A stretch of DNA of 64,000 bases, taken from Paraclostridium tenue (lineage in GTDB: Bacteria > Bacillota > Clostridia > Peptostreptococcales > Peptostreptococcaceae). The translations under genes and the position numbers were made by a program. Shown piece after piece: positions 1-64,000 of the stretch (its first letter is position 1; every line of letters starts with the position of its first letter). Location: contig NZ_JADPFO010000001.1 in NCBI RefSeq assembly GCF_015668515.1, positions 1,204,823 to 1,268,822 on the forward strand, given 5' to 3'. A model generated the notes under the pieces. The model saw only the letters and a program-made list of their open reading frames with translations, was not told the DNA's origin and ran no database searches.

Positions 1-233
1 TTTATATCATATATTGCTTTATGCATACTTGCATAAACAGGTCGGTTAAATACCAATAATCCACCAACTACAACTAACCCAGATAATCCTGCAACTAATA
101 TTTTTTTCTTAGATTTTTTTCTATTATTTAATTTAGATTTAACTTTTGACTTTATTAATTCTTTATCTACTTTAACTTCTTCATAATTATCTATATCAAA
201 TTTTACATCATTAAATATTTTATATTCATTCAT
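1..233 (-). CDS. Anti-sigma-like membrane protein (DUF4179 type), 3' part outside window
   Basis: The first 77 codons are visible, starting MNEYKIFNDVKFD behind an AAGGGGGAT ribosome site. A charged cytoplasmic stretch of about 45 residues ends in a lysine-rich run, followed by one hydrophobic segment (about residues 46-65) and NRPVYASM, which resembles the NPA(Y/F)A motif that follows the membrane segment in DUF4179 anti-sigma proteins. It starts 15 bases after the stop of the ECF sigma gene upstream, so the two are surely co-transcribed. Inference: it holds that sigma factor at the membrane until an envelope signal arrives. The rest of the gene lies to the left of the window, so the outer domain cannot be judged. 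Confidence 0.7.
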   Translation of the reverse strand, partial: MNEYKIFNDVKFDIDNYEEVKVDKELIKSKVKSKLNNRKKSKKKILVAGLSGLVVVGGLLVFNRPVYASMHKAIYDI

Positions 234-248
234 ATAATTTAATCCCCC

Positions 249-770
249 TTATTTACCCATACTTTCTCTAATTTTTTTCCTACCTCTAGATAATCTACTA
301 TATAAGCTAGATATAGTTATATTGTTTTCTTTGGCTATTTCTTGAGGATCTTCTTCTCTTAAATAATATTTTTTAAAGATATCTTTATCTTTTTCATTTA
401 AATGTTTAAAAATATCTTCCAAATCTTGTTTTATTTCAAGACTAAGTAAATTCTTATCTATGTAATAAGTATCTTCGTTTATTTCAGATGTATTAGCTGT
501 TGATAAGTATTTCTTTTTATAATTAATAGCTTTATATTTAGCTATAACGCAAATCCAATTTTTAAAAGTATTTTTATCTTTTTCAAAATACTCAATATTA
601 TCCCAAATAGCTAAAAACACATCACTTACACATTCTTCTTCATAGTTTTTTAATTTACCTAAATTAGTTCTTACAATAGATGCTATAAGTCCACTATATT
701 TATCTATTAGCATCTCTATTCCCTCTTGCTTTCTCTTTTTTATATATTTAATAATCAATTTATCTTGCAA
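249..770 (-). CDS. ECF-type RNA polymerase sigma factor
   Basis: A protein of 173 residues with the region 2 pattern (YEEECVSDVFLAIWDN, NWICVIAKYKAINY) and a C-terminal region 4 helix-turn-helix (DPQEIAKENNITISSLYSRLSRGRKKIRE). It should direct core RNA polymerase to a small set of promoters, probably including its own. The reading frame extends to an ATG at 797, but no ribosome site precedes that codon. A run of eight G bases followed by AG (minus-strand sense of 775-784) sits just before TTG at 770, so I take TTG as the start. The next gene looks like its anti-sigma partner. A palindrome GTAAAAGCTTTTAC at 807-820 lies upstream and could be a control site, which is speculation. Confidence 0.85.
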   Translation of the reverse strand: MQDKLIIKYIKKRKQEGIEMLIDKYSGLIASIVRTNLGKLKNYEEECVSDVFLAIWDNIEYFEKDKNTFKNWICVIAKYKAINYKKKYLSTANTSEINEDTYYIDKNLLSLEIKQDLEDIFKHLNEKDKDIFKKYYLREEDPQEIAKENNITISSLYSRLSRGRKKIRESMGK

Positions 771-894
771 GTTACTCCCCCCCCTATTTAAATCCATTTA
801 CTACTTGTAAAAGCTTTTACATTTACAAATACAATTTTAAAAGTAAAAACCTTGCACTTTTATGAAAATTTATTTAAATTTTTAAAACTTATAT

Positions 895-932
895 AAAAAA
901 CCCCTAGAATTTACTTCTTTAAATTCTAAGGG
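895..932 (-). terminator. Intrinsic terminator after the VanZ gene
   Basis: CCCTAGAATTTA (902-913) pairs with TAAATTCTAAGGG (920-932) with one bulge. On the minus strand it is followed by a run of six T. Confidence 0.75.
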
Positions 933-995
933 CTTTAATTTTACTATAAATATTTATAAAGTAAAATAACTAATTAATTTAATATATTTACTTTA

Positions 996-1646
996 TTAAG
1001 AAACAAGCATCCAGTTATACAAGAAAAACTCTCCTAAAACAGCTAATGTAAGATATATAATAGCTTCATTTTTAGATATAGAAATAGTCATTTTATTTGT
1101 ATTAATAGTAGTTTCACTTTTAGATATAAAAGCATATTTTTCACTTATACTATTAAATAAACTACTTACACATACCCATATGAAATACCCCAAAACAGCA
1201 CCTAAAGAGTTCATCATTAAATCATCAATATCCGTAGCTCTATGATTGAATAATTGACAAATCTCAATTGCTAATGAAAAACCTAATCCAGTATAAAATA
1301 CTTTAACAGTATTTCTAAACTTTTCCCAAATCAAAGGAAGTAAAAATCCTAAAGGCATAAACATAATAATATTTAAAATATACGTCCTAATACCCTCTGA
1401 GTTAAATGGTATTAATTTTATTTCTTCTATTCTAATAATTCCACCATATTGCCCTATATCCCATACACTACCAATTCCAGCTACACTAAATGCTAAGTAA
1501 ATATAAATTAAGAAAATATAGACCCATATTAAATGTGGTATTAAATATGTTTTTTCTTTTAAATCTTCTGATTTTACAGCTATTATTTGATATATTAAAC
1601 AAGGTATGATTACACAAAGAAGTGGATAAATTATCGACATAATCAT
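996..1646 (-). CDS. VanZ family membrane protein
   Basis: A protein of 216 residues with about five membrane segments. The VanZ signature is clear: LNIIMFMPLGFLLP, then EICQLF, then RATDIDDLMMNSLGAVLGY. VanZ family members include the teicoplanin-resistance accessory protein, but most genomic copies have no proven role. AAAGGAGAG lies 3-5 bases before the ATG at 1646; a second in-frame ATG two codons later is also possible. It is a single gene with its own terminator, between the sigma factor gene and the broken DUF998 gene. No resistance genes are nearby, so glycopeptide resistance should not be inferred. Confidence 0.88.
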   Translation of the reverse strand: MIMSIIYPLLCVIIPCLIYQIIAVKSEDLKEKTYLIPHLIWVYIFLIYIYLAFSVAGIGSVWDIGQYGGIIRIEEIKLIPFNSEGIRTYILNIIMFMPLGFLLPLIWEKFRNTVKVFYTGLGFSLAIEICQLFNHRATDIDDLMMNSLGAVLGYFIWVCVSSLFNSISEKYAFISKSETTINTNKMTISISKNEAIIYLTLAVLGEFFLYNWMLVS

Positions 1647-1750
1647 AATTTCTCTCCTTTTAAATTTAATTTGTTTTCTACTATGATAATAGCATTATTT
1701 TAGCTTTATAAATCTTAAGATTTTCTTACTTTTTCTAAAGTTAAAATAAC

Positions 1751-1786
1751 AAAATAAAAAACCATTAAAATCAAATTTAACGGTTT
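1751..1786 (-). terminator. Intrinsic terminator after the DUF998 gene
   Basis: Stem 1759-1769 with 1776-1786 has one position that is a G-U pair only on the minus strand, followed there by TTTTTATTTT. Confidence 0.65.
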
Positions 1787-1813
1787 TCATTAAATAATAT
1801 ATAAATTATTAGT

Positions 1814-2439
1814 TTAAGTATAAAATAAGTTAGAGTTTTGATGTATTATCCAAACTATAAGGGGAGCATACATAAAAAGGCACAGTAATCGTTGCCATAG
1901 ACCTTCTAATGCAAATACTGTATTTTTAAACTTAGGCTTTTCTCCTATAACAAAAAAAATTAAAGAAATTAAACTCAAAATAAAAAATACAGATAAAATA
2001 TGTCCAAGTAAAAGCTCTCCCCTTTTAAATTCTAAAATTGCAATAAACATTGGTGCAAATTGAAGCGCTAAAAATCCTATAACCGAACCTATACCATGTA
2101 TTTTAGATGAAAAAGTAATATCTTCTTTTTCTCATTTAATGGGAAAATACCTGATATTATAGCATCACAAATTCCATACAATAAAATTAATATAAATACA
2201 GTGATTGCTAATACAAAATTTTCATTACTATAATATAAAAAAACATTGTATCCCAATAAGCAAATACCTATCCCCGAAATTATCATCCAAAAATTATATA
2301 CAGTTCCCAAAGGGCTATTTTTACAACCTAATATACTCATTACCATTTTACTATGACTATATCCTTTATAAGGAATAGCAATGAAATACGGTATAATTAA
2401 ATCCATAATCATAATAATTAAAAATAATATATTATTCAA
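1814..2439 (-). pseudogene. DUF998-like membrane protein, frameshifted
   Basis: Two adjacent open frames join into one protein if a single A is restored in the AAAAA run at 2126-2130. The frame then continues EDITFSSKIHGIGSVIG and into APMFIAILEFKR. The joined product (about 208 residues, six membrane segments) has the DUF998 features GIFPLNE followed by the conserved histidine region. The upstream frame opens at 2463, but AGGGGGG precedes TTG at 2439 by five bases, so TTG is the likely start. As written the protein stops at KYMV (stop near 2089), losing the last two membrane segments. It may be a true pseudogene, a strain-specific mutation or a base missing from the sequence. Confidence 0.75.
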
Positions 2440-2561
2440 AATATCCCCCCTGACAAAATACACTAATTATTAAGTTAATTATAGCAGAACTTTAAAATTA
2501 AAAATGTCGATTAAAACAGATCTTTTAATTAATCAAAAAAGTAATAATCTAATTTTAAAAC

Positions 2562-2593
2562 TGTATCAAAATTGTAAATCAACAAACAATAAA
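2562..2593 (+). promoter_or_regulatory. Possible sporulation (sigma G type) promoter of splB
   Basis: TGTATCA, 18 bases, CAATAAA loosely resembles the forespore sigma G pattern expected for splB. The match is partial and rests mainly on the identity of the gene. Confidence 0.25.
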
Positions 2594-2634
2594 AATAAAT
2601 TAATTAAAAATACAATGTGATGAGAGGTAAAATA

Positions 2635-3657
2635 ATGTTTAAGCCTAAAAGAGTTATATTTGAAAAAGGAACATTAGACACAGATATTGGTAAAAATATT
2701 TATAACAAAGTAAAAAACAACCCAAATATTGAAATTATAAATACTAGTTCTAATAAAATTAAAAGTAATATTCCTGGAGATAACTTATATGAACAGTATA
2801 GGTCTGGAAAAGAAACATTAGTTGTGGGTTTTCGGAAAGGTTTAAAATTTCAAACATGTAAACCATCAGCAAACTATCAATTACCATTAGTTAGTGGATG
2901 TATGGGAAGATGTGAGTATTGTTACTTAAATACACAATTAGGCGACAAACCTTTTGTAAAAGTATTTGTTAATACAGATGATATTTTAAAAAAAGCAAAA
3001 CAATATATAGATGAAAGATTGCCAGCCATAACTATATTTGAAGGCGCCGCAACATCAGACCCTGTTCCACTTGAACCTTATACTAATTCTCTAAAACAAA
3101 CTATAGAATTTTTCGGTAAAGAGGAAAAAGGAAGATTTAGATTTGTAACTAAATATAATGATATAGATAGCTTACTAGATTTAAATCACAATAATCATAC
3201 TGAGATTAGATTTAGTATAAATACACCTAGAATAATCTCCACTCATGAACATCATACAGCATCTGCTGGTAAAAGAATTGAAGCTGCTATTAAGCTTGCA
3301 AAAGCTGGATATAAGATAGGTTTTATAATAGCTCCTGTATTTCTTTATGAAAATTGGCAGGATGAATATAGAGAGTTAATTAAAAGTATAAAGGAAAAGT
3401 TGCCTAAAGACTTTAATGAACAAATTATATTTGAAGTTATATCACACAGATACACAACTAAGGCAAAAAATAGAATACTTGAAATATTCCCTGAAACTAC
3501 TTTACCTATGGAAGATGAGGATAGAAAATTTAAATATGGTCAATTTGGATATGGAAAGTATGTTTATAATAAAGAACAATTAGCTCAAATGAAGGACTTT
3601 TTCCTTTTAGAAATAAAACATGTATTTCCTAATAGCATTATAAAGTATGTAATCTAA
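2635..3657 (+). CDS. splB: Spore photoproduct lyase
   Basis: A protein of 340 residues. Spore photoproduct lyase is a radical-SAM enzyme that uses a 4Fe-4S cluster and S-adenosylmethionine to reverse the thymine dimer (5-thyminyl-5,6-dihydrothymine) formed in UV-irradiated spore DNA during germination. The cluster motif is seen in SGCMGRCEYCYLNTQ, the SPL form of CxxxCxxC, about residue 85. GAGAGGT lies six bases before ATG 2635, so this codon is preferred to the GTG at 2617. The gene stands alone with its own terminator. It agrees with the two small acid-soluble spore protein genes in this window, whose products shape the DNA that this enzyme repairs. Confidence 0.95.
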   Translation: MFKPKRVIFEKGTLDTDIGKNIYNKVKNNPNIEIINTSSNKIKSNIPGDNLYEQYRSGKETLVVGFRKGLKFQTCKPSANYQLPLVSGCMGRCEYCYLNTQLGDKPFVKVFVNTDDILKKAKQYIDERLPAITIFEGAATSDPVPLEPYTNSLKQTIEFFGKEEKGRFRFVTKYNDIDSLLDLNHNNHTEIRFSINTPRIISTHEHHTASAGKRIEAAIKLAKAGYKIGFIIAPVFLYENWQDEYRELIKSIKEKLPKDFNEQIIFEVISHRYTTKAKNRILEIFPETTLPMEDEDRKFKYGQFGYGKYVYNKEQLAQMKDFFLLEIKHVFPNSIIKYVI

Positions 3658-3675
3658 TAATTATTAATTTAAAAT

Positions 3676-3729
3676 AAAAAGAGTAATAATTTAAATGATT
3701 TCGCACTAAAATTATTACTCTTTTTATTT
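3676..3729. terminator. Bidirectional terminator after splB
   Basis: GAGTAATAATTT (3681-3692) pairs with AAATTATTACTC (3709-3720). An A-run lies before it and TTTTTATTTTT after it. Confidence 0.8.
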
Positions 3730-3863
3730 TTCTAACAATAGTTATTATTAAGTAAATATCCTTAAATATAATTTATAATACATCTAAATTAATTATAATT
3801 TTATTACATTTTTCACATCTAAGACATTTTATACGTGGATTACTACTTAGCTTTTTCATAATA

Positions 3864-4180
3864 CTAATATAAAAATTTGCGTTTTTTCTTATTAATAACA
3901 AATCCCTCTATAAAAAGACCTACAAAGAATATAAGAAATACTATTACTAATACTTTAAAAGATAAATGAAAAAACAATTTATCTAAAGTTGAAAATACTC
4001 CAAAAATAATTAAAGTAATTCCATTTACAAGTTGCATCTTATAAAATAAATCTATATACCCATCTTTATCTTTTACATTTCTCTCTGGATCCCAACCCAT
4101 ATAATTTATTTTCTTAGTTTTTTTAATTTTTTCCCCGAATTTATAATCCAAATTCCCGTTAAAATTCCTAAAATATCCAT
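3864..4180 (-). pseudogene. Small membrane protein, probably frameshifted near its N-terminus
   Basis: The main frame runs to 4208, but no ribosome site precedes that codon. AAGGGAGG is placed correctly for an ATG at 4180 in another frame, which encodes MDILGILTGIWIINSGKK and stops after 24 residues at 4106-4108. One extra A in any of the A-runs at 4109-4132 joins it to the main frame INYMGWDPERNVKDKDGY, then two membrane segments and the tail VINKKKRKFLY. The joined product is about 105 residues with three membrane segments. I do not recognise the family. A fragment of a paralogue lies at 9425-9490. The joining is inferred from the ribosome site and from the hydrophobic N-terminus. Confidence 0.5.
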
Positions 4181-4361
4181 TTATATTTCCTCCCTTAATA
4201 TAATTCATATTATATCAAATATATAAATTAACATTTTAAATTTGGACTAAAATCTATAATTTATGGACTAAAATATAATTATTTTAAAGTATTCCTAAAA
4301 TCTTTTTTCCAATCATCTAAACCTTCTTTATCATAAATTAAATTATATAATAAATAAAATT

Positions 4362-4389
4362 AAAGGTCTTAACTCAATTTAAGACCTTT
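4362..4389 (-). terminator. Terminator overlapping the end of the MATE gene
   Basis: AAAGGTCTTAA (4362-4372) pairs with TTAAGACCTTT (4379-4389). The stem includes the last codons and stop of the gene, and AATTTTATTT follows on the minus strand. Confidence 0.7.
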
Positions 4390-5727
4390 TTTCATTATCT
4401 TCTTACTATAAGGTATATATAAAATTGCACCTATTAAACATGTTGTTACTTCTGTTATTGTAAGAGACCAAACTAATCCATGAAGTCCAAAGTAATAATG
4501 AAGTACTATAACCATAGGTATGTATAAACAACCTTGACTAATAGCCATTATACCTGTTGCCATACCTTCTCCTGATGCTTGGTATATTGTCATAAATAAA
4601 GTTGTCATACCATTAAATAGTGCTGATACTAACATTGCTACTAATATATATGCTCCTATTGAAAGAACAGATGGATCATCTGAAAATGCTTGTATAACTT
4701 GTCCTCTAAATATATAAACAATTCCTACAAATACTACTGCTATTGAAATTATAAATATAGAAGAATATTTTATCCCTTCTTTTAAACGAGTTATATTTTT
4801 ATTAGAAAAATTATAAGCTATAAGTGGCATAACTCCTAAAACTATACCCATAGAGAAAAACTCTGGTAACTGAACTATTCTAACAGCTATACCAAAGCTT
4901 GCAACTACACTATCTCCATACTCCATAGCAAAATTATTTAATAATAAAGTAGTTACAATCATAAATGCACACTGAATTAATTCATATACACCTATTTTAT
5001 ATATTTCAATTTGATCTTTTATACTTATTTTAAAATGATACAAAAATCCTTTCAAATTTTCACTCTTAGTATTTAAATACCAAACATAATAAGCACTAGA
5101 TGCAATGTTTGCAATTACCATAGATAAAGCAGCTCCATATACATGAAGGTCAAGCACTAGTATAAATAATATATCAAGTATAATACTAAATACTACACTT
5201 ACAAACATCCCATACATAGATTCTTTAGAAGCACCTTCTGACCTTACTATTTGCTCAAGTGCAAAATTTAATATAAGCGCAAATCCACCAATAAACAATG
5301 TAGTTGAATATTGTCTTGTATAATTTAATGTGTTTGAATCTGCTCCTAATAATTTAACAATTGGATTCATTAATAAACAAGCAACTACTGCTATTAATAT
5401 ACCTAAAATAATACTTCCATAGAAAGTATATCCTGCTACTTTTTTAGCTCTATCTACTTCATTTTGCGCAACCAACCTTGTTACAAAAGTTCCTCCACCT
5501 ACACCAAACATATTTCCAAATGCCATTAAAACTGTAAATATAGGAAGTCCTAAAGTTATTGCACTAAGCATTGCTGTATCATGTACTAAGCCTATAAAAT
5601 ATGCATTTATAACATTGTAAATTGTTCCTGCTGACATACCTATCATCATAGGTATTGATAAATGAGCTATTGCCTTTTTTATTGGCTCATCTTTTAAATA
5701 CTTCATATTTGATTGTGTATTTTCCAT
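4369..5727 (-). CDS. MATE family multidrug efflux transporter
   Basis: A protein of 452 residues with twelve predicted membrane segments and the MATE layout (two halves, N-terminal IPMMIGMSAGTIYNVINAYFIGL, GNMFGVGGGTFVTRLV). Such carriers export cationic drugs and dyes across the membrane in exchange for Na+ or H+. AAGGGAGGT precedes the ATG. The gene lies directly downstream of a MarR regulator on the same strand. Boxes resembling the MarR operator sit at 5764-5775 and 5891-5903 in its upstream region. The arrangement resembles the MepR-MepA pair of Staphylococcus aureus, so drug-induced derepression is a reasonable inference. The substrate cannot be told from sequence. Confidence 0.93.
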   Translation of the reverse strand: MENTQSNMKYLKDEPIKKAIAHLSIPMMIGMSAGTIYNVINAYFIGLVHDTAMLSAITLGLPIFTVLMAFGNMFGVGGGTFVTRLVAQNEVDRAKKVAGYTFYGSIILGILIAVVACLLMNPIVKLLGADSNTLNYTRQYSTTLFIGGFALILNFALEQIVRSEGASKESMYGMFVSVVFSIILDILFILVLDLHVYGAALSMVIANIASSAYYVWYLNTKSENLKGFLYHFKISIKDQIEIYKIGVYELIQCAFMIVTTLLLNNFAMEYGDSVVASFGIAVRIVQLPEFFSMGIVLGVMPLIAYNFSNKNITRLKEGIKYSSIFIISIAVVFVGIVYIFRGQVIQAFSDDPSVLSIGAYILVAMLVSALFNGMTTLFMTIYQASGEGMATGIMAISQGCLYIPMVIVLHYYFGLHGLVWSLTITEVTTCLIGAILYIPYSKKIMKKGLKLS

Positions 5728-5760
5728 GTTTACCTCCCTTACACAAATGTATAATATCTA

Positions 5761-5776
5761 ATTATTAGAGTTTTAA
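5761..5776 (-). promoter_or_regulatory. MarR operator-like box near the MATE start
   Basis: TTAGAGTTTTAA at 5764-5775 is a degenerate copy of the perfect MarR palindrome at 6467-6486. TATTAT at 5751-5756 could be the -10 site it overlaps. Moderate similarity only. Confidence 0.4.
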
Positions 5777-5802
5777 CATTTTGAATATAAAATTACACAC
5801 TA

Positions 5803-5834
5803 CAACTAAACCTAATATTAGTTTTGTAGTATGT
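5803..5834 (-). other. Hairpin in the MATE leader
   Basis: ACTACAACTAA pairs with TTAGTTTTGTAGT apart from a two-base bulge. On the minus strand it lies between the two operator-like boxes. No good T-run follows, so it could be an attenuator or a processing site. Its function is unknown. Confidence 0.4.
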
Positions 5835-5884
5835 TGAAATATATGTTTTTTAGTTTAATTATATACATTCATATTGTTTCATAT

Positions 5885-5908
5885 TTAATTATTAGAGTTC
5901 TAACTGTT
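5885..5908 (-). promoter_or_regulatory. MarR operator-like box upstream of the MATE gene
   Basis: ATTAGAGTTCTAACTG at 5891-5906 differs at few positions from AATTAGAATTCTAATT in the marR promoter. It lies in the marR-MATE gap, about 165 bases before the MATE start. Confidence 0.5.
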
Positions 5909-5973
5909 TAATTTATTATATTCCTATCATACATCTATGTCAACTATTTAATAAAATTTTTCATACCAATATA

Positions 5974-6017
5974 AAAATAAAAGTAGTGATTTATCTAAAA
6001 ATCACTACTTTTATTTT
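5974..6017. terminator. Terminator at the end of the marR gene
   Basis: AAAATAAAAGTAGTGATTT pairs almost perfectly with AAATCACTACTTTTATTTT. The stem includes the marR stop, so marR and the MATE gene are largely separate transcripts. Confidence 0.75.
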
Positions 6018-6436
6018 AAGTTATTATTAACTTTTATAAGTATATTTTTAAATGATTCTTTTTCTTCATCAGTAAGACAATCAGTAATATCGTTTTCAAT
6101 TTCAATAAACATCTTATCAAATGTTTCTATAAGATTTACTCCCTTTTCTTCTACATAAATATTTTTTTGTCTTTCGTTATTAGATGGAATCTCTCTTCTT
6201 ATATACCCCTTTTTTTCAAGTCCTTTTAACATACTAGTAATACTAGCAGTAGTTCTTCCAAAAGTATCTGCTAAATCTCTTTGAATTAGACCTTTATCTT
6301 GATGTTCATAAATATATTTAATTATTCTACCTTGTTGTGCATTTAAGCCTAATTTATTTATTTTTTTATCTGATGAAAACATTAATTTTCTTGCTATTGT
6401 ACTAATCAAATTTGTAAAAATAGTATTTTCATTCAC
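6011..6436 (-). CDS. MarR family transcriptional regulator
   Basis: A protein of 141 residues with the winged helix-turn-helix of MarR: LNAQQGRIIKYIYEH, LIQRDLADTFGRTTASITSMLKGLEKKGYIRRE and the wing SNNERQKNIYVEEKG. MarR dimers bind palindromes and release them on binding small ligands. An in-frame GTG at 6445 is part of the ribosome site GAGGTG itself, so the GTG at 6436, six bases after it, is the likely start. Its own promoter holds a perfect palindrome between -35 and -10, which predicts tight autoregulation. Degenerate copies upstream of the MATE gene suggest that it is the second target. Confidence 0.92.
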   Translation of the reverse strand: MNENTIFTNLISTIARKLMFSSDKKINKLGLNAQQGRIIKYIYEHQDKGLIQRDLADTFGRTTASITSMLKGLEKKGYIRREIPSNNERQKNIYVEEKGVNLIETFDKMFIEIENDITDCLTDEEKESFKNILIKVNNNLK

Positions 6437-6460
6437 TCTTATCACCTCATTTTATATATC

Positions 6461-6489
6461 ATATTAACAATTAGAATTCTAATTGTCAA
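6461..6489 (-). promoter_or_regulatory. marR promoter with operator in the spacer
   Basis: On the minus strand: TTGACA (6484-6489), 17-base spacer, TAATAT (6461-6466). A perfect 20-base palindrome, core AATTAGAATTCTAATT, occupies 6467-6486. A dimer bound there would block both promoter elements. Confidence 0.8.
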
Positions 6490-6737
6490 CATGACAGTTA
6501 TTTTTCATCAATTGTATTTCTAGTATTATCTTTCAAATCAAATAGCTTAACATAATTTTTTTAGTTTTAACGCAGAATAAGTTTTTAGATTTGTATAAAT
6601 TAGATTAGTGAAGGTATAGTGAAATACTATACCCTCTTTAATTTTATTAATTTCGAAATTATAACTTATATATAGAAAAATAAGGCTTAAATAAGCCTTG
6701 TTTCTAAAAATTTTTATTAATTACTTGTCCAATAAAA
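6490..6737. other. Gap of marR and hdeD region with two orphan hairpins
   Basis: I see no coding sequence here. Two strong hairpins occur: GGTATAGT-GAAAT-ACTATACC at 6613-6633 and AAGGCTTA-AA-TAAGCCTT at 6682-6699, the latter extended by AGAAA/TTTCT arms. On the plus strand both are followed by T-rich DNA, but no plus-strand gene precedes them and I found no convincing promoter. Confidence 0.35.
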
Positions 6738-6787
6738 TAAAAAAGAAATTCTATAAAATTAAACTCTTTAATTTCATAGAATTTCTT
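6738..6787 (-). terminator. Terminator after the HdeD-like gene
   Basis: A stem of about 20 base pairs with one mismatch, 6743-6763 with 6767-6787. On the minus strand TTTTTTATTTTATT follows. Confidence 0.75.
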
Positions 6788-6799
6788 CTTTATTAAAAA

Positions 6800-7297
6800 T
6801 TACACTTGAAATCCTAAGTATATTTCAAATATAGCAGAAACTATAAAGTATATACCTATGATATATGGTGATGCAAGTAATGTTAATATAGGATTTGCTA
6901 AAATAAATAATCCTAATAAAACAAGTATTATATAATATAGAGTTTTAAGATTAAATCCAATCTCTTTTCTTTTAATTGAAATTATTATTAAGTAAATACC
7001 TCTTATTACTGCCCATATTCCATAGAATAATATTAATGTTTCAGTTGTTGCTATAGGTGTTAACCAAACAATTAACCCAAATACTATGTTTATAATACCA
7101 GTAAATATGTAATATCCTTTGTCAGCAGATTTAAAGGCTCTAACTATATCGAATATACCTATTATAACTATTAAAATACCTGCTATAGTTGTAAAGCTAA
7201 AATATGATTCTATAGGATTTATAAAAAATAAAACCCCAATAATCCCAAATAGAATTCCTTGTAAAATTAATGTTGATTCTAACTTTGATTGATTCAT
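6800..7297 (-). CDS. HdeD-like (DUF308) membrane protein
   Basis: A protein of 165 residues with six membrane segments arranged as three repeated pairs, the pattern of the DUF308/HdeD family (GILIVIIGIFDIVRAF, LILFYGIWAVIRGIYLI, YIIGIYFIVSAIFEIYLG). HdeD of E. coli is linked to acid resistance; homologues in Gram-positives have no firm role. AAGGAG stands nine bases before ATG 7297. The ATG at 7306 overlaps that ribosome site and is rejected. It is a single gene with its own terminator. Confidence 0.85.
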   Translation of the reverse strand: MNQSKLESTLILQGILFGIIGVLFFINPIESYFSFTTIAGILIVIIGIFDIVRAFKSADKGYYIFTGIINIVFGLIVWLTPIATTETLILFYGIWAVIRGIYLIIISIKRKEIGFNLKTLYYIILVLLGLFILANPILTLLASPYIIGIYFIVSAIFEIYLGFQV

Positions 7298-7460
7298 AAT
7301 TCTCATCTCCTTGTAAAAATATATTCCCTAAAAATAATCAAATAAACACAAAAAACTAATTTTTTAACTTTATAATCATTTAATTTTAAAATATATATCA
7401 TAAAAAAAATTTATGCATAAAGCATTTTTAAATTTATTATTTTAGTGATAATTCAGATAA

Positions 7461-7518
7461 TAAAAAGAGTGTATTCTTTGAAATTACTTTATTTCAAGAA
7501 TACACTCTTTTTATTTTT
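7461..7518. terminator. Bidirectional terminator
   Basis: AAAAAGAGTGTATTC...GAAAT pairs with ATTTC...GAATACACTCTTTTT (7462-7484 with 7491-7512). It serves the minus-strand gene at 7613. The rest of the gap 7307-7612 shows nothing I can name. Confidence 0.7.
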
Positions 7519-7612
7519 CAAACTCATTATAAATCTTTTTACACGCCAATCTACAAATAACTAATTTATACTTCTCATTAATCAGCTTTTAACTTAGAGA
7601 TATATTAAATTT

Positions 7613-7930
7613 TTATAATTTATCTATAACAATATATTTTTTTCTAATAAAATAATATAAAATAAGCATTCCAACTATCATCGAAATTAAACATACTAAC
7701 GCAATATCTTTATCTTTTATTAATAGCCCTGTAACAATAAATATTAATCCTAAGACTGTAGTGTATATATTATCTAATTTAATTATTTTCGCTCTATCTA
7801 TATTTCCAAATTTCTTCTCTAATTTATTAAAATATTTTTCACTATAAGAACATTTAAATATCAATCTAGCAAATCCCCCTACTAAATTAACTATTCCTAT
7901 CATTATACAAGTAAAATTCCAATAATCCAT
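7613..7930 (-). CDS. Small membrane protein of unknown function
   Basis: A protein of 105 residues with three membrane segments (about residues 5-22, 56-72, 79-95). Between the first two lies a charged cytoplasmic stretch with KYFNKLEKKFGNIDRAKIIKLD. The layout is like small DUF3784-type membrane proteins, but the match is too loose to name. GAGGAG lies seven bases before the ATG. It is a single gene, divergent from the HIT gene, and has its own terminator region. Confidence 0.7.
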   Translation of the reverse strand: MDYWNFTCIMIGIVNLVGGFARLIFKCSYSEKYFNKLEKKFGNIDRAKIIKLDNIYTTVLGLIFIVTGLLIKDKDIALVCLISMIVGMLILYYFIRKKYIVIDKL

Positions 7931-8107
7931 ATTTTGTCTCCTCTACTTATTATAATAATCTATTTTCAACAATTGTAATACTATAAAAAAATATACTATG
8001 TAAATACATTATCTCCTCTTATAATTAGAATCATTTCTAATCTACAACTTAAATAAAGGATTTTAAAACTTAAAATCTAATTACTTCAATAAAAAGGAAA
8101 TGTGAAT

Positions 8108-8527
8108 ATGAAAATTAATGAATGTGTATTTTGCAAAATAATAAAAAAAGAAGCTCCTTCGCATATTATTTATGAAGACAAAGAAATATGTTGCTTTTTA
8201 GATATAGACCCAATAAACGAAGGTCATGTACTGATAGTTCCTAAAAAACATATACATAACATAGATGAAGTAGATGATAAAATACTACTTAAGATTCTAA
8301 ATCTTTCAAAAAAGCTTACAAAAGTATTTAAAAAAACTTACAACTGTGACGGCTATACCATTATGCAAAATGGCGGAATCTTTACTGACTTTGGACACTA
8401 CCACATGCACATATTCCCAAGATACAAAAATGATAAATTTGGATGGACTTGCAAAGAACTTACAAACCCTGAAAGTCTTGAAAATGTAAAAGAAAAACTA
8501 CAAGTAGAGTTAAAATCAATAAAATAG
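8108..8527 (+). CDS. HIT family nucleotide hydrolase or transferase
   Basis: A protein of 139 residues. The histidine triad GHYHMHIFPR is intact near residue 98, and the zinc-type CVFCKII motif begins the protein, as in the bacterial Hit/HINT group. These enzymes cleave nucleoside phosphoramidates or dinucleoside polyphosphates through a histidine-AMP intermediate. AAGGA stands nine bases before ATG 8108, so that codon is preferred to GTG 8102. It is a single gene followed by a terminator at 8528. The exact substrate is unknown. Confidence 0.9.
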   Translation: MKINECVFCKIIKKEAPSHIIYEDKEICCFLDIDPINEGHVLIVPKKHIHNIDEVDDKILLKILNLSKKLTKVFKKTYNCDGYTIMQNGGIFTDFGHYHMHIFPRYKNDKFGWTCKELTNPESLENVKEKLQVELKSIK

Positions 8528-8572
8528 AAAAATAGTTATATAATTTATATTAAATTAATAACTATTTTTTTA
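8528..8572 (+). terminator. Terminator after the HIT gene
   Basis: AAAAATAGTTAT pairs with ATAACTATTTTT across an AT-rich loop, ending in a run of T. Confidence 0.7.
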
Positions 8573-8578
8573 GATATT

Positions 8579-8613
8579 ATAAAAGCACCTATACTACTTC
8601 AAGATGCTTTTAT
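8579..8613 (-). terminator. Weak terminator of the coiled-coil gene
   Basis: ATAAAAGCA (8579-8587) pairs with TGCTTTTAT (8605-8613), just downstream of the minus-strand gene ending at 8621. Confidence 0.45.
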
Positions 8614-8620
8614 AATAGTA

Positions 8621-9208
8621 TTAATTTGTTGTAATATATTTATCATCTGGAACAAATTTTACAGTAACACGACTTAAATCTATTTTAGTTCCTTCTTTTA
8701 ATTCTACATTTTGTTGCTCTCTTTGATAGAAATTCGAATCTCCAATAGTTCCCATTATTAAATTTACCTTAAAATTTGAAGATTGAACATTTCCTCCACC
8801 TTTTACAGCAAATAAGTCATATACTCCTTCTGGAATATCTGTACCTACCAAATAAGTGCCATTACCCAATGTAACACTTTTTGCATCTAATTCAGCTTGT
8901 CTTTTCTCTTCTTCTTGATTTTTCTTTTCTTGAGCTAATCTTTCTTGTTCTATTTTATTCTCTTCTTCTTTTTTAGCCGTTTCTATTTTCATAGCCTCTT
9001 TTTCCGCCTCATTCATCTTAAAATATGGTTCAGCAGAAGCAAGTTTTGTATTTAAACTCTCTATTTCTGCCTCTTTATCTTTTACATCATTCTCTAATTT
9101 TAAAATCTTATCCTCCAGTCCATCATGTTCTCTAACTGCACACATTGGTACTATTAAGTTTGCTAAAAATATACCTATTGCTACTACAATAATTGATTTA
9201 AATTTCAT
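8621..9208 (-). CDS. Membrane-anchored coiled-coil protein with a C-terminal beta domain
   Basis: A protein of 195 residues. An N-terminal hydrophobic segment (about 4-23) acts as a signal or anchor. Residues 30-110 form a charged coiled coil (LENDVKDKEAEIESLNTKL, then many EEE/KK). The C-terminal part has LGNGTYLVGTDIPEGVYDL, a motif seen in many exported proteins of Firmicutes with the pattern GTY-VG-DIP-G-Y. The role of that domain is unknown to me. Single gene, divergent from nothing in particular, behind an AGGAGG ribosome site. Confidence 0.75.
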   Translation of the reverse strand: MKFKSIIVVAIGIFLANLIVPMCAVREHDGLEDKILKLENDVKDKEAEIESLNTKLASAEPYFKMNEAEKEAMKIETAKKEEENKIEQERLAQEKKNQEEEKRQAELDAKSVTLGNGTYLVGTDIPEGVYDLFAVKGGGNVQSSNFKVNLIMGTIGDSNFYQREQQNVELKEGTKIDLSRVTVKFVPDDKYITTN

Positions 9209-9424
9209 AAATCCTCCTAAATTTTATAAATGTATAATATCAAAACCCATTATATATTATGTCTTTTGTCGAATTTAGCAATATTGTGCAATTTTTGTAA
9301 TTTTTCTTATTTTATTGTATATTCTTAAATAAAAATAATTATTTTAATAAAAAAGTATACCTAATGTAATTATTTCAATAGGTACACTCTTTTTATTATC
9401 CTAACTATTATTATTTTTGATGAA
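9209..9424. other. Non-coding gap with an orphan hairpin
   Basis: AT-rich DNA without an ORF that I would support. A terminator-like hairpin at 9351-9395 (AGTATACCTA with TAGGTACACT, then TTTTTATTA) has no obvious plus-strand gene in front of it. Confidence 0.4.
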
Positions 9425-9490
9425 CTAATATAAAATTTTTCGTTTTTTCTTATTAATCAGTATTGCCTCTATAAAAATAAATATCTTTAT
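9425..9490 (-). pseudogene. Remnant of a paralogue of the gene at 3864
   Basis: In the minus frame ending with the stop at 9425-9427 the last residues read FIEAILINKKKRKILY, against FIEGFVINKKKRKFLY at the end of the gene at 3864. The frame is closed by a stop just upstream, so only about 21 codons of tail remain. It is evidence of an old duplication followed by loss. Confidence 0.5.
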
Positions 9491-9550
9491 AGTCTAAAAT
9501 TTAATCTAGGTTTTAATCCACTGCAATTATTAACTTTTTAACTTATTTGA

Positions 9551-9663
9551 TTAAAAGGGCGAAGGCATGAGATTTAGAGTTTGTTGAAGTAACACTTAAA
9601 AATCAACCTTTGGTCTTTGTGTGGATGAAATGATTCTAAATCTCATACCGAAGCCCCTTTTAA
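9551..9663 (-). other. Structured element A, directly after a stop codon
   Basis: Outer stem TTAAAAGGGC (9551-9560) with GCCCCTTTTAA (9653-9663); inner stem ATGAGATTTAGA (9567-9578) with TCTAAATCTCAT (9635-9646); a small third stem ACAC (9592-9595) with GTGT (9619-9622). Internal loops GCGAAGG, TTGAAGTAACA and GTGTGGATGAAA match those of element B at 21694 although the stems differ in sequence. It begins at the stop codon of the minus-strand gene 9660-9890. No coding frame is credible. RNA, terminator or mobile DNA hairpin are all possible. Confidence 0.55.
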
Positions 9664-9890
9664 ACAGCCTTATCATTAAACAAACTTATTCCTGATAACA
9701 AACATATTGCCCCGGAAAGAAATAATTTTAGCCAATTCATAGAAAGCCAAAACTCACCCCCAAGTACTACATCAGGAGACGTATTAAATTCATCAACATA
9801 AATTGCTAAATTCCAAAATAGTTTAAGCGATATTATTAAGCAAATAAAACTTAATACAAATATACTTATTTTTAAAGTTTTTTCTTTCAT
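9660..9890 (-). CDS. Small membrane protein of unknown function
   Basis: A protein of 76 residues with two membrane segments (about 7-29 and 52-69), joined by an outside loop with DEFNTSPDVVLGGEFWLSMNW. A GGGGTAG ribosome site stands seven bases before the ATG. I do not recognise a family. The stop codon is inside the outer stem of structured element A, so the end of this mRNA and that structure are linked. Confidence 0.65.
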   Translation of the reverse strand: MKEKTLKISIFVLSFICLIISLKLFWNLAIYVDEFNTSPDVVLGGEFWLSMNWLKLFLSGAICLLSGISLFNDKAV

Positions 9891-10064
9891 ATTCTCTACC
9901 CCATTTCATTTATAAATTAGATTTTTAAAAATGCCCTACAATAATTATAAATTATAAGAGCATATAATTTAAAGAAAATTCCAAAAAAAGGAGGAATTTT
10001 AACTATATACAAAGAATAAAAACCATTAAAGCTCTATAAAAATACAAAAATGGGGGATGAAAAA

Positions 10065-11834
10065 TTGTATAAACTAGACATTCGTGAAGATTTTTACCTA
10101 AATGATGAAAAGGTAAAAATAATATCAGGTGCTCTACACTACTTTAGAGTAGTACCTGAATACTGGGCTGATAGACTTGAAAAGCTAAAAGCCCTTGGAT
10201 GTAACACAGTAGAAACCTACATACCATGGAACTTCCACGAAGTAAAAGAAGGTGTATTTGAATTTGAAGGTGCAAAAGACATAGCAAAATTTACTAAACT
10301 AGCTGGAGACCTTGGACTTTATGTAATTTTAAGACCTAGCCCATATATCTGTGCAGAATGGGAATTTGGTGGACTTCCAGCATGGCTTTTAAAACACCCT
10401 AATATTCGTGTTAGAAGTAACTGCGAAATTTTCTTAAATGCTGTCGACAAATACTACAAAGAATTATTTAAAATTATCTATCCGTTACAATCAACTCAAG
10501 GTGGACCTGTCATAATGATGCAAATTGAAAACGAATACGGCTCCTTTGGAAATAACAAAACTTATTTAAAAAACTTAAAAAATATGATGATTAAATATGG
10601 CTGTGAAGTACCTTTATTTACATCTGATGGTGCTTGGAGAGAAGTTTTAGAAGCAGGAACTATACTAGATGAAGACATTTTACCAACAGTAAACTTTGGC
10701 TCTCGTACAAAGGAACAATTTGGTTATTTTTCAGAATTTTTAAAACAAAAAAATATAAAAAGACCTTTAATGTGTATGGAATTTTGGCTTGGTTGGTTTA
10801 GTAACTGGGGAGATGAATTTAAAAGAAGAGATGCAGATGATGCAGCTAATGAATTAAAACAAATACTTGATATGGGTCATGTTAACTTTTATATGTATCA
10901 TGGTGGAACAAACTTTGGATTTTACAATGGTTGTTGCTATCGTGATGAAATACGTCCACAAACTACAAACTATGACTATGATGCTTTGTTAAATGAACAT
11001 GGTGAATTTACTGATAAATATTATAAATTTAAAGAAGTAATAAAAAATTACACTGACATCCCTGAAGTTAAGTTTAGCACAGTTATAAATAAAGTTTCTT
11101 ACAATGATATAAAACTTAAAAACAAAGTTAGCTTATTCTCTACTTTAGACAAACTTGCAAAACCTATATACAGCGAAGAAACATTAAATATGGAAGCTCT
11201 TGACCAAAATTACGGTTATATACTATACCGTTCTAATATTGGTAAAAGAAATGACTTAGAAAGATTTAAATTAGTTGGAATGGATGATAGAGCTCAAGTA
11301 TTTATAAATGAAAATTATCACTCTACTTTATACAAAGAAAAGTTTGTAAGCCAAAATCAAACTCTATCTTTAGATAAAGAAGATGATAACATACTAGATA
11401 TTTTAGTTGAAAATGTTGGAAGAATAAATTATAGCCCTAACTTGCTTTCACCAACTCAAAGAAAAGGTATAAAAGGTGGAGTTATGATTGATATACATCT
11501 TCATATGGGATGGGATCATTACTGCTTAGAACTTGATAACATAGATAAGGTTGATTTTAGTGGATACTATAAAGAAAACACTCCAGCCTTTTATGAATAT
11601 GAATTTGAAGCAAACGAAATTGGAGATACATTCTTAAATACAGAAGGCTTTGGAAAAGGTGTTGCATTTATAAACAACTTTAACTTAGGAAGATTTTGGG
11701 ATATAGGTCCTACTAATTATTTATATATACCTGCTCCACTAATTAAACCTGGCTTAAATAAAATAGTTATCTTTGAAACAGAAGGAAAATACAAAGATAC
11801 TATATCACTAGATGATAAACCTAATTATTTATAA
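10065..11834 (+). CDS. Glycoside hydrolase family 35 beta-galactosidase
   Basis: A protein of 589 residues with the GH35 barrel: SGALHYFRVVPEYW, ETYIPWNFHE, RPSPYICAEWEFGGLPAWL. The acid/base glutamate is in QIENEYG (about residue 150) and the nucleophile in CMEFWLGWFSNWG (about residue 230). Beta-sandwich domains follow. No signal peptide is seen, so it acts inside the cell on imported galactosides. ATG at 10050 has no ribosome site; GGGGG lies eight bases before TTG 10065, which I choose. The sugar-binding lipoprotein gene follows after 42 bases with no terminator between, suggesting an operon for galactoside use. Confidence 0.93.
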   Translation: MYKLDIREDFYLNDEKVKIISGALHYFRVVPEYWADRLEKLKALGCNTVETYIPWNFHEVKEGVFEFEGAKDIAKFTKLAGDLGLYVILRPSPYICAEWEFGGLPAWLLKHPNIRVRSNCEIFLNAVDKYYKELFKIIYPLQSTQGGPVIMMQIENEYGSFGNNKTYLKNLKNMMIKYGCEVPLFTSDGAWREVLEAGTILDEDILPTVNFGSRTKEQFGYFSEFLKQKNIKRPLMCMEFWLGWFSNWGDEFKRRDADDAANELKQILDMGHVNFYMYHGGTNFGFYNGCCYRDEIRPQTTNYDYDALLNEHGEFTDKYYKFKEVIKNYTDIPEVKFSTVINKVSYNDIKLKNKVSLFSTLDKLAKPIYSEETLNMEALDQNYGYILYRSNIGKRNDLERFKLVGMDDRAQVFINENYHSTLYKEKFVSQNQTLSLDKEDDNILDILVENVGRINYSPNLLSPTQRKGIKGGVMIDIHLHMGWDHYCLELDNIDKVDFSGYYKENTPAFYEYEFEANEIGDTFLNTEGFGKGVAFINNFNLGRFWDIGPTNYLYIPAPLIKPGLNKIVIFETEGKYKDTISLDDKPNYL

Positions 11835-11876
11835 TTTAAGTTTATATTAATTTATTATTTTGGGAGGAGATTTGCA

Positions 11877-13190
11877 ATGGTTTTAAAGAAGTTTATGAAA
11901 AAATCAATTTTAGCAAGTACTTTAATTACATCAATGTTTGCATTTACAGGGTGTAGTTCATCAGGGGATGGGGATAGTGATAAAATTTCACTAAGATACT
12001 CAATATGGGATAACACTCATAAAAAAGCAATTGAAACTTTAATAGCAAACTATGAAAAAGAAAATCCAAATGTGGATATACAACTAGAAATAATTTCAAA
12101 TGGTGATTATTGGACTAAGATGGAAACTGCTGCTGCTGGTGGTTCTGCTCCTGATATATTTTGGGTTGATGCTAGAAGATTTGGAACATATGCAAAATCA
12201 GGTATGCTTGTAGGAATGGATGATTATATAAAACAAAATAAAATTGACATGAGCCAATACTTAGAAAGTATAACAGGAATATATAATTTTGATGGAAAAC
12301 AATATGCAATGCCAAGTTTCTGGGATGATAATGTACTTTTATTGAACACAAAAATGATGGAAAAATACGGTATAGAGAAACCTAAGAAAGATTGGAACTG
12401 GCAAGAAATGCTAACTTGGTTAGAAGGTGCAAAAGCTAAATTACCAAAAGATATTTATCCATTTACTTCAAGTACAGTAGAATATACTCAACTTGGAATA
12501 TTTAACGGTGTAGCTTTAGCTGGAGGACAAATTATAAATGAAGATAAAACTAAAGCTTTAATAGATACTCCAGAAACTAAAAATGGATATAAAACTTATC
12601 TTGATTTAGTAAAAAGCGACTTACACAGTCCATTTGATGTAACTGTTGAAACAGGTGCAGGTACTTTATTTAAATCAGAAAAAGCCTTAGCTTACCAAGC
12701 AGGTTCATATTCACTTTTAACATTCTCAGATAAAGAACAAGCACAAGTTGCAGGAAACTTTGAAATATATCCAGTTCCTACTATAAAAGAAGGTGTTAAA
12801 ACTAAGTCTGTAATACATGGTGTTGGAAATGTTATATCTGCTAACTCTAAACACCCAGATGAAGCATTTAAATTTATAAACTATATGTCTAGTGAAGAAT
12901 CTATGAAAACTTATACAGAATTAGCTTTAGTTTCTCAATCTCATAAAAATGTTCAAGATTTATATGGTAAAGTAATGAAGGAAAAAACTGGTCTTGATGT
13001 AAGTGTAGTATATGATGTTGCAAAAGATGCAATGCCACTTCCAAATAGTGTTGATACAGCTAAATGGGATAAGATTATAGTTGATAATATAAGTTCATAT
13101 GTTCAAGATAAACAATCTTTTGATGATATGATAAAAAATACTCAAAAAGGTATGCAAGAAGTTTTAGATAAAGAAAATCAAGGTAAATAA
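11877..13190 (+). CDS. ABC transporter sugar-binding lipoprotein (family 1)
   Basis: A protein of 437 residues. The signal peptide ends in the lipobox FTGC, so the mature protein is lipid-anchored outside the membrane. The body matches family 1 solute-binding proteins: IWDNTHKKAIETLIANYEKENPNVDI near the start, then APDIFWVDARRFG, and a C-terminal GVGNVISANSKHPDEAFKFINYMSSEE. A GGAGG site precedes the ATG. It lies downstream of the GH35 gene, so a galactose-containing oligosaccharide is the likely ligand. No permease or ATPase gene follows; a terminator comes at once. It must therefore share membrane components encoded elsewhere. Confidence 0.93.
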   Translation: MVLKKFMKKSILASTLITSMFAFTGCSSSGDGDSDKISLRYSIWDNTHKKAIETLIANYEKENPNVDIQLEIISNGDYWTKMETAAAGGSAPDIFWVDARRFGTYAKSGMLVGMDDYIKQNKIDMSQYLESITGIYNFDGKQYAMPSFWDDNVLLLNTKMMEKYGIEKPKKDWNWQEMLTWLEGAKAKLPKDIYPFTSSTVEYTQLGIFNGVALAGGQIINEDKTKALIDTPETKNGYKTYLDLVKSDLHSPFDVTVETGAGTLFKSEKALAYQAGSYSLLTFSDKEQAQVAGNFEIYPVPTIKEGVKTKSVIHGVGNVISANSKHPDEAFKFINYMSSEESMKTYTELALVSQSHKNVQDLYGKVMKEKTGLDVSVVYDVAKDAMPLPNSVDTAKWDKIIVDNISSYVQDKQSFDDMIKNTQKGMQEVLDKENQGK

Positions 13191-13200
13191 TATTAATAAA

Positions 13201-13235
13201 AAATCCAGTAGAGTTAATCTTTACTGGATTTTTTT
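13201..13235 (+). terminator. Terminator of the GH35-lipoprotein operon
   Basis: AAATCCAGTA pairs with TTACTGGATTT, followed by a run of T. Confidence 0.85.
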
Positions 13236-13354
13236 AAACTTGCAAAACTGTAACTTTATCGTAAGCCAAATCGATAGTTTCTAAACTTAACCTAATATAA
13301 AATAAAAATATATAAACAGTAATTATTTTATAATTATATAAGGGAGATGACAAA

Positions 13355-14017
13355 ATGAAAATTTCAAAAAATAAGATAATATCATTAGTTCTAGGAGTTA
13401 CAGTTTTAGCAGGTGGTTTCTTTTCATTTAAAGCTTTTATGGGTGAAAACTATCCATATAGACTGGTTTATATATCAGAACAAGGAAATCCTAATGAAAA
13501 ATTACAAAAAGAAGCTATCAATAAAGTTTTTAAAGGTACAGATATGAAAGAAACTAACTTTGATATGCTTGAAGTAGATGATAAAGGTACTGTGGTTATT
13601 GACCAAACAGAGTACAATAAATTAGCTAAAGAGAAAAACCTTAAGGAAGTAAATCTTACAGATGATGAAACAATGATTATACCTAGATATGACGGTTTAA
13701 AGAACAAGAAATACTTAGATGAACAAAAAGAAAAAAAGGAATTTAAAGTAAAAGATATGACTTTAAAGGTAAAAGGCGTTCTTAATAATAAAATCCTAAT
13801 TACAGGCCTTTTTAAGAATCAACTTGTAGTTAGCGACAAAACTTATGATAAAATATCTAAAAACAGTAAAACACTAGACATAAGTGGGTATAACTACGAA
13901 GCTAATCCAGATATTAAAAATAAAGTTGCAAGCTTATTTAAAAATAAGTTATTCTCAATAAGTGAAGGAGATAGATTATTTTATCTAATTGGAAAAGATA
14001 ATTTAATAGAAAACTAA
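13355..14017 (+). CDS. Exported or membrane-anchored protein of unknown function
   Basis: A protein of 220 residues with one N-terminal hydrophobic segment (about 8-28); the rest is soluble and lysine-rich. Parts such as VVIDQTEYNKLAKEKNLKEVNLTDDETMIIPRY and LVVSDKTYDKI have the feel of the outside loop of FtsX-type ABC permeases, but no permease segments are present. That resemblance is my impression and unproven. AAGGGAGATG precedes the ATG. Single gene with a terminator shared with the convergent gene at 14084. Confidence 0.6.
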   Translation: MKISKNKIISLVLGVTVLAGGFFSFKAFMGENYPYRLVYISEQGNPNEKLQKEAINKVFKGTDMKETNFDMLEVDDKGTVVIDQTEYNKLAKEKNLKEVNLTDDETMIIPRYDGLKNKKYLDEQKEKKEFKVKDMTLKVKGVLNNKILITGLFKNQLVVSDKTYDKISKNSKTLDISGYNYEANPDIKNKVASLFKNKLFSISEGDRLFYLIGKDNLIEN

Positions 14018-14034
14018 TTGATATAAAAATTAAT

Positions 14035-14068
14035 AAATAACTGTACTTTAAAGTACAGTTATTTTTAT
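14035..14068. terminator. Bidirectional terminator
   Basis: AAATAACTGTACTTT (14035-14049) pairs perfectly with AAAGTACAGTTATTT (14050-14064) between convergent genes, with T-rich DNA on both sides. Confidence 0.8.
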
Positions 14069-14083
14069 ATTTATAATAAAATT

Positions 14084-14839
14084 TTATTTCACTTTGTATT
14101 TATTATATATAATTTTATAATTTAAAATCAAAGCAACTATCATAAATGGTACAAGTATTGCTAAAGTCAGACTTCCAAAATCTTCTTCTAATATTGGAAT
14201 TAGTAAAAAAGATAACCCATAACAAATCCACATAATTCCATTAGCTTTATTGTATGCCTTAACATCACTTATTTCTTCACTACTTACAGTACTTCCCGCC
14301 CAAAAATACATAGGAGTTTTTCTTTTTAATGAATATATACCTAAACAAATAAAAATAAAAGTTACTGGCATAATACTTGTGTATACAATTAGTTTATCTT
14401 TAGGTTCATATAAAAATTTTTCCTCATTAACTTTTAAATTTTCTTTAATATTATATTTATTTATTAAATCATTATGAGTTTTTACTGTTTCATTGCTTTC
14501 TTTATCATTGTATATAACCATCTTTCCTTTACTTATAATTTTTATATATGGTTTACTTTTGTTGTAAACATATACAGATGCTTTTTTATCTGTATCTACC
14601 TGACAAATTGCTCTTGTATAAGTAAAAGTATTAGTTCCATTAATTTTATTTCCAATATTAACATCTTCTAAAAGCTTAACACTTTCAATATCTTCTATTT
14701 TTATTGACTCTCCATTAATTGTTATTTTATCTTCTTTAAACTTCATTTTATGACCTGTAGTATCTATATTTAAAAATACTACCAAAAATACAGTCATAAC
14801 TATCATAATGCCTACTACTATTTTTTCAGCCTTATTCAT
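14084..14839 (-). CDS. Membrane protein with an extracytoplasmic PH-like domain
   Basis: A protein of 251 residues. One membrane segment (about 6-24) is followed by about 110 residues of beta-rich sequence (ITINGESIKIEDIESVKLLEDV...VYVYNKSKPYIKIISKGKMVIYND) resembling bacterial PH-like domains. Then a membrane segment (about 150-167), a loop with YFWAGSTVSSEEISDVKAYNKANG resembling DUF3784, and two more segments. AAAGGGAGAT precedes the ATG. No known role; it may be a stress or envelope protein. Single gene. Confidence 0.65.
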   Translation of the reverse strand: MNKAEKIVVGIMIVMTVFLVVFLNIDTTGHKMKFKEDKITINGESIKIEDIESVKLLEDVNIGNKINGTNTFTYTRAICQVDTDKKASVYVYNKSKPYIKIISKGKMVIYNDKESNETVKTHNDLINKYNIKENLKVNEEKFLYEPKDKLIVYTSIMPVTFIFICLGIYSLKRKTPMYFWAGSTVSSEEISDVKAYNKANGIMWICYGLSFLLIPILEEDFGSLTLAILVPFMIVALILNYKIIYNKYKVK

Positions 14840-14924
14840 ATAGTATCTCCCTTTATATAATATTTTTAGTATATTATATCAGTTTGACTTTAATGTATAT
14901 GTCGTTTTGTGTATTATATATAAT

Positions 14925-14958
14925 AAAAAAATGAGGAACCTATTTATTCCTCATTTTT
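14925..14958. terminator. Terminator after the Mrr-like gene
   Basis: AAAAATGAGGAA pairs with TTCCTCATTTTT, loop CCTATTTA. Confidence 0.8.
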
Positions 14959-14974
14959 CATATATCTTTTTAGT

Positions 14975-15955
14975 TTATAATTTTTCAACTACAGAAAGAT
15001 ATAAATTAGCAAATTCTCTTTCATCTATAATTTCATAGTCAATATGCTTACCTAGTTCTTTAATCATATTTTCTTTACTTTTTTCAACAGCTTCAATTAA
15101 CTCCTCTGTTAAAGTTCCAAGCATAACTAAATAAACAGTATTACTACTGTATTCTCTTAAACATCTTTCTAAATCTCTTATTGTATCTTCTACATTGATC
15201 TCTTCGCTATAATTTTTACAAATTACAGGAATTTCTATTGGTCTAGAATTTAATATAGGATTTTTAATTTCTAGTAACATATCCCAATCATCTTCAATTT
15301 CTCTAATTATAACATCAGCTCCATCTATAGCACTAAATACCTTTGAAACTAATATATCAAAATCTTTTGATTTCCAATCGTTAGCCAGCAATTTTACAAC
15401 ATCAGATACTAATTTTTCACGTGTTCTTTCAAGTTCTATTTGTAAAATAGATTTCACATTAAAATCTGGTTCTTCCCAAATTTTATGAACTATAAAATAA
15501 TTTATTTCTTCTATAGTATCTTCATTGTATATTTCATAATGACTTCCTCTTTTTGTCATATCATGTTTAAATATTTTACTATTGTAATTTGAATCTATAT
15601 TCACTTCATTGTTTGTTATAGGTTTACAATAAATTATATGATTAAAGTCATCTTGTTCTCCATCAAAATCATATATACTACCATTAACTTCAACTACTTT
15701 TACCACCATAAATTTACGAAGTGGTCTTTCTAATTGAACTATTAATATATCATCTTTTTTAAGTTTTTCTAGGATAAACTTAGCCTTTCTCCATGCTATT
15801 TTTTCTTCATCTGTTTTTTCTTCTTTATTTGCTAAAACTCTTAAATCATTCCCTTTTTTGCTCCATCCAAATCTCAATCTACCCTGTCTGATTTCATCAA
15901 TCATCCAGTCTTTTTTACCACTGTTTAAAGCTAATATTTTGTAGTAATTTCCCAT
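14975..15955 (-). CDS. Mrr-like nuclease-fold protein with an N-terminal PUA/EVE-like region
   Basis: A protein of 326 residues. The first 140 residues (SGKKDWMIDEIRQGRLRFGWS, DILIVQLERPLRKFMVVKVVE) resemble small-molecule or modified-base reader domains. Residues about 185-325 look like the restriction endonuclease-like fold of Mrr: FDILVSKVFSAIDGADVIIREIEDDWDMLLEI, then IPVICKNY in the place of the (Q/E)xK strand, then IRDLERCLREYSSNTVYLVMLG. The D-(D/E)xK set appears as D-WDMLLEI and ICK, so activity is uncertain. ATG 15955 has better spacing to AAAGGGG than ATG 15961. A modification-dependent restriction role is inference. Confidence 0.6.
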   Translation of the reverse strand: MGNYYKILALNSGKKDWMIDEIRQGRLRFGWSKKGNDLRVLANKEEKTDEEKIAWRKAKFILEKLKKDDILIVQLERPLRKFMVVKVVEVNGSIYDFDGEQDDFNHIIYCKPITNNEVNIDSNYNSKIFKHDMTKRGSHYEIYNEDTIEEINYFIVHKIWEEPDFNVKSILQIELERTREKLVSDVVKLLANDWKSKDFDILVSKVFSAIDGADVIIREIEDDWDMLLEIKNPILNSRPIEIPVICKNYSEEINVEDTIRDLERCLREYSSNTVYLVMLGTLTEELIEAVEKSKENMIKELGKHIDYEIIDEREFANLYLSVVEKL

Positions 15956-16167
15956 ATCCATATCCCCTTTTATATGTATTTCTATTTACTTATAATAATA
16001 TCACTTTATATTGATTTGAATATGGTTTTTAAAAATGTTCATTTTTTCAAAATTTTTTTATTATTATAATGATTCTCTATATATTTTTTAACAAGCTCCT
16101 TAGTTAAACTATTCTTAGTTAATATAACTTTTTATACAGTATCTATAATTATCTGTCTTCCTTGATT

Positions 16168-17037
16168 TTAACACTCTAATCTCTTTATACTATATCCCTT
16201 ATTTTCTAAATTCTTTAAAATACTATACTTTCCAAAAAAGTGATATGTACCAATAGCTGCAGCATACCTTTTATTTTCCTTAGCAAGCTTATCTATCTTA
16301 TCTGCAATATTTCTATTTCTTTCTTTGTTTATTTCGTTTTCTCCAATTGCTTCAGTTTCTAAAAAATAAGTTTCATCTCCTTTAATATAAGCGTCTACAA
16401 TATTATTAAAGTGGTTTGTAGAATTTTTAAAAATAACATCCTTACTTTCAAAATTATTTACAAAAGATTTTAAATCTTTTTCATCAGATTCCAATACCAT
16501 TGATTGTATTTTATGATTTTCTAATTCTATTACAACTTTACCCTTGGATTTATAATTGTTAATCAAAAAACCTTCCGTGCCTAATGTTTCCATGTTTGCT
16601 TCATTAGCAATCATTGCATTTACAACGTCTGAAAATCCTGAAGGAGTAAGATTTTTTACATCACCATAATTTATATCTAGTTCTTTAAGTATCTTATCAA
16701 ACTTTTCTTTTTCTTTATTTGATAATAAATCTTTTATCTCCCCTTCTTTTAAATACATTTTTTCTTTTGCATCTTTAACTACTTCCTTTTCATTATTTTT
16801 ATCTGTTACATCTACTTCAACCGCTAATGCCTCTGTTTCATTCATAATTTTATTTAATGTTTTATTCTCATAATTTACTCCACTTTTTCCAGGGTGTAGT
16901 GTTCCTATTAAATATATAGACTTTTTATCCTTACTAGCTTCCCATATAAATCCCTTAACTTTATTAGTACTTATAGCATTATAAAGTATAAATATAATAG
17001 CCAAACCTAACCCTATGCTAATAAATCTTTTTTTCAT
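16168..17037 (-). CDS. TraB/GumN family protein
   Basis: A protein of 289 residues with an N-terminal membrane anchor (about 5-23). TraB/GumN features are the early YLIGTLHPGK with EALAVEVDV and the late RNRNIADKIDKLAKENKRYAAAIGTYHFFGKYSILKNLENKGYSIKRL. The paired GTLH and GTYHFFG motifs suggest a metal-dependent hydrolase; TIKI-type relatives are proteases, but activity of bacterial members is little known. A run of six G lies twelve bases before the ATG and AGAG closer. The gap 15962-16167 upstream of the Mrr-like gene holds nothing I can name. Confidence 0.85.
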   Translation of the reverse strand: MKKRFISIGLGLAIIFILYNAISTNKVKGFIWEASKDKKSIYLIGTLHPGKSGVNYENKTLNKIMNETEALAVEVDVTDKNNEKEVVKDAKEKMYLKEGEIKDLLSNKEKEKFDKILKELDINYGDVKNLTPSGFSDVVNAMIANEANMETLGTEGFLINNYKSKGKVVIELENHKIQSMVLESDEKDLKSFVNNFESKDVIFKNSTNHFNNIVDAYIKGDETYFLETEAIGENEINKERNRNIADKIDKLAKENKRYAAAIGTYHFFGKYSILKNLENKGYSIKRLEC

Positions 17038-17115
17038 ATCTCTTTATTTCCCCCCTATTTCTTCTTATTAAATTATAAATCAAAAGAAATAGATTCTCTA
17101 TAAAAAAGTAAAATT

Positions 17116-17152
17116 AAAAACCCTAGGAAGTACTTTTATACCTAGGGTTTTT
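17116..17152 (-). terminator. Terminator after the peptide transporter gene
   Basis: AAAAACCCTAGG pairs with CCTAGGGTTTTT, with T-rich DNA at both ends. Confidence 0.85.
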
Positions 17153-17163
17153 ATATATTTTAA

Positions 17164-18543
17164 CTAAGCTTCTTCTGATGATGAATCATCCTCATCCTCA
17201 ACAAGACTACTTAACTTCTTATCAAATATGAATAATGCTGCAGCTGCAACAAACATTATAATTGGAATTGTAGTATAAACTTTAATCATATTAAATTGAA
17301 GAGTAAAGTCATAAATATATCCATATCCTTTACCAGCTAAGAAAGTGGCAAATGTCCATACTCCCATTAAAACAGCTAACATCTTTTTAGGTGCATACTT
17401 ACTTACAAATGAATTTCCAAGTGGTGAGAAAAACATCTCTCCTAAACTTAAAAGCACTGCAAATCCAATTAACCAACCTATACTAGCTTTAAATGCCTCT
17501 GAAGCTCCTATTCCTCTTGAAAACTCGGCTCCAACAAGCATGAAAAATGAAAATCCTAAAAATATTAATCCAAAGGCAGTCTTTTTAAATAAACTCATAT
17601 CCCCTTGCGGTCTTTTAGAAAGTTTTAACCAAAGTCCAGCAAGAACTGGTCCTAATGCTATACAAACTAAACCATTTAAAGAGTCAAACCAAACGATAGG
17701 AACTTCAAATCCTCCAATATTTAAATCCACATATAATTTACCATAATCATAAACTGCAAGATAAGCTAAATACCAAAATACCCAGAAAAGTACAGAAAAT
17801 ACAGATACAAGTATTATAGCCCAAACTCTTTTTTTCTCAATAATTGTTAAAGGAGTTTTGTCTTTAGTTTCAACTTTCTCAGCAACTACTCCTTCTTTGA
17901 ATGGTCTTTTTCCTGCATTGCCTAAAAATCTCCATCCTATAATAAACCATATCCCACCTATTACACATAAAATTGATGCAACTAAAAAACATTGAGAAAA
18001 TCCAAGCACTCCATTATGAGCAAATGTTTTCGCATATAATATACCAACTGCTGTAGTTCCTACAAAAGATCCTATATTAACAAAAGAATATTGTACTGAA
18101 AAGGCTGCATCTAGTTGTTCTTTATCATCAAATAATTGTCCAGCTACAGCTGAAACGTTGCCTTTAAAAAATGCAGTCCCAATTGAAACTAAAGCTATCA
18201 TAATACCTATCATTAAAGTTGAATCAGCTATTGAACCTAAGTAATAGCCTATCGCCATAATAAACATTCCAAAAGGTATAGTATATCTAGCTCCTATCCA
18301 TCTATCTGATATATACCCCCCAATTATTGGTGAAAGATATGTAAATGCAACAAGATCAGCTTGCATCTTTGCAGCTTCTCCTCTACTTATACCAAGACCT
18401 CCTGTTAGTACAGTTGCAGTAAGAAATGCATAAATTAAAAACTTTGAAGAATAATATGCTGCTCTCTCAAATGAGAAAGTTGTCGCACAAAAATAAAATC
18501 CTAAAGGAAATTTATTCTTCTTCTTTTCTACTGTTGTACTCAT
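17164..18543 (-). CDS. POT family di-/tripeptide:proton symporter
   Basis: A protein of 459 residues with about 14 membrane segments of the major facilitator fold. POT markers are FSFERAAYYSSKFLIYAF at the N-terminus and LSPIIGGYISDRWIGARYTIPFG, plus KGNVSAVAGQLF. It imports small peptides with protons. The open frame extends 58 codons further to 18717, but those residues are not hydrophobic or conserved in look. AAAGGGG lies nine bases before ATG 18543, so this is the start. Single gene with its own terminator. Confidence 0.92.
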   Translation of the reverse strand: MSTTVEKKKNKFPLGFYFCATTFSFERAAYYSSKFLIYAFLTATVLTGGLGISRGEAAKMQADLVAFTYLSPIIGGYISDRWIGARYTIPFGMFIMAIGYYLGSIADSTLMIGIMIALVSIGTAFFKGNVSAVAGQLFDDKEQLDAAFSVQYSFVNIGSFVGTTAVGILYAKTFAHNGVLGFSQCFLVASILCVIGGIWFIIGWRFLGNAGKRPFKEGVVAEKVETKDKTPLTIIEKKRVWAIILVSVFSVLFWVFWYLAYLAVYDYGKLYVDLNIGGFEVPIVWFDSLNGLVCIALGPVLAGLWLKLSKRPQGDMSLFKKTAFGLIFLGFSFFMLVGAEFSRGIGASEAFKASIGWLIGFAVLLSLGEMFFSPLGNSFVSKYAPKKMLAVLMGVWTFATFLAGKGYGYIYDFTLQFNMIKVYTTIPIIMFVAAAALFIFDKKLSSLVEDEDDSSSEEA

Positions 18544-18790
18544 AACCCTAAACCCCTTTCGATTGTGATAGTAATTTTTATGTATATCATTATCCAAACT
18601 CTTTCTTGTGAAAGATATGGTGATATTTCTATAAATCGTTTTCTTTAAATATTTATATCCCTCTTTTTTATTTCTTCCCTCAAGGTAAATGGTAGCACAA
18701 CGCATATTCACACGCAATACATTTTTAGAGTAATTTCGATATTATATGTTTTATTTCTACGAATTTTTACATAAACTTTATATTATAAAA

Positions 18791-18827
18791 TAAAAAAATC
18801 TGTACCAAATTATATTTGATACAGATT
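18791..18827 (-). terminator. Terminator after the polytopic protein gene
   Basis: Stem 18797-18810 with 18814-18827 (AATCTGTA with TACAGATT). A run of T follows on the minus strand. Confidence 0.75.
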
Positions 18828-18850
18828 ATATATTTTAACTTAATTATCTA

Positions 18851-19741
18851 TTATACCTCTGAGTAATTATACATTCTTTCATAAGCTAGTGCTAAAGTTA
18901 TCATTATTTTAGGATATAATGCCATAATTACTGGTGTCATAATACCTAATAATATTAATATCATAGTATAATTTAGCGCATTAACTGCATGGTAAAAAAT
19001 CAAAACTCCAAATAGTAATAATACTCCTTGTGGAATAAATCCAAACATTAACTTAAATGATTTAATTCTATTTTTTTTCATGACAGCCCTGTAAGTTTTA
19101 AATATATCTTTCTTATTAAAATTATTTTGATTATCTAATGCAATAAATGGAAGTATGAATGTTTCTGAGAAGATAATAACATTTATACTAAATATGAAAA
19201 ATACAAGAAAAACAGTAGATATCAACATAAAGTAAAATTGTACTTTAAAAGAAGCACTACCACTATTACTTGAAATCTCTGCTAATAAACTAAATGCTCC
19301 CACAAAAACTATTGCAGAGATTAAGATTCTTATTAAATTTAAAACTATATACCATAAAGATTGAATTGCAAAACTTATCAATTTAGCAACTAAATATTTA
19401 TCTATTAAGTTAAGTCTAGATTTTATTGATTCTTTATTAAAAGGTTCATTTCTTATCAAATCTAGCGATAAAGAGCACAATATAAAATCAGAAAATACAG
19501 TAACAATCATCAAACTTATTCCTATACTCATAATATCTAACAATTGCCTATATCCCATATATTCCCCACCATCTAACTTAATAGATTTCATTATAATGCC
19601 TACAATATTTTTTATTATTGGATTTAGTATAATAAATAATATTGCCATAAAAATCATCGTTATAAAAAATGTTTTATTTACTACATTTTTATTATTTTTT
19701 ATTACTTCTTTCCCCTTTAAGCGTAATTCTTTATTTCCCAT
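18851..19741 (-). CDS. Polytopic membrane protein, DUF975-like
   Basis: A protein of 296 residues with about six membrane segments. It begins with LRLKGKEVIKNNKN before the first segment, like DUF975 proteins, and has long hydrophobic stretches around 25-52, 68-90, 125-155, 170-200, 230-250 and 255-280. There are no catalytic motifs. GAGGGGGAT precedes the ATG. Single gene. The family assignment is tentative and no function is known. Confidence 0.6.
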   Translation of the reverse strand: MGNKELRLKGKEVIKNNKNVVNKTFFITMIFMAILFIILNPIIKNIVGIIMKSIKLDGGEYMGYRQLLDIMSIGISLMIVTVFSDFILCSLSLDLIRNEPFNKESIKSRLNLIDKYLVAKLISFAIQSLWYIVLNLIRILISAIVFVGAFSLLAEISSNSGSASFKVQFYFMLISTVFLVFFIFSINVIIFSETFILPFIALDNQNNFNKKDIFKTYRAVMKKNRIKSFKLMFGFIPQGVLLLFGVLIFYHAVNALNYTMILILLGIMTPVIMALYPKIMITLALAYERMYNYSEV

Positions 19742-19862
19742 TTAAATCCCCCTCTAATTTACATTTATAATATATATAAATTATACCATTGCTTAATGTA
19801 AATTTATATTGGTATACATATTATCTACTCTTGGAGCTATAAAAATCACTTACAAAGAGAGC

Positions 19863-19897
19863 TTGACAAAAAATAATTTAGTTGTTAGTGTTATAAT
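19863..19897 (+). promoter_or_regulatory. Probable promoter of the lipoprotein gene
   Basis: An extended -10 site TGTTATAAT at 19889-19897. TTGACA at 19863-19868 is 23 bases upstream, too far for a normal -35, so the extended -10 probably carries the activity. Confidence 0.4.
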
Positions 19898-19935
19898 CAC
19901 ATTATATAAAATATTCAAAAATGGGGGAAATAATT

Positions 19936-20421
19936 GTGAAATTAACTAATATAGCAATTATAATAGGGATGCTACTTTTAAGTTCAACAGGCTGTACTCA
20001 AAGTAATCAACTTGGTGATAAATCAAAAGTAACTATATCTGATAATACTAGAAAAACTGTAAAAAAAGATATACAAGTTCTAGAGGTTAAAGTTGACTTA
20101 AAGCAACAAAATAAAAAAGATTCAAATACTACCTCTTATTTGCAAGAAGAAGTTAAAGGTGGTTTAGATTTAGGTACAAAAAAGACTTTTAATATAGATT
20201 TAAAAAAAGGAGAGTCTTTAAGAATTGATACAAAAATAGAATATCCAATTACAGTTATGTTAAAAGATAATTCTACAGGAGAATATGTATATAATAATAC
20301 CCAAACACCTAAAGAAAATTCTATATTTATTGATAGTGTTGATAATGACGGTAATTATGAATTAATGGTAGACTTTAATGAAATAAAGAAATTTAATTTT
20401 AGTTTGTATATAGTTAATTAA
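19936..20421 (+). CDS. Small lipoprotein of unknown function
   Basis: A protein of 161 residues. The signal peptide ends in the lipobox LSSTGC near residue 19. The mature part is hydrophilic until a beta-rich C-terminus with LKKGESLRIDTKIEYPITVMLKD and DGNYELMVDF. The ATG at 19921 is itself part of the G-run; GGGGGAAATAATT then places GTG 19936 correctly and gives a normal signal peptide start. A possible promoter and a clear terminator make it a single gene. Confidence 0.75.
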   Translation: MKLTNIAIIIGMLLLSSTGCTQSNQLGDKSKVTISDNTRKTVKKDIQVLEVKVDLKQQNKKDSNTTSYLQEEVKGGLDLGTKKTFNIDLKKGESLRIDTKIEYPITVMLKDNSTGEYVYNNTQTPKENSIFIDSVDNDGNYELMVDFNEIKKFNFSLYIVN

Positions 20422-20422
20422 T

Positions 20423-20458
20423 AAAAAAAGAAATATTAATCTTTAATACTTCTTTTTT
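20423..20458 (+). terminator. Terminator after the lipoprotein gene
   Basis: AAAAAAGAAATATTAA pairs with TTAATACTTCTTTTTT with one mismatch. Confidence 0.75.
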
Positions 20459-20519
20459 CATTAATTAAATTTAAAACAGGCACTAAAATACTTAAATTAT
20501 GGACTAAGATTATTTAATA

Positions 20520-21272
20520 TTAATCCATTAATATCTCTAAAAACTTTTCTTTATTATTTAAAAATGAATGTGTAATTTGATAATGTTCTGTTTCTTCATA
20601 TTCAACTTCATTTATTCTATCATCCTTTATTTCATAGATAACCGCATCAGGATATGCCATTAAAATAGGTGAATGAGTAGCTATTATAAACTGACAATTT
20701 AAATCTACCAACTCTTTAATCCTTGTTAGCATAGCCATTTGTCTTGATGGAGATAATGCCGCCTCAGGTTCATCTAAAATATAAATACCTCTTTCTCCAA
20801 ACTTATTTAAAAATATAGAAAAAAATGACTCTCCATGTGATTGTTCATGAAGAGATACACCTCCATAAGAATCTATAATTCTCCTTCCAAGTACCTCTTT
20901 ATCTAGCTCGTCTATATTTGATGCCAAATTATAAGTAGTTTCTGCTCTTAAGAAAAATCCATCTCTTGGCTTTTTAATTCCCTTTACCACATTTATGTAT
21001 TCATTTAAATTTGAATGACTATCCTTAGTTGAAAAATTAAAGTTTTTAGTCCCTCCCTCTGGGTTAAATCCATAAGCAACTGCGACAGCTTCTAACAAAG
21101 TAGACTTACCTGTTCCATTTTCCCCAACTATAAAAGTTACATTATTATGAAAATCTAATTTATTTAATCCTTTCATAACAGGTAAATCAAATGGATACTG
21201 ATTTGTATTCGTAATACTCTCTCTATCTAAAGTTATATATCTTATGTACTGATTTATTTTATCACCGTTCAT
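20520..21272 (-). CDS. AAA ATPase, ABC-ATPase/RecF-like
   Basis: A protein of 250 residues. Walker A is GENGTGKST (about residue 50), the ABC-type signature SHGES near 146, and Walker B GIYILDEPEAALS near 165, followed by the switch histidine in IIATHSP. There is no coiled coil, so this is the compact predicted-ATPase form (COG3910-like), not SMC or a transporter subunit. Such proteins occur alone in many genomes and also as parts of defence pairs; no nuclease gene is next to it. AGGAGGTAGG precedes the ATG. Substrate unknown. Confidence 0.88.
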   Translation of the reverse strand: MNGDKINQYIRYITLDRESITNTNQYPFDLPVMKGLNKLDFHNNVTFIVGENGTGKSTLLEAVAVAYGFNPEGGTKNFNFSTKDSHSNLNEYINVVKGIKKPRDGFFLRAETTYNLASNIDELDKEVLGRRIIDSYGGVSLHEQSHGESFFSIFLNKFGERGIYILDEPEAALSPSRQMAMLTRIKELVDLNCQFIIATHSPILMAYPDAVIYEIKDDRINEVEYEETEHYQITHSFLNNKEKFLEILMD

Positions 21273-21429
21273 ATATCCTACCTCCTAATTTACCCTATAT
21301 AATATTATTATATATACATATTATAATCCATAGTAATGTATTGTATAATTATATTAGAGTAAATGATTCAAAATCAAAGACATTTAAACTAGAAAACTAA
21401 TATTTTTTATATATAAAGGGGTGTATAAA

Positions 21430-21618
21430 ATGGGAAATAGTGAAACTTGTCCAAAATGTGGTTGTACAGAAATAGCAGAAGGCAAACAAAATGGTTATGC
21501 AAGAATATATCCAGTGGATAATATATTTGGAATGGGCTCAAATGTAATATATGAGATATGTACTAATTGTGGTTATATATTATGTATGCGAGTTGAAAAA
21601 CCTGGCAGATTTAAATAA
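21430..21618 (+). CDS. Small zinc-ribbon protein
   Basis: A protein of 62 residues with two CxxC pairs, CPKCGC and CTNCGY, about 35 residues apart, which should bind one zinc ion. AAAGGGG lies seven bases before ATG 21430; the GTG at 21421 overlaps that site. Single gene with a perfect terminator. Function unknown. Confidence 0.75.
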   Translation: MGNSETCPKCGCTEIAEGKQNGYARIYPVDNIFGMGSNVIYEICTNCGYILCMRVEKPGRFK

Positions 21619-21626
21619 AACTAAGA

Positions 21627-21655
21627 AAAGTCTACTAATTTAATTAGTAGACTTT
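21627..21655 (+). terminator. Terminator after the zinc-ribbon gene
   Basis: AAAGTCTACTAATT meets its exact complement AATTAGTAGACTTT. Confidence 0.8.
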
Positions 21656-21693
21656 CACTATAAAGTTTCTACATTTATTTAAAACAAAGTAAA

Positions 21694-21812
21694 AATGCTA
21701 ACCGAAGTTAGCGAAGGATGAATATATAAGTTGAAGCGACATTTACAAGCATCTTTTTAGCTTGTATGGAGCAAAACTTATATATTCATCCAAGCGCCCC
21801 TCAATTAGCATT
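21694..21812 (-). other. Structured element B, directly after the glycerol operon stop codon
   Basis: Outer stem AATGCTAA (21694-21701) with TTAGCATT (21805-21812); inner 17-base stem (21716-21732 with 21775-21791); third stem TACAAGC (21744-21750) with GCTTGTA (21760-21766). A side hairpin GCTAAC-CGAA-GTTAGC at 21697-21712 reads as cUUCGg on the minus strand. Loops GCGAAGG, TTGAAGCGACA and TGTATGGAGCAAA match element A at 9551. It starts at the stop of the DUF1667 gene. The nature of the element is unknown. Confidence 0.6.
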
Positions 21813-22209
21813 ATATACAATGTTTTAATTCATGATCATATCCATCATTTAAATTTAAACTTTCCATAGATTTTGCACTAACAACATCAACACCAGTTCC
21901 TAAAACATCCTTAACAATAACATCTCCAACACTAACTGGAGCATTAACCTCAACATTATCTAAAAGCTTCATAATATCAAACATAAGCTCCTTAGGAACA
22001 GAATCATTAGTCTTAACAGGAAGTAAATTTAAATAACCTCCATTTAACTTAACAGTAGTAGTTATAACCCTTCTAGGATTTGTAACTTCCTCTACTCCAT
22101 ATTTAGCTCCTCTTTTACAAGTATTTCCTTCAACTTTATATTCACCATCAACTTTACTAACAACTAAAGAACATCCCATTGGACAAACAGTACAAGTAAT
22201 ATTTCTCAT
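21811..22209 (-). CDS. DUF1667 protein, partner of the GlpA-like oxidoreductase
   Basis: A protein of 132 residues with the DUF1667 cysteine pattern CTVCPMGC...GNTCKRGAKYGVEEVTNPRRVITTTV, which suggests a bound metal or Fe-S cluster. The family is typically encoded after the two FAD oxidoreductases of the anaerobic-type glycerol-3-phosphate pathway in Clostridia, as here. The start lies three bases after the stop of the preceding gene, with GAGGAGG in the end of that gene, so the two are translationally coupled. Exact role unproven; electron transfer is a fair inference. Structured element B follows the stop. Confidence 0.9.
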   Translation of the reverse strand: MRNITCTVCPMGCSLVVSKVDGEYKVEGNTCKRGAKYGVEEVTNPRRVITTTVKLNGGYLNLLPVKTNDSVPKELMFDIMKLLDNVEVNAPVSVGDVIVKDVLGTGVDVVSAKSMESLNLNDGYDHELKHCI

Positions 22210-22211
22210 GA

Positions 22212-23456
22212 CTAAGCCTCCTCAACACTTACAGTTATATTTCCTTTAATATCCTTAAATAAATCTTTACTAATTTTTATATTTTCCATCTCTGAAGGTA
22301 TCATATGAAGTCTTTTCTTTTCTAAAATTACCTTGTCATCACTTCTTACAACTAACTTTTTATTTTTATAAATTTGTCTAACTCTCATAAATAAGTTAAC
22401 ATCTTCATTATTATCCACGTTTACACTTTGTGGAACTATATATATAATTCCTTCTCCTGCAACAGTTTTTACTTCATTACCTTTATTTAGCTTATTTAAA
22501 GAATAAAGTGCTGCATTTTTACCTGCTATTTTACTTTCTTTAGTAACAAAGTCTACTAAATCATGAACATGAACAACATTACCACAAGCAAACACTCCAT
22601 CTACATTAGTAGCCATAGAATTATTAACTATAGGTCCACTAGTTTTTTTATCTAAATTAACACCAGCTTCAACACTTAACTCATTTTCTGGTATAAGTCC
22701 TACTGATAAAAGCACTGTATCGCAACTTATGTATTCTTCTGTTCCTTTTATAGGATTTCTATTTTCATCTAACTTACAAAGAGTAACTCCTTTAACTCTT
22801 TCTTTTCCATCTATGTGAGTTATTCCAGTGCTTAGCATTAAAGGTATATCAAAATCATCTAAACACTGAACTATATTTCTAGTTAAACCACTTGAATGTG
22901 GATTTATTTCAACTACAGCTTTTACCTTAGCTCCTTCAAGTGTCATACGTCTTGCCATTATAAGACCTATATCACCAGAACCATATATAACTATTTCTTT
23001 TCCTACCATATAACCTTCCATATTAGAAAGTCTTTGAGCTGCACCTGCATTATAAACTCCTGCTGGTCTATACCCTGGTATGTCTATTGCTCCTCTTGTT
23101 CTTTCTCTACATCCCATAGCTAAAACTATTGCATCTGCTTTTATATTTATAATTCCTTCTTCACCTAAAGCTTCTATAGTCTTATCTTCACTTATATTTA
23201 AAACCATTGTATTTAACATATAGTCTATTTTTTCTTCTTTAACCATTTCAATAAATTTATGAGCATACTCAGGTCCTGTTAATTCTTCTTTAAATTCATG
23301 TAATCCAAAACCATTGTGTATACATTGGTTAAGTATACCGCCTAGTTCTCTATCCCTTTCTATTATAAGTACATCTTTTGCACCATTTCTCTTAGCTTCA
23401 ACTGCTGCACCTAAACCTGCAGGTCCTCCTCCAACAACTACAACATTATATTTCAA
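22212..23456 (-). CDS. FAD/NAD(P)-dependent oxidoreductase of the glycerol operon
   Basis: A protein of 414 residues of the pyridine nucleotide-disulphide oxidoreductase fold. It shows the FAD motif GGGPAGLGAAVEA at the start, the CIHNGFGL segment typical of this glycerol-linked group, an NAD motif GSGDIGLIMARRM near 160, and GVFACGNVVHVHDL near the end. Start is TTG with GAGGTG six bases before it, inside the last codons of the GlpA-like gene, so the two genes overlap by 11 bases. It probably takes electrons from the GlpA-like subunit to NAD or a quinone-independent carrier. Confidence 0.9.
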   Translation of the reverse strand: MKYNVVVVGGGPAGLGAAVEAKRNGAKDVLIIERDRELGGILNQCIHNGFGLHEFKEELTGPEYAHKFIEMVKEEKIDYMLNTMVLNISEDKTIEALGEEGIINIKADAIVLAMGCRERTRGAIDIPGYRPAGVYNAGAAQRLSNMEGYMVGKEIVIYGSGDIGLIMARRMTLEGAKVKAVVEINPHSSGLTRNIVQCLDDFDIPLMLSTGITHIDGKERVKGVTLCKLDENRNPIKGTEEYISCDTVLLSVGLIPENELSVEAGVNLDKKTSGPIVNNSMATNVDGVFACGNVVHVHDLVDFVTKESKIAGKNAALYSLNKLNKGNEVKTVAGEGIIYIVPQSVNVDNNEDVNLFMRVRQIYKNKKLVVRSDDKVILEKKRLHMIPSEMENIKISKDLFKDIKGNITVSVEEA

Positions 23457-24906
23457 CTAACTCACCTCTTAATTCTTTTGATTTTCCTACTACTGCATTA
23501 GAGTTTTCATAGTCTTTTAATACATCTTCAACATCTATATTAAGTTCCCTAGCTAATATTTCTATTACCTTAGGTCCACAAAATCCACCTTGGCATCTTC
23601 CCATACCTGGTCTTACTCTTCTTTTAACTCCATCAACTGTTCTAGCTCCACATAGTGAATTTATTGCATCTACAATTTCACCTTCTGTTACGCTTTCACA
23701 TCTACAAACTATTTTTTTGTATCTTGGGTCTTTTTTCATTATTTCTTCTTTTTCTTGTGGGCTCATTTTTATAAAAGGTTTGTTTTTCTTTCTTTTTGGT
23801 TTAAAGTTTAATTTTTCATTTAAATTTAAACCTTCTTCTTTAAGAATTTCTACAACGTATTTTGCAACTGCTGGTGCTGATGCAAGACCTGGTGATTCTA
23901 TACCACCGACGTTTATAAAGTTTTTACATTTATCTGAAGCAAATATCATGAAATCCCCTGTATTTGGAGTTGCTCTAAGACCTGCAAAACTTGTTATTGT
24001 TTTTCTAAAATCTATATTTTCTATAGTTTTTCTTGAACTGTTTACTATTTCACTTATTCCTTCTCTTGATGTTGATATATCTTCTTTGTCATCAACAACT
24101 GTAGCGTTTGGTCCAACTAATAAATTTCCATGTACAGTTTGAGTAACTAAAACACCTTTTCCTTTTTCACTTGGACATTGGAATAAAACATGATTTGCAA
24201 TTTTACCTTCACTCTTATCTAATATCTTATATTCACCTTTTCTAGGTATTATAAAGTATTCATCTCCACCTATCATGTTATTTATTTTATCAGCATACAC
24301 TCCTGCTGCATTTATAACGTACTTAGCTTTTATATCATCTTTATTTTTTATTTTTATATTAAAATAATCATCTATCTTTTCTATATCTACAACTTCTGAT
24401 TCTAGTTTTAAATCTACTCCGTTTAACATAGCGTTTTCCATAAGCGCTATATTTAAATTGAAAGGACAAACAATTCCTGCACTTTCACAAAGTAGAGCCC
24501 CAACCACATCTTTATTAACATTAGGTTCAATCTCTATTACTTCTTCACGGTTTAATATTTTAAGTCCTGTTGCTTTATTTTCAAGTCCTCTTTCATATAA
24601 AGCTTTTACATGTTCCATTTCTTCATCATCAAATGCTAAAACTAAAGAACCTATTTGTTTAAAATCTACATCTAAATCATCACATAAATCTTTGTATAAA
24701 CTATTTCCTTTAACATTTAGTTTAGCTTTTAAGCTACCAACTTTCGCATCATATCCACCATGTACTATAGCACTGTTTGATTTAGTAGTTCCTTGGCAAA
24801 CTTCAACACCTTTTTCTATTACTACAGTTTTCAAATTATATTTTGATAATTCCCTTGCTATAGAACTACCACTTATACCTGCACCGATTATTGCTATATC
24901 ATACAT
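23446..24906 (-). CDS. GlpA-like glycerol-3-phosphate dehydrogenase
   Basis: A protein of 486 residues. An FAD-binding motif DIAIIGAGISGSSIARELS opens it; a DAO-type body follows with VIEKG, NSAIVHGGYDA and SFAGLRATPNTGDF. The C-terminus has a BFD-like [2Fe-2S] domain with CRCESVTEGE, CGARTVDGVKRR and GRCQGGFCGP. It should oxidise glycerol 3-phosphate to dihydroxyacetone phosphate. AAGGAGG lies seven bases before ATG 24906; the frame extension to 24951 covers the leader terminator and is rejected. The upstream leader carries a GlpP-type antiterminator. Confidence 0.9.
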   Translation of the reverse strand: MYDIAIIGAGISGSSIARELSKYNLKTVVIEKGVEVCQGTTKSNSAIVHGGYDAKVGSLKAKLNVKGNSLYKDLCDDLDVDFKQIGSLVLAFDDEEMEHVKALYERGLENKATGLKILNREEVIEIEPNVNKDVVGALLCESAGIVCPFNLNIALMENAMLNGVDLKLESEVVDIEKIDDYFNIKIKNKDDIKAKYVINAAGVYADKINNMIGGDEYFIIPRKGEYKILDKSEGKIANHVLFQCPSEKGKGVLVTQTVHGNLLVGPNATVVDDKEDISTSREGISEIVNSSRKTIENIDFRKTITSFAGLRATPNTGDFMIFASDKCKNFINVGGIESPGLASAPAVAKYVVEILKEEGLNLNEKLNFKPKRKKNKPFIKMSPQEKEEIMKKDPRYKKIVCRCESVTEGEIVDAINSLCGARTVDGVKRRVRPGMGRCQGGFCGPKVIEILARELNIDVEDVLKDYENSNAVVGKSKELRGELVEI

Positions 24907-24920
24907 AATTTTGCCTCCTT

Positions 24921-24980
24921 GAAAAAAAATAGAGAGACCCCCCCTATACATTGTATAGAAGGCTCTCTCATCTCTTAGCC
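24921..24980 (-). promoter_or_regulatory. GlpP-type antiterminator/terminator leader of the glpA-like operon
   Basis: On the minus strand GGCTAAGAGATGAGAGAGCC (24961-24980) is followed by a terminator: GAGAGCC...CTATAC-AAT-GTATAG...GGTCTCTCT, then eight T (24922-24929). GGCT can pair with AGCC and so break the terminator. The same layout precedes glpF, and glpP is nearby. Confidence 0.8.
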
Positions 24981-25059
24981 ATAATATTTCATTTTTAATC
25001 TTTTTAAATCGTTTTCCTAACTTGTAACTCTATTGTATCATAAACAATTTTATTTGTCA

Positions 25060-26613
<1,554 letters not shown>

Positions 26614-26643
26614 TTATTTATTTAAACTTTGATGATATATATT

Positions 26644-27414
26644 CTATTTCATGTATCTTTTTATTCCTTTATCAAATACAAAACCTGCTAAAACTGCTCC
26701 TATTATCGGTCCAACTATTGGTACCCAAAAATACATATTAGGTCCTAGTGCACCACTTTTCCAACCTGCTATAACTGCAAATAATTTTGGTCCAAAGTCT
26801 CTTGCTGGGTTCATAGCAAATCCTGTTAAAACTCCAAAGCTAGCTCCTATTATAGCTATAGTTATACCTATAAAAACTGGTGCTAAATTTGACATAGGTT
26901 TATTTGAGTTTTTCTCTTCTCCTACTGCTAGTATTACAATTACCAATAGCATAGTTATAAACGTTTCTACAAGTAGTGCATCAAATGAATTTAATGCTGC
27001 ATTTGGATATGTAGAAAATATTGAAGCTGTTTTAAGTCCATCTGCACCTGCTCTTACTATGTTATGAGTGCTTTCAAATGATGTAAACAACTTATTAAAC
27101 AATAAATAAACTGTTGCTGCTCCTGCAAAACAACCTAATATTTGAGATATGATATATGGAATTATCTTATTTTTTGGAAAATCCCTATGTACTGCTAATG
27201 CAATAGTTACAGCTGGATTTATATGAGTTCCTGATACAGCTCCAGTTACATATATGGCTATTGTAACTGCTAGTCCCCAAATTATACCTATTTCCCACTG
27301 TGAAACACTTGCTCCACTTAAAACCATAGATGCTACTGCTCCACATCCTATAAATATTAATATCCATGATCCAATAAATTCAGATATACACTCTCCTAGT
27401 AGTGTCTTCTTCAA
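26644..27414 (-). CDS. glpF: Glycerol uptake facilitator
   Basis: A protein of 256 residues of the aquaporin/glyceroporin family with six membrane segments. The two NPA loops are GTHINPAVTIAL and GFAMNPARDFGP; the arginine after the second loop and the D after it are typical of glycerol rather than water channels. The start is TTG, eight bases after AAAGGGGG. First gene of a glpF-glpK operon, under the antiterminator at 27455-27505. Confidence 0.95.
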   Translation of the reverse strand: MKKTLLGECISEFIGSWILIFIGCGAVASMVLSGASVSQWEIGIIWGLAVTIAIYVTGAVSGTHINPAVTIALAVHRDFPKNKIIPYIISQILGCFAGAATVYLLFNKLFTSFESTHNIVRAGADGLKTASIFSTYPNAALNSFDALLVETFITMLLVIVILAVGEEKNSNKPMSNLAPVFIGITIAIIGASFGVLTGFAMNPARDFGPKLFAVIAGWKSGALGPNMYFWVPIVGPIIGAVLAGFVFDKGIKRYMK

Positions 27415-27454
27415 CTCAAATTCCCCCTTTGATATTTACCTTTAGCTAATTAGT

Positions 27455-27505
27455 TAAAAAAACAGAGAGCACCTATAGTTTTATAGGGCTCTCTTGTCTC
27501 TAGCC
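27455..27505 (-). promoter_or_regulatory. GlpP-type antiterminator/terminator leader of glpFK
   Basis: On the minus strand GGCTAGAGACAAGAGAGCC precedes a terminator GAGAGCCCTATA-AAAC-TATAGGTGCTCTC with a T-run after it (27456-27462). Conserved with 24961-24980 in sequence and layout. Confidence 0.82.
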
Positions 27506-27619
27506 AGTATTAATTTAATTAAATGCTATCACGAAAACATTTTCCAGTCAATAAGATAACTTGTTAGATATTTAATAAACTAATTTTTTATAATATTTAA
27601 TTTTTATTATGTTTTTAAA

Positions 27620-28171
27620 TTACCATATATCAACATCTGTAGTAGATATAGCCATTGCTCCTGACGCTAATCCATTTATTATTTCTTCTTTGCTATCTAT
27701 AAGTCCACCGCATATTATAGGTATGTTTGGATATGTTTTATTCATTTTTTTAATTACTTTTTGAATTACTCCAGGCATGACTTCAATTGCATCAGGTTTT
27801 ACCTTTCTTAAACTTTCAATTGCATTTTCAAGTGACATTGAATCTATAAAGAAAAATCTTTGGACAACTTTTAAATCTAGCTCTATTGCTCTTTTTACTA
27901 TATTTGTCTTAGTAGTTATAATTCCATCTAAGTTTAATTCTTTTTTCATATAATCTACAGCTATAGGACTTGATGATATTCCCGTAATCATATCAATATG
28001 TACAAATACTTTTTTATTATGCTTATGTAAAAATTCTATTTTATCCTTTAAACTAAGAATATCTTCATTTAATAAAAATACAATATCTCCATCCGAATTT
28101 GCAACATCTTCAAGGTGCTCATCATTTTTTATTGCACAAATTATAGGATTTAATTCTAATAAGTCTTTCAT
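27620..28171 (-). CDS. glpP: Glycerol uptake operon antiterminator GlpP
   Basis: A protein of 183 residues. The GlpP family, a (beta/alpha)8-like barrel, is recognised by VFVHIDMITGISSSP, GIITTKTNIVKRAIE, VVQRFFFIDSMSLENAIESL and PDAIEVMPGVIQKVIKK. In Bacillus GlpP binds glycerol 3-phosphate and the leader RNA of glp genes and prevents termination. Both leader targets are found in this window. GGAGG before ATG 28171 makes this the start rather than the in-frame GTG at 28183. Gap 28184-28462 (279 bases) shows no further gene. Confidence 0.93.
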   Translation of the reverse strand: MKDLLELNPIICAIKNDEHLEDVANSDGDIVFLLNEDILSLKDKIEFLHKHNKKVFVHIDMITGISSSPIAVDYMKKELNLDGIITTKTNIVKRAIELDLKVVQRFFFIDSMSLENAIESLRKVKPDAIEVMPGVIQKVIKKMNKTYPNIPIICGGLIDSKEEIINGLASGAMAISTTDVDIW

Positions 28172-28462
28172 ATATGCCTCCACCTTTTGCTTTTTTAAAT
28201 TAATTATATCACTTTTTTTAAGTAAACTAAAATCGATTTCATTGTTATATTTTTGCCATAGTGCATATTTAAAGTTATTACAAATATTTCACATTAATTT
28301 GTTATTTTTTTATTTATTTAATTTATCATAAAATTATTAACTAAATATTAATAATAATTTTAAAATAAAATCAATTTAAATATAGATTAATCTTAAGCTA
28401 TAAGTTAAAATAAAAAGAAATTTAATAATTTAAAAATAAGATATATAAAGGGGATAAACTAT

Positions 28463-28999
28463 ATGAAAATTTTTAAATTTAAGGTAATATTACCATTAAT
28501 AATAATTGTATTATCATTAGGATTTGTTGGGTGTGAAAAAACTGAAAATTCTAAAGAAGATTCTAATGAATCAAAAATAAGTGTGGATAAACTTTTAGAG
28601 TATAAAGATTCTTATGTAGGAAATAACTCAGCTATAGGTAATATTATTTCAAACTTACCTGCTAATATATACAATAAAAAATTTGAGTTACAAACAAAGT
28701 CAAAACCTTATGAAATAAACATAGATTATAAAGACTTTGAAGATACATATGTTAAATTTGAAGATAATACATCTATAACAATTCCTTTTTCTGAAGCAAT
28801 TAAAAAAAATGCTATGATTTTACTTTCACTTGTTAAAAATGTAGATATAATTAATTTTAATTTTGATAATGGAACAGGTATTACATATAAAAGAGATGAG
28901 TTAATCGATGCTCATAAGAATGAGTATGGAGTTAATTTAGAAAAAATAACACAGGATAAATCATCATTAGAAAACTTTATAAAAAGCGATATAAATTAA
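28463..28999 (+). CDS. DUF4825 lipoprotein
   Basis: A protein of 178 residues. The signal peptide ends in the lipobox GFVGC, giving an outer-face lipoprotein. The mature part has the DUF4825 pattern: DKLLEYKDSYVGNNSAIGNIISNLP, then FELQTKSKPYEINIDYKD. DUF4825 domains are often found near ECF sigma/anti-sigma pairs, and here such a pair lies convergently next to it, sharing a terminator. AAAGGGGAT precedes the ATG. Function unknown; an envelope-stress partner is possible. Confidence 0.85.
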   Translation: MKIFKFKVILPLIIIVLSLGFVGCEKTENSKEDSNESKISVDKLLEYKDSYVGNNSAIGNIISNLPANIYNKKFELQTKSKPYEINIDYKDFEDTYVKFEDNTSITIPFSEAIKKNAMILLSLVKNVDIINFNFDNGTGITYKRDELIDAHKNEYGVNLEKITQDKSSLENFIKSDIN

Positions 29000-29000
29000 T

Positions 29001-29036
29001 ATAAGCCACTATGTAAAAATAGTGGCTTATTACTAT
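29001..29036. terminator. Bidirectional terminator
   Basis: TAAGCCACTAT (29002-29012) pairs with ATAGTGGCTTA (29019-29029) between convergent genes. Confidence 0.75.
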
Positions 29037-30430
29037 TTTACTAAATCAAATTTCATTTGTTGGTCATATAATAAATTCATACTATTATCTGTATATGTTG
29101 ATACTTTTTTTATATATTTTATTTTAGAAGTATTTTTTTTAGAATTTCCTATATCAAATATAGTTGTATGTCTACCTGTATGTCTATCTAAAGATTCTTT
29201 TAAATGTATATCAAATTGTATTTCCTTATCATTTTCGTCAAAGAAATATAAATGAGGGTAACCTCGTACTACACCATCTTTATAATAAGTGTATCTTATT
29301 TCTTTATCTGTAATTTTAATATCTTCTATAACTACTTTTCCATATTTGCTAGTTTCAAATACTATTGGCAAATTGTCTATACCTTGAGTTTTTAACATCT
29401 TATCTTTTGTATTCTCATCATAAGATATAGGTACTAAAGTCAATGATTTTGTATCTTTGTCTGCTTTTAAGAATTCGTATGAATTAGTTGCTATTCCAGT
29501 TCTAGGGTCAACTCCAGTCTCTCCTTTATCTAATACATCTAAAGCTTTGCCATTTTCATCAAATAATGCAAACCTATTTCCCATAATAGGTTCCCAGTAT
29601 TCAAAAGATTTATTAATTTTTTCATTAATTAATATCTTATTAGCTAATGGAGATATAATCACTTTTTCTATATTTACTTTATGTTTTACATTTATCTTCT
29701 TACCCTCATAATCAAGAGTTTCCTTAAATTTAAAATTCTTATTTACTTTATAATTATGAGTTTTAGAAATAGATTTTGTTTTATCTATTTTAGTAGATAT
29801 TTTCCAATTACCCTCTTCTTCAAATATTTCGTTTACATGAAATTCAATTTCTTCATTATTTTTTATATCTGTATAACTTACATCTATTTTTTGAATTCCT
29901 TTTAACTCCTTATCTGATATATAGGTTGCTTCTTTCTCTATAAATCCGTCTGGTATTATATTCTTACCACCTATATATGCAGTGCATATAGTTGGACTTG
30001 CAAAGTAAGGTTCTTTATAATGTTCATTTATTTCTTTTATATTTTTATCACTTTTTACAGTATAAAATACAGTTATGTAATTATCATCAACAGATACACT
30101 ATCTATTGTAAATTCTATTCCTTTATCATTTACAGTTAAGTTTAAATCCTTGCCTAAGTTTTCTAAATCAGCTTTGTCAGATTTGTATAAAGATTTTTCA
30201 TTATGACTAAAATAATCTACTATTTCTTGTATCATAGGTATTGAATCCGCTATAGCAGGATTTGTTAAACTTACTCCGATTACCCCTGTCCCAATTATTA
30301 AACTTGTAAATGATGCAATCATTATCTTTTTATACTTTCTTTTCTTCTTATAATCTATACCTTTTTTTATTGCCTTCTTAGTTAATTCATCTATACTCTC
30401 TGGAATCTTTATCTCATCAAATTTACTCAT
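29033..30430 (-). CDS. DUF4179 membrane anti-sigma factor
   Basis: A protein of 465 residues. A charged cytoplasmic part (1-35), one membrane segment (about 37-57), then NPAIADSIPMIQEIVDYF and a long outside region with DUF4179 (FTIDSVSVDDNYITVFYTVKS) and a second immunoglobulin-like DUF5643-type part. It should hold the sigma factor encoded just upstream and release it on an envelope signal. Its ATG overlaps the sigma stop (TAATG), so translation is coupled. The gene at 1-233 appears to be a second, divergent member of the same kind. Confidence 0.88.
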   Translation of the reverse strand: MSKFDEIKIPESIDELTKKAIKKGIDYKKKRKYKKIMIASFTSLIIGTGVIGVSLTNPAIADSIPMIQEIVDYFSHNEKSLYKSDKADLENLGKDLNLTVNDKGIEFTIDSVSVDDNYITVFYTVKSDKNIKEINEHYKEPYFASPTICTAYIGGKNIIPDGFIEKEATYISDKELKGIQKIDVSYTDIKNNEEIEFHVNEIFEEEGNWKISTKIDKTKSISKTHNYKVNKNFKFKETLDYEGKKINVKHKVNIEKVIISPLANKILINEKINKSFEYWEPIMGNRFALFDENGKALDVLDKGETGVDPRTGIATNSYEFLKADKDTKSLTLVPISYDENTKDKMLKTQGIDNLPIVFETSKYGKVVIEDIKITDKEIRYTYYKDGVVRGYPHLYFFDENDKEIQFDIHLKESLDRHTGRHTTIFDIGNSKKNTSKIKYIKKVSTYTDNSMNLLYDQQMKFDLVK

Positions 30431-30999
30431 TATTTTTCCTCCTTCAATATATCATATAACTTTTTCTTAGCTCTTCTTATATATGATTTAGCTGTATTTT
30501 CATTACATTCCATAATTTGTGCAATTTGCGATATAGTCAAGTCTTGAAAGTATTGAAGTATTACTGGAGTTTTATATTTTTCTTCTAAAGAATCTATTGC
30601 ATCATATAAATCTATATTTTCTTCTATATTTGAATAAGAAATTTCTCCTATAAAATCTTCTACTTGTTCATCTTGAAACTTACTATAATGTCTATGTTTT
30701 ATATTTACATTGTTAATAAGTATCTTTGTTAGCCAAGTTTTAAAGAAATTGGGATTTCTTACCTTTGAAATATTTATGTATGCCTTATATACTGTTTCTT
30801 GATAAATATCAAGTGCATCATGTTCATTTTTAACATATAAAAATGCAGTTTTATAAAGGTATTCCTTATATGTATTTATAAGTTTTCCAAAAGATTCATC
30901 GCACCCCTCTTGTGCTTTATTCACTAATTCATATTCCCTATATTCTTCTTTCTTTTTATTTAAAAATCTTATTTTCTTAATAGCTATGTTTTCAATCAT
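30430..30999 (-). CDS. ECF-type RNA polymerase sigma factor
   Basis: A protein of 189 residues. Region 2 is FGKLINTYKEYLYKTAFLYVKNEHDALDIYQETVYKAYINI with FFKTWLTKILINN; region 4 is YKTPVILQYFQDLTISQIAQIMECNENTAKSYIRRAKKKLYDIL. GGGGGAGGATAAA directly precedes ATG 30999, so the 21-codon extension upstream is rejected. It is coupled to the DUF4179 anti-sigma gene. The regulon is unknown but may include its own operon. Confidence 0.92.
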   Translation of the reverse strand: MIENIAIKKIRFLNKKKEEYREYELVNKAQEGCDESFGKLINTYKEYLYKTAFLYVKNEHDALDIYQETVYKAYINISKVRNPNFFKTWLTKILINNVNIKHRHYSKFQDEQVEDFIGEISYSNIEENIDLYDAIDSLEEKYKTPVILQYFQDLTISQIAQIMECNENTAKSYIRRAKKKLYDILKEEK

Positions 31000-31083
31000 T
31001 TTATCCTCCCCCATAACCACGATTACATATATTAGATTCATAAAGCACTTATATAGTTGCAAAGTTTTATTATTTTTTTACAT

Positions 31084-31117
31084 AAAAATAAACTCTATTT
31101 AAATAGAGTTCATTTTT
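31084..31117 (-). terminator. Terminator after the nucleosidase gene
   Basis: AACTCTATTT pairs with AAATAGAGTT, with AAAATA before and CATTTTT after. Confidence 0.75.
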
Positions 31118-31135
31118 ATCTTTGGCTATACAATT

Positions 31136-31921
31136 TTAATAAAGTTTTATAAATTCTTCAAGTAATGTGCTAGCATTTTTTGCTGCTATTGGTAAAAACT
31201 CTTCATATGATAAATCAGCTTCTCCATTAGCTTTATCTGATATTGAACGAAGTATTACAAAAGGTACTTTATTTAAATAAGCAACTTGTGCCATTGAAGC
31301 TCCTTCCATTTCAACTGCTGCTACATCACCAAAGTTTTTCTTAATTTTTTTAGCTACTTCACCACCAGCTACAAACTGATCCCCTGAAGCAACACGGCCT
31401 TTAGTTATATGTATATCAGAAACATTTTCAGCTGCCTTTTTAGCAGTATCTATCATATTCTTATCTGCTTTAAAGAATGTAACCCCAAGTCTTGAAATCT
31501 CTCCTAATGGATCTCCAAAAACTGTTGTGTCAAAGTCATGTTGAACTGCATCCGTAGATATTACTATATCCCCTTGATTTAGCTTTGAATCCATAGTTCC
31601 CGCAACACCTGAGTTTACAAGAGCATCTACATTAAACTTATCTATTAATATTTGAGTACATGCTGCCATGTTTACTTTTCCAACTCCTGAACGAACTAAT
31701 ACTATGTTTTTACCATCCATTGTACCATTATAAAATTCCATCCCAGCAACATTTACTGTTTCTTTTATATCCATTTTCTTTTTTAGTATTTCTACTTCTT
31801 CTTCCATCGCCCCGATTACACCTAATACTTTTTCGTCTTTTACCTGTGCTTTTGATTCACACGCCACAAGCATTGTAACTGATAATCCCAATACCGCACA
31901 CATCACTAATAATTTTTTCAT
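31136..31921 (-). CDS. 5'-methylthioadenosine/S-adenosylhomocysteine nucleosidase with a lipoprotein signal
   Basis: A protein of 261 residues. The enzyme cleaves the glycosidic bond of MTA and SAH. The family core is intact: IGAMEEEVEILKKKM, SGVAGTMD, VSTDAVQHDFDTT-like stretch, VEMEGASMAQVAYLN and ILRSISDKANGEA with the catalytic aspartate. Unusually the first 22 residues form a lipoprotein signal peptide (LLVMCAVLGLSVTMLVAC), so the enzyme should sit on the outer face of the membrane. ATG 31921 follows AAGGTGG; the frame extension to 31945 is rejected. Normal cytoplasmic members begin near the MEEE motif. Confidence 0.9.
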   Translation of the reverse strand: MKKLLVMCAVLGLSVTMLVACESKAQVKDEKVLGVIGAMEEEVEILKKKMDIKETVNVAGMEFYNGTMDGKNIVLVRSGVGKVNMAACTQILIDKFNVDALVNSGVAGTMDSKLNQGDIVISTDAVQHDFDTTVFGDPLGEISRLGVTFFKADKNMIDTAKKAAENVSDIHITKGRVASGDQFVAGGEVAKKIKKNFGDVAAVEMEGASMAQVAYLNKVPFVILRSISDKANGEADLSYEEFLPIAAKNASTLLEEFIKLY

Positions 31922-31994
31922 AATATGAAACCACCTTCTTGTCAATTAACGAACATTAATCCGTCTTCTTTATTTTTCGTACCTTACATTAACA

Positions 31995-32023
31995 TTTATA
32001 TCATATGCGTTCGTATATATCAA
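31995..32023 (-). promoter_or_regulatory. Promoter of the nucleosidase gene
   Basis: On the minus strand TTGATA (32018-32023), 17 bases, TATAAA (31995-32000). ACGAAC lies in the spacer and GTTCGT in the leader, which could be an operator pair or an RNA stem. Confidence 0.5.
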
Positions 32024-32145
32024 TAACATTTTTTAATTTTTTTATATTTTAGTTCGTATTTTATGTGAAATTATAATATCTTGTATTATATTTTTAATTA
32101 CGTATATCCTATTTTATAAACCCAATAAATGAAATGATGTATTCT

Positions 32146-32388
32146 ATGAGTAAATTAATAAATCAAAATGCAAAACAAGCTTTAAATATGCTAAAGATGG
32201 AAATTGCCAATGAACAAGGATACAACTATAATCCAGTTAGTGATAAAATTGAAAGTAACGCTCCTCAAAATACGCTAGAAGGAATATCAAAAAATGTTCT
32301 TGCTGGGGAGCAGGTTGGAGGAGCTATGACTAAATCGTTAGTTTCTAAAGGTGAAGAAATTCTTTTACAAATGTATAATAATAAATAA
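32146..32388 (+). CDS. Alpha/beta-type small acid-soluble spore protein
   Basis: A protein of 80 residues. The SASP pattern is seen in AKQALNMLKMEIANEQG, which includes the site cut by the germination protease, and GGAMTKSLVSKGEEILLQMY. These proteins coat spore DNA and change its UV photochemistry so that spore photoproduct forms, which SplB repairs. It differs from the second copy at 60380 and has a longer middle part. The start is uncertain because no strong ribosome site is visible; ATG 32146 gives the usual MSK start, ATG 32134 is the alternative. Confidence 0.85.
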   Translation: MSKLINQNAKQALNMLKMEIANEQGYNYNPVSDKIESNAPQNTLEGISKNVLAGEQVGGAMTKSLVSKGEEILLQMYNNK

Positions 32389-32541
32389 ATTTACTTTTAA
32401 ATTTATACAATTTGCAATCACCAGTACAAAAATGATTAAACTACCTATTATAATCATTACATCCTAGATTCTTACTTTAAAATAATACTTAAGAAAAGTT
32501 ACTTATACCCAATAAATTGCTATAATCCAATTTAATAAAAT
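32389..32541. other. Non-coding stretch after the SASP gene
   Basis: AT-rich DNA without a supportable ORF, clear terminator or promoter. A minus-strand small RNA candidate begins beyond it. Confidence 0.4.
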
Positions 32542-32621
32542 AAAAAACAGGAACAGCTATTGCTGTTCCTGTCCTTAACAGAAAACAAACTCAACACAGA
32601 AAGGAATCTGTATTAAAATTT
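32542..32621 (-). ncRNA. Candidate small RNA with its own promoter and terminator
   Basis: On the minus strand a transcript of about 80 bases would start near 32621. It holds a small hairpin ACAGATTCCTTTCTGT enclosed by AAAACAAA/TTTGTTTT, and ends in CAGGAACAGC-AATA-GCTGTTCCTG followed by TTTTTTATTTT. No reading frame is present. A near-consensus promoter lies directly upstream. I cannot match it to a known family. Confidence 0.6.
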
Positions 32622-32627
32622 GTTTTT

Positions 32628-32656
32628 AGTATATCATAATAATCTTGAATTTTCAA
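32628..32656 (-). promoter_or_regulatory. Promoter of the small RNA candidate
   Basis: On the minus strand TTGAAA (32651-32656), 17 bases, TATACT (32628-32633). Ten of twelve positions match the sigma A consensus. The remaining DNA up to 32860 shows no gene. Confidence 0.65.
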
Positions 32657-32860
32657 TTATATTCCATAAATGTAATCACTAAAAAAATGCTATATTTTTA
32701 ATTACTAAAATATAAATCTCAATGACAATATTTCTTTCTATAGTAAAAGTAGAATAAAATTTATACTAATTGTCAAAGTTTAGGTAATATGGAATTTTTT
32801 TATTTTGATATAATATTTAATATAAAATACATACTAACTTTATAAAAGGAGGAAATATAA

Positions 32861-33610
32861 TTGAACGATATTTTTAAAAAGGAATACAAAATAAATATTT
32901 TTAATGTTGACTCTGAACATAAATGCAAATTTTCATCCTTAGTTGATTTCTTGTGGGATGTAGTTATATCTCAATCTGATTATTTAGGAGAAACTAAAGG
33001 AGGATTTGTTCAAAATCAATGTATTTGGGTACTTTTAAAGTATGATATAACTATATATGAATACCCTAAATTTAGAGATACAATAACTGTTGATACCAAA
33101 GTATTAGGTTCAAAAAAGTTTTATGGTTATAGACAAAATACTATAAGAAATTCTGAAGGAAAAGTTATAGGTGAAGCTTTTTCAACAGCTATACTAATAG
33201 ACTTTGAAAAAAGACGTCCTATGAGAATATCCTCTACTCAAAGTGAAATATACGGACTTAATGGAGAATTAGCTGAAGTACCTACTTTAGATGATCTACC
33301 TAAAATTCAAAAAGAGGATTATAAAAAATATTATCCTGTTAGATATAGTGATATAGATTCTAATGGTCATGTTAATAATGTAAAATACATGGAAATGGCA
33401 GTAGATACTTTACCAAGATATATTTTAAATGAATATAATTTATTTAATATTAAAGTACTATTTAAAAAAGAAACAACTGATGGAGATACATTACATATTT
33501 CATCTGAAGTAATTGATAATGAAAGTGGTGATATTACTACAATTCATAATATTACAAGTAACAATGGAAATCTTCTTACAAAATTGCAATTTATATGGAA
33601 GAAAAAATAA
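32861..33610 (+). CDS. Acyl-ACP thioesterase
   Basis: A protein of 249 residues made of two hotdog domains. The second carries YSDIDSNGHVNNVKYMEMAVDTLP, where the D/N/H residues form the active site of FatA/FatB-type enzymes. It releases fatty acids from acyl carrier protein in the cytoplasm. The start is TTG, seven bases after AAAGGAGG. Single gene; a three-stem structure starts three bases after its stop. Confidence 0.92.
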   Translation: MNDIFKKEYKINIFNVDSEHKCKFSSLVDFLWDVVISQSDYLGETKGGFVQNQCIWVLLKYDITIYEYPKFRDTITVDTKVLGSKKFYGYRQNTIRNSEGKVIGEAFSTAILIDFEKRRPMRISSTQSEIYGLNGELAEVPTLDDLPKIQKEDYKKYYPVRYSDIDSNGHVNNVKYMEMAVDTLPRYILNEYNLFNIKVLFKKETTDGDTLHISSEVIDNESGDITTIHNITSNNGNLLTKLQFIWKKK

Positions 33611-33613
33611 AAA

Positions 33614-33705
33614 AGTTTTATCTACTAAATTAAAAATATAATTATATATTTAATTAACAGTGATAAAAGAAATCGCTGTTAAACTTTCTTGTGATAGATA
33701 AAACT
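33614..33705 (+). other. Three-way junction structure between thioesterase and DUF421 genes
   Basis: P1 AGTTTTATCTA (33614-33624) with TAGATAAAACT (33695-33705); P2 at 33630-33653, an AT-rich stem; P3 TTAACAGTGAT (33654-33664) with ATCGCTGTTAA (33672-33682). One P3 pair is G-U only if the plus strand is the RNA. No T-run follows, so it is not a simple terminator. Confidence 0.5.
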
Positions 33706-33805
33706 AAAGTGTACCTATAACAAATCCAACTAACATATATTATTTATTAATTATTGGTTAAAATAAAATAAGTATTAAATATTTTGGATAAAGGAGATAT
33801 TGTAT

Positions 33806-34510
33806 ATGGAATTCTTACATGGTCAAGAAACTCTTAGCATAATTGGCTGGATACTTCGTGCTGTCATTGCTTTTTTCTTTTTGCTAGCTATTGCAAAACT
33901 ATTAGGGCAACGTTCCATTTCTCAACTAAGACTACTTGATTTTGCTATTACTTTAGTAATTGGAAATATTATTGCCCATCCGTTATCTGATGAAAAACTT
34001 GGATTAGAAGGATCAATAATTACAACTCTTGTATTAGTTGTACTATATGTTAGTGGAGTATTTATCATTTTTAAATTTCCATCCCTTAGAAAACTTGTTA
34101 GTAATTCTCCAATTACAGTTATTCAAAATGGTGAAATACTTTATAATGGTTTAAAAAAAGCAAGAATATCAATTGATGTGTTATTAGAAGAGTTACGCGA
34201 AGAAAAAGTAGATGATGTGAAAAAGGTAGCATTAGCAACATGGGAACCTGATGGTAAGATTTCTGTTTTCCTACATCCAGAATATGAACCAATTACTCCT
34301 TCATCTTTGGGTATAAAAATAGAACCTTTTGACTTTTCAAAAACAATTATTAAAGAAGGTAAAATTAATTTCAATGAACTAAAAGCACTTCATAAAGATG
34401 AAAGTTGGGTTATTTCCAAATTAGAAAATTTATATCAAACCGAGGTAAGAAACGTCTTGCTTGCCACACTTGATAGTAAAGATAACATAAAAGTTTTTTT
34501 ATATAAATAA
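33806..34510 (+). CDS. DUF421 (YetF-like) membrane protein
   Basis: A protein of 234 residues. Three N-terminal membrane segments with FLLAIAKLLGQRSISQLRLLDFAITLVIGNIIAHPL, the hallmark of DUF421, then a cytoplasmic domain with PITVIQNGEILYNGLKKARISIDVLLEELREEKVDDV. Family members in Bacillus are linked to spores or membranes but have no settled biochemical role. AAAGGAG lies nine bases before ATG 33806, so TTG 33800 is rejected. The leader contains the three-stem structure at 33614. Confidence 0.88.
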   Translation: MEFLHGQETLSIIGWILRAVIAFFFLLAIAKLLGQRSISQLRLLDFAITLVIGNIIAHPLSDEKLGLEGSIITTLVLVVLYVSGVFIIFKFPSLRKLVSNSPITVIQNGEILYNGLKKARISIDVLLEELREEKVDDVKKVALATWEPDGKISVFLHPEYEPITPSSLGIKIEPFDFSKTIIKEGKINFNELKALHKDESWVISKLENLYQTEVRNVLLATLDSKDNIKVFLYK

Positions 34511-34516
34511 TTCATC

Positions 34517-34565
34517 GAGGCATAAACATATCTACTTGTGTAAAGATTAGTTTAAGCCTCTTTTA
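34517..34565 (+). terminator. Terminator after the DUF421 gene
   Basis: GAGGCATAAAC pairs with GTTTAAGCCTC across a long loop, then TTTTATT. Confidence 0.7.
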
Positions 34566-34647
34566 TTCTAAAATTCACTTTAAATTATTCAAGGCTAATC
34601 ACTTAAAATATATTCTTTGGTTGGCTTTTTAGCAAAATTATAATTAT

Positions 34648-35160
34648 TTACGAGTTAATTTCCTTTTGTAAAAATAAGCTAACTTCTTTTGGATTTTTCA
34701 ATACTACTATCTTATCTTTAAATTCTTGTTCTATGTTTTTATAATGATTACTCTTTTCTTTAGTACGCCCTTCATGAAGAATCCACCAAATAAATTCTAA
34801 ATCCATTTTCTCTATACATCCCTTAGCCATATCTTCACGAGTTGTGTTTTTATTCTTAAAATATCTTTTTAATGCTCTATACATGCAAATTCTCCGTGGA
34901 AAATTAAGAAAAATTATTTTATCAGCTTGTTCTAATCTTTCTCTTTGATAAAATCCACTATAATTTCCATCAATTACCCAGGAGTCATTTTTCATAAAAT
35001 CCCAAACTATCAAACGACCTTCATCTTTATCACGCATAACCCAATTAGGTAAAAAATTCACTGTATCAAGAAATAAAACGGGTATATTATAATGTTTTGC
35101 AAGTTGTCTAGAAAGTGTTGATTTTCCACTTCCGCTATATCCAATTATTGCAATCTTCAT
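34648..35160 (-). CDS. P-loop kinase of the topology-modulation (FlaR-like) group
   Basis: A protein of 170 residues. Walker A GYSGSGKST opens it; then LFLDTVNFLPNWVMRD, WVIDGNYSGFYQRERLEQADKIIFLNFPR and RALKRYF, which match proteins annotated as DNA topology modulation or adenylate kinase-like. The true substrate is unknown. GGAGGGGG stands before ATG 35160; the ATG at 35175 overlaps that site. Single gene. Confidence 0.88.
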   Translation of the reverse strand: MKIAIIGYSGSGKSTLSRQLAKHYNIPVLFLDTVNFLPNWVMRDKDEGRLIVWDFMKNDSWVIDGNYSGFYQRERLEQADKIIFLNFPRRICMYRALKRYFKNKNTTREDMAKGCIEKMDLEFIWWILHEGRTKEKSNHYKNIEQEFKDKIVVLKNPKEVSLFLQKEINS

Positions 35161-35304
35161 TTTAACCCCCTCCATATTAATCTAATCAGATTTAATTATC
35201 TATATATAATCTTATTAATAAAGTAGTTACTATTATCATAACGCCTATACTATATATAGTAATTCAATTACCTCTTTAATACATCTATATAAATACCTAT
35301 CGAT

Positions 35305-35353
35305 AAAAATAGCCTCAAAATTAACTATAACAGTTATCTTGAGACTATTTTTT
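35305..35353 (-). terminator. Terminator after htpG
   Basis: AAAAATAGCCTCAA pairs with TTGAGACTATTTTT, with a second inner pairing TTAAC/GTTA. Confidence 0.75.
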
Positions 35354-35357
35354 TATC

Positions 35358-37217
35358 TTATAAAGATATTACCATATTCATAAGTTTATTGTTTCTCTTT
35401 ATAAACTCATCTAATTCCTTAGCATCTAATTCTTTATTAGCAAGTAAAGCTATATCTACTATTTGATTACAAATTAAAGATAATTCTTCTTTTTTACTTT
35501 CATCATCTTTTAAATTAATAAGCTTTTTAATTATTGGACTATTGTCATTTATAACTAAAGTTTTTTCTTCTTCAAAACTCATTCCAAAGTCCATTCCAGC
35601 AAATTGAGACTTCATTTCAGACATTCTTCTTGATTGTTCTGATACTAAAATTATAGCTGTAGTATCTTCACTTTTTAAACTCTCTACTGAGTATGCTTTA
35701 ACTTTATCTTTAACTAAATCTTTAAATAAGTTTTCTATAGCAGTTTTTTCTTCTTTGTTTTCATCATCTTTTTTATCTTTTAAAACATCAGATAAATCAG
35801 CATCTATTCTATTGAAAGTAACTCCCTGGTTTTTAAATTCAATAAATGATACAAAGTGATTATCTATACTAGAATCTAGTACCACTGCATCAAGTCCATA
35901 ATCTTTAAATAGTTTTATATATTGAGATTGTTGCTCTTCATCACTTACATAGAACACTTTATTTTCATGTTTTTCTTTACAGTTTTCTAAATAATCATTA
36001 AGAGTTACATATTCATTATTTATAGTTTTAAATAATATAATATCTTTTATTTTATCATAGAATCCTTCATCTTTTAAGCATCCAAATTTAATGAATACTT
36101 GTATGTCATCCCAGAATTTTTCATAGTTTTCTTTTTCATTTTTGTATAGTGATTTTAATTTATCTGCAACTTTTTTAACTATATGCTTAGAAATTTTACT
36201 TACATCTTTATCATTTTGTAAGAAACTTCTAGATACATTTAATGGTAAGTCTGGGCAGTCTATTACACCTTTAAGTAATAGTAAAAACTCTGGTATAACT
36301 TCTTTTATATTATCTGCAACGAATACTTGGTTGTTATATAATTTCACCTTACCTTCTATAAGCTCAAACTCATTTTTTAGTTTAGGGAAGTATAATATTC
36401 CTTTTAAGTTAAATGGATAATCTACATTTAGATGTATCCAAAATAGTGGTTCATCAAATGTTTTAAATACTTTTTTATAAAACTCTTTGTATTCTTCATC
36501 AGTACAATCTTTTGGTGATTTTAACCATAAAGGTTTTGTATCATTTAAAGGTTTTATATCTTCATCTTTTTCTTCTTTATCACTAACTTTTAAGTATATA
36601 TCTACTGGTAAGAATGAACAGTATTTGTCTATTGTATCTCTTACTGTATACTCACCTAAGAACTCTTTGCTTTCATCATCTAAAAATAGAGTTATAGTTG
36701 TTCCTCTTGTTTTTCTTGTATCACTTAAACCTATTTCATACTCTGTTTGACCTTCACTTATCCATCTTACAGCATCATTATTTTCTTTGTATGATAGTGT
36801 GTCAATTTGAACTTTTTTAGCTACCATGAAAGCTGAGTAAAACCCTAGTCCAAAGTGTCCTATTATATCACTTTCTTCACTTATTTTGTCTTTATATTTA
36901 TTAACAAAATCTTCAGCTCCCGAAAAAGCTACTTGGTTTATATATTTTTGAACTTCTTCTTCAGTCATACCTATACCATTATCTTCAAATATAAGTGCTG
37001 AGTTTTCTTTATCTATAGTTACAGTTATTTTATATTCTTGATCTTTATTATTTTCTATTTCCCCTAAAGAAACTAATTTCTTGTATTTGTTTATTGCATC
37101 ACAGCCATTACTTATAAGTTCTCTTATAAATATATCTTTATCAGAATATAACCATTTTTTTATTATTGGAAATATATTTTCTGTATGTATTGATATGTTT
37201 CCTTTTTTATTTTCCAT
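35358..37217 (-). CDS. htpG: Chaperone HtpG (Hsp90)
   Basis: A protein of 619 residues. The GHKL ATPase domain shows ELISNGCDAINKY, FEDNGIGMTEEEV, GHFGLGFYSAFMVA and TRGTTITLFLDD; the middle domain has PLWLKSPKDCTDEEYKEFYKK and PLNVSRSFLQND; the dimer domain ends the protein. Length fits bacterial Hsp90. AGGAGGAG lies seven bases before the ATG. A near-perfect CIRCE operator overlaps the promoter upstream, so HrcA control is expected here, unlike in Bacillus subtilis where htpG is outside the HrcA regulon. Confidence 0.96.
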   Translation of the reverse strand: MENKKGNISIHTENIFPIIKKWLYSDKDIFIRELISNGCDAINKYKKLVSLGEIENNKDQEYKITVTIDKENSALIFEDNGIGMTEEEVQKYINQVAFSGAEDFVNKYKDKISEESDIIGHFGLGFYSAFMVAKKVQIDTLSYKENNDAVRWISEGQTEYEIGLSDTRKTRGTTITLFLDDESKEFLGEYTVRDTIDKYCSFLPVDIYLKVSDKEEKDEDIKPLNDTKPLWLKSPKDCTDEEYKEFYKKVFKTFDEPLFWIHLNVDYPFNLKGILYFPKLKNEFELIEGKVKLYNNQVFVADNIKEVIPEFLLLLKGVIDCPDLPLNVSRSFLQNDKDVSKISKHIVKKVADKLKSLYKNEKENYEKFWDDIQVFIKFGCLKDEGFYDKIKDIILFKTINNEYVTLNDYLENCKEKHENKVFYVSDEEQQSQYIKLFKDYGLDAVVLDSSIDNHFVSFIEFKNQGVTFNRIDADLSDVLKDKKDDENKEEKTAIENLFKDLVKDKVKAYSVESLKSEDTTAIILVSEQSRRMSEMKSQFAGMDFGMSFEEEKTLVINDNSPIIKKLINLKDDESKKEELSLICNQIVDIALLANKELDAKELDEFIKRNNKLMNMVISL

Positions 37218-37283
37218 TTTATCTCCTCCTAAGTTTACCTTTTTAAAATAGATATCGGGATAAAATTGTCCCCCATATTTATT

Positions 37284-37325
37284 ATTGTAGCACCTTCATT
37301 AGCACTGTCAAGGTTAGAGTGCTAA
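37284..37325 (-). promoter_or_regulatory. htpG promoter with CIRCE operator
   Basis: CIRCE: TTAGCACTG (37299-37307), nine bases, GAGTGCTAA (37317-37325), one mismatch from the consensus. On the minus strand TTGACA (37306-37311), 16 bases, TACAAT (37284-37289); the -35 lies inside CIRCE. Confidence 0.88.
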
Positions 37326-37330
37326 TTTAA

Positions 37331-40300
37331 TTATTTTTTCTTTCTATTTATAAATAATCCTACCAATGAAGCTAGTCCTATTCCCATATAACCTAAAACT
37401 CCAGTATCTCCTGTTATTGGATTTAAGTAATTCTTATTTGATTGTTCTAAAGTCTCATTACTATTTAAGTTATTATTTTCATTGTTACTACTACTGTTAT
37501 TACCTATATTATTATTTTCATTGTTACTGCTACTGTTATTATCTACATTATTATTTTCACTGTTACTACTACTGTTATTATCTGCATTATTGTTTTCATT
37601 GTTACTGCTACTGTTATTATCTGCATTATTGTTTTCATTGTTACTGCTACTGTTATTATCTACATTATTATTTTCATTGTTACTACTACTGTTATTATCT
37701 GCATTATTGTTTTCACCGTTACCACTACTGTTATTACCTACATTATTGTTTTCATCGTTATCACTACTGTTATTATCTACATTATTATTTTCACTGTTGC
37801 TACTACTGTTATTTATACTTTCATTATGTTGATGTTTTTCAATTACATTTAATATCAATTTTTTAGTAGTTGTTTTACCTTGTGAATCTGTCAATGAATA
37901 TATTACTTCATACTTTCCTGCTTCACTTATATTTGTTTCACTACTTCCATTCATATTTTTTATAGTGTATTTTACATCACTTATATTTAAACTTTTGTCT
38001 TCTTTGTCTTCCGCTTTAGATACAAAGTCTAATAAATTTACTTTTTCTCCACTATTTATAGTTGCGTCATTTGTTTTTAATTCTAATATTGGAGCATCAT
38101 TTAATATAGATTCTTTTTGATTTACTATTACTGTTCTTTTTACTGTGGTCGTATTTCCATCTTTATCTGTTACTGTATATGTTAATTCATATTTTCCTGG
38201 CTTATTTGTATCTACAGTACCTGTAACTTTGATATCTTTAGTTATATTTCCATCTTCAGTATCAGTAGCAGTTACTCCTTTCATTGGGTCGAACTTAGTT
38301 CCTTCTGTTATACTTATATTGTTTGCTCCACTTATTACTGGTTTGTCGTTACTTTTTACATTTACAGTTATAGTTTTTGTTACTTTTGCTCCTTGACTAT
38401 CTATTACTTCATATACTACTTTATATGTCCCCACTTTATTTGTATTTACTGTATCTTCTATCACTTTTATCTTGTCTGTTATGTTCCCATCCTCTTTATC
38501 TGTTGCCGTTACACCTTCCATTGGATTAAATTTTTCTCCAACTTTTATTGTCTTATCGCTTGCATTTATTTTTGGAACACTATTTATATCTACCCATTTT
38601 ATATTTACTATTACTATTCTTTTTACTGTGGTCGTATTTCCATCTTTATCTGTTACTGTATATGTTAATTCATATTTTCCTGGCTTATTTGTATCTACAG
38701 TACCTGTAACTTTGATATCTTTAGTTATATTTCCATCTTCAGTGTCAGTAGCTGTTACACCTTTCATTGGGTCAAACTTAGTTCCTTCTATTATACTTAC
38801 ATTATTTGCTCCACTTATTACTGGTTTGTCGTTACTTTTTACATTTACAGTAATAGTTTTTACTACTTTTGCTCCTTGACTATCTGTTACTTCATATACT
38901 ACTTTATATGTCCCCACTTTATTTGTATTTACTGTATCTTCTATAATTTTTATCTTATCTGTTATATTCCCATCCTCTTTATCTGTTGCCGTTACACCTT
39001 CCATTGGATTAAACTTTTCTCCAACTTTTATTGTCTTATCGCTTGCATTTATTTTTGGAACACTATTTATATCTACCCATTTCATATTTACTATTACTAT
39101 TCTTTTTACTGTGGTCGTATTTCCATCTTTATCTGTTACTGTATATGTTAATTCATATTTTCCTGCCTTATTTGTATCTACAGTACCTGTAACTTTGATA
39201 TCTTTGGTTATATTTCCATCTTCAGTATCAGTAGCTGTTACACCTTTCATTGGGTCAAACTTAGTTCCTCCTATTATACTTACATTATTTGCTCCACTTA
39301 TTACTGGTTTGTCGTTACTTTTTACATTTACCGTAATAGTTTTTACTACTTTTGCTCCTTGACTATCTGTTACTTCATATACTACTTTATATGTTCCTAC
39401 TTTATTTGTATTTACTGTATCTTCTATAATTTTTATCTTATCTGTTATATTCCCATCCTCTTTATCTGTTGCCGTTACACCTTCCATTGGATTAAACTTT
39501 TCTCCAACCTTTATTGTCTTATTACTTGCATTTATTATCGGTATTTCATTTTTTATAAGTACTATTGGTTGAGTTACATTCCCTGAAAATTCAGAATTTG
39601 CCTTACCAATATTTACATTCTTTGAAAAAGAATAATTCTCACTATTACTATTTATATCTTTCCAGAAAATTTTATTAGTATTTTTATCATATAATCCATT
39701 TCCAGAAATATTTGACGGAGCTATTTTATCTCCCATTTTATCAGTTACTATGTTATCAATTTCTATAGATCCTAATTGTTTTGCTTCTTTTGATTTCAAT
39801 TTTATATTTTGATTATCTAATTGTAAAAAAATTAAATGATTTAAGTTAACTATAGGACTTATATTACTTATTTGATTAACTCCTAAGTTTAAAAAACTTA
39901 ATTTAGTTAGTTTTTCTAAAGAATTTATATTACTTATTTGATTATTATTTAAATTCAAAGAACTTAAGTTAGTTAAATTTTTTATAGAATTTATATCATT
40001 TATCTTATTATCACTTAAGAATAAACCTGATAAATTAGTTAAACTTCCTATAGAGCTTATATCACTTATTTGATTATAACCTAAAAAAAGCATTTTTAAT
40101 TTAGTTAAGCTCTCTAAGGGTTTTATATTACTTATATTATTAAAATCTAAATGCAAATAATTTAAGTTAGTTAAATTACCTATAGAGCTTATATCACTTA
40201 TTTGATTATCAGTTAAGTATAATTTTGTCAAATTAGTTAAATTACTTATTGGACTTATATCACTTATTTTGTTTTGATCTAAATACAATTCAACCAAGTT

Positions 40301-40984
40301 TGTTAAGTTTGCTATAGGACTTATATCACTTATTTGATTTCTATTTAAGTACAAAGTAACTAATTTTTTTAAGTTTGATATTGGACTTATATCACTTATC
40401 ATATCTGCATCTAAATATAAGTAAGTTAATTTAGTTAATTTAGATATAGGACTTATATCACTTATTTTTTCTCCATTTAAATGTAAGCTAGTTAAATTTA
40501 TACAATATTGTAGTCCATCTAAATTCGATATATTTGACTCATGTACATTTAACCTTTTTAAGGATTCTAATTCAGACTTACTTATATCTGCATCCAAATC
40601 TTTCTTTCTTAACTGTTCATTTATCGCTCTTTTTAAATTTATATCTTTAATATCAATTATCTCACGCTCTTTAATTTTTTCATTTATATCTTTATCATTG
40701 TTATTTACTACGGGTTTGTCTTCAAGATTTATACTATCATCTTTAATTTCATTTTTAGTTTTAGTGTCTATATTTTCAGGATTAGAAATTTCTGTAGATG
40801 GTTCAATTTTTTTATCCATAGAAACTGAATCTAAAGATTCTTCTTTTTTTAAATTAGTGCTAGTTTCATTTTTATTATTAGATTCTATTTCATCTGCTAA
40901 TGCATTGACCATCATTGATTGCAAAATCACTGTTGTTGTAATTACTCCCACAATCGTCTTTTTAACATTATTTTTTTTACTCAT
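37331..40984 (-). CDS. Leucine-rich repeat and DUF5011 cell-wall surface protein
   Basis: A protein of 1217 residues. A signal peptide ends near ALADE. After an acidic linker come about eleven 22-residue leucine-rich repeats (xxLxxLxLxxNxISDISPIxN; roughly 135-400) as in internalins, then an immunoglobulin-like stretch, then seven DUF5011-type domains (about 490-1050), six of them as three near-identical pairs. A 117-residue Asn/Ser-rich spacer of nine 13-residue repeats spans the wall. The C-terminus is NPITGDTG, a membrane segment and RKKK: a sortase signal. The class B sortase gene is upstream. A role in adhesion is inference. The ribosome site AGGGGAG is 12-13 bases from the ATG, rather far. 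Confidence 0.93.
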   Translation of the reverse strand: MSKKNNVKKTIVGVITTTVILQSMMVNALADEIESNNKNETSTNLKKEESLDSVSMDKKIEPSTEISNPENIDTKTKNEIKDDSINLEDKPVVNNNDKDINEKIKEREIIDIKDINLKRAINEQLRKKDLDADISKSELESLKRLNVHESNISNLDGLQYCINLTSLHLNGEKISDISPISKLTKLTYLYLDADMISDISPISNLKKLVTLYLNRNQISDISPIANLTNLVELYLDQNKISDISPISNLTNLTKLYLTDNQISDISSIGNLTNLNYLHLDFNNISNIKPLESLTKLKMLFLGYNQISDISSIGSLTNLSGLFLSDNKINDINSIKNLTNLSSLNLNNNQISNINSLEKLTKLSFLNLGVNQISNISPIVNLNHLIFLQLDNQNIKLKSKEAKQLGSIEIDNIVTDKMGDKIAPSNISGNGLYDKNTNKIFWKDINSNSENYSFSKNVNIGKANSEFSGNVTQPIVLIKNEIPIINASNKTIKVGEKFNPMEGVTATDKEDGNITDKIKIIEDTVNTNKVGTYKVVYEVTDSQGAKVVKTITVNVKSNDKPVISGANNVSIIGGTKFDPMKGVTATDTEDGNITKDIKVTGTVDTNKAGKYELTYTVTDKDGNTTTVKRIVIVNMKWVDINSVPKINASDKTIKVGEKFNPMEGVTATDKEDGNITDKIKIIEDTVNTNKVGTYKVVYEVTDSQGAKVVKTITVNVKSNDKPVISGANNVSIIEGTKFDPMKGVTATDTEDGNITKDIKVTGTVDTNKPGKYELTYTVTDKDGNTTTVKRIVIVNIKWVDINSVPKINASDKTIKVGEKFNPMEGVTATDKEDGNITDKIKVIEDTVNTNKVGTYKVVYEVIDSQGAKVTKTITVNVKSNDKPVISGANNISITEGTKFDPMKGVTATDTEDGNITKDIKVTGTVDTNKPGKYELTYTVTDKDGNTTTVKRTVIVNQKESILNDAPILELKTNDATINSGEKVNLLDFVSKAEDKEDKSLNISDVKYTIKNMNGSSETNISEAGKYEVIYSLTDSQGKTTTKKLILNVIEKHQHNESINNSSSNSENNNVDNNSSDNDENNNVGNNSSGNGENNNADNNSSSNNENNNVDNNSSSNNENNNADNNSSSNNENNNADNNSSSNSENNNVDNNSSSNNENNNIGNNSSSNNENNNLNSNETLEQSNKNYLNPITGDTGVLGYMGIGLASLVGLFINRKKK
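37461..37811 (-). repeat. Tandem 39-base repeats, nine copies, in the surface protein gene
   Basis: Each unit encodes NNSSSN(N/S)ENNN(V/A)D. Copies differ mainly at two or three codons. Copy number could vary by slippage and change the wall-spanning length without changing the frame. Confidence 0.85.
38115..39563 (-). repeat. Three long tandem repeats of 483 bases (paired DUF5011 domains)
   Basis: The landmark TTTTTACTGTGGTCGTATTT recurs every 483 bases (161 codons), and flanking DNA is nearly identical between copies. Unequal recombination could add or remove domain pairs. Assembly across this stretch should be treated with care. Confidence 0.85.
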
Positions 40985-41118
40985 TATATTGCCATTCTCC
41001 CCTTGATTTCTTAATTTAAATAAAATTTTATCAAACTAAATAATTCCAAATTATGTAAATATTTATCGTTTGATATTTTTACCCCAAAATTTTATTTTAA
41101 ATCTCAAAAATCGCAAAA

Positions 41119-41148
41119 AAATATGAGTAGCATATGCTACTCATATTT
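41119..41148. terminator. Terminator between sortase and surface protein genes
   Basis: AAATATGAGTAGCAT meets its exact complement ATGCTACTCATATTT, a perfect 30-base palindrome. Confidence 0.75.
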
Positions 41149-41154
41149 ATATAA

Positions 41155-41877
41155 CTACTTATATTGTGATATCTCCATAAGCTTTGCATGTACAACCATA
41201 CGAGCACCTTCATACTCATAACTACAAGTAGATAAAGTCAAAATTTTATCTTTTGGCGTTACTTTTAGTTTAGATTTCACAATAGATTTATTTTCTATTT
41301 TATTTAAAAAGTTTCTATATTCATTTTCAGTTTTAAAATTAGTCTCATTATAATTATCTTTTAAATCCGTTGTATATGCGGAAAATACCTCATAAGTCAA
41401 TTTCTTACCTTTTGGAGTTAATATAGTTATTTTATTATTTTCATTAAAAAATTCTTTTTCGTTAAATTTATCCAACTGTGCAAACATAGTATCATTCTTC
41501 ATAGAATGACCATATAAAATAGTATTTTCATCATTGAATTTATTATTTCTAAAATCTAAAAAAATTGATCCTGATGCTAAATAATTTTTATTTATATCCT
41601 TATCAAGGTAATAATTATTATCTTTTCCTTGAAGAATTGGATAGTTTATATTTGTATTATCAATATTTAACCATCCTCTATAATCTTTATTTATATAAGA
41701 TAAATCTAAAGTTTCAGTATTTTTTTCTATGTTCTTATCTTTTATCTTCTGAATTTCTTTGTATACATTATCTGCTTTCTTATAGCTTATTATTTTTTCA
41801 ACAATCTTATATGAACTAAATAAAAATACTATTACTAAAAATATATTTATTAAAGTTCTAATTTTATTTTTTTTCAT
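41155..41877 (-). CDS. srtB: Class B sortase
   Basis: A protein of 240 residues with an N-terminal membrane anchor (about 8-26). The sortase B body shows YRGWLNIDNTNINYPILQGKDNNYYL, the catalytic histidine in ILYGHSM and the cysteine in LTLSTCSYEYEGARMVVHAKL with its arginine six residues later. It joins surface proteins to the cell wall; the neighbour ending NPITG is the obvious candidate substrate. GGGAG lies 11 bases before ATG 41877; the TTG at 41895 has no ribosome site. Only eight bases separate it from the pentapeptide gene upstream, so the two form an operon. Confidence 0.92.
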   Translation of the reverse strand: MKKNKIRTLINIFLVIVFLFSSYKIVEKIISYKKADNVYKEIQKIKDKNIEKNTETLDLSYINKDYRGWLNIDNTNINYPILQGKDNNYYLDKDINKNYLASGSIFLDFRNNKFNDENTILYGHSMKNDTMFAQLDKFNEKEFFNENNKITILTPKGKKLTYEVFSAYTTDLKDNYNETNFKTENEYRNFLNKIENKSIVKSKLKVTPKDKILTLSTCSYEYEGARMVVHAKLMEISQYK

Positions 41878-41885
41878 TAATTTAA

Positions 41886-42725
41886 TCACTCCCAATATGG
41901 TGGTCGATTTAGTATTTTAGGTAACTTTGTACTAGAATCACCTATTGCTGTATTAATTTGCGATTGAGTAATAAAAATACAATATGATAAATTTGCACCT
42001 CTTATATCTGCATCTCTCATATCTGCACCAATTAAATCTGCTTTACTTAAATCAACATTTCTAAGATTTGTGGCAATAAGAAATGCGCCTCTTAAATTAG
42101 CTCCTTTTAGATTAAATTTTCTTAGATCTGAACCAATACAATCTAATCCTTTAGGTATATTTTTACTTTTATTTTCTCCATAACAAGATTTTTTTCTAAC
42201 AATTTCACTAGTATCAGAAAGCAATATATTAACTTTATCTTGATGTGACATTACATCCAGTTCTATAAGAGATTTGCAATCTAAATAAGTAAGTCTTTCT
42301 GTTTCTTCTATCATAACCCTAATTTTATCATGTATAGACTTATTTTCTTTAAGTGAAATTGCTTGATTTAAATACCAAAGCATTTCATGAAGTTGTCTCA
42401 TAATTAAAAAAACATCAAACATTTGATTTTTAGATTTTACTTCTTTTCTCCAATCACGTCCATTGTATGTAACTTGAGATACTTTTTGACCTGCTCCAAA
42501 ACACTCATATGCACTACACCCTTTAAGACCTTTTTTCCTAAGACTTTCATGAATAGAACATCTAAAATCAGATTGTAAATTTATACAAGGAGTTCCGGCA
42601 ACTTTATCATTTGGAAACCCTTCCGATTTTGAAAAATATAGTGAAACACAACAAAGTCCAAAGCATTTTTCACAGTCAGATCTTAAATTTTCATATACTT
42701 CTTTGCGACTATCTAAATATATCAT
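41886..42725 (-). CDS. Pentapeptide-repeat protein with a Cys-rich N-terminal domain
   Basis: A protein of 279 residues. The N-terminal half has a dense cysteine pattern: DCEKCFGLCC, GTPCINL, FRCSIH, GCSAYECFGAGQKV, probably a metal or cluster site. A helical middle follows. The end holds pentapeptide repeats of the A(D/N)Lxx type (FNLKGANLRGAFLIATNLRNVDLSKADLIGADMRDADIRGANL), about nine turns of a beta helix. Role unknown. GGGGTAG precedes the ATG. It is co-transcribed with sortase B, though a working link is not evident. Confidence 0.85.
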   Translation of the reverse strand: MIYLDSRKEVYENLRSDCEKCFGLCCVSLYFSKSEGFPNDKVAGTPCINLQSDFRCSIHESLRKKGLKGCSAYECFGAGQKVSQVTYNGRDWRKEVKSKNQMFDVFLIMRQLHEMLWYLNQAISLKENKSIHDKIRVMIEETERLTYLDCKSLIELDVMSHQDKVNILLSDTSEIVRKKSCYGENKSKNIPKGLDCIGSDLRKFNLKGANLRGAFLIATNLRNVDLSKADLIGADMRDADIRGANLSYCIFITQSQINTAIGDSSTKLPKILNRPPYWE

Positions 42726-42799
42726 ATTTATCTACCCCATTTTTTAGTAAATACTTTTAATTTATTAATTTTATCATTATATTTAATAAATATTTTTCT

Positions 42800-42912
42800 A
42801 ATGTATTCATTAGTATATATTAGTTATAAAATTATGTCCACATTCTTAATTAATACTCCTATCTATGTCCTAGGCTTAATATATAATTTTTAAATGTATT
42901 CTCATTAATATA
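42800..42912. promoter_or_regulatory. Repeated boxes upstream of the TetR operon
   Basis: AATGTATTCATTAGTATAT at 42800-42818 and AATGTATTCTCATTAATATA at 42893-42912 are similar and lie in the gap between divergent genes. They may be TetR operators. Evidence is limited to similarity and place. Confidence 0.35.
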
Positions 42913-42959
42913 ACAAATCTCATAAAATGTTGCTAAAATATAATATAGGAGGGGATAAA

Positions 42960-43622
42960 ATGGAGTTTGATAATAAAGATAATATAAGAAATTTAATAAT
43001 ACAAAAAGCTTCTGAACTTTTTCTTAAACAAGGATATACAAAAACTACTATAAGGCAAATTGCTGATGCTTGTAATTTAGGTCGTGGTCATCTTTATTAT
43101 TATTTTAAGAAAAAAGAAGAAATAGTTTTATATTTGTACAAAAATTTAATAGAAAAAATCTATGCTTATATAATTAATCATCCTAATAAATATATTGACC
43201 CACTGCTTAGCTATGCAATAACTCAATATATATACATAAAAGTAATTGCAACAAACGATGATTTTTTTAGAATGTATATAGAAGCCTCGGAAATTTACTC
43301 TATTAGAAAAGAATATCTAAAAACTTTATCTGATATCTTAAATTCTAACTTAAAAAAATTAGATTATGACTTTAAAAAACAAGATATAAACTTAAGTCTT
43401 ATAATAGGCTCTGCCGGTGAAGATACTCTCTTACGTAGATTTTATAAAAAAGACATAGACTTAAATCTTGATGAAATAATTGAAAGTACTATAAAAACAA
43501 GATTATTATTACTAAATATAAACCATGAAAAAGTAAATGAAATAATTCTTAAAACAAAAGAAGAAACAAAAAATATAAAGATTTTTGACATAATAAAAAG
43601 TATAAATATAGTTGACATATAG
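42960..43622 (+). CDS. TetR family transcriptional regulator
   Basis: A protein of 220 residues. The N-terminal helix-turn-helix reads NLIIQKASELFLKQGYTKTTIRQIADACNLGRGHLYYYFKKKEEI, typical of TetR. The rest is an all-helical ligand domain. GGAGGGGATAAA directly precedes ATG 42960, so the 11-codon extension is rejected. It is the first gene of an apparent three-gene set with an MMPL carrier and a heptad-repeat protein, 70 bases upstream of the carrier gene, so it likely represses them. Confidence 0.9.
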   Translation: MEFDNKDNIRNLIIQKASELFLKQGYTKTTIRQIADACNLGRGHLYYYFKKKEEIVLYLYKNLIEKIYAYIINHPNKYIDPLLSYAITQYIYIKVIATNDDFFRMYIEASEIYSIRKEYLKTLSDILNSNLKKLDYDFKKQDINLSLIIGSAGEDTLLRRFYKKDIDLNLDEIIESTIKTRLLLLNINHEKVNEIILKTKEETKNIKIFDIIKSINIVDI

Positions 43623-43692
43623 GTTGTACTAATCCTACAATCTATCTGTATAATAATTTGGGCATGCCTAATATTTTAAGGGGGAATAGGCT

Positions 43693-45786
43693 ATGAGGGG
43701 ATTGTCAAAGCAAATAGCTAAAAAAAGCAAATTAATATTAGTAATAGCTATATTATTACTAATCCCATCAGCAATTGGTTTTTTAAAGACAGACATAAAC
43801 TATGATATTTTAAGTTATTTACCTAATGACCTATCGACAACACAAGCAGAAGAAATTTTAAAAGACAATTTTGATTGTGGTTCACTTGCTATGTTAATAA
43901 TTGAAAACATGAAAGATAAAGATGTATCAAAGCTAAAAGAAAAATTAACCACAGTTGAAGGTGTAAATGACGTTTTATGGATTGATGATTTTTTAGATTT
44001 ATCAGTTCCAAAAGAAATGTTACCTAAAGATATAAAAGACCTCTTATACACAGAAAATTCGACTTTGATGGTTATAAAATTAGAAGAAGGTTCAGCGGCA
44101 CTTAAAACTTTAAATGCTGTTGAAAAAATTAGAAGCATAACAGGTGAACAAGCATTTCTCAGTGGTATGGCAAGCATAATAAAAGATACCAAAGACATTT
44201 CAGATAAAGAAACTCCACTATACGTAATTGTTGCAGTTATATTAACTTTAATAGTTTTAACTTTTACAATGGACTCCTTTGTTACACCGTTTATATTTTT
44301 AATAAGTATAGGTTTTGCTATAATCTACAACTTTGGAACTAACATAATCTTTGGTGAAATTTCATACATAACCAAGGCTTTAAGTGCAGTTTTACAACTT
44401 GGAGTTACTATGGATTATTCAATATTTTTACTTCACAGGTATGATGAAGAACGCGAAAAGTACGATAATCATATAGATGCAATGGCAATAGCAATACAAA
44501 ATACCACGACTTCAGTTTTTGGAAGTTCTCTAACTACAATAGCAGGATTTTTAGCACTTTGTTCCATGGACTTAGCCCTTGGAATGGATATGGGATTAGT
44601 TATGGCAAAAGGAGTTTTGCTAGGAGTTATTTGTACTGTTACAGTACTTCCTGCTTTAATATTAATCTTTGATAATCAAATTCATAAATACAAACACAAA
44701 CCAATTTTACCTACATTTAAAAAATCATCTCAAATAGTTGTAAAGAATTACAAATTACTAGTGGTTTTATTTTTAATATTATTTATACCTTCAATAATAG
44801 GTTCAAACAATGCAAAAGTATATTATAACCTAGATGAATCTTTACCTGATGACTTTCCTTCCATAGTTTCAACTAACAAGTTAAAAAATGATTATAATAT
44901 GAATAGCACAAATATTATTTTAATTGAAGATTCTCTTAAAACTTATAAGGTTGAACAAATGGTTAAAGAAATAGAAAGTTTAGATGGTATAAATTCTGTG
45001 ATTGCACTTGAAAAATTTATAGGCCCTTCAATAGTTCAAGATATAATACCTAAAGATTTAATAAAATCTGTAAAATCAGGGGGATATGAACAACTCTTAG
45101 TAAATTCAGAATATAGAGCAGCAACTGATGAAGCAGGTGTTCAAATAGATAAGTTAAATAAAATAGTTTATAAATATGATAAAGATGGACTTGTAGGAGG
45201 AGAAGCTCCTTTAACAGATGACTTAATAAAAATTGCAGATAGAGATTTTAAGATTGTAAGTCTAGTTTCAATAGTAGCAATATTTATAATTATAGCTGTA
45301 GTATTTAAATCAATATCACTACCTATAATATTAGTTTTAGCAATCGAGTCAGCAATATTTATCAATTTGGGCATACCTTATTATACAGGTACAGTAGAAC
45401 CATTTATAGCTTCTATCGTAATAGGAACTATACAACTTGGTGCAACAGTTGATTATGCAATACTTTTAACATCTAGATATAAAGAAGAATTAGCTATAAA
45501 TAGTAACAAGTTTGATGCTATGAAAGCTTCAATTCAAAGTAGTGCAAGGTCTATAGTTACAAGTGCTTTATCCTTTTTCTCTGCTACAATAGGCGTTGGA
45601 CTTATATCTAAATTAGAAATGATAAGCGCATTATGTGACCTTATGGCAAGAGGTGCTATAATCAGTATGTTTATAATCATTTTTATGCTTCCTGCAATTT
45701 TATTAGTTTGTAACAAGTTTATTATAAAAACTAGCAAAAACTTCGTAGTTTCAAAATCTATAGATTTAAATAAGGGGGAAATATAA
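43693..45786 (+). CDS. MMPL/RND family transporter
   Basis: A protein of 697 residues with twelve membrane segments in the RND layout: one segment, a loop of about 130 residues, five or six segments, and the same again. The MMPL signature is in LSAVLQLGVTMDYSIFLLHRYDEER and IQLGATVDYAILLTSRYKEEL, where the aspartates in the membrane carry protons. Such proteins export lipids, peptides or drugs. AAGGGGG precedes the ATG. Its stop is directly followed by the start of the heptad-repeat gene. Confidence 0.93.
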   Translation: MRGLSKQIAKKSKLILVIAILLLIPSAIGFLKTDINYDILSYLPNDLSTTQAEEILKDNFDCGSLAMLIIENMKDKDVSKLKEKLTTVEGVNDVLWIDDFLDLSVPKEMLPKDIKDLLYTENSTLMVIKLEEGSAALKTLNAVEKIRSITGEQAFLSGMASIIKDTKDISDKETPLYVIVAVILTLIVLTFTMDSFVTPFIFLISIGFAIIYNFGTNIIFGEISYITKALSAVLQLGVTMDYSIFLLHRYDEEREKYDNHIDAMAIAIQNTTTSVFGSSLTTIAGFLALCSMDLALGMDMGLVMAKGVLLGVICTVTVLPALILIFDNQIHKYKHKPILPTFKKSSQIVVKNYKLLVVLFLILFIPSIIGSNNAKVYYNLDESLPDDFPSIVSTNKLKNDYNMNSTNIILIEDSLKTYKVEQMVKEIESLDGINSVIALEKFIGPSIVQDIIPKDLIKSVKSGGYEQLLVNSEYRAATDEAGVQIDKLNKIVYKYDKDGLVGGEAPLTDDLIKIADRDFKIVSLVSIVAIFIIIAVVFKSISLPIILVLAIESAIFINLGIPYYTGTVEPFIASIVIGTIQLGATVDYAILLTSRYKEELAINSNKFDAMKASIQSSARSIVTSALSFFSATIGVGLISKLEMISALCDLMARGAIISMFIIIFMLPAILLVCNKFIIKTSKNFVVSKSIDLNKGEI

Positions 45787-47655
45787 ATGAGAAAACTTAA
45801 CTTACCTAAAAAATCGGTAGCTACTTTAACAACACTAATGATATTTTTTAATACTGGTATTTGTTTTGCTGATACAAAAAAAGAAGAAACTGTATACTCA
45901 ATATTAAAAGATAATGGAAATGTTGAAAAAACAATAGTATCTACTTGGATAAATTCAGACAAAAAGCTTGGCCAATTTACTGACTTAAGCAATTTAAAAA
46001 ATATAACTAATGTTAAAGGTGACGAAAAACCTACTATAAATAAAGAAAATTTAAACTGGAATATAAATAAAGAAGACTTATATTACAAGGGTGATAGTAA
46101 TAAAGAGCTTCCTATTGATGTTGATATAAAATATGAATTAAATGGCAAAGAAGTTAACCCTAAAGATATTAAAGGGAAATCTGGTAAGTTCAAAATAACT
46201 ATTAAACTAAAAAACAATGAAAAAAGAATTAAAAATATAAATGGTAAAAATAAAGAATTATATGTTCCATTTTTAACAGCTACAGAAGTATTACTTCAAA
46301 GAGATAATTTTAAAAATGTAAAAATAAATAGTGGCGAAATTGTTGATGATGGTAAAAATTGTAGTGTAACTTTTGCGTCTTTCCCTGGCTTAAAAGAATC
46401 TCTAGATTTAAGTAAAGATATTAAAAATTATTTAGAATTAGAAGATACTTTAGTTATACAAGGAGATACCAAAAAATTTGAAATGCCAAATATAATAATT
46501 CTTGCTTCCCCAAAACTTCCAGACCTTAAAAATATAAATGAAAATTCAACTTTAAATGATTTATCAAAAGCTTTAAATAACCTATCAAAAGGTGGAGATG
46601 AGCTTTTAGCTGGCTCTAAGAAATTATTAGATGGAAATAATGAGTTAAATTCTAACTTTGCTAAATTTGACCAAGGTGTTAAGGCTTTAGACAAAGGCTC
46701 TAACGATTTAAATAATGGTATAAATAAATTAAATGATTCTGCTCCAACTTTAAATAAAGGAGCAAAAAGTATTAATAACGGACTTAGTCAATTAAATGCT
46801 TCTCAAGGAAAAGTTTCAAATGGTGTTGATGCTTTTGTAGAAAATACAAATAAACTTTTTGAAGCTTATTCTAATATTAATTCAGGTATTTCAAATGCTA
46901 GTGATGGTGCTAATGCCCTTAAAGAAGGCCTAAATAATGGTAGTTCTGGTGTTGATTCTTTAATAGCTTCAACTAATAATATAGACCAAATATCAGGTGG
47001 TTTAAATAATATAGCAAATGCTTTAAGTGAAATAAACCCAGAATTTGCTGAACAATTAAGATCAATGTCCAATTCTTTAAGTCAAGTTTCTCAAGGTCAA
47101 AGAGATGGTTTAAATAATTTAAAAACAGGAATTAACAATGCAGTTGGAGGTGCTAATAATTTAAGTTCAGGACTTTCAAACTTAAAACATGGCTCATCTG
47201 ATTTTAATTCTAATTTTAAATCATTAGTAAATGCAGGTTCTACACTTAGTGGAAGTCTTAAAAAACTATCAGATGCAACTAACCAATTAGAAAATGGAAG
47301 CAAACAACTTGTAGCTGGAACTGATGAATTAAGCAAAGGTTCAAATCAATTAGCAAGAGGCTCAAAAACTTTAGCTGATAGTACTAAAGTTTTAAATGAT
47401 AATTCAAGCAAATTACTTAAGGGAACTAAAGGTTTAGCAAAAGGCTCAAATGATTTATACACTGGAGTTAACAAATTTAAAAAAGAAGGTCTAGATAAAC
47501 TTTATAAAGAAGGAAATACAAAACTATCTGATATACAAGGACTTCTAGATGTAAAAGATGAAATAGTGAAATTATCAAAAGAATATAATAACTTCTCTGG
47601 GTTAAGCAAAGATATGAATGGTAGTGTTAAGTTTATAATGAAAATAAATGATTAA
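45787..47655 (+). CDS. Exported protein with long heptad-like repeats (YhgE/Pip-like)
   Basis: A protein of 622 residues. A signal peptide ends near CFADTKK. Residues about 30-260 form a beta-rich domain; residues about 270-590 consist of degenerate seven-residue repeats (L-GS-L-G/S-G-L; e.g. LSKGSNQLARGSKTLADSTKVLNDNSSKLLKGTKGLAKGSNDLYTG), as in YhgE/Pip and phage-infection proteins, predicting a long coiled coil outside the membrane. No C-terminal anchor is seen. The ATG directly follows the MMPL stop, so the two are coupled. Inference: a periplasmic-side partner for the MMPL carrier. Confidence 0.8.
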   Translation: MRKLNLPKKSVATLTTLMIFFNTGICFADTKKEETVYSILKDNGNVEKTIVSTWINSDKKLGQFTDLSNLKNITNVKGDEKPTINKENLNWNINKEDLYYKGDSNKELPIDVDIKYELNGKEVNPKDIKGKSGKFKITIKLKNNEKRIKNINGKNKELYVPFLTATEVLLQRDNFKNVKINSGEIVDDGKNCSVTFASFPGLKESLDLSKDIKNYLELEDTLVIQGDTKKFEMPNIIILASPKLPDLKNINENSTLNDLSKALNNLSKGGDELLAGSKKLLDGNNELNSNFAKFDQGVKALDKGSNDLNNGINKLNDSAPTLNKGAKSINNGLSQLNASQGKVSNGVDAFVENTNKLFEAYSNINSGISNASDGANALKEGLNNGSSGVDSLIASTNNIDQISGGLNNIANALSEINPEFAEQLRSMSNSLSQVSQGQRDGLNNLKTGINNAVGGANNLSSGLSNLKHGSSDFNSNFKSLVNAGSTLSGSLKKLSDATNQLENGSKQLVAGTDELSKGSNQLARGSKTLADSTKVLNDNSSKLLKGTKGLAKGSNDLYTGVNKFKKEGLDKLYKEGNTKLSDIQGLLDVKDEIVKLSKEYNNFSGLSKDMNGSVKFIMKIND

Positions 47656-47686
47656 TTTTTATTGTTAGATTTTAAATTATATATAT

Positions 47687-47724
47687 AAAGGGCTAAATAA
47701 ACTAAAGTTTAATAGCCCTTTTTA
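47687..47724 (+). terminator. Terminator of the MMPL operon
   Basis: AAAGGGCTA (47687-47695) pairs with TAGCCCTTT and the inner TAAACT with AGTTTA; a run of T follows. Confidence 0.82.
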
Positions 47725-47736
47725 CTATTTCCATAT

Positions 47737-49709
47737 TTAAATATCTGACATTTCTAAATTTACAATTTGAATATTATCTATAATACTTGAACTTTCATAA
47801 TCAAGAATATCTTTTTCTAAATTTATAGGTAAGTATACTCTAAATTTAGAACCTTTATTTACTTCACTTTCTATCTCAATTTTACCACCATGAATTTCTA
47901 CAATCTCCTTTACTATACAAAGACCTATTCCACTACCTTCATTTTTTCTTGTATATAAATTTTCTACTTGATAAAATCTATAAAAGATATAATTTAATTT
48001 ATCACTTGGTATTCCCTCCCCGTCATCTGCTACTTCTATAATTATATTTTCAGCCTCTGTCCAAATAGATAAATTTATATTCCCATTTTCATGTGTAAAT
48101 TTAATTACATTTGATATTAAATTTAATATAACTCTTTGAATTTGAAACACATCTATAGCTGTGTTTATTTCCTCTTCTTTTGTATCAAATATCATTTTAA
48201 TATTTTTTCTTTTAGCAAAGCAAAGGCTTGATTCAAATATATTTTCTATAACACTTACTATATTACACCTTTCTAATTTTAACTTAAACATACCTGATTC
48301 AGCTTTAGTTATATCAATTATATTGTTTGGTATTTTTAATAATCTATATGAATTTTTATTAATATTTTCTATTTTTTCTAAAAGATAATCACTATTTATT
48401 TTTTTATTAGCACTACATTCTAAAACTCTAATGGTCCCTAGTATTATATTTATAGGCGTTCTTAATTCATGACTTAAATTAACTATAAAATCAGATTTTA
48501 ACTTTTCTCTTTCTAAAGCTTTTTGTTTTTCTTCTAATTCTTTTTCTTTTATTTTTCTATGTTTAGTTGCAATTTTAATTATTACTAAAATTACTATTAT
48601 TATTAATATTAACAATTTCATCCATATAGGAATTAAAATTTCAAAAAATTCTTTATTAATTACATTAACATCTTTATCTACAAAAAAAGAATTTATATTA
48701 TATTCATATATACTTTTATAATCAACATAAGCTTTTGCAATTGGCTCTGTAGTATTTTTAATATCTTCTATACTAACTCCTTTTCTTAATTTAACTAACA
48801 TATCACAAGCTATTTCACCAAGTTCTTCTCCTATATCAATATGCCCTCCAACTATACCTGCATTCATATAAGTCTGGTCATTAGAGTATATAGGTGCATT
48901 ACTATATTTTTTTATTTCATCTACTATATATTTAGGGTTTTTATATGTTTTTGAACTTATACTTTGAAATTCACCTGCTATAATATTTACTGTATTATCT
49001 GAGCTTTCTATTTTTTTAATTGGCTAATTATATCCTCTATATAATTACCTTTTATATACTGTATATTTATATTTTCTTTTAAATAGTTCTTTACTAATCT
49101 TTCTATTTCATATTTTACTGAATCTCCATACTTAGAATCTTCAACTATTAAATTTATATTTTTCAATTTAGGGTTTAAGTCATAAATTAAATTGATTAAA
49201 TTTAAACTATCATCTTCGTGATAAATCCCTGCTATATACGACTTTTCTTCTTTAATTCTACTTATTTTACTGTCTACTCCACTAAATACCAGTGGAAGTT
49301 TATAAAAATTACTTTCTTTATTTAATACTTCTGGACTAAAAACATCATAAGCTTCATCATCTACTGTATATATAGCATCAATACTTCCCTTTGCATATTT
49401 TTCATTTAACATATTTTTAAATGATTTTATATACTTTTTATTATTATTTTTAAAATCTAAATACTCAATATTAAAGTTAATGTCTCTTTCATTATTATTT
49501 TCTATATATGATAATAAACTATTGAATATACTAGATTCCCATATATGAACTTGATGATATGAATTTAAAACTAATACATTAAATCCTTTATCTTTAGTAT
49601 TATTTGCATGTATTTTATTAATTAACTTACATTTACTAATTGTAAAAATACAACTCAAAATTAATATTAATATATATTTGTTTTTTCTTTTTAAACCCTC
49701 TATTGTCAA
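47737..49709 (-). pseudogene. Sensor histidine kinase with an ABC substrate-binding-like sensor domain, split by a frameshift
   Basis: An upstream frame (49008-49709) has an N-terminal hydrophobic segment and the first half of a sensor domain; a downstream frame (47737 to 49011) continues it with KIESSDNTVNIIAGEF, then a membrane segment, HisKA (FIVNLSHELRTPINIILGTIRVLE) and HATPase (NLISNVIKFTHENGN, VADDGEGIPSDKL, GSGIGLCIVKEIVEIHGG). They join if one A is added to the A7 run at 49011-49017. The joined protein (about 657 residues) aligns along its length with the intact paralogue at 58249-60210. The site reads A_AAA_AAA in the upstream frame, a classic -1 slippery heptamer, so slippage could restore it. 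The start is uncertain (TTG 49709 is close to GGAGG). Confidence 0.8.
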
Positions 49710-49846
49710 AAACCTCCACCCCTAATGTATATTAAAACTAGCCTAATTCCCTAATTATATATAAAATTCTACACAATTTATTTTTTCCCTTTAGTTTTTG
49801 TAAAATTTTATATTTTTGAATATTTTTTTAAACTATATCTATAAAT

Positions 49847-49893
49847 AAAAAAGCATAGAATATATTTTAAAATATATTCTATGCTTTTTTATC
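49847..49893 (-). terminator. Terminator after the small charged protein gene
   Basis: AAAAAAGCATAGAATATA pairs perfectly with TATATTCTATGCTTTTTT. Confidence 0.8.
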
Positions 49894-49904
49894 ATATTTT
49901 TAAT

Positions 49905-50054
49905 TTATAAATTTTTTAATGAATCTAATTGCTCTTCTAACTCAAAATCTTTATGATTTTGTTCTAGTATTTTCTTACCTAATAATTCTTTATCCATTAG
50001 TTCTTCATCTTTTTTTATCTTTTCATATTCTTTTTCTTTTGAATCCTTGTTCAA
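49905..50054 (-). CDS. Small charged helical protein of 49 residues
   Basis: Starting from TTG 50054, with GGAG nine bases before it, the frame encodes NKDSKEKEYEKIKKDEEL, then MDKELLGKKILEQNHKDF and ELEEQLDSLKNL before the stop at 49905. It is rich in K and E and should form a single helix or coiled coil. A strong terminator follows directly, as for a real gene. I do not recognise a family. It is divergent from no regulator and lies between the broken kinase and the ACR3-like gene. Confidence 0.55.
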   Translation of the reverse strand: MNKDSKEKEYEKIKKDEELMDKELLGKKILEQNHKDFELEEQLDSLKNL

Positions 50055-50164
50055 CTTGAACATCTCCAATCTGTAGTAATTTATAATTATAAATATACCC
50101 TTAATCTTTAAGTCAAATCTTAAATTGATATTTATTCTTTTAGTTTTAAAATAAAAAAATTAAT

Positions 50165-51127
50165 TTAAAGTATATCTTCTTTATTTATATTCAATAAAAT
50201 TTTAGATACTATAAAAAGTACAGGTAGTTCTATTAATGGTCCTATTATAAGTGCAAGTGATATCAGTGGTTTATTAGGAAATGTCGCTACAGCTATTGCA
50301 AGAGCTATAGGTGAATTTCTAGCTAATGTAGTTAAATTTAAAGATACATTATCTTCATGACTTAAATTTAGTTTTCTTCCTACAAATTGGCCAACAATTA
50401 AATTTATTATAAAAAATAATAATACAGGTATTAATAATTGTAAAAGTATCTGAGGATTTTTAAGAAGTATTTTTCCTTGTGATGCAAACATAAAGACTAT
50501 AGCTATATTTAAAAAGTAACCTTGGTAATCGCAGGCTTTTGAAACTATATTTTTCTCAAAGTAATCTATTCCCTTTTTACTTATAGACAACTTTCTATAT
50601 ATTAAAGCTCCAAAAAGAGGTATTATCAAGCTTACAATTACTCCTTTTAAAAGATTTAAAACATCCATTTGAACACTTGATTGTCCAATTAAGAATACAT
50701 AAACTGGAAGTAAAATTAATTGAAGTATTAAATTTAAAGGTAAAATAGATGCTCCTAATGCTACATTTCCTTTAGCTATTCCAGTAAAAATTAAATACCA
50801 ATCAGTACACGGTGTTACCATAAGCATTACAAAACCTATTAATAAATCTGAATTATTACCTAAAAATACTCTTCCAAGTATAAATACTAATATAGGTGTC
50901 CATATAAAATTTATACAAATAGATGTTAATGTAAACTTCATATTTTTAAATGATTTAGTTATATCTTTTATTGGAATTTGTATAAATACTAAAAATAACA
51001 TTGCCATCAAAGAAGGCATTATTAAATATTCTGAGTATGCTTGAATTAAATCTATCTGACCTAATATTATTCCTATAAAAACCATAAATAATATTATAAA
51101 ACTTTGAAATTTATTCACATTTTCCAT
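50165..51127 (-). CDS. Arsenite/bile acid symporter superfamily carrier, ACR3-like
   Basis: A protein of 320 residues with ten membrane segments of the BART superfamily. VMLMVTPCTDWYLIFTGIAKGNVALGASILPLNLILQ carries the conserved membrane cysteine seen in ACR3-type proteins annotated as arsenic resistance. LNLTTLARNSPIALAIAVATFP matches the second core motif. AAAGGAG lies eight bases before ATG 51127. There is no ArsR, ArsC or other arsenic gene beside it, so the substrate could be arsenite, antimonite or an organic anion. Confidence 0.85.
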   Translation of the reverse strand: MENVNKFQSFIILFMVFIGIILGQIDLIQAYSEYLIMPSLMAMLFLVFIQIPIKDITKSFKNMKFTLTSICINFIWTPILVFILGRVFLGNNSDLLIGFVMLMVTPCTDWYLIFTGIAKGNVALGASILPLNLILQLILLPVYVFLIGQSSVQMDVLNLLKGVIVSLIIPLFGALIYRKLSISKKGIDYFEKNIVSKACDYQGYFLNIAIVFMFASQGKILLKNPQILLQLLIPVLLFFIINLIVGQFVGRKLNLSHEDNVSLNLTTLARNSPIALAIAVATFPNKPLISLALIIGPLIELPVLFIVSKILLNINKEDIL

Positions 51128-51206
51128 AATATAAGCTCCTTTCATATTTTATATTATAGCATAAATGAAATTGATTATCATTTTTTATTTTTTAAACCAT
51201 AAATTA

Positions 51207-51262
51207 AATATAAACTAAAAAGATGTAGATTTTAAAAACTACATCTTTTTAGTTTATATTTA
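51207..51262. terminator. Long bidirectional terminator overlapping the EAL gene end
   Basis: TATAAACTAAAAAGATGTAG pairs exactly with CTACATCTTTTTAGTTTATA, loop of about ten bases. It includes the stop codon at 51249. Confidence 0.8.
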
Positions 51263-53474
51263 ATTTAAAGTTCTTTAAATCATCAAGTTCTAAAGGTTTA
51301 CTATAAAAATACCCTTGTATATAAAATTTACTAGATGAAGTATCTTTTATAAAATCAACTTGAGACTTTTCTTCTACTCCTTCAATTATTATATTTTTTT
51401 CTTTCATACAAGATAAATAATCAAAAATTTCTATAACAGTTTTACTAATAGCTGTTTTGTGAATGCTGTCAATAAAATATTTATCCAGTTTAACAGTATC
51501 AAATTTAAATTGGCCTAGTATAGATATATTTGAATACTCTACTCCAAAATCGTCTAGTGCAACTAAAAATCCATATTCCCGAAGCTTTTCTATATTTTCC
51601 TCTACTTTTTTTTGATTCTTATACGAATTGTTTTCAGTAATCTCTATACATATAGATTTCTCTTTTATATTTGAATTTTTTATTATTTCTTTAAATTGTT
51701 CTAATATGTTATCATCTTCAACTTCTTTTAAAGACATATTCATAGAAATGTAAAACTCTTCTGATAGATTATCAATTTTTTTAATTTCTTTATAATCTCT
51801 TATTATTTTTTTAAGTATCCATATAGATACTTCACCCATCATATCATATCTTTCAATATTATCTATAATTATACTTGGCATTATAAGTTCATTATTTAAT
51901 TTACATCTAATTAATGCTTCAAATCCTACAATTTCATTTTCCTTGGGATCTACTATTGGTTGATAATGTATTACATAGTTATTTTCTTTCATATATTTTC
52001 TAATTTTTCTTTTATTTGTACATTTTCTAATTTTAGGATAAATATTAAATGTAAAAATAAATGCAAATAATATTAATATCAATATCTTAAAAATCACATT
52101 TATAATCTTTATATTAATACTTTCTTTCTTAAGCTTTTTGCTACAAAATTTATATATCATACTTTCATAGTAATGTTTAGAAAATATATCATTTTTATAA
52201 TCTTTTAATTTTAATAAAGCTATACCATTTTCATATTCTTTTTTATTATTTCCAGTTATTTTATATAATGTTATTAATTTATCCAAAGAAATTTCTATAT
52301 ATTCTAATTCTAATTTTTTTTGTGCTGAATTTATAATATTAATATAAATATTTATTGCTTCATTATATCTCTTTTCTTTTGTATATAATTTAGCTAAAGA
52401 CGTATAGTACATAAATTTTTTATTTTTGTAAAAATTTTCATCGTCATTATCTATAAGATATTTTGCTTCTTTTAAATATTTGTTAGCTAATTTAAAATTT
52501 TCTTTTTCTATATAATATTCAGCCTCTACTATTTTTTCAACTGTTTTTAAATCATCAAGTTTATTTTCATCTATATATTTTTCATAATCTTCTATTTTAT
52601 TTAAATAATTTATAGCCTTTTCATTATTTTCTAATATACTTTCTATTTCTGCTAAATTTATAAATTTATAAAAAATCAAATCGACTTCTGATTTTTTATT
52701 TTTTATTTTAATATTTTTATTAAAATCCATTATTTCTAAAGCAAGTTTATATTGTCCAGTTTGTTTTGCTACTAATGCCATTTCTATAATTGCCTTATAT
52801 AATTCTTCATCATTACCTAAATTTTCAGCTAAATCTACAACACTTAAATTATTTTCCATAGAATAAACATATTTAGATGAAATTTTATTTAATTTTGCTA
52901 ATTTTTTATAAAAATAAAGTTTTGATTCTTGATTTAATAGATATTCATAATCTTTAATCTTATTATAACTTTTTAAAGCTAATTCTTTTCCTTTTTCTGT
53001 ATCTATTAGATTTTCAAATGTCTCCCAAATTATATTTTGATATTTACCATATTGATTTTTATCTAAACTTTCAAAGCTATCTTGTGCATAATCTATAGCT
53101 TTATCTATATTTTTATTATTTTTAGCATCTTTAGATAAATAATAGTAACTATAAACTTTTGCAAAACTATTAGTCTTTTCATTCAAGCTATTTATTGTCT
53201 TTTCAAAGTATTTTTTAGCTAAATTTTTATTATTATCATAATTTAAATTAATATAACCTAAAATAAAATAATCATTAGATTCCTTTTTACTTTGTTTATC
53301 AATTTTATTTTTAACTTGTTTAAAAAAAGCTTCACTTAATTGTTCATTATTTAAATAATGTTTTTCTATATTTTTTACTATATATTGATTTTCTTTACTT
53401 ATATAAATTTTTGTAATAAAAATTAATACGATAATTATTGGTATTATTAGATAATACTTTGATAGTTTTTTTAT
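51249..53474 (-). CDS. Membrane TPR-EAL cyclic di-GMP phosphodiesterase, apparent ATA start
   Basis: The frame with ordinary starts opens only at TTG 53186, inside a TPR helix. It is open for another 96 codons upstream to an ATA at 53474, where GGGGGAGAGG lies 6 bases before; an in-frame stop precedes it. From ATA the protein (741 residues) begins KKLSKYYLIIPIIIVLIFITK, a normal signal anchor. TPR-like helices fill about 40-440, a second membrane segment lies near 460-482 and an EAL domain ends the protein: GFEALIRCKL, ITENNSYKNQ, LDDFGVEYSN, KLDKYFIDS, IEGVEEKSQ. The catalytic residues look intact, so it should hydrolyse c-di-GMP. Either ATA is used as a weak start or the start codon is mutated. 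Confidence 0.8.
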   Translation of the reverse strand: MKKLSKYYLIIPIIIVLIFITKIYISKENQYIVKNIEKHYLNNEQLSEAFFKQVKNKIDKQSKKESNDYFILGYINLNYDNNKNLAKKYFEKTINSLNEKTNSFAKVYSYYYLSKDAKNNKNIDKAIDYAQDSFESLDKNQYGKYQNIIWETFENLIDTEKGKELALKSYNKIKDYEYLLNQESKLYFYKKLAKLNKISSKYVYSMENNLSVVDLAENLGNDEELYKAIIEMALVAKQTGQYKLALEIMDFNKNIKIKNKKSEVDLIFYKFINLAEIESILENNEKAINYLNKIEDYEKYIDENKLDDLKTVEKIVEAEYYIEKENFKLANKYLKEAKYLIDNDDENFYKNKKFMYYTSLAKLYTKEKRYNEAINIYINIINSAQKKLELEYIEISLDKLITLYKITGNNKKEYENGIALLKLKDYKNDIFSKHYYESMIYKFCSKKLKKESINIKIINVIFKILILILFAFIFTFNIYPKIRKCTNKRKIRKYMKENNYVIHYQPIVDPKENEIVGFEALIRCKLNNELIMPSIIIDNIERYDMMGEVSIWILKKIIRDYKEIKKIDNLSEEFYISMNMSLKEVEDDNILEQFKEIIKNSNIKEKSICIEITENNSYKNQKKVEENIEKLREYGFLVALDDFGVEYSNISILGQFKFDTVKLDKYFIDSIHKTAISKTVIEIFDYLSCMKEKNIIIEGVEEKSQVDFIKDTSSSKFYIQGYFYSKPLELDDLKNFKLNIN

Positions 53475-53610
53475 TTAAATCCTCTCCCCCATTAAGATTT
53501 TTTAAATATTATTTATTAATATTATATTAATTTAAAACCTGTCACAATCCCCCTTAAAACTTTTTGTAATTTTACTATAATATTAAGTATCATACTATTA
53601 AATTATAACA

Positions 53611-53645
53611 AAATAAGACTACATTAATGTAGTCTTATTTTAAAT
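53611..53645 (-). terminator. Terminator after the cax gene
   Basis: AAATAAGACTACATT meets its exact complement AATGTAGTCTTATTT. Confidence 0.8.
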
Positions 53646-53647
53646 TT

Positions 53648-54691
53648 CTATAATATGAAAAATCCTGCAGCGATTATAAAATAAACAGATAATAATTGTA
53701 CACCTTCAAGCCAGTTTGATTCTCCATCATTAGATACTCTATTTACTATAAGTACTGAAACAATTAAAGATACTAACTCAAATTGATTAAATACTATACT
53801 CATAGGAGTAAATAGTAAACTTAAAAATATTAAAACTGGTGCAACAAATAATATTATTTGTAAACTTGAACCAATTGCAATTTCAACTGCCACATCCATT
53901 TTATTTTTCATAGCCATAACAATAGCAGTAGAATGTTCTGCTGCATTTCCTATAATAGGTATTAATATTATACCTACAAAGAATTCACTTAAGCCTAAAG
54001 TTGATGTTATAGCATCTACTCCACTAACTAAAAATTCACTTTCAATAGCTATTAATACAGTTGCAAAAGCCAATACTAATATAGCTTTTTTAAGTGACCA
54101 CTTAGCTTCCCCTTCTTCCTCATGATCTATTAAATATATATCTTTGTGAGTAAAAAATGAAAATACTAAACTTAGTATGTATATAATAAACATTATAACA
54201 GCTACCATAACACTTAAACCTTCATATCTTGTATTTAGTAGATTAGCCTCTATTGTATGTGTAAATATTGCAGGTATACAAAGCCCTATAACAGCAAATA
54301 ACAACATACTTGAAGACACCTCTATTACTTTTTTATTAAAGGTTTGATTTTTGTATTTTAATCCTCCAAACAACATACTAGCCCCAAGTACAAGTAGTAT
54401 ATTTCCTATTACAGAACCTGCAATAGATGCTTTTACAACATCAAATAATCCAGCCTTAAGTGCAAAAAATGATATTATAAGTTCTGTTGCATTTCCAAAA
54501 GTCGCATTTAAAAATCCACCTATTTTAGGTCCAGTGTAAAAAGATATTTCTTCTGTTGCTTCTCCCATAAGTCCAGCTAATGGTATTATTGATAAGGCTG
54601 CTAAAACAAACATCACTGTAGGTGGCAAATGCATAAATTCTCCTATAATACTTATAGGTATAAAAATCAATAAATACTTTAAAACTTTCAT
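53648..54691 (-). CDS. cax: Calcium/proton antiporter (CAX family)
   Basis: A protein of 347 residues with about eleven membrane segments. Both alpha repeats are clear: GGFLNATFGNATELIISFFALKAG and GNAAEHSTAIVMAMKNKMDVAVEIAIGSSLQI, which form the cation path of Ca2+:H+ exchangers. An acidic loop HEEEGEAK lies between the halves. It exports calcium from the cytoplasm. GAGGTGG precedes the ATG. The AgrB-like gene ends 110 bases upstream without a clear terminator, so some read-through is possible. Confidence 0.93.
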   Translation of the reverse strand: MKVLKYLLIFIPISIIGEFMHLPPTVMFVLAALSIIPLAGLMGEATEEISFYTGPKIGGFLNATFGNATELIISFFALKAGLFDVVKASIAGSVIGNILLVLGASMLFGGLKYKNQTFNKKVIEVSSSMLLFAVIGLCIPAIFTHTIEANLLNTRYEGLSVMVAVIMFIIYILSLVFSFFTHKDIYLIDHEEEGEAKWSLKKAILVLAFATVLIAIESEFLVSGVDAITSTLGLSEFFVGIILIPIIGNAAEHSTAIVMAMKNKMDVAVEIAIGSSLQIILFVAPVLIFLSLLFTPMSIVFNQFELVSLIVSVLIVNRVSNDGESNWLEGVQLLSVYFIIAAGFFIL

Positions 54692-54801
54692 AATCCACCT
54701 CTATATAATTAGATTTCTAATTTATTATATTCTTATAATATTTTTTTGTCTAGTTTTCAGTATTTAGTATCTACCCTTTTAATATAAAAATAACAATTAA
54801 T

Positions 54802-55386
54802 TTAATATCTTATGTAATTTTTTATAGTGCCTAAAACTAACATTATAGCACTCCAAAATAAAGCACTAGATGTAAATGCAGCGTATTCATTTAAATTATG
54901 TATTTCTAAAATTCCTAGTGTAAAAATTGCTACAATTAAAGAAATTACCCTTGATATATTTTTATACTTAGATACTTTCTTTAATTCAATTGGATTTTTT
55001 ATATCGTTAACTGGAGATAGTATAAACACTCCAACAACACTTAGTATTGTAAAAGTTCCAACTAAAGATTTATAAGTAGTTATATCTTCATAGTCACTTA
55101 TATATATAGTTAATATAAATATACCTAAAAATAATGCTAAACGTATTATGTAATTTTTGTTTTTGTATCCATAAGCACATTTTCTTATTAGTACATAACA
55201 TAATAAAAGTATTATTCCTTGAATTACTTTGTTAAAAAATAAACCAACTAATATCACAGATACCACACTTACTACTAGATATATCAAAGCTTTAATATTA
55301 GCTTTATACAATTTATACTTTTTTTCATCCATTACCATATTCACTATAAAAAAAGATGCTATTTTATCAGTAAGTGATTCAATCAT
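54802..55386 (-). CDS. AgrB-like membrane protein lacking the catalytic His and Cys
   Basis: A protein of 194 residues with five or six membrane segments. It has AgrB family features: IRKCAYGYKNKNYIIR and ILSPVNDIKNPIELKKVSKYK. AgrB endopeptidases process the AgrD autoinducer peptide with a His and a Cys seven residues apart (RxxAxGxHxxxxxxC). Here those positions are K and R. There is no agrD-like ORF directly downstream, where cax follows, and no agrC/agrA pair. AAAGGAGGG precedes the ATG. It is probably not a working peptide protease. Another function or a relic is possible. Confidence 0.8.
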   Translation of the reverse strand: MIESLTDKIASFFIVNMVMDEKKYKLYKANIKALIYLVVSVVSVILVGLFFNKVIQGIILLLCYVLIRKCAYGYKNKNYIIRLALFLGIFILTIYISDYEDITTYKSLVGTFTILSVVGVFILSPVNDIKNPIELKKVSKYKNISRVISLIVAIFTLGILEIHNLNEYAAFTSSALFWSAIMLVLGTIKNYIRY

Positions 55387-55647
55387 ATTCCCTCCTTTGA
55401 ATAACTGTTTATAGTTATTCTATATAATTAAATTCATAGATTTTATAACTTATTTTGATTTAAATATATATTAAATTTTTACATAAACCCCTATATGCAA
55501 TTTAATAATACTGAATCTCCAAATTACATCTTAATAAAATGGAAATATTTCCTATAAATATTATATAATTTCTAAGATTTTTTTTCAAAAATAAATTTAC
55601 ATATTTAAAATAATATTTAAAAATAAGATTAAATATAATTTTTAAAT
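55387..55647. other. AT-rich gap upstream of the AgrB-like gene
   Basis: No ORF or structure that I can support, including no AgrD-like peptide on the minus strand. Confidence 0.4.
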
Positions 55648-55760
55648 AAAAAAGACTGTTAACTAACAGTCTTTTTTAAGGGAATATTTATTATACTTTT
55701 ATAAGGGATTTTTAAGGGGTCAAGAGGAACTCATGTAGTTCCCTATTTTGATGTCTATAG
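55648..55760 (-). ncRNA. Candidate small RNA with repeated C-rich motifs
   Basis: On the minus strand a transcript of about 113 bases would contain a hairpin GGGAACT-ACATG-AGTTCC (flanked by TCAA/TTGA), then single-stranded CCCCTTA, TCCCTTA and TTCCCTTA, and end in AAGACTGTT-AGTT-AACAGTCTT with a T-run (terminator at 55648-55677). No reading frame with a ribosome site is present. The C-rich motifs are complementary to the local ribosome sites of the type TAAGGGG. Confidence 0.6.
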
Positions 55761-55766
55761 CTTAAA

Positions 55767-55795
55767 ATAATTTAATCTTTTTTATATTTTGTCAA
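55767..55795 (-). promoter_or_regulatory. Possible promoter of the C-rich small RNA
   Basis: On the minus strand TTGACA (55790-55795), 17 bases, AATTAT (55767-55772). The -35 is perfect, the -10 is weak. Confidence 0.45.
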
Positions 55796-55926
55796 CTTCC
55801 TACTGATTTGTTGTTATTTGTCTAATATTGTTGTCTATGTATACAATATATCACGATTTTTTATTAGAATCTATATTATAAAAATTTTTTTATATAAAAT
55901 TTATTTTTTATAATATAAATTCCAAT

Positions 55927-55970
55927 AAAAAAGTACTCTAAATATTAATTTTATTTAGAGTACTTTTTAT
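55927..55970 (-). terminator. Terminator after the nitroreductase gene
   Basis: AAAAAAGTACTCTAAAT pairs with ATTTAGAGTACTTTTT. Confidence 0.78.
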
Positions 55971-55973
55971 TTG

Positions 55974-56612
55974 TTAGTCTATAAATGTAGTTACATCTTC
56001 TAATGGCTTTCTAGGTGGTTGAGCTGGTTGATTATCTTCGGCAACTCCTAAAGCTATCATAGACATTAATTCATATCCTGGCTTTTCAAATCCTATAAGC
56101 TTTTCTATTTCAGTTTTAGCATGAGTAGGACCTGTCATATAGCAAGTTCCATATCCCATTTCAGTTGCTGCTAATAAAAAGTTTTCAACTGCTGCTCCTA
56201 TACTTTGAGCTCCTGATTGTGGTGATACTAAAACATCTAATACTTCTTTTGGAGCATTATTTTCTTTTAATATCTTATATTCTATCATTTTATATTCGCA
56301 TCCATAAACTAATACTACTACTGGAGCATTTTTAAAACATGTATAATAATTTATTACACTCATATGTATTTTTGTATCTTTTTCAGTTTTAGCTAATTCC
56401 CCTATTTTTTCATGACTCTTAGTTACTATATCTGCCATTTCATTTATTATATCTTTATTTTGAAGTACAACAAAATGCCAATTTTGTTGATGTTTTGCAG
56501 ATGGAGCAAAAGTTGCTGCCTTTAATAATTCCATTATATCTTCTCTTGGAATCTTAGTATCCTTGAACTTTCTTATACTTTGACGGTTATATATAAAACT
56601 TAAGTCTGTCAT
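55974..56612 (-). CDS. Nitroreductase family protein
   Basis: A protein of 212 residues. The FMN-binding fold is seen in YNRQSIRKFKDTKIPREDIMELLKAATFAPSAKHQQNWHFVVL at the start (R-SxR and PS...QPW-like positions) and GAAVENFLLAATEMGYGTCYMTG later, with LIGFEKPGYELMSMIALGVA. These are NAD(P)H-dependent FMN enzymes that reduce nitro groups or other acceptors. A GGAG site precedes the ATG. Single gene. Natural substrate unknown. Confidence 0.92.
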   Translation of the reverse strand: MTDLSFIYNRQSIRKFKDTKIPREDIMELLKAATFAPSAKHQQNWHFVVLQNKDIINEMADIVTKSHEKIGELAKTEKDTKIHMSVINYYTCFKNAPVVVLVYGCEYKMIEYKILKENNAPKEVLDVLVSPQSGAQSIGAAVENFLLAATEMGYGTCYMTGPTHAKTEIEKLIGFEKPGYELMSMIALGVAEDNQPAQPPRKPLEDVTTFID

Positions 56613-56805
56613 TATTTTGTCTCCTTTATATAACTAATTTATTTTCAAATTAATTATATAAATAAAATAGTTTTATGTCAAACTATTTTTTTATTATTTA
56701 TTTTAGTATCATTTTCATTAACTTTAATATAATCTATTGTATGAATATTTAAATAATGATATTATATGCAAATAAATAAATTCTATGTATATGAAAGGGG
56801 ATATT

Positions 56806-58158
56806 ATGACACAGGATATGACTACTGGAAATCCAGTAAAATTGATTTTATATTTCTCTATACCATTACTTATAGGGAATATTTTCCAACAATTTTATAG
56901 TATGGTTGATACTATAATAGTTGGAAAATTTTTAGGTGTTAAAGCTCTTGCTGCCGTTGGTTCTACAGGTTCTATGGTATTTTTAATAATCGGATTTGTA
57001 TTAGGGCTTACATCTGGCTTTTCTGTTTTAGTTTCACAAAGATTTGGGGCAAATGATGAAGAGGGAGTAAAATATGCAGTAGGTAGTGCTATTATATTAT
57101 CTATTATTATGGCAATTTTAATTACTATTGTAAGTATGGTTACAGCTAGCCCACTTTTAAATGCGATAAAAACTCCTAGTGATATAATAAATGATTCTTA
57201 TGCTTATATAATAGTTATTTATGGTGGCCTATTTGCAACATTTTTTTATAATATGATATCTAGTATACTTCGTGCACTTGGTGATAGTAAAACACCATTA
57301 TACTTTTTAATTGTTGCATCTATTTTAAATATAATACTAGATTTAGTGTTTATAGTTAATTTGTCCATGGGAGTAGCTGGTGCAGCTTATGCTACTGTTA
57401 TATCCCAAGGTTTTTCAGGAGTTTTATGCTTAATTTATACAGCTAAGAAATTTCCTATATTAAAATTAGAAAAAAAACACTTTAAATTTGATATAAACTA
57501 TTTTAAAAAGCACTTAAACATAGGAATTCCAATGGCTCTTCAATTTTCAATAACAGCTATTGGTGCAATAATACTTCAAGGTGCTGTTAATAAATTTGGT
57601 TCAACTGTTATCGCTGCACATACTGCTGCTTCTAGGGTTGAGCAACTTGTTATGCAACCTAGTGTAACATTTGGCGTAACTATGGCTACTTACTGTGCTC
57701 AAAATCTTGGTGCTTCAAGTATAGAACGTATAAAAGAAGGAGTTAAGAAGTGTACTATAATAAATATAGGTATTGGTATTGTTTCAGGAATTATACTTGT
57801 AGTATTTGGAGAAAGCTTTGTTAAATTATTTATATCCGATGCAGACCCTGATGTTATTGCTTATTCTATGAAGTATTTAACTACAGTATCATTTTTCTTT
57901 ATACCACTTAGTTTAATATTTATATATAGAAATTCACTTCAAGGAATGGGGTATACTTTCACACCTATGATGGCTGGAGTTTGTGAACTTGTGGCAAGAA
58001 CTGTGGTTTCATTTACTCTTCCTTTAGCAATTGGTTATACAGGTGTTTGTTTAGCAGGGCCTTTTGCTTGGATTGCAGCTTGTATACCTTTAATGATTGA
58101 TTATTTTAGAAAAATTAATAGCCTAAATGCTTCAGAGTGTTGCTCTATAAATGCATAA
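56806..58158 (+). CDS. MATE family efflux transporter
   Basis: A protein of 450 residues with twelve membrane segments. MATE signatures are IPLLIGNIFQQFYSMVDTIIVGKFLG and GANDEEGVKYAVGSA; the second half repeats the fold with INKFGS-like AVNKFGSTVIAAHTAASRVEQLVMQPSVTFG. It differs clearly from the first MATE gene at 4369 and belongs to the NorM/DinF-like branch common in Clostridia. AAAGGGGATATT precedes ATG 56806; the ATG-like start at 56785 is rejected. Single gene, no regulator beside it. Confidence 0.92.
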   Translation: MTQDMTTGNPVKLILYFSIPLLIGNIFQQFYSMVDTIIVGKFLGVKALAAVGSTGSMVFLIIGFVLGLTSGFSVLVSQRFGANDEEGVKYAVGSAIILSIIMAILITIVSMVTASPLLNAIKTPSDIINDSYAYIIVIYGGLFATFFYNMISSILRALGDSKTPLYFLIVASILNIILDLVFIVNLSMGVAGAAYATVISQGFSGVLCLIYTAKKFPILKLEKKHFKFDINYFKKHLNIGIPMALQFSITAIGAIILQGAVNKFGSTVIAAHTAASRVEQLVMQPSVTFGVTMATYCAQNLGASSIERIKEGVKKCTIINIGIGIVSGIILVVFGESFVKLFISDADPDVIAYSMKYLTTVSFFFIPLSLIFIYRNSLQGMGYTFTPMMAGVCELVARTVVSFTLPLAIGYTGVCLAGPFAWIAACIPLMIDYFRKINSLNASECCSINA

Positions 58159-58196
58159 AAGTCAAAACTATAAAAATCTATTACTTTTTATAAAAC

Positions 58197-58236
58197 AAAA
58201 GAAGTATTGAGCTTACATAACTCAATACTTCTTTAT
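58197..58236. terminator. Bidirectional terminator
   Basis: AAAAGAAGTATTGAG pairs with CTCAATACTTCTTT between convergent genes. Confidence 0.8.
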
Positions 58237-58248
58237 TATTTTATTAAA

Positions 58249-60210
58249 TTAAAATTCTATATCAGAAAATTCTAATGCAGTCTTTGAATTTGTTGTATCA
58301 TCATAATATAATTCACAATTTACTACTTCTTCATCTTCTAATACATTTATAGGTAGTCTAATTACAAACTCACTACCTTCATTAACCTTAGACTTAACTT
58401 CTATATCTCCTCCATGCAAGTTTGTAAATATTTTGACAAGAGATAATCCAATTCCACTACCTTCATTACTTCTTATCATTGTATCTTCTACTTGTGCAAA
58501 TCGCTCAAATATTTTTTCTAAATGACTTTCATCTATTCCAATTCCATTATCTTTCACAGAAAGAGTTAATATATTTTCTATTTTATCAACATAAACATTT
58601 ACATATATGGTCATATTATCTTTTGAAAACTTAATTGCATTTGAAATTAAATTTAAAACTATTCTTTCTATCTTGTCTGGATCTACGCTCATTATAAATT
58701 CTTCATCACTTGTATCAAATATTATATTTATATTTTTACTAGTTGCATATGGTATAACTGACATGGTAATACTTTCTAATAAAAGGATAATATCTATATT
58801 TTTTAATTTTAAAGTCATAAAACCTGAATCCACTTTCGCAATATCTATGATATTATTTGTAAGTCTTAGTAACCTGTTACAGTTTTGCTTTATTATATCT
58901 ATTTTTTCATTATTGCTTTCTGAATAATCATTTTTTACTTTTTTCATATTTATATCTAATATTTGATTGGCCGACATTATTACAGCTACTGGAGTTCTTA
59001 ATTCATGACTTATATTTGATATAAAATTACTTTGAGATTTGTTCATATTTTCAGCTAGCTCTTTTGCTTTTATTAATTCTTTTTCATAATGTAGTTTTCT
59101 TATTGTATATAATATAAATGAAATCACTACTATGACTAAACTTATTATTAACCCCACGCTAGTATATATTATTTCTCTATATCTATATATAATATCCATA
59201 GGTGTATTTATTATCTTAGAGTCTTTTGGTAAGTCTTTTTTTCTTATTTTATTAGCTTTTAATTGATCATAGTCGAATATAAATTTATTTATTTTATATC
59301 CATCAATAATTTTTTCCTTAGGCTTTTTCCCTTGAAATATGTCTTTAGCCATCAATCCTGCTATTTTACCTTGGTCGTAGTGACTTACTACTCTTCCCCC
59401 AACAAAACCACATTGAGTACCATAATCCATAACTGAATATATAGGTACATTTGCATTTTTCTTTATAAGTTCATAAGATTCTTTTATAGATTTTAGATTT
59501 CCCATTTTATCTACATAAGAATATATTACTAATACTACATCATTATTATCTAAATTTTTCAATTTTTTTCCTAGCTCTTCAAATGTCATATTGTATAAAG
59601 ACATACTTGTAAAATTAATATGTTTATTTTTTTCACGCATTTTTTTAAAATCATATTGATCATTCAAATGATTTGATGATGCATCTGATATAACATTTAT
59701 ATTTTTTCCTTTATGCAACTTATCTATTAATTCTATATTTTCTTGTATAGAACAATCTTCTGTAACCCCATATATATTTTCTTCTTTTTTAGCTTTTTTA
59801 ATTCTATCAGGTGAGCTCGCACCTAAAAATACAATTGGAGTATCTTTAAATAATTCTTTTTTATACCTTAATCCAAATTCAAGTGCTTGATCATCTGCTA
59901 AAATTATAACATCATATTTTTTATTATTTTCTAGCTTATACTTAAGCAATTCATAAAATTTATTAACGTTTTCTTCATCTAAAAATCTTCTTGAATCCAT
60001 ATACTCCATTTGTATATTAACATCTTTTTCTATTCCATCTTTTATGCCCTCCAACTGATCTGAAAAAGTTTCATAATTAGGACTATACGAACTTATATAT
60101 AAAACGTTTTTCCAACTTTTATATTGTTGTGCACTTACTATGTTAAAAGATGTTAAATAAAACATAATAGTTAAAAAAGTAAATAATAATTTACCCCCAT
60201 ACCTTCGCAT
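58249..60210 (-). CDS. Sensor histidine kinase with an ABC substrate-binding-like sensor domain
   Basis: A protein of 653 residues. Signal-anchor sequence (about 8-27), an outside domain (about 35-310) resembling the ABC substrate-binding family (NVLYISSYSPNYETFSDQLEGIKDGI, TPIVFLGASSP, GGRVVSHYDQGKIAGLMAKDIFQGKKP), a membrane segment near 345-367, HisKA (FISNISHELRTPVAVIMSANQILD) and HATPase (NLISNAIKFSKDN, VKDNGIGIDESHLEKIFERF, GSGIGLSLVKIFTNLHGG). It probably senses a small solute. No response regulator gene is adjacent, so it is an orphan kinase. GGGGGAG lies six bases before the ATG. A frameshifted paralogue lies at 47737-49709. Confidence 0.93.
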   Translation of the reverse strand: MRRYGGKLLFTFLTIMFYLTSFNIVSAQQYKSWKNVLYISSYSPNYETFSDQLEGIKDGIEKDVNIQMEYMDSRRFLDEENVNKFYELLKYKLENNKKYDVIILADDQALEFGLRYKKELFKDTPIVFLGASSPDRIKKAKKEENIYGVTEDCSIQENIELIDKLHKGKNINVISDASSNHLNDQYDFKKMREKNKHINFTSMSLYNMTFEELGKKLKNLDNNDVVLVIYSYVDKMGNLKSIKESYELIKKNANVPIYSVMDYGTQCGFVGGRVVSHYDQGKIAGLMAKDIFQGKKPKEKIIDGYKINKFIFDYDQLKANKIRKKDLPKDSKIINTPMDIIYRYREIIYTSVGLIISLVIVVISFILYTIRKLHYEKELIKAKELAENMNKSQSNFISNISHELRTPVAVIMSANQILDINMKKVKNDYSESNNEKIDIIKQNCNRLLRLTNNIIDIAKVDSGFMTLKLKNIDIILLLESITMSVIPYATSKNINIIFDTSDEEFIMSVDPDKIERIVLNLISNAIKFSKDNMTIYVNVYVDKIENILTLSVKDNGIGIDESHLEKIFERFAQVEDTMIRSNEGSGIGLSLVKIFTNLHGGDIEVKSKVNEGSEFVIRLPINVLEDEEVVNCELYYDDTTNSKTALEFSDIEF

Positions 60211-60340
60211 CTTTCTCCCCCAAATCTCCCCAGTTTTTATATTTATCTTTGTTTAAATAACTACTGTTAAGTAATATTATATCAATTTTTACAACTTATT
60301 TGTTCAAATTTTATTTTAATATATCAATTTTTTATAAATA

Positions 60341-60377
60341 AAAGCATTGAACTATAACTTAGTTCAATGCTTTATCT
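60341..60377 (-). terminator. Terminator after the second SASP gene
   Basis: AAAGCATTGAACT pairs perfectly with AGTTCAATGCTTT, loop ATAACTT. Confidence 0.8.
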
Positions 60378-60379
60378 TT

Positions 60380-60601
60380 TTACTTTTTGCTATTGTATTC
60401 TTTAATTAATTGTTCTTCTCCCATTTGTACTAATTTTTTGCTCATCATAGCACCTAAACTTCCAGCCATAACACCATTTTCATAAGAGGTTCTATTAGCA
60501 CCATTTACATTAAAACTTGAAATTCCTAACTCTCCTGCGATTTCTAACTTCATTTGATTTAAAGCTTCTTTTGCATTACTTACTAAAGGCTTTTTTGTCA
60601 T
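60380..60601 (-). CDS. Alpha/beta-type small acid-soluble spore protein
   Basis: A protein of 73 residues. NAKEALNQMKLEIAGELGI holds the germination protease site and GSLGAMMSKKLVQMGEEQLIKEY the second conserved block. It binds and protects spore DNA. AAGGAGG lies six bases before ATG 60601, so the 14-codon extension is rejected. CATAATA at minus-strand positions upstream could be part of a sigma G promoter, but I could not find a good -35. Confidence 0.92.
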   Translation of the reverse strand: MTKKPLVSNAKEALNQMKLEIAGELGISSFNVNGANRTSYENGVMAGSLGAMMSKKLVQMGEEQLIKEYNSKK

Positions 60602-60757
60602 TTTATTTCCTCCTTGAGATATTTTCATATATAGTTTTTGCAAAATAACACTTTATTATTATGAATTTAATTCTAGGAAAACTCTATTTTGACAAATTTT
60701 TATACTCTTATATCTTATAAAACTTGCATGCTAGAATTATATTGTATTACTTTTTAC

Positions 60758-61477
60758 TTATAAATATTCCTCTATAGCTTCTCTAGCTAATCTATCAGCG
60801 ATATCATTATATTTGTTAGAACTATGTCCCTTAACTTTAATAAAAGTGATATCCATATCCTTACTATACTTTTCTATATATCTAACATAATCTTGAGTAT
60901 ACTCATTTTTAGCTTGCCAACTTCCACTAGCCCAAAGTGCTATATTTTTTAAGTCATGATATATGCATACCTTTTTTAATTTTTTCTCATGAGCTAATTT
61001 GATAGCATATTTAGAGGCTTCTATTTCGCCTACAATATTCCATTGATCCCACTTATCATGGCCTGCAACTTTAAATTCACACACACTATCATCTTTAAAA
61101 TCAAGTACAACAATTCCAGAACCAAATGTTTTTGATACTCTATCATAACTTCCATCAACAAATGCCACAAAATCAAAATCATTTTTTATATCATCTGGTT
61201 TTATGTATTTTTCAAAATATTTAACTTTTGCGCTGCTTCTTATAGGCTTTAACTCACTTTCTTTATTAACTTTATCTGTTATTTTAGTTTTTATGCTTTT
61301 CTCTTTACTGATTTTAACTTCCTTTTTAATACCTGTAAATTTTTCAGCTTCTTCTAATGTTTTAAAACTTTTATATATAGCTCCTGGAAATTTATTAACT
61401 TGTTCTTTACATTCATCCCAAGTATTATAGATACCAGGCTTTTTTCCAACTTTTACTGCATAATATTTATTACTCAA
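60758..61477 (-). CDS. rnhA: Ribonuclease H1 with an N-terminal viroplasmin domain
   Basis: A protein of 239 residues. Residues 1-50 (YYAVKVGKKPGIYNTWDECKEQVNKFPGAIYKSFKTLEEAEKF) form the hybrid-binding (caulimovirus viroplasmin) domain; a charged linker follows. The RNase H fold starts with FVDGSYD, then NIVGEIEASKYA, IYHDLKNIALW and KYNDIADRLAREA, giving the D-E-D-D active site. It cuts the RNA of RNA:DNA hybrids. The start is TTG with AGGAG eight bases before it. Single gene. Confidence 0.93.
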   Translation of the reverse strand: MSNKYYAVKVGKKPGIYNTWDECKEQVNKFPGAIYKSFKTLEEAEKFTGIKKEVKISKEKSIKTKITDKVNKESELKPIRSSAKVKYFEKYIKPDDIKNDFDFVAFVDGSYDRVSKTFGSGIVVLDFKDDSVCEFKVAGHDKWDQWNIVGEIEASKYAIKLAHEKKLKKVCIYHDLKNIALWASGSWQAKNEYTQDYVRYIEKYSKDMDITFIKVKGHSSNKYNDIADRLAREAIEEYL

Positions 61478-61579
61478 ATCAGATTCTCCTATCTTTAGTT
61501 TCTTTATAATTTAATATTATTATGAATTAATATATTTATCAAATAATTTTAATATGATTTATTTTTTTCTTTTTCTCTA

Positions 61580-61608
61580 TTGACTTTTTAATTGAAAACA
61601 ATTATCAT
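61580..61608 (+). promoter_or_regulatory. Fur-type promoter of a non-coding transcript
   Basis: TTGACT (61580-61585), 17 bases, TATCAT (61603-61608). TGAAAACAATTATCA at 61593-61607 is a Fur box with two mismatches to the 7-1-7 consensus. The block is nearly identical to the flavodoxin promoter 285 bases further on. Confidence 0.72.
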
Positions 61609-61614
61609 TAAATC

Positions 61615-61762
61615 AAGGCAAGAATAAATAATAATCAATATCAATTAAGCAACCAGATTAATTTCATAATAAGCCTAAATTTATTAAATATTGTATATTT
61701 CCTAAGACAAGCAAACGGCAAAAAGGACTGTCCTCCAAACTAACAGTCCTTTTTGTTTTTTT
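61615..61762 (+). ncRNA. Candidate iron-responsive small RNA
   Basis: Between the Fur-type promoter and a strong terminator (AAAAGGACTGT 61721-61731 with ACAGTCCTTTT, then TTTTTGTTTTTTTG) there is no ATG and no reading frame with a ribosome site. The transcript would be about 145 bases. The terminator loop reads CCTCCAAACTA, so CCUCC, complementary to GGAGG, is exposed. Confidence 0.65.
61720..61762 (+). terminator. Terminator of the candidate small RNA
   Basis: An 11-base-pair stem with a loop of 11 bases, followed by a T-rich tract. Confidence 0.85.
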
Positions 61763-61864
61763 GTTATGTATATTTATAAATTTATTAAACTTTTAATACA
61801 CTTTTTATCAATATAATTTTTTAATATACTTCATTTAAGATAAAAAAAAATCTTAAATAAACTA

Positions 61865-61893
61865 TTGACATTTTAATTGAAAATAATTATCAT
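61865..61893 (+). promoter_or_regulatory. Flavodoxin promoter with Fur box
   Basis: TTGACA (61865-61870), 17 bases, TATCAT (61888-61893). TGAAAATAATTATCA at 61878-61892 differs from the Fur consensus TGATAATNATTATCA at one position. The rest of the gap 61763-61947 shows no gene. Confidence 0.82.
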
Positions 61894-61947
61894 TAAATTA
61901 AAGTGATTGATAATAAATTTCAATCTCATATATAGGAGGAAATAAAT

Positions 61948-62367
61948 ATGAAAATTATATATTGGAGTGGAACAGGAAATACCGAATCTATGGCAAACCT
62001 TATAGGAGAAGGAATATCTAGCCAAGGTAAAACAGTAGAGTTATTAAATGTAGAAAAAGTAAATATAGATAATATAAAAAATGAAGATATACTAATTCTA
62101 GGTTGCCCCTCTATGGGTAATGAAAATCTAGAAGAAGTTGATTTTGAACCATTTATAGAATCCTTACAAAATCTAGGAAATGGTAAAAAAGCTTGCCTAT
62201 TCGGTTCTTACGGATGGGGGGATGGAGAATGGATGAGAAATTGGGAAGACCAAATGAAAAATTACGGATTTGAACTTCCTCTAGAATCTGTAATAGTAAA
62301 TGAATCTCCTGAAGGCGATGATGCTACTAGATGTGTTAAATATGGCGAAGATATCGCTAATTTATAA
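61948..62367 (+). CDS. Flavodoxin
   Basis: A protein of 139 residues, the short-chain flavodoxin form. The FMN phosphate loop is WSGTGNTESMA, followed by ILGCPSMGNENLEEVDFEPF and FGSYGWGDGEWMRNWEDQM around the isoalloxazine ring. It carries electrons in place of ferredoxin when iron is short, which agrees with the Fur box in its promoter. GGAGG lies seven bases before the ATG. Single gene with a clear terminator. Confidence 0.95.
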   Translation: MKIIYWSGTGNTESMANLIGEGISSQGKTVELLNVEKVNIDNIKNEDILILGCPSMGNENLEEVDFEPFIESLQNLGNGKKACLFGSYGWGDGEWMRNWEDQMKNYGFELPLESVIVNESPEGDDATRCVKYGEDIANL

Positions 62368-62443
62368 ATATAAATTTTAAATTTATAAAATTAAGCCATA
62401 AATTTTATAAGTCAAAATATGTATCCTAAAAATAGTATGTTCA

Positions 62444-62476
62444 AAAAATAGAGCCTCTTTTTGGCTCTATTTTTAT
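62444..62476 (+). terminator. Terminator after the flavodoxin gene
   Basis: AAAAATAGAGCC pairs with GGCTCTATTTTT. Confidence 0.85.
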
Positions 62477-62544
62477 ATTTCCTAATTAAAATAATGTAAA
62501 AATTAATTTAAATAGATTTATATTATTTATCTTGTTTTATATAA

Positions 62545-63270
62545 TTAATTTAACTTTTGTTTATCATATAAATTTTTAGCATATATAGTAAATCCACCTA
62601 TTATAATTGCACATATAAACACATACGCTTCCACTCCCATAAAACCTACGTTAAATACTCTAGATAATATTATAATCGGAAAATTAACTAGTGTATGAAT
62701 AAGTATCCCTATAAATAAATACCTTATATGATTTTCTCTAACTCCATATAAAATAATTATAGATAACCCTATGTGTATAACCATAGCACATAATCTCTCA
62801 AATCCTACTATAAAAACATCTGTGGCAGTAATTCCTAAATTAAATCCATTTCCTACTAATATTCCAATTAATATAACAATACAAGAGATCCCTGTAATTA
62901 ATATAGCTTCTATTCCTCCATGACCAAAGCCAAAGGCTATCCCATCACTATAAGTTCTATTATTTTTTAATATATACTTAAATGCAATATATCTTCCAAT
63001 CTCTTCAACTAATCCTGCTGTTAATGCTAAAAATATAGCACTTAGCCATGTATTTAAAAACATATTTTCATACCATTTCATTTTTGGAAAAACGAAACCT
63101 ATAAGTGGTAACCTAATTACTATTTGTGTTATAAAAAATATTAATATTCCTATAAAAAAACTTTTAATTCTCTTTTTATCTTTAATTACAAAGTAAGCTA
63201 AACTTCCTAAGGGTATTAAAAAGCATATTCCTATACTTAATATTAAAGCTAATATAATTAGCATGTTCAT
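62545..63270 (-). CDS. YhfC-type putative intramembrane metalloprotease
   Basis: A protein of 241 residues with about seven membrane segments. TAGLVEEIGRYIAFKYILK with the EE pair, IAFGFGHGGIEAI with its histidine and ILIHTLVNFPII match the YhfC family, a relative of CPBP proteases. Cleavage activity in this family is predicted, not shown here. GAGGTG lies six bases before ATG 63270; the GTG at 63279 is part of that site. Single gene. Confidence 0.85.
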   Translation of the reverse strand: MNMLIILALILSIGICFLIPLGSLAYFVIKDKKRIKSFFIGILIFFITQIVIRLPLIGFVFPKMKWYENMFLNTWLSAIFLALTAGLVEEIGRYIAFKYILKNNRTYSDGIAFGFGHGGIEAILITGISCIVILIGILVGNGFNLGITATDVFIVGFERLCAMVIHIGLSIIILYGVRENHIRYLFIGILIHTLVNFPIIILSRVFNVGFMGVEAYVFICAIIIGGFTIYAKNLYDKQKLN

Positions 63271-63380
63271 TTTTTTCACCTCTATATTGTTATTTTTATA
63301 AATTATAAGCTTAAGTTATTATAATATCAATACTTATTTTGCAACTTAAATTTCCAAAAAATACCTTAAAATTCAAAAAA

Positions 63381-63432
63381 AATTAATAGAGCTACTTTAA
63401 AATATTAATATTTTAAAGTAGCTCTATTAATT
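63381..63432 (-). terminator. Terminator after the amidase gene
   Basis: A near-perfect 25-base-pair palindrome; AATTAATAGAGCTACTTT pairs with AAAGTAGCTCTATTAATT. It touches the stop codon. Confidence 0.8.
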
Positions 63433-64000
63433 ATTTAACATATACGCTAGATACATATCCATATTTGCCATCAAACTTTATCTTATGCCAATCAAATTTA
63501 GTATCTATAACTTCTACCTGTTGCCCTTTTTCTAAACGTCCAATAGCTTTAAAAACACAACCTCTTCCACTTCTAACACTAACACCATCTTCTAAAGAAA
63601 TTGCTTTATTTGTGTTAATTTTAGTTTTTATACTTTTATCTATATTTAGTTGATCTGTTATCCCATTAACTATACCATTTGCTATCTTATTTTGGTACTC
63701 TTCTGTAGTTAATTTATGACCTTCATCATTACTAGATATAAATCCGCATTCTACAAGTACTGCTGGTATTTCATTATCTCTTAAAACTTGTAAATTACCT
63801 TTTTTAAATCCTCTGTTGTTTCCATTAGTGTAATTTAATAAACTATTTTGCATCTTTTGTGCAAAATTCTTATCTGATTCATTGTAATAAAATGTTTCTA
63901 ATCCTTTTGCATTTGTATCATCTGCTGAGTTTTGATGTATAGATACGAATACATCTGCACCTGATAAGTTTGATTTTTTAGCTCTTTCTCTTAGTGATAC
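63431..64000 (-). CDS. N-acetylmuramoyl-L-alanine amidase with a C-terminal SH3 domain, 5' part outside window
   Basis: The last 189 codons are visible and the frame is open to the window edge, beginning VSLRERAKKSNLSGADVF. This is the Amidase_3 fold: SIHQNSADDTNAKGLETFYYN holds a zinc histidine and LRDNEIPAVLVECGFISSNDEGHKL the catalytic glutamate. After a linker comes an SH3b domain (GVSVRSGRGCVFKAIGRLEKGQQVEVID, WHKIKFDGKYGYVSSVYV), which binds peptidoglycan. It cuts the bond between muramic acid and the stem peptide. A start at 63853 would remove the zinc histidine, so it is rejected. The signal peptide and start lie beyond the right edge. Confidence 0.9.
   Translation of the reverse strand, partial: VSLRERAKKSNLSGADVFVSIHQNSADDTNAKGLETFYYNESDKNFAQKMQNSLLNYTNGNNRGFKKGNLQVLRDNEIPAVLVECGFISSNDEGHKLTTEEYQNKIANGIVNGITDQLNIDKSIKTKINTNKAISLEDGVSVRSGRGCVFKAIGRLEKGQQVEVIDTKFDWHKIKFDGKYGYVSSVYVK

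Follow-up and report, generated by a model that had tools for sequence, protein, structure and literature searches.

The intergenic sequence between an RNase H-type gene and a short-chain flavodoxin gene of Paraclostridium tenue probably contains a free-standing small RNA (sRNA) gene, repressed by Fur, whose product pairs with mRNAs in trans through a conserved block of sequence. From the comparison with related genomes this is very probably a genus-restricted and so far undescribed sRNA candidate, for which the comparative support is strong. The initial annotation had proposed an iron-sparing RNA acting through a CCUCC sequence in its terminator loop. The stand-alone, Fur-controlled non-coding gene survives this analysis, given the conservation of promoter, Fur boxes and terminator within the genus; the loop as the acting part does not. 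The features are collected in Table 1, numbered within the window, i.e. the whole stretch of 64,000 nucleotides that was analysed.

Table 1. Features of the sRNA locus and its neighbours in the window (invariant columns are for n = 5 species).
Feature	Position	Strand	Remarks
RNase H-type gene (Cauli_VI N-terminal domain)	60758-61477	-	divergent neighbour; syntenic anchor
Sigma-A-type promoter, TTGACT-17-TATCAT	61580-61608	+	78% invariant columns in 61580-61615
Fur box 1, TGAAAACAATTATCA	61593-61607	+	overlaps -10 hexamer
Putative non-coding transcript, ~147 nt	61615-61762	+	start set from -10 box; end is the T tract
Fur box 2, TAATAATCAATATCA	61629-61643	+	within transcript start; 80% invariant
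Conserved block, AAATATTGTATATTTCCTAAGACAAGCAAA	61686-61715	+	mostly unpaired; 83% of columns invariant
Intrinsic terminator hairpin, CAAAAAGGACTGT / ACAGTCCTTTTTG	61719-61755	+	arms 61719-61731/61743-61755
Terminator loop, CCTCCAAACTA, 11 bases	61732-61742	+	C-rich in 4/5 species; sequence not conserved
Terminator T tract	61756-61762	+	
Flavodoxin promoter	61865-61893	+	near copy of sRNA promoter; Fur boxes 61878-61892, 61908-61922
Short-chain flavodoxin gene	61948-62367	+	neighbour; predicted to be co-regulated

A promoter with a Fur box had been placed at 61580-61608 in the initial annotation, and described as nearly identical to that of the flavodoxin gene. Both statements hold; a 34-base block of promoter and Fur box is present twice in the 64-kb window, at 61580 and 61865, against an expectation of 0. 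Taken as a class, promoter-like sites in the window do not exceed chance (14 found, 17.4 expected), and single Fur boxes with up to three mismatches are not enriched there. Four boxes with two or fewer mismatches inside 400 bases occurred in 0 of 300 simulated windows. Box 1 is present in all five species compared, in a weaker form in the relative G028. Box 2 lies just 3' of the start site and was absent from the earlier description; in G028 it is a perfect TGATAATTATTATCA. The Fur consensus of C. difficile is TGATAATVAWHWTCA (PMC6311696), and feoAB of the P. tenue genome is preceded by the same type of box as the sRNA gene, which provides a sensible control from within the genome. Both Fur-family proteins and Hfq are encoded in all five Paraclostridium genomes.

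We note two further sites of this kind in the genome. The Fur-box-like TGAAATTGATTATCA at 51166-51180 is identical to the feoAB box, and lies directly 5' of a minus-strand gene for an SBF-family (sodium/bile acid symporter-like) transporter that is possibly another Fur target. Two strong tandem Fur boxes (L087:1501-1515 and L088:1501-1515; G000:C10:406081 and 406156) lie 5' of a gene for a DUF3793 protein, which is probably iron-regulated.

The putative transcript contains no ATG, and no reading frame is conserved across the relatives. A run of ~145 bases lacking an ATG and ending in a strong terminator had been reported before, and this is confirmed (hairpin fold z = -3.2). The terminator stem contains three compensated pairs among the five species, and 60% and 71% of the columns of its two arms are invariant. 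Because its loop is 11 bases long, this terminator falls outside the automatic scan, which covered loops of 3-8 only.

Full-length homologues of 75-78% identity are present in four other genomes (G026, G027, G028 and G029), and the element is found in all five near-complete Paraclostridium genomes; a sixth genome of the genus (1 Mb, 75% complete) is not counted among these. A covariance model of the 3' half matched the five at E ~1e-14. Among 71 genomes of the family it gave no convincing match beyond these five, only weak ones, and the four best of the latter in other genera (L047-L050) are unrelated terminators. There was no match in 292 other genomes of the order, a set that partly overlaps that of the family and includes the incomplete sixth Paraclostridium genome. 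Searches for the element in plasmids and phages likewise gave no match, and in Rfam there was none of significance, further matches scoring well under the curated cut-offs. In the next genus the RNase H neighbours (L062-L066) are without the element. Romboutsia lituseburensis encodes a closely related flavodoxin that has a Fur box, but the RNA is not found beside it. Retention of the element throughout the well-sequenced Paraclostridium species makes it very probable that this is a real regulatory RNA.

A search for conservation of promoter, loop and terminator in related genomes had been proposed as a check; promoter and terminator are kept in all five species, but the sequence of the loop is variable. 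As a yardstick we used the fourfold sites of the RNase H gene, 19% of which are invariant in the same five species, while the spacers of the sRNA locus are 36-41% invariant. Judged from the aligned sequences, the promoter, both Fur boxes, the terminator stem and the block at 61686-61715 are under selection. The block (also written AAAUAUUGUAUAUUUCCUAAgACAAgCAAA) comprises 30 bases, is A+U-rich and lies just 5' of the terminator, and its 3' two-thirds have a predicted unpaired probability of 0.58-0.76. The least conserved part is the terminator loop (18% invariant, i.e. the level of silent sites), which carries CCUCC in P. tenue and CUCCC, CCCC, CCCCC or CUAC in the four relatives, the last of these in G028. 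As the loop is the least constrained, the activity of the RNA probably resides in the A+U-rich block that precedes the terminator. We propose that it provides a pairing site together with an A-rich chaperone site; from what is generally known of such sites, its ACAARCAAA end, next to a terminator with a U tail, looks like a binding site for Hfq. Note that the A+U-richness of the block makes a strong seed less likely.

Pairing of the RNA was examined with RNAduplex over 796 start regions (~27% of the genome). The scan gave numerous matches of equal quality, with no conserved target among them. Iron-like proteins were not enriched in the predicted targets, although no more than 10 of the 796 genes in the sample could be assigned to this class, so that this test had little power. 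Among the iron-protein candidates a bacteriohemerythrin-like gene was the best; it pairs at -18 kcal/mol in P. tenue and at -4 to -11 kcal/mol in the four relatives, and was rejected. The seed TTAGGAAAT occurs beside start codons at 24 sites in the genome, compared with 35 for the reversed control; of those examined that looked conserved, the sole clear site is inside an rRNA uracil methyltransferase-like open frame. The genomes show no excess of long sequences complementary to the block. A minus-strand pair of genes at 21811-23456, for a small CxxC protein and a FAD-dependent oxidoreductase-like protein, ranked high in a crude pairing scan with the RNA.

The RNA lies between the divergent RNase H gene and flavodoxin in P. 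tenue and G029. The order in G026 and G027 is RNase H, flavodoxin, RNA, and in G028 it is RNase H, RNA and a response-regulator gene. In each of the five genomes the RNA is thus a neighbour of this RNase H gene, directly or across the flavodoxin. The arrangement in P. tenue and G029, with the RNA adjacent to the flavodoxin gene, upstream and on the same strand, and the near-identical promoters in this species, would be consistent with a premature-termination leader or attenuator of flavodoxin, or with an alternative upstream promoter for it, the RNA itself being functionless. We regard this as very improbable. In G026 and G027 the RNA is downstream of flavodoxin, and the intergenic sequence of G027 places flavodoxin's own terminator before the RNA promoter. 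G028, whose genome is 99% complete, has no close relative of the flavodoxin, yet it keeps the RNA with its Fur boxes. Moreover the flavodoxin gene has a Fur promoter and terminator of its own, and the block inside the RNA is strongly constrained. On these gene orders, and with G028 lacking flavodoxin, the RNA gene is independent of flavodoxin, and is neither its leader nor an accident of promoter copying. The Fur promoters at 61580-61613 and 61865-61898 are far more alike in P. tenue than in its relatives. Taken with the swapped order of flavodoxin and RNA, this suggests local recombination, which would have occurred between the tandem Fur promoters of the two genes. In G028 the sRNA terminator overlaps the end of the convergent response-regulator gene, and may serve that gene as well.

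The remaining alternatives concern what the RNA does. It would be unlikely, in our view, that the CCUCC loop is the main acting part, binding Shine-Dalgarno sequences in the manner of FsrA or IsrR. The loop sequence had been read correctly, is predicted to be fully unpaired in this species and is C-rich in most of the others, and it is predicted to pair with start regions somewhat better than most shuffled loops do. However, the idea is weakened by the loop being the part that is least conserved and by its absence in G028. In the sampled start regions its best pairings are mostly with non-iron proteins, and the one iron-protein candidate is not kept in the relatives. That the locus encodes a very small protein under Fur control is the least probable of the readings considered; some species have a short open stretch (NIVYFLRQANGKKDC) running through the block, but there is no ATG here, no ribosome-binding site was seen and the frame is broken by a stop in G029. 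Alternatively, the partner of the RNA might be a protein and not an mRNA, as it would be if the RNA titrated a regulator. Its most conserved stretch has an A+U-rich sequence and an A-rich tail, and no clear complement to it was found in mRNA, both of which would fit such a role, but no repeated protein-binding motif was seen and the gene is present as a single copy in the genome, leaving this with little probability.

Our preferred reading is an RNA that pairs with mRNAs through the block. The sequence shows the promoter, two Fur boxes, the terminator, the conservation and the independence from flavodoxin; that the RNA is transcribed, is derepressed in low iron, acts in trans, uses Hfq and spares iron is inferred. 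The free-standing gene would give a product of ~145-150 nt. When iron is plentiful, iron-bound Fur on the -10 box and on the box past the start would block transcription; when iron is scarce Fur would be released, and the RNA would be made alongside the neighbouring flavodoxin. This switching model draws on the sequence and on what is known of Fur regulation in C. difficile. The RNA would end at its own intrinsic terminator, and would most likely pair with mRNAs in trans via the open block AAAUAUUGUAUAUUUCCUAA. The ACAARCAAA stretch next to AAAUAUUGUAUAUUUCCUAA, and the U tail, are possible Hfq contacts, while the C-rich terminator loop would make an accessory contact at most. Iron sparing is a plausible function, and the most plausible outcome would be that iron-rich proteins are lowered while flavodoxin replaces ferredoxin.

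sRNAs repressed by Fur have been described in Proteobacteria, Bacillus and Staphylococcus. A search of the clostridial literature, made mostly of papers available without subscription, found none described there, whether in Paraclostridium or in C. difficile, and no Fur-repressed sRNA is discussed in a large study of C. difficile Fur. The C. difficile flavodoxin gene fldX is Fur-regulated, being induced in low iron and in a fur mutant (PMC6311696, PMC10913485). The predicted iron control of the Paraclostridium flavodoxin resembles this, but a homologue of the RNA was not found in other genera of the family among the 71 genomes. We suggest tentatively, at somewhat less than an even chance, that this is the first iron-sparing-type sRNA of Clostridia, evolved independently in Paraclostridium and pairing (possibly with Hfq) through an A+U-rich block of 30 nt, not through C-rich anti-Shine-Dalgarno motifs like those of FsrA and IsrR. 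If this is true, strict anaerobes that rely heavily on ferredoxin for their energy metabolism acquired the iron-sparing layout anew. In Paraclostridium, which is closely related to C. difficile, the RNA would also be a compact test case of whether clostridial Hfq serves iron control.

Among the known systems, IsrR of Staphylococcus has a sigma-A promoter, two Fur boxes, an intrinsic terminator and confinement to one genus in common with the Paraclostridium RNA, and is of similar length at 174 nt (PMC9410917). One of its Fur boxes is in the promoter and the second just past the start, and mutagenesis demonstrated that both act (PMC9410917). No relation in sequence or synteny was seen between the two. 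Outside its terminator IsrR has three C-rich regions that are conserved and single-stranded, whereas the Paraclostridium RNA has one variable C-rich terminator loop. The targets of IsrR have been demonstrated. FsrA of Bacillus subtilis is likewise Gram-positive and Fur-repressed, and blocks translation of iron-protein mRNAs, a role that is proposed for the Paraclostridium RNA. FsrA is 84 nt in length with C-rich regions, and has the Fbp helper proteins (PMC12871923); it is thus shorter and C-rich, whereas the Paraclostridium RNA is longer and its conserved part A+U-rich. The C-rich Shine-Dalgarno-binding region of FsrA has no counterpart, the only C-rich site of the Paraclostridium RNA being the terminator loop that is lost in G028. 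RyhB, PrrF and NrrF resemble it in being Fur-repressed and free-standing, with an intrinsic terminator and Hfq in the genome, but these are Proteobacterial families and the Paraclostridium RNA has no significant Rfam match. By its layout the RNA would work like IsrR, FsrA and RyhB, but it is a member of none of these families.
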